NCBI GenBank assembly: GCA_007125075.1
Contig: SLDX01000091.1
Span: 1 to 42,169, forward strand
DNA from: Desulfonatronospira sp.
GTDB taxonomy: Bacteria; Desulfobacterota; Desulfovibrionia; Desulfovibrionales; Desulfonatronovibrionaceae
Direction: 5' to 3'
DNA length: 42,169 bases
The position numbers and the translations under genes are program-made. Below, one piece after another: positions 1 to 42,169 of the stretch (its first letter is position 1; each line of letters begins with the position of its first letter). Under the pieces are notes generated by a model. That model made no database searches. It was not told the origin of the DNA and saw only the letters and a list, made by a program, of their open reading frames with translations.

Positions 1-47
1 CAAAGTCAAACGATTTTTTAAGAAGGTCATGGGTGAATAGGCTCATT

Positions 48-524
48 ATGTCTGATCAGCTGACCCATATCGATGAGCAGGGCCAAGTGAGCATGGTTGA
101 TGTCGGCCATAAGCAGAGCACGCAGAGAAGAGCGGTTGTAAGAAGTGTAGTCCGCCTGTCTTCCCACACAATCAAACTGCTGAATAAACAGGCCTTGCCC
201 AAAGGGGATGTACTGGCTGCTGCAAAGCTTGCCGGGATCATGGCCGCAAAAAAGACAAGCGAACTGATTCCCCTGTGCCATCCTCTTTTTCTAAGCTATG
301 TGGATGTTCGTTTTCAGGTGCAGGAAGGCCGGAACAGAATTGTTGTGGAAGCTGAAGCCCGCACGACAGCGCCAACAGGAGTGGAAATGGAAGCCCTTGT
401 GGCAGCCCAGACGGCCTGCATGACCATATACGATATGTGTAAAGCAGTGCAGAAGGATATCGTTCTTGAAGATTGCCGCCTGGTACACAAGAGCGGAGGC
501 CGCAGCGGAACTTACCAGGCCTGA
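48..524 (+). CDS. moaC: Cyclic pyranopterin monophosphate synthase MoaC
   Basis: MoaC acts with the radical-SAM enzyme MoaA in the first step of molybdenum cofactor synthesis, turning the GTP-derived cyclic intermediate into cyclic pyranopterin monophosphate in the cytoplasm. The 158-residue product has the family features in order: an N-terminal LTHID...VDV stretch, the PLCHPL motif in the middle, and a C-terminal KSGG motif. Length matches the family (about 160). The ATG at 48 gives the usual MoaC N-terminus. A GTG at 33 in the same frame has the better ribosome binding site (AGAAGG at 21-26) and cannot be excluded. The gene converges on hisF with only 5 bases between the stop codons and no clear terminator. 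It has no other molybdopterin neighbour inside the window. Confidence 0.95.
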   Translation: MSDQLTHIDEQGQVSMVDVGHKQSTQRRAVVRSVVRLSSHTIKLLNKQALPKGDVLAAAKLAGIMAAKKTSELIPLCHPLFLSYVDVRFQVQEGRNRIVVEAEARTTAPTGVEMEALVAAQTACMTIYDMCKAVQKDIVLEDCRLVHKSGGRSGTYQA

Positions 525-529
525 TTCTG

Positions 530-1309
530 TCACCATGTTCTGCGGACTTTAATCCCTGCCTGGTACATATACTCTTTGATGCCGGTTATGGAAAACTCAC
601 CGTAATGAATAATCGAGGCAATAAGCGCTGCTGAAGCCAGTCCCTCGGTCACGGCCTGGACCATGTGTTCGGGATGGCCTGCTCCTCCTGAGGCAATAAC
701 CGGAATTCTTACCTTTTGCGCAACAAGTCTGGTCAATTCCAGCTCATAACCTTCCCTGGTTCCATCCGCATCAATTGAGTTCAGACATATTTCTCCGGCG
801 CCAAGTCTTTCCACTTCAGCAGCCCACTGCAGGGCATCCAGATGCACGCGTTTTCTGCCTCCGTGGATAACCACCTCATATCCGGATGGAATCTGTCCGC
901 TTTTGTCTGTTTTCAGCACATCCATGCCAACCACAATACATTGGGAACCGAATGCTTCCGCGCCCTCGGCAATTATGCGCGGATTTTCAACCGCCGCAGA
1001 ATTTACGGATACTTTCTCCGAGCCGGCCAGAAGCACCGCGCGCATGTCTTCCAGAGTGGAAATGCCTCCTCCTACAGAAAAAGGGATAAAAATGTTCCTG
1101 GCCACTTCTTCCACTACCTGAAGCATTATCCCCCGGCCTTCAGCAGAAGCTGTTATATCGTAAAAAACTATTTCATCTGCTCCTTCCTCATAGTACAGCT
1201 TTGCGCTTTCCACAGGATCGCCGATAACCGCGTTATCTTTGAACCGGATGCCTTTGGTAAGCTTTCCGGCGTTTACATCCAGGCAAGGAATCACCCTTTT
1301 GCTAAGCAT
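530..1309 (-). CDS. hisF: Imidazole glycerol phosphate synthase, cyclase subunit HisF
   Basis: HisF is the (beta-alpha)8-barrel cyclase that uses ammonia from HisH to convert PRFAR into imidazole glycerol phosphate and AICAR in histidine synthesis. The 259-residue protein opens with the diagnostic KRVIPCLDV, which holds the first catalytic Asp. It carries the second Asp in GMDV mid-barrel and the phosphate-binding GGI and ASGGAG loops, and it has normal length. The ATG is preceded by GGAG at 7 bases spacing. It overlaps the end of hisH by 8 bases, so the two subunits are translationally coupled. The rest of the histidine pathway is not next to this pair, so the his genes are scattered in this genome. 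Confidence 0.97.
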
Positions 1310-1940
1310 GATCGTGCTCCAGGCAGTAGCGATAGAAGTTATTAAGTATTTTCAGCCCCGGCCTCCCGCTCTTTTCCGGGTGGAACTGCATGGCCCACAG
1401 CCCCGTCCGGCCAAAGACCGAGCAGAATTCCAATCCATACCTGGTTGTACCCAGGACGAAATCCTGAGCTGGGACGGGATAGTAGCTGTGTACAAAATAA
1501 AATTCAGCTTCTTCATCAACATCTTTGAAGAGTTCGCAGTGGTTGTGCAGTTGAACGCTGTTCCATCCCATGTGAGGGATATTTATGAGATTTTGCATTT
1601 CATCCCGCAGATCGTCTTGAAACCGGCGGCACTGACCGGGAATAATCCCTAAAGTCCGTGTATTGTTTTCCATGCTTTCATACAGGATAATCTGGCATCC
1701 AAGGCAAATTCCGAGCATTGGCTTCCCTGATCTGATCAGGTCCTTTAAGTTCTCATCAAGGCCTGAAGATATAAGATTGCGCATGGCCGACCCGGCAGCT
1801 CCAACTCCTGGAAAGATGATGCCGGCCGAGTTTTTTAGAGTCTGTGCGTCTGACGTTACTTCACAGGGTATCTGCTCATGATCAAGAGCTCTTTTCACAC
1901 TGGTCAGATTGCCTGCGCTATAATCAAGAATTGCAATCAT
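1302..1940 (-). CDS. hisH: Imidazole glycerol phosphate synthase, glutaminase subunit HisH
   Basis: HisH is the class I glutamine amidotransferase that feeds ammonia to HisF. The 212-residue protein starts [11 protein letters not shown], has the oxyanion-hole stretch FPGVGA, the nucleophile elbow GICLGCQ with the catalytic Cys, and FHPEKSG with the catalytic His and Glu near the C-terminus. Length fits the family. The ATG has GGAG 8 bases upstream. It is the first gene of a two-gene hisH-hisF operon, and a promoter-like pair sits just upstream at 1965-1994. Confidence 0.97.
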
Positions 1941-1964
1941 TTAATTTTCTCCAAAAAGTAATTG

Positions 1965-1994
1965 AAAATAATTCCGCGTGAACAGAATTGTCAG
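1965..1994 (-). promoter_or_regulatory. Candidate sigma70 promoter of hisH-hisF
   Basis: On the minus strand CTGACA (1989-1994) and TATTTT (1965-1970) are separated by 18 bases and end 24 bases before the hisH start codon. CTGACA matches the -35 consensus at 5 of 6 positions and TATTTT the -10 at 4 of 6. Position and spacing are right, but no transcript data support it. Confidence 0.4.
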
Positions 1995-2049
1995 GTTTTA
2001 TGATAAATTAGCTGGATTAAGAAATGAAGAAAAAAACAGGATAAAAATG

Positions 2050-2065
2050 CCGGGTTCAGTCCCGG
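2050..2065 (-). terminator. Weak intrinsic terminator after the ATP-grasp gene
   Basis: Read on the minus strand, a 5-bp CCGGG/CCCGG stem with a 6-base loop is followed by GCATTTTTAT. The loop covers part of the stop codon of the ATP-grasp gene. The stem is short, so it may be only a weak terminator separating that gene from hisH-hisF downstream. Confidence 0.45.
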
Positions 2066-2808
2066 ATGGAAATTCTGCTTAAGAATTCATTCTCCAACCG
2101 GGTCTTCAGCCTCATGAAGCCTTCCTGTCCTATCCTGGATCCGCGCAGGCCCCCCATAAGACTTATTTCCGAAAGATAATATCTGTTATCCCGGCCAAGC
2201 AGAACATCGAGCAAGGCATATGGAAAATCACCCCTGTGCATGATTTTTTCGCAAAATACCTTCAGACTGTCATCTGCTTCTATGGGTCTGGCCGTGCCTT
2301 TCTGGGCCAGATTTTTGCGGAAAGTATAGGGATTGATACGTTCATAAACCTCGACATAGCTGTCAATGATCACCACTCTGAAGTCTCTGGCATCTCTCAG
2401 GAACGGCTGGATCACCAGAGGATACTGCAAGGCATCCATAGCGTCCAGACTTTGCAGTTCTTCCAGTGAAGACCAGCTGCTCACTCCCCTTCCCAGATGT
2501 TTGCGCTCTCTCTTGCAGACAATTTTTTCGTAATGGCAATAGCGTTCCAGATTGCGGATCAAGTCATATCCTCTGTAAGCTACAAAAGTATCAGGAAGCA
2601 TGAACTGGTTAAGAATATCCGCCTGCAGCACTTTGGAGCGGCTCATAAACTGGGACAGAAGCGAGGGGAAAAAACTGACACCTCTGTGCAGCAAATCCAG
2701 GACCTTGAACTGTTCTTCCTGCCTGAGACTTAAAAAACCGACAAACACGTCTCCTGCTCCAAGTTCATGATATCTGGATTTTAGCTCGTGAACTTTTCGG
2801 ATGATCAT
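2056..2808 (-). CDS. ATP-grasp domain protein, RimK-like, substrate unknown
   Basis: The 250-residue product resembles the ATP-grasp ligase fold. Its central stretch has YPLVIQPF, then RDFRVVIID and YERI, as in the ATP-binding core of RimK-type carboxylate-amine ligases. Near the C-terminus, YALLDVLL and YYLSEISLMGG look like the metal-binding acidic part. The N-terminal third is not a family I recognise. ATG 2808 is chosen because GGAG sits 5-6 bases upstream; an ATG at 2838 in frame would add ten residues but has no comparable site. A small charged protein is encoded about 50 bases upstream on the same strand, probably in the same transcript. RimK-like enzymes join an amino acid or amine to a carboxylate using ATP. 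The substrate cannot be deduced here. Confidence 0.7.
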   Translation of the reverse strand: MIIRKVHELKSRYHELGAGDVFVGFLSLRQEEQFKVLDLLHRGVSFFPSLLSQFMSRSKVLQADILNQFMLPDTFVAYRGYDLIRNLERYCHYEKIVCKRERKHLGRGVSSWSSLEELQSLDAMDALQYPLVIQPFLRDARDFRVVIIDSYVEVYERINPYTFRKNLAQKGTARPIEADDSLKVFCEKIMHRGDFPYALLDVLLGRDNRYYLSEISLMGGLRGSRIGQEGFMRLKTRLENEFLSRISIRD

Positions 2809-2858
2809 CTTCTCTCCGGCTGTGAAGATTTTGCACAAAAGATTTTATGTTTTTTATG

Positions 2859-3065
2859 TCAGTCATCCTTTTTGGAGATATTGCGGATTTTCTCTTTAAT
2901 TTTTTCTCTAAAATCGACGACATCTTCAGGTCTCAGCCCTTTTTTTTGGGCGTATTCCAGGAGATATTTCTCCAGTTCCGGCCTCCTGGCTTCAAACTTT
3001 TGTCTGCCGGACTGTATTGACTTCCTTATGATACTCAGGACTTCATCGCTGTTTATTTTAGACAA
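2859..3065 (-). CDS. Small highly charged protein, unknown function
   Basis: A 68-residue product rich in Lys, Arg and Glu, with no Cys and no membrane segment. It looks mostly helical and contains a LEKYLLEYAQKKGL stretch. It starts with TTG at 3065, supported by a strong AAGGAGA site about 6 bases upstream and by the lack of a better ATG. It lies directly upstream of the ATP-grasp gene on the same strand, so the two are probably cotranscribed. I do not recognise a family. It could be an accessory or substrate protein for the ATP-grasp enzyme, but there is no direct sign of that. Confidence 0.55.
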   Translation of the reverse strand: MSKINSDEVLSIIRKSIQSGRQKFEARRPELEKYLLEYAQKKGLRPEDVVDFREKIKEKIRNISKKDD

Positions 3066-3543
3066 AATGGTCTCCTTTTTCGATTTGCCGGGTTACAGTC
3101 TTTGAGATATTGCGAAAGCAGTCAAAGCTGATATCCGGCAAGCCCGGGTTCGCATAAGCTGATAAACGCTCACCTCAGCCCAGGGTCGACAGGCTAAAAC
3201 CTCCGGAGGTGCCTGCCTGCCTAAAGCTCATGAAGATTAAATTCTAAACAGGAAAAAAATAAATGACAAGACTGGATGACCGGCTTATTCTTGGAAAATT
3301 GATCACCTCAATTATGCTTTCAGCGTGGAGCTAAACTCAAAATTTGATCATGGCTTTTTGCAGAGGCATCAAATCGATAGATATGTAAATGTTTTTTGTG
3401 CCTGTCAACTGTTTGGTCTGGTTAAATGGAAGCATGAACACCAATAATCTTTGCAGTCATCGATAAAGGCCCAGTGATTCTCCACTTATAGTCACACAGT
3501 AGTCGAACTGAGAGATACAGTAAGATATTTTTTTAAAGATAAT

Positions 3544-3572
3544 TTGACATTTTTTCTATTGAGAGTTACCAA
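3544..3572 (+). promoter_or_regulatory. Candidate promoter of the aminotransferase-serA operon
   Basis: A perfect TTGACA (3544-3549) is followed after 17 bases by TACCAA (3567-3572), which matches the -10 consensus at only 3 of 6 positions. If real, it would give a leader of roughly 200 bases containing the 3600-3617 inverted repeat. Confidence 0.3.
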
Positions 3573-3599
3573 ACTCTGCTTGGAAGTTTTTCACAGATG

Positions 3600-3617
3600 C
3601 TTTTCAGGTCTGAAAAG
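3600..3617. repeat. 18-base perfect inverted repeat in the serine operon leader
   Basis: CTTTTCAG (3600-3607) and CTGAAAAG (3610-3617) are exact reverse complements around a 2-base centre. Flanking AGATG and CGTCT can extend the pairing with a bulge. No U-run follows, so it is not an intrinsic terminator. It could be an operator for a dimeric regulator or a leader hairpin. Confidence 0.5.
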
Positions 3618-3782
3618 AGGCGTCTCAGCCCTAATGTCTGCCTGGATAATCTTATCGAGTTGCATAAATCTGGCTTCTTGATGCTCAAGAGGTATTATCA
3701 TTGGGCAAGATTTTTTCCATGGCCTGGAAAGCTTTTGAGTTTGCCCCATCTAACAGAATCATCTTCAAAAGAGGAGGATTAT

Positions 3783-4913
3783 ATGCAAAGCCCGTTTCCG
3801 GAGTTGCAACTTTTTATCACAGGCCCCACATATATACGGCCTGAGGTTCGCCAGGCCGGCCTGTGGCCTGAGTTTGGACACCGGGACTCAGAAAACCGCA
3901 AGCGTTTTGAGCCGATCATGAAAAATCTTATGACCCTGGCCCAGGCCCCGGAAGATTACCAGGTCATTATCTTTAACGGCAGCGGCACCACTGCTATGGA
4001 GGCGTCCATAAGATCTCTGGTGGCAGATGGTGAAACCGTGCTCAATCTATCGGTAGGAGCTTTTGGAGATTTATACCACAAGTTGGCTGTGGTCAATGGC
4101 AAACAGGCAGTACAACTCAAGTTCGAACCCGGTACCTGTATCGATCTCAACAGACTGCGAAATGCCTTAAGCGAACACAAGCCGGCTGTTGTCACTCTTA
4201 CCCATAACGAAACCTCAACCGGGGTGGTCAACGACATAGAAGCGGCCTGCAAGCTCATCCATGATGCAGGCGCTTTGGCGCTTATCGACGGCATCAGCAT
4301 TTTCGGCGGATCGCCCTCCAATATCAACAAGACCCGCTGCGCAATGTACTCCACTTCGACCCAAAAAAGTCTCGGCCTTCCCGCGGGATTCGGAATAACT
4401 TTTGTCAGTCCCAGGGCCATGGCCAAAGCAGAAAAGGTCACCCACAGGGGATTGATTTCCGATATCTTATCGCAGACCCCAAGAGCCGCAAAGTTTCAAA
4501 CCCTGACCACCCCCAATTGTACTCTGGCCAATCAGATGTATGCCCAGCTTGAATATATCGTCAACCAGGAAGGTATAGACAAACGCTTCTCAAGGCATCT
4601 GGAAATGAGAGACGCGGTACATTCGTTTGTGGACGGTTTAAGCGGATATGAACTTTTCGTGCCTGAAGGCAGTCGTTCTCCCACCTTGACCACTGTACGT
4701 GTTCCAGAAACTATCACTGCGGCTGAACTTAAAGAGATCAAGGAAAAGATACGGGAAAGGGGCTATCTTTTTGATCCGGGTTATGGAAAATTAAACGACG
4801 CCCTGGAACAGACCGGGGCAAGACCGGTCTTTCGCATTGGACATATGGGCGATATAAATATGAATATGCTCAACAACTATTTGAAAATCCTGAAAGAAAT
4901 CCTGCCCGCATAA
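3783..4913 (+). CDS. Class V aminotransferase (AGXT/serine-pyruvate type), probable phosphoserine aminotransferase
   Basis: This 376-residue fold-type I PLP enzyme belongs to the alanine-glyoxylate/serine-pyruvate aminotransferase group. Visible landmarks are GSGTTAME (67-74) for the cofactor phosphate, HNETSTG (141-147), the Asp that pairs with the pyridine nitrogen in IDGIS (Asp169), and the PLP lysine in STQKSLG (Lys195). The C-terminal FRIGHMGDIN is typical of the family. ATG 3783 is chosen because it follows GGAGGAT closely and gives a normal N-terminus; the open frame upstream to 3597 has no such site. serA follows 74 bases downstream, so the likely role is conversion of 3-phosphohydroxypyruvate to phosphoserine in place of a classical SerC. 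That role is inferred from context; a glyoxylate or serine-pyruvate role is the alternative. Confidence 0.9.
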   Translation: MQSPFPELQLFITGPTYIRPEVRQAGLWPEFGHRDSENRKRFEPIMKNLMTLAQAPEDYQVIIFNGSGTTAMEASIRSLVADGETVLNLSVGAFGDLYHKLAVVNGKQAVQLKFEPGTCIDLNRLRNALSEHKPAVVTLTHNETSTGVVNDIEAACKLIHDAGALALIDGISIFGGSPSNINKTRCAMYSTSTQKSLGLPAGFGITFVSPRAMAKAEKVTHRGLISDILSQTPRAAKFQTLTTPNCTLANQMYAQLEYIVNQEGIDKRFSRHLEMRDAVHSFVDGLSGYELFVPEGSRSPTLTTVRVPETITAAELKEIKEKIRERGYLFDPGYGKLNDALEQTGARPVFRIGHMGDINMNMLNNYLKILKEILPA

Positions 4914-4987
4914 GGCATGACACTTTAGGCTTCCTGTGTGCGGAGCATAAGTTTCTGGTTTTCATACAAAAAAGGAGAATTTTGATT

Positions 4988-6172
4988 ATGAGGATACTGG
5001 CCAATGACGGTTTAGTGGAAGAAGCAGTTGAATATCTGCGCCGCGAGGGTTTCAGCGTAGATACCGAGAAACGGGATCACGATGATCTCTTGGGTGATCT
5101 GCCGGACTTTGACGCCCTTTTGGTGCGCAGCGCCACTAAGGTTACCCGGGATCTCATTGAAGCCGCTACAGTAAAGAAGGGCAAGCTGAAAATCATCGGG
5201 CGCGGTGGAGTAGGCACAGACAATATTGATCTGAAAGCTGCCAAAGAACGCGGAGTAGTGGTTAAATTTGCTCCCCACGGAAATATCAACGCCACAGCCG
5301 AACACGTTATAGGGCTTATGTTCGCCATCGCCCGCAAGGTTCCTTTCGCCCACCACACTTTAAAGTCCGGAGTGTGGCACAAAGCCCGTTTCAAAGGGGT
5401 GGAGCTGCAGGGAAGGACGCTTGGCCTGATCGGCTGCGGCCGGATCGGACAGGCCGTGGCTGTCAAGGCCAAAAATCTGGGCATGAAGGTAGTTGGTTTT
5501 GACATGCAAAGATGGATGGATACCGATGTGGATTATCTCGATTCCATTGACCAGGTGCTGGATGTAGCTGATTTTGTCAGCATCAATACCGGAGGAAAGG
5601 CATGCCTGATCAGGGGTCCGGAACTCGAGCGCATGAAAAGCAGTGCTTTTCTCATCAATGCCTCCAGAGGAGTAAACGTTGAGGAAGACGCTCTTTATGA
5701 CGCCTTGAAGAACGGAAGGATAGCCGGAGCCGCCATGGATGTCTACGAGAATGAGCCGAAGCGTGAAGGAGAGCCCTTTACCAGCAAGCTTGCCGAGCTT
5801 GACAATGTTGTGCTCAGCGCGCACCTGGGCGCCTCAACTGCCAATGCTTCACGCAAAACAGGCATGGAAATCTCCAAAGTTGTCTGCAAATACCTTAAAT
5901 ACGGAGATTTCTGTCAGTCAGTCAATGTCGGGCCTACTGTGGTTGATGAAGGCATCGACCTGTATACGATTTTCATCACCCATGCGGATAAGCCGGGCAT
6001 GTTCGGCAAGTTCGGAAACGCTTTCGGCGAAATGGGAGTTAATATTCAGGAAAACAATTCCCGGCGGCTGGACGGCTTTGCCCAGACTATATATACCATT
6101 CAGGAAAAGCCGACTCAGGCAATGCGGGATCAGCTGCTGGCCATAGAAGGGGTGCACCGGGTGGTGTATTGA
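4988..6172 (+). CDS. serA: D-3-phosphoglycerate dehydrogenase SerA
   Basis: SerA oxidises 3-phosphoglycerate to 3-phosphohydroxypyruvate with NAD, the first step of serine synthesis. The 394-residue protein has the nucleotide motif GLIGCGRIG and the catalytic trio of the D-2-hydroxyacid dehydrogenases: Arg in INASRG, Glu in YENEP and His in SAHLGAST. A C-terminal ACT domain covers about the last 70 residues (LYTIFITHADKPGMFG onward). It is the short form with no extra allosteric insert, and the ACT domain suggests serine feedback. ATG 4988 is preferred over TTG 4982; GGAG at 4974-4977 serves either. The upstream aminotransferase and the terminator at 6198-6235 make this a two-gene serine operon. 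Confidence 0.96.
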   Translation: MRILANDGLVEEAVEYLRREGFSVDTEKRDHDDLLGDLPDFDALLVRSATKVTRDLIEAATVKKGKLKIIGRGGVGTDNIDLKAAKERGVVVKFAPHGNINATAEHVIGLMFAIARKVPFAHHTLKSGVWHKARFKGVELQGRTLGLIGCGRIGQAVAVKAKNLGMKVVGFDMQRWMDTDVDYLDSIDQVLDVADFVSINTGGKACLIRGPELERMKSSAFLINASRGVNVEEDALYDALKNGRIAGAAMDVYENEPKREGEPFTSKLAELDNVVLSAHLGASTANASRKTGMEISKVVCKYLKYGDFCQSVNVGPTVVDEGIDLYTIFITHADKPGMFGKFGNAFGEMGVNIQENNSRRLDGFAQTIYTIQEKPTQAMRDQLLAIEGVHRVVY

Positions 6173-6197
6173 TTCTTTATCCAGCCTGACCAAGAAT

Positions 6198-6235
6198 AAA
6201 GGCTGCGAATATTACAATTCGCGGCCTTTTTTTCT
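6198..6235. terminator. Intrinsic terminator after serA, probably bidirectional
   Basis: AAAGGCTGCGAAT (6198-6210) pairs with ATTCGCGGCCTTT (6217-6229) around a 6-base loop, 13 pairs with one G-U, followed by a long T-run. The A-run on the 5' side lets it also work for the minus-strand gene that ends at 6239. Confidence 0.9.
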
Positions 6236-6238
6236 TTT

Positions 6239-6457
6239 TTATCTCGTCTTGTAAAGAATCACTCCGGTAAAAATAAGGGCAACAGGCAGAGCTATGACTA
6301 TGCCTCCCAGCAGTCCCCCGACAATGCAAAGGATCAGTCCGCTCTTGGCATGACGGTGCATTCCGTATACGCTCCCGACAAGATAGGGGATCAGTCCGCA
6401 GCCCAGACCAATTAAAAAACTGACAATTACGAAATAAATGATATGCGTATCGTTCAT
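6239..6457 (-). CDS. Small two-helix membrane protein, unknown function
   Basis: A 72-residue hydrophobic protein with two predicted membrane segments, about residues 6-28 and 41-67, joined by a short loop with YGMHRHAKSG. Glycine-rich stretches such as GGLLGGIV suggest tight helix packing. GGGAGG lies 9 bases before the ATG. I do not recognise a named family. It ends against the serA terminator and lies downstream of the PspC-domain gene on the same strand, so both may act at the membrane. Confidence 0.6.
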   Translation of the reverse strand: MNDTHIIYFVIVSFLIGLGCGLIPYLVGSVYGMHRHAKSGLILCIVGGLLGGIVIALPVALIFTGVILYKTR

Positions 6458-6522
6458 TAATAATAGCCTCCCGGGAGAAGATCATCAGTTTTTGTAAGGC
6501 AGATGGCCATGAACGAACTCTC

Positions 6523-6954
6523 TCAACCCGCCTTGATTATTCCGGTTATGATAAAAAGGGTGGCCGGCAGAAGTAGAAAAAAAGAGGGCACAGTCATAAG
6601 CAAAAACACGAGCCGTTCCGGAGCAAACAGGGCCATGACCAGCAAGGGAAGCAGATTGATCGTGATTCCAAGCATGGTATAATTATAAAATGTTTTAATC
6701 TTACTGGCTTTTAAATCCTGTTCTTCATCGGTAAGCTCACGCTCAGGCGCGGGCATGCTCAGCCACAAAAGCAGGTATATCAGAACCGGAGCCAGGGATG
6801 CTGACAATCCCATGGCCGGCAAAAAGCTCAACAGAACAAAGGTCAGAAAAAAAAGCACACGCAGAAGCGACCTGTTTATCTTGAAACGATGGGCAAGACC
6901 TGCCAGGACACCTCCCAACAGGGCTTCATGGGTTCTTCTGTAAGTGCTTAGCAT
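6523..6954 (-). CDS. PspC-domain membrane protein
   Basis: The 143-residue product starts with the PspC signature: a short basic N-terminus (YRRTHEALLGGVLAGLAHRF), then LLRVLFFLTFVLL and YLLLWLSMP. PspC proteins are inner-membrane sensors or effectors of envelope stress. After a charged linker (about residues 73-85) two more hydrophobic segments follow, so it has three to four membrane helices. It is a stand-alone PspC-type protein with no pspA or pspB beside it, so a true phage-shock role is not shown. The small membrane protein at 6239-6457 follows on the same strand. Confidence 0.85.
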   Translation of the reverse strand: MLSTYRRTHEALLGGVLAGLAHRFKINRSLLRVLFFLTFVLLSFLPAMGLSASLAPVLIYLLLWLSMPAPERELTDEEQDLKASKIKTFYNYTMLGITINLLPLLVMALFAPERLVFLLMTVPSFFLLLPATLFIITGIIKAG

Positions 6955-7135
6955 GTCTTTTGATTTGGGCGGTAATTTAAATGACTGGCAGGCCGTTTAC
7001 CAGACTGTCATCCTCAGACAGCTGGTTTTCTCTGGAATGAACATATACAGCCGACTGCTAGTTTCCAGTGAGCATCCTAAAAGGATGTTCGAATAAGCCG
7101 TAAAACTACACAAAGTCTAATACGCAGGCAAGGAG

Positions 7136-7411
7136 TTATTCTAGAAGGTAATGCTTGCTCACCACCCGGATAATTTTCCAGGTACAGGACATGCCTTTTG
7201 GAAAAGTGACCAGATCTCCGGCCTTGATGGTTACCGGCTGACCGCCTTCAGGTACCACCTGAACTTCACCCTGGACTATGTAGCATGTTTCCTGCTGATA
7301 GTAATGCCAGGGAAACTCGGATTCTTTTTCACCCCACATAGGCCAGTTACTCACCCTTAATTCTTCCAGCTCTTCCTGAGGCGGATTGCGTTTGATTTTT
7401 ATTTCCTGCAT
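7136..7411 (-). CDS. Small single-domain cupin protein
   Basis: This 91-residue protein is a single beta-barrel cupin of the EutQ/DUF861-like type. It has FPWHYYQQETCYIVQGEVQV as the first cupin motif region and IKAGDLVTFPKG as the second. ATG 7411 is chosen since GGAG is 6 bases upstream; a TTG at 7447 would overlap the upstream gene. It follows the SixA-like gene by 28 bases on the same strand. Such cupins bind small ligands or metals; the substrate here is unknown. Confidence 0.8.
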   Translation of the reverse strand: MQEIKIKRNPPQEELEELRVSNWPMWGEKESEFPWHYYQQETCYIVQGEVQVVPEGGQPVTIKAGDLVTFPKGMSCTWKIIRVVSKHYLLE

Positions 7412-7439
7412 GACTCTCTCCATTTTTTTTATCTTGGTT

Positions 7440-7895
7440 TCATTCAATCCGAGGCATCAGGGTCCATTTAATATGCCAGCTCTGATCCTCTTTTTCCAGG
7501 CATATGATTGCCCCGTTTTGAAATTTGATCACCCGGTTTTCCGGATCTCCAGCAACCAGGAAATTTGTCAGCCGCTCAAGAAAAGGCAGATGCCCAACCA
7601 GCATAATCCGGTCGTGTCCCTCGATTTTTTCTGCCCAGGGCAGCGCATCGTCCATTGGATTCAAGTTTTCCCAGGTCTCTATGCCTTGAGCAGGTTTTAG
7701 AAAATCAGACATTATTTCAGCTGTTTGGGCCGCTCTTTTCTTTCCGCTGTGAATGATAATCCTGGTCTGAACATTATACGCACCGGCTGTTTGAGCTATA
7801 CGTCCAACTTCATCTTCACCTTCAGATGTAAGGGACTTCCGGGGATCCTCTTCTTTGGGCCTGCTTTTCCCGTGCTGGACCAGATATATCTGCAT
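7440..7895 (-). CDS. SixA-like histidine phosphatase superfamily protein
   Basis: The 151-residue protein matches the phosphohistidine phosphatase SixA branch of the histidine phosphatase superfamily. It has MQIYLVQHGKS at the N-terminus, SGKKRAAQTAEIM as the second conserved block and LVGHLPFLERL holding the second active-site His. The classical RHG reads QHG here, so the first active-site Arg is Gln. The catalytic His is kept. In SixA the enzyme dephosphorylates a phosphohistidine on phosphotransfer proteins; the target here is unknown. Spacing to the cupin gene suggests a two-gene operon. Confidence 0.82.
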   Translation of the reverse strand: MQIYLVQHGKSRPKEEDPRKSLTSEGEDEVGRIAQTAGAYNVQTRIIIHSGKKRAAQTAEIMSDFLKPAQGIETWENLNPMDDALPWAEKIEGHDRIMLVGHLPFLERLTNFLVAGDPENRVIKFQNGAIICLEKEDQSWHIKWTLMPRIE

Positions 7896-8007
7896 GCCTC
7901 ACCTCTAAGTCATGTAATTATATGAAAATATCGGAAAAGATTTCATTAGATTTATAATTAAATATCTAAGCACCAGCACCCAAGGCGCAAGGAGAATCAA
8001 GGGTTAA

Positions 8008-9783
8008 TTGCCGATTTGTAAGCTTGACTTTCAATCCTGCTTGTGCATTGTTTGCAGCATGAAATCAAAGTCGACTTCGATAATTCACCAAAAATTCGAG
8101 CTGGGACCCATTCTTATTCAGGATACTTCGGATATACTTCAAAGAGCTTTCATACCTGAACACTCGGTACATTTCATGCGGGCCATGTCCGGAGGCGAGC
8201 CGTTTCTGGTTCATGATCACTTGTTTCTGGCCGGAGAGGACTGGCTGATGGCCATAGGCTATCCTCTAAGCGGAAAATTTGATGCCCGGAGGTTTGAACA
8301 GGCTTTAAACGAAACCATCAGGCGGATAAGACCCGCCAGATGCTGGTCGGTCAGCCCCGAGCCGCTGGCGCACCTGACGGATTTTGTCCAGGAAAATGAC
8401 CATTACTATCTGCTGCATCCGGATGTTCAGATCCATCCGCGACTTCTAAAGCTGGCCGGGAGAGCTTCAGAATTTTTGCGGGTGGAAGAGGGAAAAAATT
8501 TTACCTCTGAGCACCGGCTCTTATGGGAAGAGTTTGCTCAAAGAAAGGAACTGCCGGGAAGGGTTTCTTCCATGTTCAGCAAGACCAGGCATGTCATTGC
8601 CGGAGTACACGATCTGACTCTGCTCAACGCCTGGGACGAGAAAGGCCGCCTGTCTGCCTGTCTGCTTCTGGATCTTGCACCGCACAGATTTGCAAGTTAT
8701 CTCATTGGTGCTCATTCCCGCCGAAACTATACACCACATGCCACTGATCTGCTGTTCCTGAAAATGCTGTCCATGTGCCGGAGACTGGGAAAGGAATTTA
8801 TTCATCTGGGCCTGGGCGTGAATCCTGGAATTCTGCGCTTCAAGCTCAAATGGGGTGCTGAACGGGCCTGGTCCTACAGGCTGGCCGCCTGGAAAAACAA
8901 GCAAGGGGTCAAAAGGACTCCAGGTCCTGCGGATTCGCTTCCGTTCATGGAAGACAAATTAAAGTTTTTCATGAATCTGCCGGAACAACGCAAACTGACC
9001 ATGCTCTGGGAGCTGGAAAAAGAAGGGCGCTTAAGCTGGATTGCCGGAGCATCTCATTTTTCGCGTTTCAGTTTCAGGCTGCACTTGCGCGGGATTCTTC
9101 ATGAAGTGGATACCGTGCTTTGTGAAGGACCTCTGGACCGGGTGAGTATGGATTTGATCGCTGATGTGGGCAAACATCCTGATCAGGATGCTTCCCGTCT
9201 TGCTTCTTTTTTAAGCAGCCAGGAAATCAGGGAGTTGGAGAAAACAGTCTGCGGCTCCGGATTCTGGTCTAGATTCATCAGCCGGGACAGCCCTGCCCAT
9301 GGAAACGTAAAGGATATTCTGACCACAACCAGGCACTGGTATGCTTTTTTTGCTTTATGGTCCGAATTTTTAAGGCGACACGGCTGGAATCAGTCTGTAG
9401 ATCTGGAAGCCTGGAACACGGCCAAGGAGATGGGCAAGTATGTACTGGGCATGGAAACAATTTATGAACAGTTAAGGACAATGGAAAGCATCCCTTTGGA
9501 CAGGGTGGTCAGGTTTATAAAAAATTGCAGAGAGTGGCGCAGCTTAAGCAGGCATTTCGAGCGTTACTACCTGAAAGGTGAACTGGAAAGCATGTTCGGG
9601 ACCAGCGCCGAGTTTCCATCCAGGACGGAAATGGTCATCGATCGCCGCGACGAGCTTTTTTTAAAGCGCATGATTCCTTTTTTGAATCAGGGCCGCTGTG
9701 CTGTATTTGTGGGCACTGCGCACATGCTCAACCTGAGGGGTATGTTGAAAAACGCTGGATTCAATGTCAGGCGATGCAGATAA
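8008..9783 (+). CDS. GNAT-like acyltransferase fused to TraB/GumN domain
   Basis: A 591-residue two-domain protein. Residues about 40-300 look like a GNAT/FemAB-type acyltransferase: YLIGAHSRRNY (231-241), LFLKMLSMCRRLG, then GLGVNPGILRFKLKWGA (268-284), as in DUF2156-like and peptidyl-bridge transferases. Residues about 340-590 are a TraB/GumN (Tiki superfamily) domain: GASH (347-350), VLCEG with Glu373, GMETIYEQL (481-489), the DRRD block (545-548) and VGTAH (568-572) with the second conserved His. I see no signal peptide, so the TraB part is probably cytoplasmic, unlike exported GumN proteins. The start is uncertain: TTG 8008 has AAGGG 4 bases upstream, while ATG 8059 has no clear site. 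It stands alone. Joining a transferase to a putative metalloprotease-like fold is unusual; the substrate is unknown. Confidence 0.75.
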   Translation: MPICKLDFQSCLCIVCSMKSKSTSIIHQKFELGPILIQDTSDILQRAFIPEHSVHFMRAMSGGEPFLVHDHLFLAGEDWLMAIGYPLSGKFDARRFEQALNETIRRIRPARCWSVSPEPLAHLTDFVQENDHYYLLHPDVQIHPRLLKLAGRASEFLRVEEGKNFTSEHRLLWEEFAQRKELPGRVSSMFSKTRHVIAGVHDLTLLNAWDEKGRLSACLLLDLAPHRFASYLIGAHSRRNYTPHATDLLFLKMLSMCRRLGKEFIHLGLGVNPGILRFKLKWGAERAWSYRLAAWKNKQGVKRTPGPADSLPFMEDKLKFFMNLPEQRKLTMLWELEKEGRLSWIAGASHFSRFSFRLHLRGILHEVDTVLCEGPLDRVSMDLIADVGKHPDQDASRLASFLSSQEIRELEKTVCGSGFWSRFISRDSPAHGNVKDILTTTRHWYAFFALWSEFLRRHGWNQSVDLEAWNTAKEMGKYVLGMETIYEQLRTMESIPLDRVVRFIKNCREWRSLSRHFERYYLKGELESMFGTSAEFPSRTEMVIDRRDELFLKRMIPFLNQGRCAVFVGTAHMLNLRGMLKNAGFNVRRCR

Positions 9784-9794
9784 GGCTCATTTGA

Positions 9795-10484
9795 TCAAGG
9801 TCTCAATCGATGCAGTACTTCTTCGATCCCGCAGGCCCGGCCCAGACAACAATCAACATAAGGAAACCCGTTTTCTTCACCTATGAGCACGGTATGCATG
9901 CCCAATTCCTTGGCGGTTTTAAGGTTGTCCGGAAGATCATCGACCATGACACATTCACTGCTTTTAAGCTTCAGGCTGTCTAAAACCTTAAGGTAAGGTT
10001 CCTTATGCGGCTTAGGTCTGTAATCAGCAGTGCGAATGTCAAAAATATGTTCGAACTGGTTCTGCACTCCAAGAGTTTTAAGCACCTTCAGGGCATGTTC
10101 CCTGGAGGCATTGGTAAGTATAACCTTGTGCATCTGCAGAGAGCTTAAGGCCTGGTTAAGCGTTGAATCAGGCTTCAAGACCGGAATCAGATCGATGTCA
10201 TGGACGAATTGCAGGAAATCTTCAGGATCGGCCCTGTGGTGGAGCATAAGTCCCTGCAGAGTCGCACCGTACATCTTCCAGTAGACGCGGCGAAGTGCGT
10301 CCACATCATTTTTGGGTATTTCCAGCCTTTGGGACATATAGGAGTTGATTCTGGCATCAATGAGCGGAAACACGCCCAGTTCATCCGGATATAAAGTGTT
10401 GTCCAGATCAAAGATTATGACTTTCAATTTGTGCTCAATATCACTTTCAAGTCGATACACCGGATAATTAATCGATTTATTCAT
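9795..10484 (-). CDS. HAD-family pyrimidine 5'-nucleotidase-like phosphatase
   Basis: The 229-residue protein is a HAD hydrolase of the SDT1/pyrimidine 5'-nucleotidase type. Motif I is IIFDLDNTLYP with the two catalytic Asp, motif II is ILTNAS, the conserved Lys is in YRPKPHKEPY, and motif IV is MVDDLPDN. The alpha-helical cap lies between motifs I and II. It would remove phosphate from a nucleoside monophosphate or similar small phosphoester. It converges with the upstream fusion gene and is divergent from the next gene. The ATG has no strong ribosome binding site. Confidence 0.88.
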   Translation of the reverse strand: MNKSINYPVYRLESDIEHKLKVIIFDLDNTLYPDELGVFPLIDARINSYMSQRLEIPKNDVDALRRVYWKMYGATLQGLMLHHRADPEDFLQFVHDIDLIPVLKPDSTLNQALSSLQMHKVILTNASREHALKVLKTLGVQNQFEHIFDIRTADYRPKPHKEPYLKVLDSLKLKSSECVMVDDLPDNLKTAKELGMHTVLIGEENGFPYVDCCLGRACGIEEVLHRLRP

Positions 10485-10681
10485 AAATTATAAGTGTATA
10501 ACTCATGTTTGGAAAAATTTGCCGGGGACACAGTGTTCAATATATTTGTGGATATCAAAAGTAAACGATTAATATATCCGGATTTCATTGTCCAGTTTGC
10601 ACATTTTTTTATTCTCAGGCAGACCTTTATCTCTTAATCGGGCATTTGACCGGTTTTTTCTTTTGGATTAACTTAAATATT

Positions 10682-11125
10682 GTGAAGCTGCTATACATCT
10701 TACTGGCTATGGCCGCAGGAATCATGATGCCTGTGCAGGCGGGAATAAACGCACTTCTTGGCGCACAGGTCAAAAGTCCGATACTGGCAGCCACTGTTTC
10801 CTTTACCGTAGGCACAATGTTTCTGCTCCTGGTCTGTTTGTTTCTGCGCATCTCTGTGCCTGCTTTGTCCGAATGGATCAGGCTGCCTCTTTGGATGTTT
10901 GCGGGAGGAATCCTTGGGGCTTTTTTTGTGAGCACGACGATAATACTGGCTCCCAAGCTTGGAGCGGTCACGCTGCTGGCCTCTCTGATTACCGCACAGA
11001 TGACGGCCTCATTGATTCTGGATCATTTTGGAATGATCGGCTATCCTGTGCAGGAGATCAATTTCTGGAGGATCATCGGAGTTTTGTTTTTGATTGCCGG
11101 GGTTGTCCTGGTGCAGAAATACTAG
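10682..11125 (+). CDS. YdcZ/DUF606-type DMT membrane protein
   Basis: A 147-residue protein with four to five hydrophobic helices. The pattern KLLYILLAMAAG...MPVQAGINA at the start and FWRIIGVLFLIAGVVLVQ at the end marks the YdcZ (DUF606) family, half-size members of the drug/metabolite transporter superfamily that usually dimerise. The GTG at 10682 gives the standard family N-terminus. A TTG at 10646 would add 12 residues but also lacks a clear ribosome site. Substrate unknown. It is 113 bases upstream of proA and may or may not share a transcript with it. Confidence 0.8.
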   Translation: MKLLYILLAMAAGIMMPVQAGINALLGAQVKSPILAATVSFTVGTMFLLLVCLFLRISVPALSEWIRLPLWMFAGGILGAFFVSTTIILAPKLGAVTLLASLITAQMTASLILDHFGMIGYPVQEINFWRIIGVLFLIAGVVLVQKY

Positions 11126-11238
11126 AACCTGAAGCCTTACAACAGGAATATCAGGCTGCAAAAAAAACTATCACAGGTTCAGGCAAGATAAAATGCGAAA
11201 AAAATTAATACATTCACGTATTTTCACAGGAGGTTTTA

Positions 11239-12498
11239 ATGAATTTGGAATCGCAGGTTCGTGAAGTTGCACAAAAGGCCAGAGAAGCCGGAAGATTATT
11301 GGCCCGCGCAGATTCAAGGAAAAAGGATCAGGCCCTGAAGACTCTGGCTGATCATTTGATACACAATCAGGATGAGATATTGAAGGCCAATACCCTTGAT
11401 GTGGACAGGGCCACACAAAACGGGCTCGATGAAGCCCGGGCGGAGAGGCTCAAGCTTAATCCTCAGGCAGTTAAGTCCATGGCCGAAGCCTGTCATGAGG
11501 TTGCGGCCATATCTGATCCGGTGGGAGAAATTGAATCAATGCATAAAAGACCCAGTGGAATTACAGTCGGCAGGATGCGCATACCATTGGGGGTAGTGGC
11601 CATAATCTATGAATCCAGACCTAATGTAACCGTTGATGCCGCAATTTTATGCCTTAAAGCCGGTAATGCCGTAATCCTGCGCGGAGGATCAGAAGCCGCT
11701 CATTCAAACCAGATCCTGGCTTCATCGGTTTCCAGGGCTCTGGCAGAAAACGGTCTTCCCGAGGCGGGTGTTTCCGGACTTCCCACAATGGAGCGAGAAG
11801 CAGTGCGCATAATGCTCAAGCAGGATGACTGCATAGACGTAGTCATTCCCAGAGGCGGGGAAGGTCTGATCAGGGCCGTTGTTCAGGAGGCGTCCATGCC
11901 CGTGCTTAAGCACTATAGAGGCGTATGTCACATTTACGTACATAATGACGCCGACCTGAATCAGGCTCTGGATATTGTGCACAATGCCAAGGTGCAAAGA
12001 CCCGGCGTGTGCAACGCCCTGGAATGTCTTCTGGTGCACAGAGATATTGCCCGGGTTTTCCTGCCTGCATTAAAAGACAGGCTGAGCCCTGAAGGGGTGC
12101 GTTTCAAGGCCTGCGAACAATCCCTGCCTTTTCTGGGTGAATCGGCGGAACCGGCTGTTCAGGAAGATTTCGGACATGAATTTTTGTCTTTGACCCTGGC
12201 GGTTAAGGTTATGGACGGACAGACTCAGGCCCAGGCACATATCGAAAAGCATGGTTCGGGACACTCTGAGGCCATTTTGACCAGGGATTACTCCCGTTCT
12301 CTGCGCTTTCTGCGCGAAGTGGATGCTTCCGCGGTAATGGTCAATGCTTCTACCAGATTCAATGACGGCGCCCAGTTCGGTCTGGGAGCGGAAATCGGGA
12401 TCTCCACCTCCAAGCTGCACGCTTATGGTCCAATGGGGGTCAAGGAACTGACCAGCACAAAGTTCATTGTGCTCGGAGAAGGACATATCCGGCAATAA
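11239..12498 (+). CDS. proA: Glutamate-5-semialdehyde dehydrogenase (gamma-glutamyl phosphate reductase) ProA
   Basis: ProA reduces gamma-glutamyl phosphate to glutamate-5-semialdehyde with NADPH, the second step of proline synthesis. The 419-residue protein shows the aldehyde dehydrogenase fold with the family blocks VVAIIYESRPNVT, AVILRGGSEA, IPRGGEGLI, the catalytic Cys in PGVCNALE, and TSTKFIVLG near the end. AGGAGG lies 8 bases before the ATG. No proB is adjacent; ligA follows after 120 bases. Confidence 0.97.
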   Translation: MNLESQVREVAQKAREAGRLLARADSRKKDQALKTLADHLIHNQDEILKANTLDVDRATQNGLDEARAERLKLNPQAVKSMAEACHEVAAISDPVGEIESMHKRPSGITVGRMRIPLGVVAIIYESRPNVTVDAAILCLKAGNAVILRGGSEAAHSNQILASSVSRALAENGLPEAGVSGLPTMEREAVRIMLKQDDCIDVVIPRGGEGLIRAVVQEASMPVLKHYRGVCHIYVHNDADLNQALDIVHNAKVQRPGVCNALECLLVHRDIARVFLPALKDRLSPEGVRFKACEQSLPFLGESAEPAVQEDFGHEFLSLTLAVKVMDGQTQAQAHIEKHGSGHSEAILTRDYSRSLRFLREVDASAVMVNASTRFNDGAQFGLGAEIGISTSKLHAYGPMGVKELTSTKFIVLGEGHIRQ

Positions 12499-12612
12499 GC
12501 CGGAACTTTCAACCATAGCGTTTCTGCCGATAATTTTTTTGGCATTTTCACTTCTAATTTTAAGCCACGCGCAACGCGTGATCAGACGTGGATTATTTGA
12601 GCGGTCAATTAA

Positions 12613-14643
<2,031 letters not shown>

Positions 14644-14768
14644 GCCTGAATATGTCCTATCCCTCTTATCCTTGCCCATTATTATAATTTGAGCTACGAA
14701 AGACTAGATTGTGGCCAGGTACGTCTTAGCAGGCGATGGTCAACCAAAGAATCTGTTCAGGAGGATTT

Positions 14769-15551
14769 ATGCAGACCAGGATTGTCGTCATGGGCGCCAA
14801 GGGGCGCATGGGAAGCACCATAGCCGGTCTGGCCCTTGAAGATCCGCAGTTGAAGCTGGCAGGAGCAGTGGAGAGAGCGGACAATATGTCCGGAATGGAA
14901 ATATATAAATGCAGGACCAGCAGTGATTTGTCTCAGGTCCTTAAAGACGAGGCTCAAGCAGTGGTCATTGATTTTACCGCGCCTGAGATCAGCCTTGAAA
15001 CCGCCAGGAAATGTTCCCGGGCGGGAGCTGCAGCGGTGATAGGTACCACTGGTTTTTCTTCCGGACAGCTAAGGGAGCTTGAAGAGCTGGCCGGGACCAC
15101 CAGACTTTTTTGGGCTCCGAACATGAGCGTGGGTATAAATGTGCTTATCCAGATTCTTCCTGAGCTGCTTATCAGACTTGGAGACATGTATGATCTGGAA
15201 ATCATGGAGATTCACCACAAGCACAAAAAGGACGCCCCTTCAGGCACAGCAGTAAAGCTGGCCCAGGTTCTGGCTGAAGCCAGAGGACTCGATCTGGATG
15301 AAAACGGAGTTTTTACCCGCAAAGGGATCATCGGTGAGAGAAAAAAAGATGAAATAGGGGTTCAGACCCTGCGTGGCGGAGATGTGGTAGGGGATCACAC
15401 GTTTTATTTTTTTGGTCCTGGAGAAAGAGTGGAAGTGACTCACAGGGCGCATTCACGTGAAACTTTTGCTCAGGGAGCATTGAGAGCGGCAAAATGGCTC
15501 TCCGGCCAGAAGCCGGGCAAACTTTACGCCATGGCCGATATCTTTGCATAA
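14769..15551 (+). CDS. dapB: 4-hydroxy-tetrahydrodipicolinate reductase DapB
   Basis: DapB reduces hydroxy-tetrahydrodipicolinate to tetrahydrodipicolinate in the diaminopimelate/lysine route, which also feeds peptidoglycan. The 260-residue protein has the nucleotide motif GAKGRMGS at the N-terminus, VIDFTAPE, the family signature MEIHHKHKKDAPSGTA with the catalytic His and Lys, and a C-terminal FAQGALRAAKWL stretch. ATG 14769 follows AGGAGG at the usual distance; the earlier ATG at 14736 has no such site. Other dap genes are not adjacent. Confidence 0.97.
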   Translation: MQTRIVVMGAKGRMGSTIAGLALEDPQLKLAGAVERADNMSGMEIYKCRTSSDLSQVLKDEAQAVVIDFTAPEISLETARKCSRAGAAAVIGTTGFSSGQLRELEELAGTTRLFWAPNMSVGINVLIQILPELLIRLGDMYDLEIMEIHHKHKKDAPSGTAVKLAQVLAEARGLDLDENGVFTRKGIIGERKKDEIGVQTLRGGDVVGDHTFYFFGPGERVEVTHRAHSRETFAQGALRAAKWLSGQKPGKLYAMADIFA

Positions 15552-15766
15552 GCCGGAGTATCTCAGAATAAATTGCATGAGCACGATTGGCTTTTAGTGC
15601 ATAAAGTTAGTAAAAATAGATATTAAAGTGAACAAGATCTATCCCGGGCTTAGCCGTATTAATCGTCCGGGTTGTTTGTTATGCCCCATCAGGATCAAGC
15701 TTGTTTTGAACAGCCGGACCCGAAAAACTGCAAATTCCAATTTGATCGGCAAAATAATCTGAAAAA

Positions 15767-16336
15767 ATGAATCAGCAAGCGTATAAAATATTATTTATTT
15801 TTTTTATTCTCCCCTTGCTTTTACTGGTTCCCGGTCATAAGGCTGATTCTCAGTCACTTGATCTGTCCAGCTTTATCATTGAAACCGGAGATAATCATCT
15901 GATGGCCAGATTTTCAGTTGATGTTGATGAGTTCGAGAAAATCAAGGAAACTCTGGACAATGGCGGCAAAATGATCATGATATGCGCAGCTGACTTATTC
16001 AGGAAGCGAAGCGTTTTCTGGAATAAGAGACTTAAGAGCCAGAAAGTTGAAATAGCTTTGGAAAAAGATCTCCTGAAAGGGAAATATGTTGTCAGTCTTC
16101 CAGGAGGGGAAGTCAAGCTTAAAGAATTGCCTGAAAAAGATTTTACCTCTCTTTTTCAAGATATCAACATTGAGCTTTTTCCCTGGAAAGAATTGGAGTC
16201 CGGGCGCAATTACAAATTAAGCGTGCATATCCGGCTGGTATCAAGAGACGTACCCAAATGGATCAAAAGAACACTTTTCTTCTGGTCCTGGGATGTGGCC
16301 CGGGGTATCAGGTATGAAACAGAGTTTTCTTTTTAA
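15767..16336 (+). CDS. DUF4390 secreted or membrane-anchored protein
   Basis: The 189-residue protein starts with a hydrophobic signal segment (about residues 8-22, cleavage likely near GHKADS) and continues as a beta-rich domain. The pattern matches DUF4390: a short N-terminal strand region, central RFSVDVDEFEKIKETLDNGG, KRSVFWNKRL, and a tryptophan-rich end (FFWSWDVARG). In related genomes this family lies directly upstream of an NtrY-like sensor kinase, as here with a gap of 33 bases. A periplasmic input to the kinase is an attractive idea but is inference. Confidence 0.8.
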   Translation: MNQQAYKILFIFFILPLLLLVPGHKADSQSLDLSSFIIETGDNHLMARFSVDVDEFEKIKETLDNGGKMIMICAADLFRKRSVFWNKRLKSQKVEIALEKDLLKGKYVVSLPGGEVKLKELPEKDFTSLFQDINIELFPWKELESGRNYKLSVHIRLVSRDVPKWIKRTLFFWSWDVARGIRYETEFSF

Positions 16337-16369
16337 AACTATACAATATAACAGGTTTTTCCAGTCAAG

Positions 16370-18595
16370 GTGAGCGAAAAGACGATTGCAGTTTCAGACC
16401 CGGGCCCCAGTGAGAATCGAAAGAGACGCAGAGAGCTTTGTCTTGCTTTGGCCGCGCTGGGTCTTATTGGTCTTTTGACCTGGATAGAGCTGCATTTTTT
16501 CGGCTTTGATTCCTACCTTTTTCTGGCTTTTTTCAATCTTAACCTCATCCTTTTTCTGCTGGTTCTGTTTTTGATCATTCGCAATGTGTTCAAACTCATA
16601 ATTGAGCGCAGACGCAAAGTTCTTGGTTCGAAATTAAGGACCCGCCTGGTCCTGACTTTTATATCCCTGTCCATAGTTCCTACTCTGCTCATGTTTTTCA
16701 TCTCTGTCAGGTTTGTGCATACTTCTGTTGATTACTGGTTTCAGGAACAGGTAGGCCAGTCCATGAATCAGGCCCTGGAAGTGGGTCAAGTGTTTTATTC
16801 TTCTGTCAGGAAAGGACTGGAGGTACGTTCGGAAAACACACTTGACCAGATCCGCCAGGAACAATTTTTGTGGGGCGGACGGGATATGGACGATTTCCTG
16901 CTGAATAAGAAAAACAGCGAATACGATCTGACTCTTGCGGGGGTGATCAGTTCATCCCTGCAGGAAGAAAACTGGAACGCGGATGAGGAATGGATTGTCT
17001 ACTGGCCTGAAATAAAGAAGAGCGTTCCCTGGGAGGAACTTATCGAACAGCCCGAATACTGGACCGGGATGTGGACAGGCAAAGATTCAGGAGATCTGGT
17101 ACTGGGCATTATGCCAGTGGATCATGCCGGCACCGGGTTCCTTGTTCTCGGGCAAACACTTGAGCCTGGTCTTCTGACCAGATTGGATGTAATCGTAAAG
17201 GGCATTGAAGAATACCACAAGCTGGAAGCCATAAAAAACCCGATGAAGGCAGCGCTGTATACAATTTTAGGGTTGATAACCATGCTTATAGTCTTTGGTT
17301 CCACCTGGTTCGGGTTCAAGCTGTCCAGAGAAATTTCCGCACCAGTTCAGGCATTGGCTGAAGGCACAGAAAGAATCGCCAGGGGAGATCTGGGGGTTCG
17401 CCTTGATGACCAATCAGATGACGAACTGGGTTTTCTGGTTAGATCCTTCAACCAGATGGCCAGAGATCTGGAAAAGAGTCAGGCCAGCCTGACCAAAGCC
17501 AACCTTCGTCTGGCTCTTCAGAATCAGGAACTGGAATCCAGAGGCAGATACATGCAGGCTGTTCTGGACAATATAACCGCCGGAGTAATTTCTGTTGACC
17601 AGGAAGGTTGCATAACAACTGTAAATAAGGCCGCAGAATGCATTCTGGGTATCGACAGTCGTAAAATACTCGGGCGTTATCCTTTGGATCTGGTTGGTGG
17701 GGAACACGGCGGATTGATCAGGGACGTGCTCAACCAGCTTCATGATTTGCCTGAGTCACAATGGCAAAGGCAGCTTGATTTAGAAGTCAAGGGCAGAATG
17801 GTGAAGATTCTGGTCAATGCTGTAATCCTGCGCAGTGATAAAGGTGACGATTATGGTATGGTGGCCGTTTTTGAGGATATAACCGAACTGGACAAGATGC
17901 AAAGGCTGGCTGCCTGGAGAGAGGTGGCCAGGCGCATCGCGCACGAAATCAAGAATCCGTTGACTCCTATCAAGCTTTCAGCGCAGAGGCTGGAAAAAAA
18001 GTTTTCCGATCAGGTTGGTGACGCATCTTTTGAACAAAGCACCCAGCTTATCATCAGGCAGGTGGAGAATCTGCAGCAAATGGTCAGAGAATTTTCCTCT
18101 TTTGCCAAACTGCCTGAAGTCAGGCCCAGGCCTGACCGACTCAATGACCTGATGGAGGAAGTAGTGAACATGTTTGAACAAAGCCACAGAAACATCAGGT
18201 GGAAACTGAATATAATCGGCGAAATTCCTGAATTCAACTTTGATCGTGACGCCTTGAAAAGAGTATTTTTAAATATACTGATCAATGCAGCAGAGGCTAT
18301 TGGCGATGAACCTGACGGAGCAGTGGACATTGACCTTGATTATGACCGGCAGTTGAACAGGGTGTTTGTCCAGATAGCAGATAACGGCCCGGGTTTAAGC
18401 TCTGAGGAAAGGGCAAAAATGTTCGAACCCTATTATTCGAGCAAAAAGGATGGTACCGGACTGGGTCTGGCTATCGCCAAGTCTCTGGTTTCAGATCACC
18501 ATGGCTATGTCCGGGTCAAGAGCAATCAGCCCTGGGGTACGGTATTCGTAGTTGAACTGCCCGTGCGCAATAGAAAAAGCATAAGCATAACCTGA
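16370..18595 (+). CDS. NtrY-like membrane sensor histidine kinase
   Basis: A 741-residue kinase. Two N-terminal helices (about 24-45 and 50-70) are followed by another near 90-110, a periplasmic sensor region, and a helix near 295-320. Then come HAMP (about 320-375), PAS (about 395-510), the dimerisation/phosphoacceptor domain with His525 in ARRIAHEIKNPLTPIKL, and the ATP-binding domain with the N box NILINAAEAI, DNGPGL and GTGLGLAI. The NPLTPIKLSAQRL form of the H box is typical of the NtrY branch. The GTG start at 16370 overlaps AAGG, a cramped ribosome site. The usual partner, a sigma54-activating NtrX regulator, is missing; instead a degenerate receiver protein follows after 23 bases. Confidence 0.9.
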   Translation: MSEKTIAVSDPGPSENRKRRRELCLALAALGLIGLLTWIELHFFGFDSYLFLAFFNLNLILFLLVLFLIIRNVFKLIIERRRKVLGSKLRTRLVLTFISLSIVPTLLMFFISVRFVHTSVDYWFQEQVGQSMNQALEVGQVFYSSVRKGLEVRSENTLDQIRQEQFLWGGRDMDDFLLNKKNSEYDLTLAGVISSSLQEENWNADEEWIVYWPEIKKSVPWEELIEQPEYWTGMWTGKDSGDLVLGIMPVDHAGTGFLVLGQTLEPGLLTRLDVIVKGIEEYHKLEAIKNPMKAALYTILGLITMLIVFGSTWFGFKLSREISAPVQALAEGTERIARGDLGVRLDDQSDDELGFLVRSFNQMARDLEKSQASLTKANLRLALQNQELESRGRYMQAVLDNITAGVISVDQEGCITTVNKAAECILGIDSRKILGRYPLDLVGGEHGGLIRDVLNQLHDLPESQWQRQLDLEVKGRMVKILVNAVILRSDKGDDYGMVAVFEDITELDKMQRLAAWREVARRIAHEIKNPLTPIKLSAQRLEKKFSDQVGDASFEQSTQLIIRQVENLQQMVREFSSFAKLPEVRPRPDRLNDLMEEVVNMFEQSHRNIRWKLNIIGEIPEFNFDRDALKRVFLNILINAAEAIGDEPDGAVDIDLDYDRQLNRVFVQIADNGPGLSSEERAKMFEPYYSSKKDGTGLGLAIAKSLVSDHHGYVRVKSNQPWGTVFVVELPVRNRKSISIT

Positions 18596-18618
18596 TTTTA
18601 TTGGAGAACTGATCAATC

Positions 18619-19590
18619 ATGTCCGCAGAGGAAAGAAAACGAATCCTGGTGGTTGAGCCTGATCCTGACCTAAGTGAGGAAACAGCTGCAGACCTTCGCT
18701 TATGGGGAATTAAGCCAGTGCTGGCGGAAAGCCATTTTCAGGCCTTCAGCATACAGGATGAATATCGATTTCCCCTGCTTCTGGTGAGCATGGATCAGAC
18801 CGGGATCGACGGTCTGGAATTCTGCCGCATTTACCGCAAGCGTCAGCAGGAGTCCCTGGTTGATTACGCATACATTATTCTTCTGGGAGCAAGCTGGCAC
18901 AGGAGCAGTATTTGCGAGAGCAAAAGCTTGGCAGACGACTTCCTTATCCGACCGTTTATGAAATGTGAACTGAAGTGGAGGGTAATGACCGGACTTGAGC
19001 ACATGCGAATCTATAAGAACAACAGTTCGGCAGGACAATTTTCATTCATGCAGCCCGTGCTAAATGAAAATGGACTGCAGAAGGTCCTTTATCAAGAGAT
19101 GAACCGCATAGGTCGAAAAAGCGGTTATATTTCACTTGCAGTTTTAGACTTTCAACATAGAGACATGATGGAGATCAGCCTGGGCAGGGGACTTGCCATG
19201 CTGGTCAAGAAAGAGCTGCTCAGATCGTTCAGGAAAAATCTGCGTAATTACGGACAGCTGGGCAGGACAGACAAGGACCGGATATGTATTGTTTCCGGCG
19301 ACAACGATCTTCAGGGAATTACAGGGCTTTTATACAGATTAATCACCATGCATCAAAAACTTGATCTGGACCAACCCGGGGTCAGCAATTTTGATCTTGC
19401 CCTTGGAGGTTCATTTGTCAGCCTTCAGGTACACCCATCCAATGAAGGAAGCATGGCCTGTGCAGAGAATGTCTACAAATGGCTGGTCAGCCTGGATTCT
19501 TTTCCTTTCCCTGTCAGCGGCCGCTCAGGATTTGTAGATGAAAAAGGGATTCATCTATATGGCGAACCGGTGACTATTCAGGTGGCCTAG
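18619..19590 (+). CDS. Degenerate receiver plus degenerate GGDEF protein
   Basis: The 323-residue protein begins like a response regulator (RILVVEPDPDL) and ends like a diguanylate cyclase domain, but both look inactive. By eye-alignment to CheY the phosphoacceptor position is Ser57, with an Asp two residues later (SMDQTGIDG, 57-65), and the conserved Lys before Pro is Arg111 in IRPF. Residues about 150-320 follow a GGDEF fold (SLAVLDFQHRD, late AENVYKWL), but the signature loop reads GRTDKDR (215-221), so cyclase activity is unlikely. It directly follows the kinase in the same direction, so it is probably its partner, perhaps as a docking or output adaptor. No DNA-binding domain is present. 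Confidence 0.75.
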   Translation: MSAEERKRILVVEPDPDLSEETAADLRLWGIKPVLAESHFQAFSIQDEYRFPLLLVSMDQTGIDGLEFCRIYRKRQQESLVDYAYIILLGASWHRSSICESKSLADDFLIRPFMKCELKWRVMTGLEHMRIYKNNSSAGQFSFMQPVLNENGLQKVLYQEMNRIGRKSGYISLAVLDFQHRDMMEISLGRGLAMLVKKELLRSFRKNLRNYGQLGRTDKDRICIVSGDNDLQGITGLLYRLITMHQKLDLDQPGVSNFDLALGGSFVSLQVHPSNEGSMACAENVYKWLVSLDSFPFPVSGRSGFVDEKGIHLYGEPVTIQVA

Positions 19591-19729
19591 ACATTTTTTG
19601 CTGAAATCTTGCCGGCCTGCAGCGAGATTTGCCGATAATCCCTCTGCGTCCAGGGCAACAAACAGCTTGCGACCGCACATTTTTTTATGCTTTTTTGCTT
19701 TCGGTTCATGTATTCAGGAGTAACAGGAG

Positions 19730-20293
19730 ATGCGTATCATTGCCGGGGAGTACCGGGGAAGATACATAAAAACAGGAAAAGGTCCTGGATATCGCCCGGC
19801 TACAGGAAAAGTCAGAGAGGCCCTTTTTTCCATGCTTGAATCAAAAGGGATTTTCTGGCCTGATGTGCGGGTGCTTGATCTTTTCGCCGGAAGCGGGTCC
19901 CTTGGGCTGGAAGCGCTTAGCCGGGGCGCCGAAAAGATTTTGTTCGTAGAACAAGAACTCAATGCCGCCAGGGTGTTGCTGGCAAACATAAAAGAACTGG
20001 GAATCCCTGAAAAGCGTGCTGAACTCAGGCGGCAAAACGCTCTCAGTTTTTTGGATAAGCAGCCTGAACTCGGATTTGATCTCATTTTTATTGACCCTCC
20101 TTACGGACACAATATGCTCCAGAAGGCATTGCCCAAAGTTATTAAGCATAACTGGCTGCTCAAGGAAGGCTTTTTGTGCGCCGAAGTGGAAGGCAGTCTG
20201 CTGTTCAGGGCTGATAATCACCATGAGCTTGAAATGCTAAGAGACAAAAAATTCGGCCAAACAAGGATACTGTTGTGGAAACGAGTAAATTGA
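19730..20293 (+). CDS. rsmD: 16S rRNA (guanine966-N2)-methyltransferase RsmD
   Basis: RsmD methylates G966 of 16S rRNA using S-adenosylmethionine. The 187-residue protein opens with MRIIAGEYRGR, has VREALFSML, the SAM-binding VLDLFAGSGSLGLEALSRGA and the catalytic FIDPPYG. AGGAG precedes the ATG. It overlaps coaD by 19 bases, so the two are coupled; rsmD-coaD is a common pair in bacteria. Confidence 0.96.
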   Translation: MRIIAGEYRGRYIKTGKGPGYRPATGKVREALFSMLESKGIFWPDVRVLDLFAGSGSLGLEALSRGAEKILFVEQELNAARVLLANIKELGIPEKRAELRRQNALSFLDKQPELGFDLIFIDPPYGHNMLQKALPKVIKHNWLLKEGFLCAEVEGSLLFRADNHHELEMLRDKKFGQTRILLWKRVN

Positions 20294-20772
20294 TCGCGGT
20301 TTATCCCGGTACTTTTGATCCCTTGACCAACGGTCATGTCAGTCTGGTTAAAAGGGGTCTGGATATATTTGATGAAATCATTTTGGCTGTGGCTCTGCAG
20401 ACGCCCAAGGTTCCTTTGTTTTCACTTTCCGAGCGTGTGGAGATGGCTTCCAGGACATTTGAGAACTTCGACAGGGTCCTGGTAGAGCCTTTCGAGGGGC
20501 TGCTCATCGACTATGTGCGCAGCAAAGGGGCAAAAGCCATTCTTAGAGGCATGAGGGCGGTAGCTGATTTTGAATACGAATTCCAGATGGCCTTGATGAA
20601 CCGGCGCCTGGCCCGCAACATTCAGACGGTTTTTTTGATGACCGATTACAAATGGCTGTACATCAGTTCCACCCTGATCAAGGATGTAGCCCGGCTGGGA
20701 GGAGATATCCAGGGAGTTGTTCCGGATAATGTACTCAAGGGGCTGTACAGAAAGTTCGGTCGCTTGGAGTGA
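20275..20772 (+). CDS. coaD: Phosphopantetheine adenylyltransferase CoaD
   Basis: CoaD adenylates 4'-phosphopantetheine to dephospho-CoA. The 165-residue protein has the nucleotidyltransferase motif PGTFDPLTNGH near the N-terminus, the RGMRAVADFEYE block, and YISSTLIKDVARLGG near the end. GTG 20275 is the likely start, with AAGGA 8 bases upstream inside rsmD; the TTG at 20290 is a shorter alternative. It overlaps rsmD and is followed at once by miaA. Confidence 0.96.
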   Translation: METSKLIAVYPGTFDPLTNGHVSLVKRGLDIFDEIILAVALQTPKVPLFSLSERVEMASRTFENFDRVLVEPFEGLLIDYVRSKGAKAILRGMRAVADFEYEFQMALMNRRLARNIQTVFLMTDYKWLYISSTLIKDVARLGGDIQGVVPDNVLKGLYRKFGRLE

Positions 20773-20788
20773 ACGCGGATTATCCTTC

Positions 20789-21730
20789 ATGATCCCATGT
20801 TCAGCACCCCATACACACTCCAGGGTTGTCTGCATCCTTGGGCCTACCGGAAGCGGCAAGAACGATCTGGCCCTTGATCTGTGCAGATTCTATTCCTCAC
20901 AGATCATCAACTTCGATTCCAGACAGGTGTACAGGGGTTTGCCCATAGTTACTGCGCAGCCCGGCCCGGATGACATGCGAAAGTGTCCCCACCACCTTTA
21001 CGGATTTTTAAATCCCGCAGAAAGAATGAGCGCAGGGCGATTTGTAAAACTGGCCAGTGAACGTATTTCAGCAGTCAGCGCAAAGGGTTGCCTGCCTTTG
21101 CTGGTGGGCGGAACCGGACTCTATCTGCGAGCTTTAATTCATGGCCTGGCATTTATTCCGCAGGTGCCGGAAAAAGTGCGCGCACAGCTCCAGTCAATGT
21201 GCGCTGCACAAGGTCCTGAAGCACTGCACAAAAAACTCGAAGCCATAGATCCTGAATATGCTCAAAAGATAAGCAGCAAGGACAGACAACGAATCACCAG
21301 AGCTCTGGAGGTTTATCAGGCCACAGGCAGGACCCTGACTCAATGGCATGGCCGGAAAAAGCTCAAGCCTGGTCTTTCGGTCCTTAAACTGGGCATGGAC
21401 GTTGAATGGGAGCGGCTGGTCAAGTCTTTGCGGTTCAGGATTGAGCAGATGCTGGCCCGCGGGGCAGTTGAAGAAGTGCGCAGTGTATGGGCGGAAAATG
21501 CTTATGATCGGAACCTGCCCGCTTTGACCGGCATCGGCTGCCGGGAACTTCTGGATTATCTGGAAGGCAGGCTGGGCCTTAATGAATGCATTGAAGAATG
21601 GTTCAAAAGCACCAGGAACTATGCCAAAAGACAACTGACCTGGTTCAGGAAGGAACCTGAAGTGCACTGGATCAGGCCCGATCAGACCTGGGAGGCTGTA
21701 CGCCAAATTCAGGTCTTCTTAAGTCATTGA
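20789..21730 (+). CDS. miaA: tRNA dimethylallyltransferase MiaA
   Basis: MiaA transfers the isopentenyl group to A37 of tRNAs that read UNN codons. The 313-residue protein shows the P-loop ILGPTGSGKN, then NFDSRQVYRGLPIVTAQP, the HHLYGFLNP block, VGGTGLYLRAL, DRQRITRALEVYQATG and RNYAKRQLTWFRK. ATG 20789 gives a standard N-terminus, but there is no strong ribosome site, as expected if it is coupled to coaD 16 bases upstream. Confidence 0.96.
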   Translation: MIPCSAPHTHSRVVCILGPTGSGKNDLALDLCRFYSSQIINFDSRQVYRGLPIVTAQPGPDDMRKCPHHLYGFLNPAERMSAGRFVKLASERISAVSAKGCLPLLVGGTGLYLRALIHGLAFIPQVPEKVRAQLQSMCAAQGPEALHKKLEAIDPEYAQKISSKDRQRITRALEVYQATGRTLTQWHGRKKLKPGLSVLKLGMDVEWERLVKSLRFRIEQMLARGAVEEVRSVWAENAYDRNLPALTGIGCRELLDYLEGRLGLNECIEEWFKSTRNYAKRQLTWFRKEPEVHWIRPDQTWEAVRQIQVFLSH

Positions 21731-21777
21731 TATTTTTTTCTGAATGACTTATCAGGATAGAATATTAGGTGCCTGTT

Positions 21778-22611
21778 ATGCGTTATTTAATGATTTTATT
21801 TTTGATACTTGGGTTTTCATCGCATGCCCATTGCGGTGAAAATGCTGAAAGCTCTATAAAACCTTATATTCTACAAGCAGATAATGGCACCTTCAACTGG
21901 ACCGAAGGCAGAATAATCGCAGCCGGTTCAGCCAGGATGCCTGAAAACCTTTTGTATGGGGAAAGGGCCCTGCGCGCCTCAGAGCGCGATGCACTTATAC
22001 AGGCCCGCAAAAAGCTGTTAGATGCTTTGCTGAATATAAATGTGAACTCTTCCCTTACTTTGCAGGACCTTATCCAGAATGACTCGAAAGCCTCAGACAG
22101 CCTGCAGGCTTTAGTGCATCAATCCCTGGTCTGGGAAACTGTTTACTATCATCATCCTGATAACAGGGTCGAAGTACATGTTTTTGTGGACTTGTGGGAC
22201 GAGGACACGCGCAGGCTGTTGCCTGATTCAGTTTTCGGCCCACCTGAATGGGAGGGAGGAGGCAGCTGGGAAACTGCTTTTCTGCTTGGATGCGACTTTA
22301 TTCTGGACGCCAGGGAATTTGGGGCCAGACCGGCCCTTGTTCCGTCTTTTGAAGACAGGGAAGGCAATGTTGTATACAGGGCTTCGGTGCTGGGAGACGG
22401 CCCGGGTACTAAAGATAGTCCTGTCCGTTATTTGCGTGCTGATGATGAGCAAGTTTTCGAATCTGTCAGGGACAGGATGGTTTTTAAACCTCAGGGAATA
22501 AGCGGAAGGCTGAGCAGCGATTACGTACTTTCTGATGGCGATATTTTATTGTTGAAGGAAATTCTGGATCAATTTTCAGCTGACTGTCAAGTAAATATCA
22601 TGATGAGATAA
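21778..22611 (+). CDS. Secreted protein of unknown function, LPP20/FlgT-like N-terminal part
   Basis: A 277-residue exported protein with a signal peptide at residues 1-16 or so (YLMILFLILGFSSHA). The stretch ALRASERDALIQARKKLLDAL is like the N-terminal helix of LPP20- or FlgT-like envelope proteins, where a signal peptide is followed by an Ala-rich RDAL.QA helix. The rest (VHVFVDLWDEDT, YVLSDGDILLLKEIL) is not a family I can name. ATG 21778 is chosen over GTG 21769 because TTAGG is 8 bases upstream. It sits between miaA and a second secreted protein. Both probably share a transcript with pgsA. Confidence 0.7.
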   Translation: MRYLMILFLILGFSSHAHCGENAESSIKPYILQADNGTFNWTEGRIIAAGSARMPENLLYGERALRASERDALIQARKKLLDALLNINVNSSLTLQDLIQNDSKASDSLQALVHQSLVWETVYYHHPDNRVEVHVFVDLWDEDTRRLLPDSVFGPPEWEGGGSWETAFLLGCDFILDAREFGARPALVPSFEDREGNVVYRASVLGDGPGTKDSPVRYLRADDEQVFESVRDRMVFKPQGISGRLSSDYVLSDGDILLLKEILDQFSADCQVNIMMR

Positions 22612-22623
22612 AGCAGGCTTTGT

Positions 22624-23526
22624 ATGTGGTACCCGGTTTTCTTTTTCTTGCTTATACTTTCATTTGTCGCCTCTCCGGTCTGGGCATGGCAGCAGGTTAA
22701 AGTAGAAGTGCCCCTTGAAGAGGACTCTTCTTTCAGGCAGATGCAGCAGAAAGCCTTGAGCAAAGGTTTTAACCTTGCGGTTATTCAGGAAGCTTCCAGA
22801 ATAGTCCCCGGTGAGCTTGATCAAATCAGGAGTGAAGTTCTGTCCGAACACCTGTTCCGGCAGATCGACGACTTCATCCTCGGCTACCGGATTTTTTCCA
22901 GACAGGAGCTGGAAGATTTCATGGTCATGGAAATGGAGGTCAATGTAGACTCAGGTGCCTTAAGAGCTGTGCTGCAAAATCTAGGTGTTTATTATACCAG
23001 TGCCGGTTTCTGGAGCTATGATCTGGGCACGCGGGGAGCCAATCCAGAGGACTTTCAGCTTCTGCAGCGCCTGCAGCTGGTCACCGGAGTCAATGTCGAT
23101 GCTGATGCGGACACATCTGTGGAACTGCAAAGAATTGCAGGTGGGCAATGGAGCGGGAGCATCAAACATAAAAATGTGTATCACCAGGTATCAGGCGGTG
23201 ATTTATCCGAGGTCTGGTTTGATCTTTGGGCCTATTTTTTTTCGCAGCAGGAAGTTGTAACCACCTTGACACGGGAATTAACCCTCGTCACCAGAGGATG
23301 GGCTACGACTGAGGCGGTCAAAATTTTCAATGACAGACTCATTTCCTGGGAAAAAGATGTGGAATCAGGCAGAATTCTCTATATACACAGCAATGTTCCT
23401 GATTTGCAGGCTGCATGGTCATTGACAAGCTTTAATCCTGATTATCTTGAAAAAAGGCTGGAGCGATACCTGCCTGGAAGGGGGGTATATTTCAACATTT
23501 ATGACACCAATAACAGGATCAGGTAA
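22624..23526 (+). CDS. Secreted protein of unknown function, possibly DUF2066-like
   Basis: A 300-residue protein with a signal peptide (about residues 1-21, ending ASPVWA). Its N-terminal half (VKVEVPLEEDSSFRQMQQKALSKGF, ELEDFMVMEMEVNVDSGALRAVLQNLG) resembles the pattern of DUF2066-type envelope proteins, in which a repeated beta domain follows the signal peptide. I cannot confirm that family. It starts 13 bases after the preceding secreted protein and ends 4 bases before pgsA, a tight operon. Two paralogous-looking secreted proteins in tandem suggest a shared envelope job. Confidence 0.65.
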   Translation: MWYPVFFFLLILSFVASPVWAWQQVKVEVPLEEDSSFRQMQQKALSKGFNLAVIQEASRIVPGELDQIRSEVLSEHLFRQIDDFILGYRIFSRQELEDFMVMEMEVNVDSGALRAVLQNLGVYYTSAGFWSYDLGTRGANPEDFQLLQRLQLVTGVNVDADADTSVELQRIAGGQWSGSIKHKNVYHQVSGGDLSEVWFDLWAYFFSQQEVVTTLTRELTLVTRGWATTEAVKIFNDRLISWEKDVESGRILYIHSNVPDLQAAWSLTSFNPDYLEKRLERYLPGRGVYFNIYDTNNRIR

Positions 23527-23529
23527 GAA

Positions 23530-24132
23530 TTGCGCGCACCCAAGGCCGTGGTTCAGTACGGCTCCAATTGGACGCTTCCAAACATACTGACCATAATCAG
23601 GATTTTAATGGTTCCGGCTTTTGTAGGCGCGTTCGTTCTGGAAACCTATTTCCTGGCCCTGCTGTTTTTTATACTTGCAGGAGTGACAGATGGTCTGGAT
23701 GGCTTCCTCGCTCGGGCACTCAAGCAGAGATCAAGGCTTGGCGCCCTTATTGACCCCCTGGCGGATAAGTTTCTGATATTGAGCGCGTTTATCTGTCTGG
23801 GAGTTCTGGGCTGGATCCCCTTGTGGCTGTTAATTCTGGTCATAAGCAGGGACCTTGTGATCATATCCGGCTTTTTGACAATGCGCCTTTCAGGAATCGA
23901 TGTCCAGCAAAGGATAAAAGCGACTCCGGACAGTAAGCTGAATACCCTGACGCAGATTCTCCTGGTACTTATATTATTGTCCGCCCAAGTATTCGAAGCA
24001 GACCTGCTGAATGCTGCAGGGGAGGTGCTCATTTACCTGGCGGGAGGGTTTGCGCTATTTTCGGGAGGACATTATGTGTTGCTTGGTTTTGGTCTCCTGA
24101 GTAATTCAAAAAGAGAAAAAGGAGCGGGCTGA
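23530..24132 (+). CDS. pgsA: CDP-diacylglycerol-glycerol-3-phosphate 3-phosphatidyltransferase PgsA
   Basis: PgsA makes phosphatidylglycerophosphate, the precursor of phosphatidylglycerol and cardiolipin, in the inner membrane. The 200-residue protein has several membrane helices and the CDP-alcohol phosphotransferase motif DGLDGFLARALKQRSRLG...DPLADK (about residues 55-78). The N-terminus NWTLPNILTIIRI is typical of PgsA. The start is TTG 23530, with AGG 8 bases upstream; no ATG gives the family N-terminus. It closes the rsmD-coaD-miaA-secreted-secreted-pgsA run. Confidence 0.94.
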   Translation: MRAPKAVVQYGSNWTLPNILTIIRILMVPAFVGAFVLETYFLALLFFILAGVTDGLDGFLARALKQRSRLGALIDPLADKFLILSAFICLGVLGWIPLWLLILVISRDLVIISGFLTMRLSGIDVQQRIKATPDSKLNTLTQILLVLILLSAQVFEADLLNAAGEVLIYLAGGFALFSGGHYVLLGFGLLSNSKREKGAG

Positions 24133-24225
24133 GCTATAAATTTATGCGCTAACAGCCATGTTTCATTCAGCGTGCAACTAAGACCGGCTGTATAGAACGG
24201 GTTTTTATGGAATTACCGCCTGCCT

Positions 24226-24432
24226 TTATTCCTGCTTTTGTTCTTCTTCTTTTTTATCCTTGTCTTTGTCGGATGGACTTACATCGATTTCCTCAGGTTC
24301 AGTAGTGGCCTTCTTGAAGTTTTTGATGGCTTTGCCCATGCCGGCGCCTATCTCAGGAAGCTTGTTGGCTCCAAAAATGACCAGGACAATGACCATGATG
24401 ATTAACAGTTCTGTCATGCCGATTCCAAACAT
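24226..24432 (-). CDS. tatA: Twin-arginine translocase subunit TatA
   Basis: TatA forms the protein-conducting part of the Tat system, which exports folded proteins. The 68-residue protein has the family pattern: short N-terminus [10 protein letters not shown], one membrane helix (about 7-22), the hinge [22 protein letters not shown] and an acidic/lysine-rich tail. ATG 24432 is chosen because GGAGGA is 8 bases upstream; a start at 24492 in frame adds 20 residues that TatA proteins do not have. It is a lone tatA; tatB and tatC are not in the window. Confidence 0.96.
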
Positions 24433-24534
24433 ATTTATTTCCTCCACATTTAACTTATTTGAAACTATACACCTATGAGCAGGGCCGGTCAAGGATCATC
24501 TGTGATTCCGGGCAAAACAAGCTTGAATTTTTGC

Positions 24535-24596
24535 GCCCTGCCGGATAGAAGACAGGGCGGCCCGGATATTCTTAAGCCGGTGCTTCCGGCCCGGGC
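24535..24596. other. GC-rich double hairpin between tatA and the rhodanese fusion gene
   Basis: GCCCTG (24535-24540) pairs with CAGGGC (24553-24558). A second structure has GCCGG-TGCTT-CCGGC (24576-24590) inside GCCCGG and CCGGGC arms. It sits in the shared upstream region of two divergent genes, about 55 bases before the plus-strand start. No U-run follows on either strand, so it is not an intrinsic terminator. It could be a 5' leader structure or an operator. Confidence 0.4.
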
Positions 24597-24650
24597 TGCA
24601 TTTTGTAATAAATGGACCCTGATATGAAAAATTTTAAAAGAGGAAAGGTA

Positions 24651-26249
24651 ATGGAAAGAGTTCTTTTTCTTGGTTTTGGATATTCTGTGTACAAGGCGGT
24701 CCAGCTGGCAAGGCAGCTGAAGCCCAACGCAGACATATTGTGGATAACTGAATACAGCGACCTCAAGTATCCTCTGGAAATAGTGGAAAATCTTCTTTCT
24801 TTTGGGCACAGCCTTAAAGACTGGTCCAAAAGCAGAGCCAAAATCAAGACGGATTTTGAGAGAAGACTTTCTGCTATTAATCTTGCTCCGACCAAAGTTA
24901 AAAAGATTGTTCTGGATCCTGCAGCCGGAGAAGTCAGTTTTTTGTCCAACCAGGGTCAAATGACATATTCCTTCGACCAGGCTTTTATTTTTCCCGAACC
25001 GGTTTATGAAGTGCCGGAATATGCACCCGAAGGTGCCTGTATCTGGCCCCAAAGCAGTTGTGTGGAAAAATTGATTCAAAATGATATGCTTGAGGGCCAC
25101 ATATTGGCAGTGGGAAACGACTTTTCCATGGTTCACTCTCTGGTCTGTTCCGGGAAAAGTTTTGTCTGGGTCAGATCCGGCAGTTTTTTTGCTGACCAGG
25201 TTGAGTTTTACCTTGAGCGGTATTTGATGGCCTCAGGAATAAGAATTGAAAATACAGAAGATCTAAAGGAACATACCCAAAGATTTCTTGACCGGGAGCA
25301 TTATCAAGCCCTTATCTGCAGCGCTTCTCCGGTGGTGGATGCTCAAAAGCTCGTTGAAATGGGTCTTGAAGGTCTGTTTGATTTAAACGACAGTCAAACT
25401 GTTTTTAATGCAAGTAAAGTGACACTGATAGCACCGTTTAGAGATAAAAACTCCTGGTCTCCAGGATCCTGTCTGGAGAATAACCTGCAAACGGCTCTTG
25501 ATGCTGTAGGTAAGTTTCTTGACCCAAAAGTATATAAGTTGCCGGCACCAAAGGCCAGAGTATGGAGTCTTGGATCGCTTAAGGCCGGCAAAATCGGACT
25601 GGATGTTCATGAAGCTGAAGAAAAGGGCCATGTCCCGGAATGGTCGATTTTATGCGCTAAGCAGGACCCATGGTCTTCCGGATTTGTACTTCAAATGGTG
25701 GCGGATAAAAACACCGGAAAAATCCTGGGTTTGCAGAGCGTGGGTACAAATGCTGATAACTGGCTCGATATGGGCGGGCTGCTTATGACTGAAAAAGGAC
25801 GCTTGGAGGATGTAATGGAACATGGGTTCGTCTCCAGTACTTTTGGCTTGCATCCTTTGAAGCGCTGTGCCTCAATGCTCAAGAATAAAATGGCTTCGAC
25901 CATTCTGGGCATAAGTCCTGTGGAACTTCAGGAATCCGTCAGACAGGGAGCCGAGTTTTTTCTTCTGGACGTACGTTCCAAGGAAGAATTCAACCAGTCC
26001 AGGCTTCCGGGAGCTGAAAACATCCCCTTATCCGAACTGAAAAAAAGAGCCATGCAGATACCCAGATTCGTTGCCCTGGTAGTTTATTCCCATTGTTCCG
26101 GCAGAGCATATCAGGCGGCCAGAATGCTTAAAAGTATGGGAGCCAGGCAATTGTACGTTCTGGACGGCGGGTTTGAACTTTGGCCGCTGGAAAAAGAAAC
26201 TGAGCCGATTCTCAGCCAGCAGGGGACTTCACCTGGGTGCGGATGCTGA
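24651..26249 (+). CDS. Degenerate disulfide-reductase-like flavoprotein with C-terminal rhodanese domain
   Basis: The 532-residue protein is laid out like a CoA-disulfide reductase joined to a rhodanese domain. The N-terminus (VLFLGFGYSVYKAVQLARQL) has a Rossmann shape, but the third glycine of the GxGxxG motif is Val, and I do not see the CxxxxC or single active Cys of this family. A dimerisation-domain-like part covers about 270-430 (SLGSLKAGKIGLDVHEA). The rhodanese domain (about 420-515) has FLLDVRSKEEF and YVLDGGFELWP, but the catalytic position reads Ser480, with Cys482 two residues on (YSHCSGRAY). The protein ends in GCGC, a possible metal or thiol site. ATG 24651 is chosen for its GAGG 7 bases upstream. 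The role may be sulfur-related; activity is doubtful. Confidence 0.75.
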   Translation: MERVLFLGFGYSVYKAVQLARQLKPNADILWITEYSDLKYPLEIVENLLSFGHSLKDWSKSRAKIKTDFERRLSAINLAPTKVKKIVLDPAAGEVSFLSNQGQMTYSFDQAFIFPEPVYEVPEYAPEGACIWPQSSCVEKLIQNDMLEGHILAVGNDFSMVHSLVCSGKSFVWVRSGSFFADQVEFYLERYLMASGIRIENTEDLKEHTQRFLDREHYQALICSASPVVDAQKLVEMGLEGLFDLNDSQTVFNASKVTLIAPFRDKNSWSPGSCLENNLQTALDAVGKFLDPKVYKLPAPKARVWSLGSLKAGKIGLDVHEAEEKGHVPEWSILCAKQDPWSSGFVLQMVADKNTGKILGLQSVGTNADNWLDMGGLLMTEKGRLEDVMEHGFVSSTFGLHPLKRCASMLKNKMASTILGISPVELQESVRQGAEFFLLDVRSKEEFNQSRLPGAENIPLSELKKRAMQIPRFVALVVYSHCSGRAYQAARMLKSMGARQLYVLDGGFELWPLEKETEPILSQQGTSPGCGC

Positions 26250-26358
26250 GCAGCTCAGACATAATCCAGATTCAGAATTGAACCTGCAGTATATGTTCTG
26301 GCTGCATATCAAGTTTTCATTTGCTTTTGTCGGTGTTTCAAGGTTTGTCTGGTTTTTT

Positions 26359-26742
26359 ATGGGCAAAGTGAAGAGTATTCCAGGCCGTAATTGTTTCTGT
26401 TATCGTTATGGCCATTGTATTGCTGAAGAGCTGGACAACCCTGGATACAAAATTTTCTGGCACTGCACGGTATTGTCCACTCTGGAAAAAAGTTATGACT
26501 TCCTTATTCATCAGGCTGACGCATTCAGACTTAGCCCGCAGCAGACTGAGTTTATCTGGGAGAAGAGATTTCAAAATCTGCATTCCTGGGAAGATCTCTG
26601 TTCTGCATATATAGCCGGCACCTCTGAAGATGATCGATGCATTTATCTGTACGGCAACGCATGTATACTTAAAATGCCGCTGTGTCAGGGAATATGCACT
26701 CTGTTCAAATCACGGCCGGAAAAAGATATTGAGAGTTTATAG
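26359..26742 (+). CDS. Small Cys-rich protein, unknown function
   Basis: A 127-residue product with nine Cys in the main block: NCFCYRYGHC, FWHC, DLC, DDRC, NAC, and PLCQGIC near the C-terminus. Such spacing suggests metal or iron-sulfur binding, though no standard ferredoxin pattern (CxxCxxCxxxC) is present. The start is uncertain: no ribosome site precedes ATG 26359, and ATG 26293 would add a hydrophobic stretch resembling a membrane segment. It follows the rhodanese fusion gene by about 110 bases and may work with it. Confidence 0.55.
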   Translation: MGKVKSIPGRNCFCYRYGHCIAEELDNPGYKIFWHCTVLSTLEKSYDFLIHQADAFRLSPQQTEFIWEKRFQNLHSWEDLCSAYIAGTSEDDRCIYLYGNACILKMPLCQGICTLFKSRPEKDIESL

Positions 26743-26906
26743 AGTTTTTTCTATGGTATTATATTATTGCTTACGCGGACAGCTATGAGCATTCAAGTGC
26801 CGATACCATTTATTTCCCGGCCGAGGCAATATTTTTGTGATGTACCTGGCATGCTGTCTTTTGAAACAGGCTTAGCAAGACCCATTCGATCTTTTAAGGA
26901 GTATTA

Positions 26907-27680
26907 ATGTCACCATCCCCCCGCATTATTCACTTTCCCTTCATGCATAAAGAATTTGTCGATGAGAAAATCAGAAGTCTGGCCCTATTTTTAAATCCAG
27001 GCCTGGCCTTTGATGATCAGAGTTTCAATCCTGAACATCTGGCTCTTGACCAGAAATTGTCCAAAACGTTCCTGGAACAGTCAATGCAGTTTGGAAGGCA
27101 GTTCAAGAAGCCTTCGGATATGGCGCTTGCGGGCGTCCAAAAAGAAGATTTTTATTCCGGCTCCATGCAGTCCATTCAACATGAGTTGTCTACCTACGGA
27201 AGCAATAAGGAGGCAGAAAATCAAAATCAGAGATATCTGCAGGCTCAGCAGTTTCTGCTTCTGGAATATGCCCTGGAGGAGAGGATTATTGAACTGCAGG
27301 GCATTGATGAAAATTTGCGCAGCACATGGTCCGATTTTGACAAATCCCTGGGCCTGGATGAGGATGAAGAGAAATTTCTGAACCTGGACAGAGAGACTTC
27401 ATTATTTAAGTTGAATACGCATAACTGGCCTGCACTTCTCTGGGCCTTCACCCTGTTTCTGCCGGAAAACGGCCTGCTTATGGTCAGTCATGATCTGATA
27501 TTTCCGGAACTGGAGGAGTGGGGAGTTGAGAAGCACAAAGAATATCCTGAAACTTACTTTTCAGAGTTCCCAACTGACTCGACCTTGTATTCCGCGCTGC
27601 TCAAACCGGAAAAATTAAAATCCAGGGGCCTTGTGCTGAAAACGGATGTTAAAATGCTCCTGGCTGCATCAGAAGAATGA
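26907..27680 (+). CDS. Soluble protein of unknown function
   Basis: A 257-residue acidic protein with no signal peptide or membrane segment and no family I recognise. It opens with PSPRIIHFPFMHKEF and has a long helical middle (YLQAQQFLLLEYALEERIIELQGIDENL) followed by WPALLWAFTLFLPENGLLMVSHDLIF. AAGGAG precedes the ATG at the normal distance, so it is a real gene. It is probably transcribed alone or with the Cys-rich gene upstream; a hairpin on its stop codon appears to end the unit. Confidence 0.65.
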   Translation: MSPSPRIIHFPFMHKEFVDEKIRSLALFLNPGLAFDDQSFNPEHLALDQKLSKTFLEQSMQFGRQFKKPSDMALAGVQKEDFYSGSMQSIQHELSTYGSNKEAENQNQRYLQAQQFLLLEYALEERIIELQGIDENLRSTWSDFDKSLGLDEDEEKFLNLDRETSLFKLNTHNWPALLWAFTLFLPENGLLMVSHDLIFPELEEWGVEKHKEYPETYFSEFPTDSTLYSALLKPEKLKSRGLVLKTDVKMLLAASEE

Positions 27681-27712
27681 TGCAGCTTTAAAAAAAGATT
27701 ATTTTTTTTAAG
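27663..27712 (+). terminator. Hairpin on the stop codon, probable terminator
   Basis: GCTGCATCA (27663-27671) and TGATGCAGC (27678-27686) form a perfect 9-bp stem with a GAAGAA loop that spans the TGA stop codon (27678-27680). A mostly A/T hairpin (CTTTAAAAAAAG and its near-complement) and a run of eight T follow. It separates this gene from the XRE-cupin regulator. Confidence 0.55.
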
Positions 27713-27924
27713 ATCCAAAGGCAGTTATTTCATAAGCAGGAAGATGGTTGTACAGAAGTTCACGGCCGGGGCGCGCTGATGCCGTTTTGCTTTATCCATT
27801 TTCCAGAGCACAGGTGTTCAATGCGGAAACACAGAAGAAGCATCAACGCGGCTCATAAGCGGACTCAATGATATCTGGTCATTCTACTAAATGCATTTTA
27901 TCCAAAATGAGTCAAGGAGGCACA

Positions 27925-28494
27925 ATGGAAACGGAAAGTATCGGGTATAAAATTAAAAAGTACAGAGAAATGGAAGAAATAAGCCTGGAAGAACTTTCCC
28001 GGCGCAGCGGACTGGACCAGGATTTCATTCGTTCTGTTGAAGACCAAAACGTGTACCCTTCACTTGGGCCTTTACTCAAGATTGCCCGCGGGCTTGGCAC
28101 CAGGCTGGGAACTTTTCTGGACGACACCATCAGCCAGGACCCGCTTATAGTCCGTAAGCAGGAAAGAAAAGAAGAATTCACCATGCTCAAGGGCAAGGAG
28201 AAGCCAGTGTCACTGCGTTTTTATTCTCTGGGCAAAGGCAAGAGCGACAGAAGAATGGAGCCTTTTTTTATTCGCATCCTGCCAGAATCAGCTGCAGAGA
28301 AAAAGCTGTCTTCCCATGAAGGTGAAGAATTTATAATCGTGGTTTCCGGTGAAGTGGAGCTGATATACGGTCAGGAAGTCCATACCCTTAAGGCCGGGGA
28401 CAGTGTATACTACAATTCTATTGTTCCTCATTATCTGTCTTCCAGAGGTGACGAACCGGCGGAGATTTACGCAGTTCTTTATTTTCCTGAATAG
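27925..28494 (+). CDS. XRE-family HTH regulator with C-terminal cupin domain
   Basis: The 189-residue protein has an N-terminal Cro/C1-type helix-turn-helix (about residues 5-60: [19 protein letters not shown]...[23 protein letters not shown]) and a C-terminal cupin barrel (about 110-188: [33 protein letters not shown]). This combination is typical of small-molecule-responsive repressors. AAGGAGG is 4 bases before the ATG. It lies 31 bases upstream of an acyl-CoA ligase gene and probably regulates it in response to a ligand bound in the cupin. Confidence 0.9.
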
Positions 28495-28525
28495 AAAAAT
28501 TATTAAACGTAACGGAGCAAGATTA

Positions 28526-30169
28526 ATGTGGGATCAATCCTTGCGGCAGATCACCCTGGGCCAGCTTTTGGATGAAACAGTGGAAAAGCATCCGGACAAT
28601 GAAGCTGTAATCTATGTGGATCGGGATTACCGGCTTACGTACAGAGAGTTTTCATATGTTGTCGACCAGATGGCTAAAGGCCTGATGGCCCTTGGAGTGC
28701 AAAAAGGAGAGAAGGTGGCCGTCTGGGCTCCCAATGTCCCGCACTGGGTCGCATTGCAGTTCGCTACAGCCAAGATCGGAGCTATACTGCTCACGGTCAA
28801 TACTTATTATAAAAAGCACGAGCTGTCTTATCTGCTCACTCAGTCTCAGGCTGAAAATATTTTCATCGTCGACGGGTTCAGGGATACCGACTACGTGCAG
28901 ACCATGTACGATCTTGTTCCTGAATTACGGTCCACACCCCGGGGATACCTGAAGAGCAAAAGCTTTCCCTGCCTGAAGCGGGTTTTTTTCCTGGGTCAGG
29001 AAAAACACAGGGGAATGTATTCCCTGCCCGAGCTTCTGGCTCTGGGCGGCATGACTGCGGACGCGGAGTATCTGTCCAGACAAAGCCGGTTAAACGCACA
29101 TGATGTAGTCAACATGCAGTATACTTCCGGCACTTCAGGCTTTCCCAAGGGGGTCATGCTCACCCATTACAATATTGCCAACAACGGCTACTGGATCGGA
29201 GAAAACCAGAAATTCACAGCTGAAGACAGGTTATGCCTGCCGGTTCCCCTTTTTCACTGCTTCGGCTGTGTGCTGGGTGTGCTGGCAACTGTAAGCCACG
29301 GAAGCACCCTGGTCATCCTGGAAAACTTCAACCCTCTGCTGGCCATGACCGCGGTGGAAACTGAAAAATGCACGGCCCTGTATGGAGTGCCCACCATGTT
29401 CATCGCTATACTTGAACACCGCGCGTTCTCCAAGTTTGATTACAGTACGCTGCGCACAGGTATTATGGCCGGCTCTCCATGTCCTGTCAGGGTCATGCGT
29501 CAGGTCATGGACAAGATGAACATGCGCGAGATAACCATCTGCTACGGACTGACCGAAGCATCTCCGGTCATTACCCAGACCGGGACTGGGGATGACCTTA
29601 GAAAGAAGACGGAAACCGTCGGCAGGCCCATGCCCGAAATCGAAGTGAGGGTGGTTGATCCTGAGACCAACAAGACCGTGGCTTCCGGAGTGCAGGGCGA
29701 GGTATGCTGCCGGGGATACAATGTCATGAAAGGCTACTACAATATGCCTGAGGGAACCAGAAAGACCATTGATTCTGAGGGCTGGCTGCATTCCGGTGAT
29801 CTGGGGGTGATGGATGAAGAGGGTTATCTGAGCATAACCGGAAGACTTAAGGATATGATCATTCGGGGCGGAGAAAACATATATCCCAGAGAAATTGAAG
29901 AGTTCCTGTATACCATGGACGGAATAAGAGATGTTCAGGTGGTGGGAGTGCCAAGCAGCAAATACGGGGAGGAAGTGGGAGCTTTTATTGTTCTCAAAAA
30001 CGTGCATAACTATGCGCCTGAGGACATACGCGATTTTTGCCGGGGCAAGATAGCCAGATATAAAATACCTAAGCACATTGCCTTTGTCGATGAATATCCC
30101 ATGACTGCCAGCGGCAAGGTGCAAAAATACAAGCTGAGGGAAATGGCTGCGGAGCTCTTTCCAGGTTAG
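28526..30169 (+). CDS. AMP-forming acyl-CoA ligase (fatty acyl-CoA synthetase family)
   Basis: A 547-residue ANL-superfamily adenylate-forming enzyme. It shows the P-loop [16 protein letters not shown], the FHCFG and GAEX-like YGLTEASPV blocks, the hinge [32 protein letters not shown], and C-terminal [13 protein letters not shown] with the catalytic Lys. It activates a carboxylic acid to an acyl-adenylate and then to acyl-CoA; chain length is not evident. ATG 28526 is chosen because GGAG is 8 bases upstream. The open frame continues upstream into the regulator gene but lacks a ribosome site. The neighbour regulator suggests control by the acid or a related molecule. Confidence 0.93.
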
Positions 30170-30231
30170 GGCGATACTCTGCAGCTGATTAATTAATTAA
30201 TTATTTATTTATTATTTTTTCAGGAGTTTTT

Positions 30232-30891
30232 TTGATAGTCTGCAATCCTTTGTTGAATACAAGCCGGCTGAGAAATTTGAAAGGGGTTATTTTTGACTGC
30301 GACGGAGTCCTCTTTGATTCCAGAGAGATCAACGTTCGATTTTACAACCAGGTCAGAGCATATTTCGGACTGGAGCCAATGAACAGAGATGAAGAGGAAT
30401 TCGTGCACATGCATTCGGTTCAGAATTCCTTAAAACACATTCTGCCGGAAAAATTTCAGTCCAGACTGGGTGAAATCAGGGAAAAGGTAGACTACGCAGA
30501 ACTTATACCCTTTATGCGCATGGAGGAGGGACTGCATAGAGTGCTTGAGTTTTTGAGGCAAAAGAGGATAATGATGGCCATAAACACTAATCGGACCACA
30601 ACCATGGGACTGCTGCTGCACACATTCGACCTGGACGATTATTTCTGGCCGGTGGTGACAGCAGCAAAGGTGAGCCGGCCCAAGCCGCATCCTGAAAGCA
30701 TTTTCAAGATACTCAATTTGTGGTCGGTACAGGCAGGCGAGGTTGTTTTTATCGGCGATTCCAGGGTGGACCAGGAGACGGCCATCGCATCCGGTGTTCC
30801 TTTTTGGGCCTATAAAAATGAATATCTGCAAGGGGATATGTACATACCTGACTTTCTGACCTTGAAGGAATTTCTGGCAGGTAATATCTAG
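30232..30891 (+). CDS. HAD-family phosphatase, phosphoglycolate phosphatase-like
   Basis: The 219-residue protein is a HAD hydrolase with motif I GVIFDCDGVLFDS, motif II AINTNR, a conserved Lys in SRPKPHPES and motif IV VFIGDSRVDQETA. The helical cap is between motifs I and II, as in phosphoglycolate phosphatase-type enzymes. TTG 30232 is the start, with CAGGAG 6 bases upstream across a T-run. An AT repeat lies in the leader. The substrate is uncertain. Confidence 0.88.
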   Translation: MIVCNPLLNTSRLRNLKGVIFDCDGVLFDSREINVRFYNQVRAYFGLEPMNRDEEEFVHMHSVQNSLKHILPEKFQSRLGEIREKVDYAELIPFMRMEEGLHRVLEFLRQKRIMMAINTNRTTTMGLLLHTFDLDDYFWPVVTAAKVSRPKPHPESIFKILNLWSVQAGEVVFIGDSRVDQETAIASGVPFWAYKNEYLQGDMYIPDFLTLKEFLAGNI

Positions 30892-30972
30892 TTAAAAATG
30901 CCAATAATAAAGTTGTTCACGATCATGAGACCCGCATTTCTCATCGGATAAAATCGTCGGCAGGGAGGAAAA

Positions 30973-31263
30973 ATGGATTTTCTTATTAATATTTTTGTGG
31001 AACTGCTCAGGATAGCTGATGGTTTGCTCTTTCTTTACTTTTGGGTAGTAATTGTGTCAGCGGTAATGACCTGGGTTAATCCGGATCCGTATAATCCGAT
31101 TGTAAGGATTTTGCGTAACCTGACAGAGCCGGTTTTTCAGAAAGTCAGGATGTGGCTGCCCTTTGTGAATGTGGGTGGTATCGATCTTTCGCCCATAGTT
31201 GTTTTGATAGGTATATCCATTCTCAGGCGGGGAGTCATCCAGTACTTAATAGTACACTTATGA
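30973..31263 (+). CDS. YggT-family membrane protein
   Basis: A 96-residue protein with two hydrophobic segments (about 10-35 and 65-90) and the family stretch TWVNPDPYNPIVRILRNLTEPVF. YggT (YlmG-type) proteins lie in cell-division or envelope clusters and affect cell shape and osmotic tolerance in some bacteria. GGGAGG precedes the ATG. A DivIVA-like gene follows, which supports a division-related cluster. Confidence 0.93.
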   Translation: MDFLINIFVELLRIADGLLFLYFWVVIVSAVMTWVNPDPYNPIVRILRNLTEPVFQKVRMWLPFVNVGGIDLSPIVVLIGISILRRGVIQYLIVHL

Positions 31264-31434
31264 GCGAAGAAGCGTTTTTTGCCGAAAGAATTCGAGATGC
31301 GGACAGTGTTTCCTGCGGTTGATCGCCTGGATCATGCTGTAATTACGATACGACACAGACCAGTTAGCTGAAATAAATGCTACAGATGGGCTTATATTCA
31401 AGAAGCTTGATTAATTTCAAAGAAGGTGTACTTT

Positions 31435-31935
31435 ATGCATTCAATATCAAAAATGGATATCTTAAACAAAAAATTTTCCACCGTGCTATTTGGATATAAA
31501 AAGCATGAGATAGAAATTTTTCTGCAGGAAATTGCAGATAGTCTGGGGAGCATTGCTGAAAAAAAATCAAAGCTGGATATGGAGATCAAGCTGCTCAGGG
31601 AAAAGTTGCGGGAACATAAGGACAGAGAGGAAGTCCTTCAGAATACCTTGATCACCACCCAGAAGATGACCGACGACATCAAGGCTAACGCCAACAAGCA
31701 GGCCAAGATCATTATTCAGGAAGCGCAATCCAAGGCTGAAGACATACTCAGACAAGCCCATAAAAGACTGGCCCAGATTCATGAGGATATTTCCGAACTG
31801 AAGAAGCAGAGAACACATTTTGAAATCAAGCTCAGATCAATGGTTGAATCCCATTTGAAACTTCTGGATGCGCACGATGACGAGTATCTGCAACTGGAAG
31901 AGGCCGAGGCCAAGCTGAAGTTCCTGCAGAAATAG
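31435..31935 (+). CDS. DivIVA-domain coiled-coil protein
   Basis: The 166-residue protein begins with the DivIVA pattern: SISKMDILNKKF then FGYKKHEIEIFLQEI, the part that binds membrane in the known family. It continues as an uninterrupted coiled coil (about residues 35-160) rich in Lys, Glu and Leu. DivIVA proteins gather at curved membrane and organise division or polar growth; they are best known in Gram-positives. ATG 31435 with AAGAAGG 9 bases upstream fits better than GTG 31426. yggT is just upstream and a DUF167 gene follows after 6 bases. Confidence 0.85.
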   Translation: MHSISKMDILNKKFSTVLFGYKKHEIEIFLQEIADSLGSIAEKKSKLDMEIKLLREKLREHKDREEVLQNTLITTQKMTDDIKANANKQAKIIIQEAQSKAEDILRQAHKRLAQIHEDISELKKQRTHFEIKLRSMVESHLKLLDAHDDEYLQLEEAEAKLKFLQK

Positions 31936-31941
31936 ACGATT

Positions 31942-32292
31942 ATGCAAAAGAGATTAGCAGACAGGCCAGAGAAAGCGCAAAACAGCTGCTATGCTCTGCA
32001 GTTTGTGGATCAGCTTGAGCCGGACGTCTGGCGACTGAGGATCACGGTTCAGCCGGGAGCCAAAAATGATGCCTTAGCTGGCATTATGGGTCAAAGAATC
32101 AAGGTTATGGTCAAAGCTCCGCCTGTAGATGGTAAAGCCAACAAGTCGGTTTGCCTGTTTCTGTCACATTTGCTGGGGGTGAAAAAAAGTCAGGTGCAGA
32201 TATTAAAAGGTTTTTCAAGCAGGCACAAGGATGTTCTTGTTCTTCAGGCGCATGAATCGGCCTTTGAGGCTTTATTGGCCGGACAGGACTGA
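31942..32292 (+). CDS. DUF167 (YggU) family protein
   Basis: A 116-residue protein with the YggU/DUF167 core: RLRITVQPGAKNDAL, then RIKVMVKAPPVDGKANK and LLGVKKSQVQILKGFSSRHK. The family is a small alpha/beta fold of unknown function often placed next to yggT, which is also the arrangement here with divIVA between them. The first 25 residues are extra to the core. The start follows the divIVA stop by 6 bases. Confidence 0.93.
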   Translation: MQKRLADRPEKAQNSCYALQFVDQLEPDVWRLRITVQPGAKNDALAGIMGQRIKVMVKAPPVDGKANKSVCLFLSHLLGVKKSQVQILKGFSSRHKDVLVLQAHESAFEALLAGQD

Positions 32293-32315
32293 TATTTATA
32301 CCAAGGAGGTCATTA

Positions 32316-32549
32316 ATGGAACAATATGAATTGAATTTGCTTGCCAAGTACAGCGAGAAGGATGAAGAACTCAAACGTTTGTGGGATGAACATGTCAGAT
32401 ATGAAAAGCAGCTGGAAAGGTATGAAAACAAGATTTATCTGACTCCGGGCGAAGAGCTGGAAGTCAAGGAGCTGAAAAAGAAAAAACTGGCCGGCAAGAC
32501 CAGAATGCATACAATTTTAGATAATTATAAAATCAAAGAGGAGAGTTAA
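32316..32549 (+). CDS. DUF465 (YdcH-like) small helical protein
   Basis: A 77-residue, highly charged helical protein. The pattern [22 protein letters not shown]...[23 protein letters not shown] is that of DUF465/YdcH, a small helical-hairpin family. AAGGAGG lies 5 bases before the ATG. The stop is 1 base before the ilvB start, so it is coupled to the ilv genes even though its own role is unknown. Confidence 0.88.
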
Positions 32550-32550
32550 C

Positions 32551-34242
32551 ATGGAGCTCACAGGAGCTCAAATCCTGCTTGAAAGCCTCAAGCAGGAGGG
32601 AGTAAAACACATATTTGGATTTCCAGGAGGGGCGGTCATAGATATTTATGACGAGCTTCCCAAACATCAAATCGAGCATTTCCTGGTCCGCCATGAGCAA
32701 GGAGCAGTGCATGCTGCAGACGGCTATGCCAGGTCAACAGGAAAAGTAGGGGTGTGCCTGGTTACTTCCGGTCCCGGGGCCACCAACACAGTTACCGGAA
32801 TTGCCACTGCGTACATGGATTCCATACCTATAGTGATTTTCACCGGTCAGGTGCCTACAGCCCTTATCGGAAACGACGCATTTCAGGAAGTGGATATAGT
32901 AGGCATAACCAGGCCATGCACCAAGCACAACTATCTGGTCAAGGATGTAAGGGATCTGGCCAGGACCATAAAGGAGGCCTTTTATATAGCTTCCACCGGA
33001 AGACCCGGTCCGGTTCTGGTGGATTTGCCCAAGGACGTCATGCAGGCCAGGACTGAGTTTGAGTATCCCAAAACCATCAGCCTGCGCAGCTATAATCCCA
33101 ATTATACACCGAACAAAAAACAGGTCAGAAAAGCTGCCAGACTGATCTCCAAAGCTGAAAAGCCGCTTATTTATTCGGGGGGGGGAGTAATCTCCTCTCA
33201 TGCCGGGGAGATTATGACCAGACTGGCCAGGAGATTTTCTTTCCCGGTGACTTCAACTTTAATGGGGCTGGGGGCTTTTCCGGGCAATGATCCCTTGTGG
33301 TTGGGAATGCTTGGAATGCATGGAACATATGCGGCGAATATGGCTGTGAATAATTCCGATGTCCTTATTTCCATCGGCGCGCGCTTTGATGACCGGGTAA
33401 CTGGAAAGGTGAGTACTTTTGCTCCCAGGGCCAGGATTATCCATATAGATATTGACCCCACGTCAATTCGCAAGAATGTCAATGTGCACATTCCCATTGT
33501 CTCGGATTGCCTGAACGCACTTAAAGCACTGGAGGAGGAACTGGAGGAGCTTGAGGAAATCAACTGGGAGGAAAAGCACTCGAGCTGGGTCAAAACGGTC
33601 AAAGGCTGGCGCGAGGAACACCCGGTAAAGTATGAAACAGGTGAGACAGGTAGAATCAAGCCCCAGTACGTCATGGAAAAGATCTATGAACTGACCCGGG
33701 GGGAAGCAATCATCTGTACCGAAGTCGGGCAGAACCAGATGTGGGCAGCCCAGTTCTACAAATACCACAGTCCCAGGACCTGGCTCAGCTCAGGAGGGCT
33801 GGGGACCATGGGCTACGGCTTTCCTGCGGCCATCGGGGCACAGGTGGCCAATCCGGATAAACTGGTCATTGATATCGCCGGTGACGGATCCATTCAGATG
33901 AATATACAGGAAATGGCCACAGCAGTCTGCTACAAACTACCGGTGAAGATAATAATTTTGAACAACAGCTTTCTGGGTATGGTCAGGCAGTGGCAGGAGC
34001 TTTTCTACAACAAGAACTACTGCGCAACATGTCTGGATACGGCTCCGGATTTCGTAAAACTGGCCGAAGCGTATGGAGCTGAGGGCTATCTGGTTGAAAA
34101 GACCGAGGATGTTGTTCCCGTTCTGACCAGGGTCTTTGCATCGCCAAAAACATGCATTGTCGATGTCCGGGTGGAGCCTGAGGAAAACGTATATCCCATG
34201 GTCCCTGCCGGAGCTTCATTAACCGAAATGCTTCTGGTCTAG
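32551..34242 (+). CDS. ilvB: Acetolactate synthase large subunit IlvB
   Basis: IlvB condenses pyruvate with pyruvate or 2-ketobutyrate using thiamine diphosphate, the first common step of valine, leucine and isoleucine synthesis. The 563-residue protein has the catalytic Glu in [16 protein letters not shown], the central [11 protein letters not shown], and the cofactor motif GDGSIQMN...[12 protein letters not shown]. Length is standard. It is followed after 10 bases by the regulatory subunit ilvN, so both are made together. Confidence 0.97.
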
Positions 34243-34252
34243 GAGGCTGGCT

Positions 34253-34735
34253 ATGCGACACGTCTTATCCGTACTGGTGGAAAATGAACCCGGTGTGCTT
34301 TCCCGGGTAGCCGGTCTGTTCAGCGGCCGAAGTTTCAATATTGATTCTCTTAACGTCGGCCCCACTCTGGAAAAGGGTGTTTCGCTTATGACCATAAGTA
34401 CTCACGGGGATGAGCAAATAATAGAACAGATAATCAAGCAGTTGCGCAAGGTGATCACCGTGATCAAGGTCGTGGATCTATCTGACGCCAAAGCCGTGGA
34501 AAGAGAAATGGTTTTGATCAAGCTGAATGCCTCAGACAGCAACAGAGCTGAGATTCTAAGAATCGTGGATATTTTCAGGTGCAAGGTGGTTGATGTGAGC
34601 ACCGATGAATTAACCCTGGAAGTCACCGGGGATCAGGGCAAGATCAATGCCTTAGTGAATCTGCTGCAGCGTTTCGGGATAAAAGAATTCGCCAGGACAG
34701 GCACAGTGGCCATGCGCCGAAGCATGCAGCTATAA
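34253..34735 (+). CDS. ilvN: Acetolactate synthase regulatory subunit IlvN/IlvH
   Basis: The 160-residue small subunit binds valine and gives feedback control to IlvB. It has the N-terminal ACT domain (HVLSVLVENEPGVLSRVAGLFSGR) and the second, longer half of the ilvH-type subunit (EREMVLIKLNA...RRSMQL). GGAGG precedes the ATG. A 255-base gap separates it from ilvC. Confidence 0.96.
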   Translation: MRHVLSVLVENEPGVLSRVAGLFSGRSFNIDSLNVGPTLEKGVSLMTISTHGDEQIIEQIIKQLRKVITVIKVVDLSDAKAVEREMVLIKLNASDSNRAEILRIVDIFRCKVVDVSTDELTLEVTGDQGKINALVNLLQRFGIKEFARTGTVAMRRSMQL

Positions 34736-34907
34736 GCAGCAGAACTTATTGTCGGAAAAAAGCTGCGACATTGCAAAAACCGGCTGCATAAGTTTTTTGC
34801 AGCAAGAAAGAATCAGGCGCTATCCTGACCAGCTAAGATGACAGATGAGCGCGCTTTTGGCGTGACCGGAAAAAACCCTATGAAAACCTGACGTGAACCA
34901 AGAAGCC

Positions 34908-34955
34908 CCTGACCTGTTTCTTAGAACATGAGGATGTTAGAGGTCATGTTTCAGG
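34908..34955. repeat. Nested inverted repeat upstream of ilvC
   Basis: AACATGA (34925-34931) pairs with TCATGTT (34944-34950) around a 12-base loop. CCTGA (34908-34912) pairs with TCAGG (34951-34955) just outside, with a left bulge. It ends 35 bases before the ilvC start. It is a candidate operator or leader structure; no terminator-like U-run follows. Confidence 0.35.
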
Positions 34956-34990
34956 ACATAAGGCTAAGCACAAAATTCTAAGGAGCTGCA

Positions 34991-35980
34991 ATGAAGGTTT
35001 ATTACGAAAACGATGCTGACCTTTCCATTCTTAAAGACCGGACCATAGCAGTGATCGGCTATGGGAGCCAGGGTCACGCCCATGCCCAGAACCTGAGGGA
35101 TTCAGGTCTTAACGTAGTTATCGGACAAAGACCGGGAGGAGCGAATTGGCATCTGGCTCGTGAACACGGTTTTGAACCGGTTACTGCTTCAGAAGCCTCC
35201 AGTCGAGCCGACTTGATTCAGATTCTGGTCCAGGACCAGCACCAGCCTAAAGTATTCAGGGATGAGGTTCTGCCCAATCTCAGTCCGGGCAAGACCCTGG
35301 TCTTCAGCCATGGTTTCAATATCCATTACAATCAGATAGTACCTCCCGAGGATGTGAATGTGGTCATGGTCGCTCCCAAAGGCCCCGGTCATCTCGTCCG
35401 CAGGGAATTTGTCCGTGGAGGCAGTGTTCCGGCACTGGCGGCAGTTCATCAGGATTATACCGGAAAAGCGTGGGACAAGGCCCTGGCTTATGCCAAAGGA
35501 ATAGGAGCCACCAGATCCGGTGTTATCCAGACCACTTTTGCCGAAGAGACCGAAACTGATCTTTTCGGGGAGCAGGCTGTGCTTTGCGGAGGAGCCACAG
35601 CCCTTATCAGGGCTGGATTTGAGACTCTGGTCGAGGCCGGGTATCAGCCGGAAGTAGCCTATTTCGAATGCATGCATGAATTGAAGCTGATAGTTGACCT
35701 GCTTTATGAAGGCGGCTTCTCAAAAATGCATTACTCCATAAGTGACACCGCCGAATACGGGGATTACTCCCGGGGTGAAAGGGTTATAAGCCAGGAAGTC
35801 AAAAATGAAATGCGCAAGATCCTGGATGAAATCCAGGACGGCAGATTCGCCAGGGAATGGATACTGGAAAATCAAGCAGGGCTGCCGGCTTTTAAGGCTC
35901 AGAGACGCAGGGTGCACGGTCATCAGATCGAGGAAGTTGGAGAGAGGCTTAGAAAAATGATGGCCTGGCTGAACAAGTAA
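34991..35980 (+). CDS. ilvC: Ketol-acid reductoisomerase IlvC, class I
   Basis: IlvC isomerises and reduces acetolactate to dihydroxyisovalerate with NADPH and magnesium. The 329-residue protein is the short class I form. It has [17 protein letters not shown] for nucleotide binding, [13 protein letters not shown], the metal-binding [17 protein letters not shown] and the end block [25 protein letters not shown] precedes the ATG. A strong terminator follows at 35994-36023, so it ends the ilv cluster. Confidence 0.98.
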
Positions 35981-35993
35981 ATGTATCAGGTTT

Positions 35994-36023
35994 AAAAACC
36001 CCGCTCTTGACGGGGTTTTTTTT
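35994..36023 (+). terminator. Intrinsic terminator after ilvC
   Basis: AAAAACCCCG (35994-36003), loop CTCTTGA, CGGGGTTTTT (36011-36020) and further T residues form a textbook terminator 14 bases after the ilvC stop. The next gene starts only about 30 bases later. Confidence 0.93.
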
Positions 36024-36051
36024 GAACATACGCTCATATACATATCAATTC

Positions 36052-37830
36052 ATGCACAAGACAAAGACCAGAGCACCATCCCCTGATGGGATACGATCCA
36101 GCCGCTACAGCCTTATACTGTATAAAGGAATCCTGAAAAATGATCAATTACAGCAAGCCATGGACATAGCCAAGAAAAATCGGTTATGCGTTGACGATGT
36201 CCTTCTGGAAAAGTTCAAGATAGATAAAAAGGAGCTTGGTCAATCCCTGGAGCAGTATTATGATACTGAATTTATTGAATTTGATTCTGCCATAGATGTT
36301 CCTTTTGAACTCTTTGAACAAAAAAGGCTGGATCCTGATTTTCTGAAAAAATATCAATGGGTGCCTTTAAAGAAAGAGGGCAAGGATATAATTGTTCTGG
36401 TCAACAATCCTTTTGACCTGGGCAGACTGGATGAAATAAGGTTTATATTCGGAACCAGCAATATTCTGGCTAAAGTGGCCACTTCCGGTGATATCAAGAG
36501 GTTCATAGATCACTTTTACCAGCAGTATACTTCCGAGCAGAACATCGTCTCCCTGATGGAAGCGGTAGAGGCCGATTCAGAAGAAGATGCCGGCAGCGAC
36601 TATATTGATGAAGGAGAGCTTACCGAGCACGACAGTGAAGTTGTACGTCTGGTCAATGGCCTGCTTCTGGAAGCCTGGAAACAGAAGGCGTCTGATGTAC
36701 ATATTGAACCAAGCCTGAGATCTAGGTATTGTCTTATCCGCCTGCGTGTCGACGGCACCTGCCATGAATTCAAAAAGATTCGCATGGCTCTGGCCAGACC
36801 TCTTGTTTCGCGGATCAAAATAATGTCGCACCTGAATATCGCCGAGAGAAGGCTGCCTCAGGACGGCAAGCTCAAGATAAAATTCCCTGAGGTCAACAAG
36901 GTGCTTGAATTCAGGGTGGCTATTTTGCCGACAACAGAAGGCCAGGAAGATGTGGTTTTAAGAGTCCTGACTTCAGGCAAGACCATGACTCTGGATGATC
37001 TTTCCCTGTGCAGAGAAAACATAGTCAATTTCCAGAGCATCATCCATAAGCCTTACGGACTTATTCTTGTAGTCGGACCTACTGGATCAGGCAAAACCAC
37101 CACTTTACATTCTGCACTCAACTATATCAATACTCCGGAAAAAAAGGTCTGGACGGCGGAAGACCCGGTGGAGATCACCCAGGACGGCCTCCGGCAGGTT
37201 CAGGTTAACCCCAAGATAGGCCTTACTTTCGCCAATCTGCTGCGTTCCTTTTTGCGTGCAGACCCGGACGTGATCATGGTCGGTGAAATGCGCGACCGGG
37301 AAACTGCGCACATTGCCGTGGAAGCCTCGCTCACCGGTCACCTTGTATTCAGCACCCTGCACACCAATACTGCGCCTGAAACCATAACCAGGCTTCTGGA
37401 TATGAATCTTGATCCCTTCAACTTCGCGGATTCCCTGCTATGCGTACTGGGCCAGAGGCTTATCAAAAGCCTGTGTCCCAAATGCAAGGAAGGATACATT
37501 CCGGAAAAGGAGGAGCTCAGTGAACTTGAACACGAATTTGGTGCTGATTTCAAAGTATTTCAGAGCAGCTGTTGTAAAGGGGGTCAGATGCTGTACCGGG
37601 CCAGAGGCTGCAGGAATTGTATCGGCGGATACAGGGGCCGGCTTGGGATTCACGAGCTCATGATTAATTCAGATGGTTTGAAGAAGTTGATCAAGTTCAG
37701 AAAGCCTACAGATGAGATAAGAGCTCAGGCTGTAAAAGAAGGCATGCTTTCCTTGAAGCAGGACGGTATTTTAAAAGTATTGGGCGGTCTTACGGATATC
37801 CATCAGGTTCGGACAGCCACGGGCATGTAA
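36052..37830 (+). CDS. GspE/PilB-family secretion or pilus assembly ATPase
   Basis: A 592-residue hexameric ATPase that powers type II secretion or type IV pilus extension. The N-terminal part (about 1-190) is a MshEN/GspE N-domain. Walker A is GPTGSGKTTT (from about residue 343), followed by the Asp box, Walker B in DPDVIMVGEMRDRETA and the His box SLTGHLVFSTLHTN. A tetracysteine zinc motif follows (Cys475, Cys478 and a later CRNC pair). ATG 36052 is preferred, as earlier in-frame starts overlap the ilvC terminator, but there is no clear ribosome site. No other secretion or pilus gene is adjacent. Confidence 0.92.
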   Translation: MHKTKTRAPSPDGIRSSRYSLILYKGILKNDQLQQAMDIAKKNRLCVDDVLLEKFKIDKKELGQSLEQYYDTEFIEFDSAIDVPFELFEQKRLDPDFLKKYQWVPLKKEGKDIIVLVNNPFDLGRLDEIRFIFGTSNILAKVATSGDIKRFIDHFYQQYTSEQNIVSLMEAVEADSEEDAGSDYIDEGELTEHDSEVVRLVNGLLLEAWKQKASDVHIEPSLRSRYCLIRLRVDGTCHEFKKIRMALARPLVSRIKIMSHLNIAERRLPQDGKLKIKFPEVNKVLEFRVAILPTTEGQEDVVLRVLTSGKTMTLDDLSLCRENIVNFQSIIHKPYGLILVVGPTGSGKTTTLHSALNYINTPEKKVWTAEDPVEITQDGLRQVQVNPKIGLTFANLLRSFLRADPDVIMVGEMRDRETAHIAVEASLTGHLVFSTLHTNTAPETITRLLDMNLDPFNFADSLLCVLGQRLIKSLCPKCKEGYIPEKEELSELEHEFGADFKVFQSSCCKGGQMLYRARGCRNCIGGYRGRLGIHELMINSDGLKKLIKFRKPTDEIRAQAVKEGMLSLKQDGILKVLGGLTDIHQVRTATGM

Positions 37831-37906
37831 TTTTGGCATCCAAAACGGTTTCAGTCAAATTTTGCTTGATTAGTTGGGTTCCCGGATTTACTTTCCTCAT
37901 TTTGTT

Positions 37907-37935
37907 TTATCAACTAACATTTTTAATACTATAAT
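37907..37935 (+). promoter_or_regulatory. Candidate promoter of the cysteine synthase fusion gene
   Basis: A perfect TATAAT (37930-37935) lies 17 bases after TTATCA (37907-37912), which matches the -35 consensus at 4 of 6 positions. It ends 17 bases before the start codon, so the leader would be very short. That fits the lack of a strong ribosome binding site. Confidence 0.45.
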
Positions 37936-37952
37936 CATAATCACCATTTCTA

Positions 37953-40259
37953 ATGAGCGATCTTCTTTCTCTGATCGGCAATACCCCTCTGGTGGAGATT
38001 AAAAATATTTCTCCCAATCCAAGAGTAAGAATAATGGCCAAGCTGGAAATGACCAACCCGGGCGGTTCGGTCAAGGACAGAGTGGCCCTGGCCATGATTG
38101 AGCGGGCTGAAAAAGAAGAAGGCCTGAGTCCTGAAAAGACCGTGATAGAAGCCACTTCAGGCAATACAGGGATAGGCCTGGCCATGGTCTGCGCCTACAA
38201 AAAATACCCCATCAGGCTGCTTATGCCTGCTTCTGCGTCTGAAGAACGCAAAATGATCATGCGTGCTTATGGAGCTGAGATTGTTTTAACCCCAGGTCAG
38301 CTGAGCACCGATGGAGCAATTGAGGAGGCCTACCGGCTGGCCCGGGAACAACCTGACCAGTTTATCCTTATGGATCAGTTCAACAATCCAGCCAGCATCG
38401 AAGCCCATTATCATGGTACCGGCCGGGAAATCTGGGAGCAGACCGCGGGTAGAGTTACACATGTGGCCGCATGTCTGGGGACTACCGGGACTATCATGGG
38501 TATAACCAAAATAATGCGCGAGCTTGCTCCTCAGGTTGAATGCATAGGAATAGAGCCTTATGCCGGTCATAAGATTCAGGGACTTAAGAACATGCAGGAG
38601 TCCTATCCTCCTGGCATTTACAATAAAAAGGCTTTAGACAGGATCATTCACGTCCGCGACGAAGAAGCCTGGTCAATGTGCCGTGCCCTGGCCCGCAAGG
38701 AGGGCATTTTTGGCGGTATGAGCTCAGGCGCGGCTATGGCCGGGGTATACCAGCTTGCTCAGGAAATAGATGAGGGGCTGCTGGTGACCATATTTCCCGA
38801 CGGGGGAGAAAGATATCTGAGCACTCCATTGTACAGTATTCCTGAACTGGATGGTTTGAAGCTTTATGACCAGAAAAGCCGGAAAAAAGTTGTTATCCAG
38901 TATTCACGAAACAGGCCCGGTCTTTTTACCCCTGGCCCCAGAACCGACAGATTGGACGATCCTGACTTCTGGCGCAGGGTGGTTTTTCTGGATGCGCTTG
39001 TACGCAGGATCAGGCAGAAGGGACACAATCCTCAACCGGTTGTGGCTGTAGCTGATTTTGACGACCGTACCCTGCAGGCAATGCGCGACAGAGGCATGCA
39101 CAGAAGCGAATTCAGCCGGAAAGCCATGGCATCCATTCAGGAACTTGCCGTGCTGATGAGTTTGAGTGATCTTTTTAATTTCTATCCTGCCGGACAGTCA
39201 CTGGAAACCGGCATTGAGATCTGCAGCAAGCTTTTGTCCACCGGGCTTGCATATGAAAAGCTGCGCTGTGTTTACTTCGATGTAGGCCGGGATAAAGAGT
39301 ATGGAACCCTTGCCGGTTTTGACCCGGAAAAGATCAAATCCGGCAAGACCGTTGATCTGGAGGATTATCTTAAAGACAGTCCAAGGGATTTTACTCTGCT
39401 TAAAAGAGCCAGTCTAAAGGATCTCAAGGAAGATAACGTTCTCAAAACCAAATGGGGCAATGTACGCCCGTCATGGTATCTGCAGATGGCTTCAGTGGCT
39501 GTGGATTATCCTGGGCACGTGGACCTTGTTCTGGGTGGAGAAACACATATGTTTCCCCACATCGACAATCTGCTGAGTATCTGGAAGGGTTCCACACGCA
39601 TCCGTCCTCAATGCTGGAGTGTGGCTCAGGCAGTGCAGCCGGAAAAAAAAGGTGTTGCTCTGCCCGGAATCGAGGATATGGCTGCAAAGATTGGCGGATA
39701 CCACGCCCTGCGCATGTGGCTGCTGTCTGTTTCTTATCACCGGCCCCTGGTGTACTCGGATCACAATATGGCTATGTGGGCCAGAAACTGGAACCGGATA
39801 CAGGATCTGGCAGGCAGGCTGAAGACTTTTGCAGGTGCTGCTGCGCATAATTCTTCCGAAGTTGATAAACAGTGCGCTGATCTGGAATCCTCTGTGCATG
39901 AATGTCTGGATAATGATTTAAGCATGTACAGATTCTGGCCGCGTCTTTTTGAGTTTTCCAGAAAATTGCACAGATTTTTGGATTTGGATATGATAAGCGT
40001 TGAGCAGGCTGAACTCTGCCTGCAGCAGCTGAAAAAAATTGATGAGCTTCTGGCGATCATCGACTGGAAAAAACTTCCCCTGAGTCCCAAAGAATATCCG
40101 GAAGAAATATCCAGACTTGTTTCAGATCGACACCAGGCCAAAAAAGCGAGAGATTTCGTGCTGGCGGACAGGCTGAGAGAGGAAGCAAAGCAAAGAGGGT
40201 ATAAGCTGGTGGACGGCAGGTCCGGCACGATGGTTTACCCGGCCGGCAACAAAAGCTGA
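37953..40259 (+). CDS. Cysteine synthase fused to a catalytically degenerate cysteinyl-tRNA synthetase-like module
   Basis: A 768-residue protein in two parts. Residues 1-300 form a PLP cysteine synthase with PLP Lys41 (GGSVKDR), TSGNTG (68-73), GTTGT (176-180) and SSGA (257-260); it looks complete. Residues about 312-768 follow cysteinyl-tRNA synthetase end to end, including VAVADFDDRTL and the C-terminal ARDFVLADRLREEAKQRG block, but the catalytic site is gone. By eye, HIGH is replaced by DPDF (336-339), KMSKS is absent near 560-580, and zinc ligands Cys28, Cys209 and Glu238 of the E. coli enzyme become Pro327, Met512 and Leu540; His536 is kept. Tryptophan- and arginine-rich tRNA-contact parts may remain. 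It cannot charge tRNA by the normal mechanism; a regulatory or channelling role is possible. The start ATG has no clear ribosome binding site. Confidence 0.9.
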   Translation: MSDLLSLIGNTPLVEIKNISPNPRVRIMAKLEMTNPGGSVKDRVALAMIERAEKEEGLSPEKTVIEATSGNTGIGLAMVCAYKKYPIRLLMPASASEERKMIMRAYGAEIVLTPGQLSTDGAIEEAYRLAREQPDQFILMDQFNNPASIEAHYHGTGREIWEQTAGRVTHVAACLGTTGTIMGITKIMRELAPQVECIGIEPYAGHKIQGLKNMQESYPPGIYNKKALDRIIHVRDEEAWSMCRALARKEGIFGGMSSGAAMAGVYQLAQEIDEGLLVTIFPDGGERYLSTPLYSIPELDGLKLYDQKSRKKVVIQYSRNRPGLFTPGPRTDRLDDPDFWRRVVFLDALVRRIRQKGHNPQPVVAVADFDDRTLQAMRDRGMHRSEFSRKAMASIQELAVLMSLSDLFNFYPAGQSLETGIEICSKLLSTGLAYEKLRCVYFDVGRDKEYGTLAGFDPEKIKSGKTVDLEDYLKDSPRDFTLLKRASLKDLKEDNVLKTKWGNVRPSWYLQMASVAVDYPGHVDLVLGGETHMFPHIDNLLSIWKGSTRIRPQCWSVAQAVQPEKKGVALPGIEDMAAKIGGYHALRMWLLSVSYHRPLVYSDHNMAMWARNWNRIQDLAGRLKTFAGAAAHNSSEVDKQCADLESSVHECLDNDLSMYRFWPRLFEFSRKLHRFLDLDMISVEQAELCLQQLKKIDELLAIIDWKKLPLSPKEYPEEISRLVSDRHQAKKARDFVLADRLREEAKQRGYKLVDGRSGTMVYPAGNKS

Positions 40260-40307
40260 TATGCTGCTGTTGATCAAGGCGTTTAAACACAGTCAGGGAG
40301 GATAAAC

Positions 40308-40976
40308 ATGACCGAGACGTACTGGGTCGCTTTCGGAGACATACATGAACACGTAGCTATGCTTGAGCGAATTCGGGAAATTCCCAAGGCTCAGGGCCTG
40401 CTTGTTTCAGGGGATCTGACCAATATAGGGGGCAAGTCCACTGCCAGAATGATTCTGGAGGAAATCAGAAAATATAACCCGAACATTTATGCCCAGATAG
40501 GAAACATGGACACCAAAGAGGTGGATAAGTATCTGGATGAGCTGGGCATCAATGTGCACAATAAAATGGTTGCCCTGAACGACAGGGTTTATTTGCTGGG
40601 GATGGGCCATTCCATTACTACACCGTTCAACACCCCTTCAGAGGTTCAGGAAAGCCAGCTTGAGGACTGGTTGTCCGGGCATGTAAAGCAGGCAGCCAGA
40701 GCTTCGCATCTAATATTTATGTCCCATACACCTCCCTATGGAACCAGGACTGATCTGCTCAACACCGGAGCCAATGTCGGCAGCAAAGCGGTCAGGGAAT
40801 TCATCGAGGAGGTTCAGCCAGAGGTATGCATTACCGGTCATGTCCATGAAGCCGACATCGAAGACTATGTCGGAGCGACCAAAGTCATAAATCCAGGTCC
40901 TCTAAGCGGCGGCGGATATGTCTGGATCGGATTTGACGGCGTTGGTCTGGACGCCCAGCTCAGATATGTATCATGA
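40308..40976 (+). CDS. YfcE-like metallophosphoesterase
   Basis: The 222-residue protein is a calcineurin-type phosphoesterase of the YfcE/MJ0936 size class. Visible metal-binding motifs are FGDIHEH (DxH), SGDLTN (GD), GNMD (GN-D), MSHTPPYG and TGHVHEAD (GHxH). It hydrolyses a phosphodiester; the natural substrate is unknown. AGGGAGG precedes the ATG. Its last codons overlap xthA by 4 bases (ATGA), so the two are coupled. Confidence 0.9.
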   Translation: MTETYWVAFGDIHEHVAMLERIREIPKAQGLLVSGDLTNIGGKSTARMILEEIRKYNPNIYAQIGNMDTKEVDKYLDELGINVHNKMVALNDRVYLLGMGHSITTPFNTPSEVQESQLEDWLSGHVKQAARASHLIFMSHTPPYGTRTDLLNTGANVGSKAVREFIEEVQPEVCITGHVHEADIEDYVGATKVINPGPLSGGGYVWIGFDGVGLDAQLRYVS

Positions 40977-41737
40977 GGTTTTATTCCTGGAATGTTAACG
41001 GTTTCAGAGCCGTAGTCGGTAAAGGCTTCTGGGAATGGTTCAATGGTTCGGACATCGACGTTCTCTGTCTGCAGGAGATCAAAGTCCATCCTGAACAACT
41101 GGAAGAAGAGCACAAAGTGGCTTCCGGATACGATATGTACTGGAATTCTTCCAGGGTCAGAAACGGCTACTCCGGAACCGCCTGCTTCTATCGCCTCAAG
41201 CCGCTGAATATATCAACAGGACTGCCCGTAAAGCACCTGAATAATGAAGGCAGACTGATCCTTATGGAATATAAGGATTTTTATTTGTTCAATGTATATT
41301 TTCCCAATGGACAGATGAGCACAGAGCGGCTGAAATTCAAGCTTGAATATTACGATGCATTTCTTGAATACGCCGAGGATCTGAGAAGGAAAAAGCCCAT
41401 AATAGTCTGCGGGGACTTTAACACCGCCCACAAGGAGATAGATCTTAAAAACCCCAGAGCCAACCAGGACCGATCCGGTTTTTTGCCCGTGGAGAGAGAA
41501 TGGCTAAATAAGTTTGTGGACCACGGATATGTGGACACCTTCAGAATGTTCAACAGCGACCCCGGACAGTATACATGGTGGACCTACCGTTTCGGCGCCA
41601 GATCCAGGAATGCCGGTTGGCGCATTGATTATTTCTTTGTTTCCAGTGAATTGACAAAAAAAGTGGCCAAGTCCTGGATCGAACCGTGGGTCACGGGTTC
41701 GGATCATTGTCCTGTCGGTTTTGAACTAAGAGTCTGA
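40973..41737 (+). CDS. xthA: Exodeoxyribonuclease III (AP endonuclease) XthA
   Basis: XthA cuts DNA at abasic sites and chews 3' ends during base-excision repair. The 254-residue protein shows the EEP-family blocks WNVNGFRAV, LCLQEIK with the metal-binding Glu, the GYSGTACFYR block, VYFPNG, VCGDFNTAH with the catalytic Asp and Asn, RIDYFF and the terminal SDHCPV with the catalytic His. It overlaps the phosphoesterase gene by 4 bases. Confidence 0.96.
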   Translation: MRFYSWNVNGFRAVVGKGFWEWFNGSDIDVLCLQEIKVHPEQLEEEHKVASGYDMYWNSSRVRNGYSGTACFYRLKPLNISTGLPVKHLNNEGRLILMEYKDFYLFNVYFPNGQMSTERLKFKLEYYDAFLEYAEDLRRKKPIIVCGDFNTAHKEIDLKNPRANQDRSGFLPVEREWLNKFVDHGYVDTFRMFNSDPGQYTWWTYRFGARSRNAGWRIDYFFVSSELTKKVAKSWIEPWVTGSDHCPVGFELRV

Positions 41738-41930
41738 TTGCCGGGTGGTTATTCTTTCACCAGGTCCTGCCTCTTTTTTACAGCTCATTAAGGTTCAGAC
41801 AGCATAACGGATGTATTTTCAAGTAAAATTTAAAAAAGTGAATGTTTAGCCTCAGGACGGCATACTTGATCTCGGGTATTTGCTTCCGGCAAGTTATATG
41901 TAAAGGCAGCAAAGCGCTGAAGGAGAATGC

Positions 41931-42169
41931 ATGAGAATCCTAGATGTCCGGGAAGTAGCAGCTGAAGTCTCCCGGATGGTGGTGGAAGCGAATGTTAAGC
42001 TGCCCGTTGATGTTTACAGGGCGCTTAGAGATGCTCATGAAAAAGAGGACAGTCCCGCTGCCAGGGAGGTGCTCTCTCAATTGCTGCAAAACGCGGATAT
42101 GGCGGAGAAAACCGGCCTGCCCATGTGCCAGGATACCGGACTTGCGGTTTTTTTTGTGGAACTGGGAAC
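41931..42169 (+). CDS. Fumarate hydratase class I, alpha (N-terminal) subunit, cut by window end
   Basis: The first 79 residues are present and the gene runs past the window. They match the N-terminus of iron-sulfur fumarase subunits made as a separate alpha chain: AEVSRMVVEANVKLPVDVYRAL, then LPMCQDTGLAVFFVELG, where the Cys in MCQDTG binds the 4Fe-4S cluster. The enzyme interconverts fumarate and malate, and the beta chain is probably encoded just downstream. AAGGAG at 41920-41925 lies 5 bases before the ATG. Confidence 0.88.
   Translation, partial: MRILDVREVAAEVSRMVVEANVKLPVDVYRALRDAHEKEDSPAAREVLSQLLQNADMAEKTGLPMCQDTGLAVFFVELG

Follow-up and report, generated by a model that had tools for sequence, protein, structure and literature searches.

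The gene at positions 37953 to 40259 of the window, by which we mean the whole stretch of 42,169 nucleotides that has been analysed, encodes a chain of 768 residues in which a PLP-dependent cysteine synthase (aa 1-295) is joined to a full-length module of cysteinyl-tRNA synthetase (CysRS) type (aa 302-764) that has lost the motifs of aminoacylation. The reading that we tentatively favour, at slightly less than an even chance, is that of a CysE-independent, CysM-like synthase whose pseudo-CysRS would bind tRNA-Cys and by this means adjust or place the enzyme. Synthetase paralogues turned to another use are a known category, to which the fusion belongs, and we know of no other biosynthetic enzyme to which a dead synthetase for the product it makes is covalently joined. 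The gene and its two halves have been located as follows:

37907..37935, + strand: putative sigma-70-like promoter TTATCA-17-TATAAT just 5' of the fusion gene (consensus match only)
37953..40259, + strand: fusion gene, cysteine synthase plus CysRS-like module, ATG start, 768 aa, recognised by profile matches and relatives
37968..38801, + strand: PLP cysteine synthase half, Pfam PALP over aa 6-283 (1.3e-74), closest to CysM
38586..38588, + strand: K212 in GLKN(M/L), invariant in 101 fusions, aligned with R220 of M. tuberculosis CysM
38856..40244, + strand: CysRS-like module, aa 302-764, recognised by cysS profile, PDB alignment and predicted fold

A frame or alignment error, on correction of which intact motifs might have reappeared, is ruled out as the cause of the motif loss, since 100 distinct relatives share the same continuous open frame. 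Directly 5' of the gene and on the same strand lies a PilB/GspE-type ATPase (window 36007-37830), and the downstream phosphoesterase gene is common to close relatives only. A conserved operon partner has not been found, the best neighbour cluster comprising 11 of about 70 loci with scattered positions; no Rfam match for an RNA element near the gene has been obtained anywhere in the window, nor have tRNA genes been found in it.

The PLP enzyme, which the preliminary description had judged intact, has indeed kept the PALP fold together with the Schiff-base lysine, TSGNTG and GTxGT, and K41 (the Schiff-base lysine), S69-G70-N71-T72, G176-T177, G179-T180 and S257 are invariant in the 101 distinct full-length fusion sequences that have been collected. 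The NCBIfam cysKM profile (TIGR01136) scores the fusion at 356 bits, above its cut-off of 344, and the best NCBIfam match of this half is CysM (cysteine synthase B, TIGR01138, 363 bits); E. coli CysM is its best solved-structure match (45% identity), and the comparison with structure 2v03 has given a Z of 42. Where M. tuberculosis CysM has LRNM with R220, the fusion has LKNM at the same place, and it further differs from CysM in carrying a CysRS module and in having F143 instead of Tyr, although position 143 is Phe in 76 and Tyr in 25 of the 101 fusions. An apparent absence of the loop by which CysK docks to CysE has been dropped as an argument: H206 and K207 of HKIQG may correspond to H226/K227 of CysK, the alignment allows either placement of the gap, and clear absence is limited to the upstream part of the insertion.

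The textbook brake on cysteine synthesis is the inhibition of CysE by cysteine. The window's genome holds a standalone cysK adjoining a cysE-like gene (on contig C110), and among the phylum's 58 fusion genomes standalone cysK and cysE occur together in 26 and are both missing in 28, with four exceptions (Fisher p 1e-11, a value that overstates the independence of these genomes, which are related); cysE is absent in 30 of the 58, 28 of these also being without standalone cysK. In three genomes of the same order (G175 with 5 contigs, 97% complete; G149, 100%; G153, 98%) the dead-module fusion is the only cysKM gene, and no cysE has been found in them even at a permissive threshold. Genomes with the fusion as sole cysKM gene make its cysteine synthase activity likely, and those among them that lack cysE imply that it would be able to work without CysE-made O-acetylserine; judged by gene content, the fusion must be able to make cysteine without that precursor, unless an unrecognised acetyltransferase replaces CysE. 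O-phosphoserine is a possible, and the natural, candidate substrate because K212 falls at the position of R220 in CysM of M. tuberculosis, which uses O-phosphoserine; the role of this R220 was reportedly described by Agren in 2008. Against it counts F143, a mark of O-acetylserine use (PMC12800425). In its favour again, at 3597-6172 of the window, a class V aminotransferase (PhnW/AepZ-like, below cut-off) adjoins a phosphoglycerate dehydrogenase, and the two likely represent an alternative serC-serA pair making O-phosphoserine.

The C-terminal part had been said to keep the outline of CysRS without its catalytic and zinc residues, and the alignments have borne out each of the replacements that had been proposed:

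38931..38933, + strand: P327, position of zinc ligand C28 (alignment with genuine CysRS)
38958..38969, + strand: DPDF 336-339 replacing HIGH, followed by W340 and the invariant R341-R342 (alignment)
39486..39488, + strand: M512, position of zinc ligand C209 (PDB and multiple alignment)
39558..39572, + strand: H536, the kept zinc ligand H234, to L540, position of zinc ligand E238 (PDB and multiple alignment)
39651..39659, + strand: GVA 567-569 and a deletion replacing KMSKS (alignment)

The correspondences W205=W508, C209=M512, H234=H536 and E238=L540 have been taken from a PDB alignment with E. coli CysRS, and C28=P327, HIGH=DPDF and the absence of KMSKS from a multiple alignment with 21 genuine CysRS. 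H536 is thus the sole zinc ligand kept. The NCBIfam cysS profile (TIGR00435) extends over aa 302-761 at 1e-41, yet reaches 143 bits against a cut-off of 340, and Pfam tRNA-synt_1e matches aa 341-607 at 9.4e-21, above its cut-off. AlphaFold2 models have been built with 82 fusion sequences; the whole chain has a mean pLDDT of 91.8 and a pTM of only 0.68, so that the arrangement of the two halves is uncertain, and residues 297-768 modelled alone reach a pLDDT of 93.9 and a pTM of 0.92. This module model superposes on E. coli CysRS (1li5) with Z 41.9 and rmsd 2.4 over 372 aligned residues, and on the tRNA-Cys complex 1u0b with Z 41.3 and rmsd 4.8 over 438 residues including the anticodon domain (model residues 5-468), while the fusion-family profile matches E. 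coli CysRS end to end (2e-109; 6-471 on 1li5). PDB alignment, family profile and superposition together rule out a chance resemblance. The module shares with CysRS the whole-length fold, the anticodon domain, the G34-reading residues and the equivalents of W205 and H234, but it is not a member of CysRS: HIGH, KMSKS and the set of four zinc ligands, the defining features tested, are not there, it is fused behind a cysteine synthase, and the signature R342/Y472/R485/K492, invariant in the fusions, sets it apart. A separate and complete cysS, as had been anticipated, is present elsewhere in the genome (C70:6929-8374, 566 bits, all motifs).

Although the module no longer carries these motifs, it is under purifying selection. 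Its pairwise omega of 0.02-0.26 lies near the 0.02-0.14 of the enzyme half, and 24 residues are invariant across 82 diverse fusion sequences, even though the N-terminal half is the slower-evolving of the two. Two regions of the module concentrate what has been kept:

39255..39449, + strand: fusion-specific block in the connective peptide region, aa 435-499 (E435 K436, T466 V467 D468, Y472, R485, L488, L491 K492, T499)
40080..40256, + strand: anticodon-binding domain, aa 710-768 (R726, K730, F735, D739, corresponding to E. coli CysRS R423, R427, W432, D436)

P329, R342, Y472, R485 and K492 are invariant in the fusions but not in CysRS, and K436, T466, D468, L488, L491 and T499 are fusion-specific and nearly invariant. 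Motif-bearing and motif-less fusions are alike in the fusion-specific invariant residues, and therefore this signature, rather than catalysis, marks the function that they share. Within the region, loop 456-478 has a low pLDDT in the model, as one might expect if the binding of some partner or ligand brought it into order. In the anticodon domain, the four E. coli residues contact G34 of tRNA-Cys, according to PMC12684709 citing Hauenstein 2004, and their counterparts in the 101 fusions are, in the same order, Arg in all, Arg or Lys in 100, aromatic (F/W/Y) in all and Asp in all, the R427 equivalent of the window's protein being K730; the sole exception among the 55 motif-less fusions is one Gln at R427. 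Positions invariant in CysRS are kept in the dead group at a mean of 0.80 in the anticodon domain versus 0.28-0.51 elsewhere (Mann-Whitney p 0.003), although anticodon-domain residues, also invariant in ordinary CysRS, may partly be structural. A G34-reading set would not be expected to persist had the module stopped meeting tRNA-Cys.

Amino-acid supply is sensed via tRNA by riboswitches, kinases and translation. In the mechanism that we propose, the pseudo-synthetase half would keep anticodon-based binding of tRNA-Cys without charging it, and this binding, together with the charging state of the tRNA, would most likely adjust or place the synthase, by which translation demand would feed back on cysteine synthesis. 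An enzyme that bypasses CysE lacks the brake of cysteine feedback, and a module recognising tRNA-Cys would supply one, so that control through the module might replace the usual control point, the inhibition of CysE by cysteine. The tuning ligand may be tRNA-Cys, charged or free, or else cysteine bound in a remodelled pocket, where W508 and H536 are kept. That tRNA is bound, that its binding is coupled allosterically to the synthase, which way the control runs and that O-phosphoserine may serve as substrate are all points that we infer. The bolder statement, that in many lineages of one phylum a cysteine synthase is gated by tRNA-Cys through a dead synthetase, as a direct covalent control in place of CysE feedback, is held more hesitantly than the reading as a whole. 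Of what had been suggested from the letters alone, control of cysteine synthesis by tRNA or another ligand has thus become the best supported, if inferential, proposal, with catalysis lost, the module conserved and the anticodon-reading residues kept.

The main rival to tRNA-Cys reading is a tRNA-free role, in which the module would act as a protein-only allosteric or oligomerisation part in the style of HisZ for HisG, sensing cysteine or another small ligand in the old amino-acid pocket or holding subunits together. Nearly all fusions retain the pocket residues W508 and H536 (W205 and H234 in E. coli) despite the loss of zinc and ATP motifs, which speaks for such a role, as does the fact that conservation specific to the fusions is strongest in the connective peptide region and not in the anticodon domain; regulation by HisZ and synthetase paralogues like it is established (PMC9734150). 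It would, however, not account for the retention of the anticodon domain, with the residues that read G34, in virtually all 101 fusions, and MshC, which does not use tRNA, is without that domain; we regard the tRNA-free role as unlikely, if to be taken seriously. Less probable again is a tethering role without allostery, in which the dead synthetase would park the enzyme on tRNA-Cys or by the real CysRS so that new cysteine passes straight to charging. The same tRNA-reading residues, and the separate CysRS predicted to be active from its complete cysS, are compatible with such channelling, but no sign of a complex with CysRS has been seen, and the invariant connective-peptide signature is not explained by channelling alone.

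How far the module might instead have been recruited for a new chemistry can be judged from its history. Of 148 genomes sampled throughout the phylum, 58 carry the same fusion, a search for which in relatives had been proposed as a check; it has been seen in most genera of the window's order, although many genera of that order are without it, a point against the favoured reading. Quickly built trees of either half, in which the standalone synthases all came from that order, separate the fusions from the other sequences by a fully supported branch; this indicates a single fusion event followed by common descent, on good but not final evidence. As to the distribution outside the phylum, one scan of genome contigs has found only unfused synthases, a plasmid search only ordinary CysRS-level matches of about 25% identity, and no tie to the fusion has been established for DVU0663 of D. 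vulgaris. The large genus g3 of the same order has no fusion in any sampled genome, and its standalone synthases of about 310-350 aa fall outside the fusion clade; at G325:C5:48547-49895 the fusion appears split between two frames. Motif loss is graded: a full HIGH (HxGH) is kept in none of the 101 fusions, all four zinc ligands in 31, and these ligands together with HxG and KMS (usually KMSRS) in 14, while 55, the window's included, have lost C28, HIGH, C209 and KMSKS altogether. The fusions from the window's order all belong to this dead class, nearly all within one clade of 53. When mapped on the synthase-half tree, which is independent of the module, the losses require at least 3 changes for C28, 8 for HxG, 8 for E238 and 7 for KMS; aminoacylation would thus have been discarded stepwise and repeatedly while the module stayed. 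A module that joins cysteine to an acceptor in the manner of MshC, or that produces cysteine persulfide, finds some encouragement in the 14 near-complete fusions and in CysRS paralogues with other roles, MshC and CysRS* (PMC9437257), yet MshC keeps its motifs and more than half of the fusions are without a class I catalytic motif, so that new chemistry, the other suggestion of the preliminary description, is disfavoured and appears quite improbable.

Still more remote is RNA-dependent cysteine synthesis by a new route, in which the PLP half would act on a tRNA-bound precursor held by the module. The retained tRNA-reading residues would suit it, and PLP-dependent conversion on tRNA exists in SepCysS (PMC5424206); a SepRS/SepCysS-type pathway has nevertheless been rejected, the SepRS matches in the window's genome being at chance level only (best 19 bits versus a cut-off of 381). 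Moreover, synthases of the fusion's PLP fold (PALP type) bind the free carboxylate of the amino acid. That the module is a decaying, functionless leftover, as its repeated loss of catalytic residues and faster evolution might suggest, is the least credible reading and has been ruled out as pseudogene decay by the omega values, with full-length frames in 101 sequences across the phylum and the 24 invariant residues pointing the same way.

Among known systems, the proposed control of the synthase by tRNA-Cys has counterparts in logic but not in architecture. HisZ, like the fusion module, is a catalytically dead synthetase paralogue tied to the enzyme making the matching amino acid (HisG), but it is a class II HisRS homologue, a separate subunit and not known to carry an anticodon domain, whereas the fusion module is of class I CysRS fold, covalently attached and keeps that domain. 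The HisRS-like domain of GCN2 is a synthetase-derived tRNA sensor fused to an effector enzyme, likewise of class II; GCN2 is a eukaryotic kinase that controls translation, whereas in the fusion the control would fall on the biosynthetic enzyme itself. MshC, the mycothiol cysteine ligase, is a CysRS paralogue with the same fold as the module, but it keeps the catalytic motifs and is without the anticodon domain, the reverse of what the fusion shows; accordingly, its superposition (Z 40) extends only up to model residue 408 and the profile match only over 5-380 of 473 positions. The module belongs neither to MshC nor to HisZ. A third CysRS paralogue of the genome (C66:7337-8584, 415 aa), which has kept its Cys, HIGN and KMSKS but has no anticodon-binding domain, is a mirror image of the module; it resembles the CysRS* of Desulfobacterales, which according to PMC9437257 charges a second selenocysteine tRNA, but just one tRNA-Sec above cut-off has been found in our search.

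A search of open-access literature has brought up no description of the fusion, and the passages searched in PMC2922099, PMC5424206, PMC8762117 and PMC9437257 (a review of synthetase paralogues) do not describe it. Databases must already contain such proteins, named as cysteine synthases, so that what is new is the recognition and the mechanism rather than the sequences. Nature offers in this family a graded set of synthetases, from nearly complete to wholly dead and each under selection, in which the step from enzyme to sensor is open to bench study. The family is also relevant to the making and control of cysteine in bacteria that lack serine acetyltransferase. If gating by tRNA-Cys is true, a biosynthetic enzyme would be controlled directly by the tRNA of its own product, standing in for the feedback on CysE.
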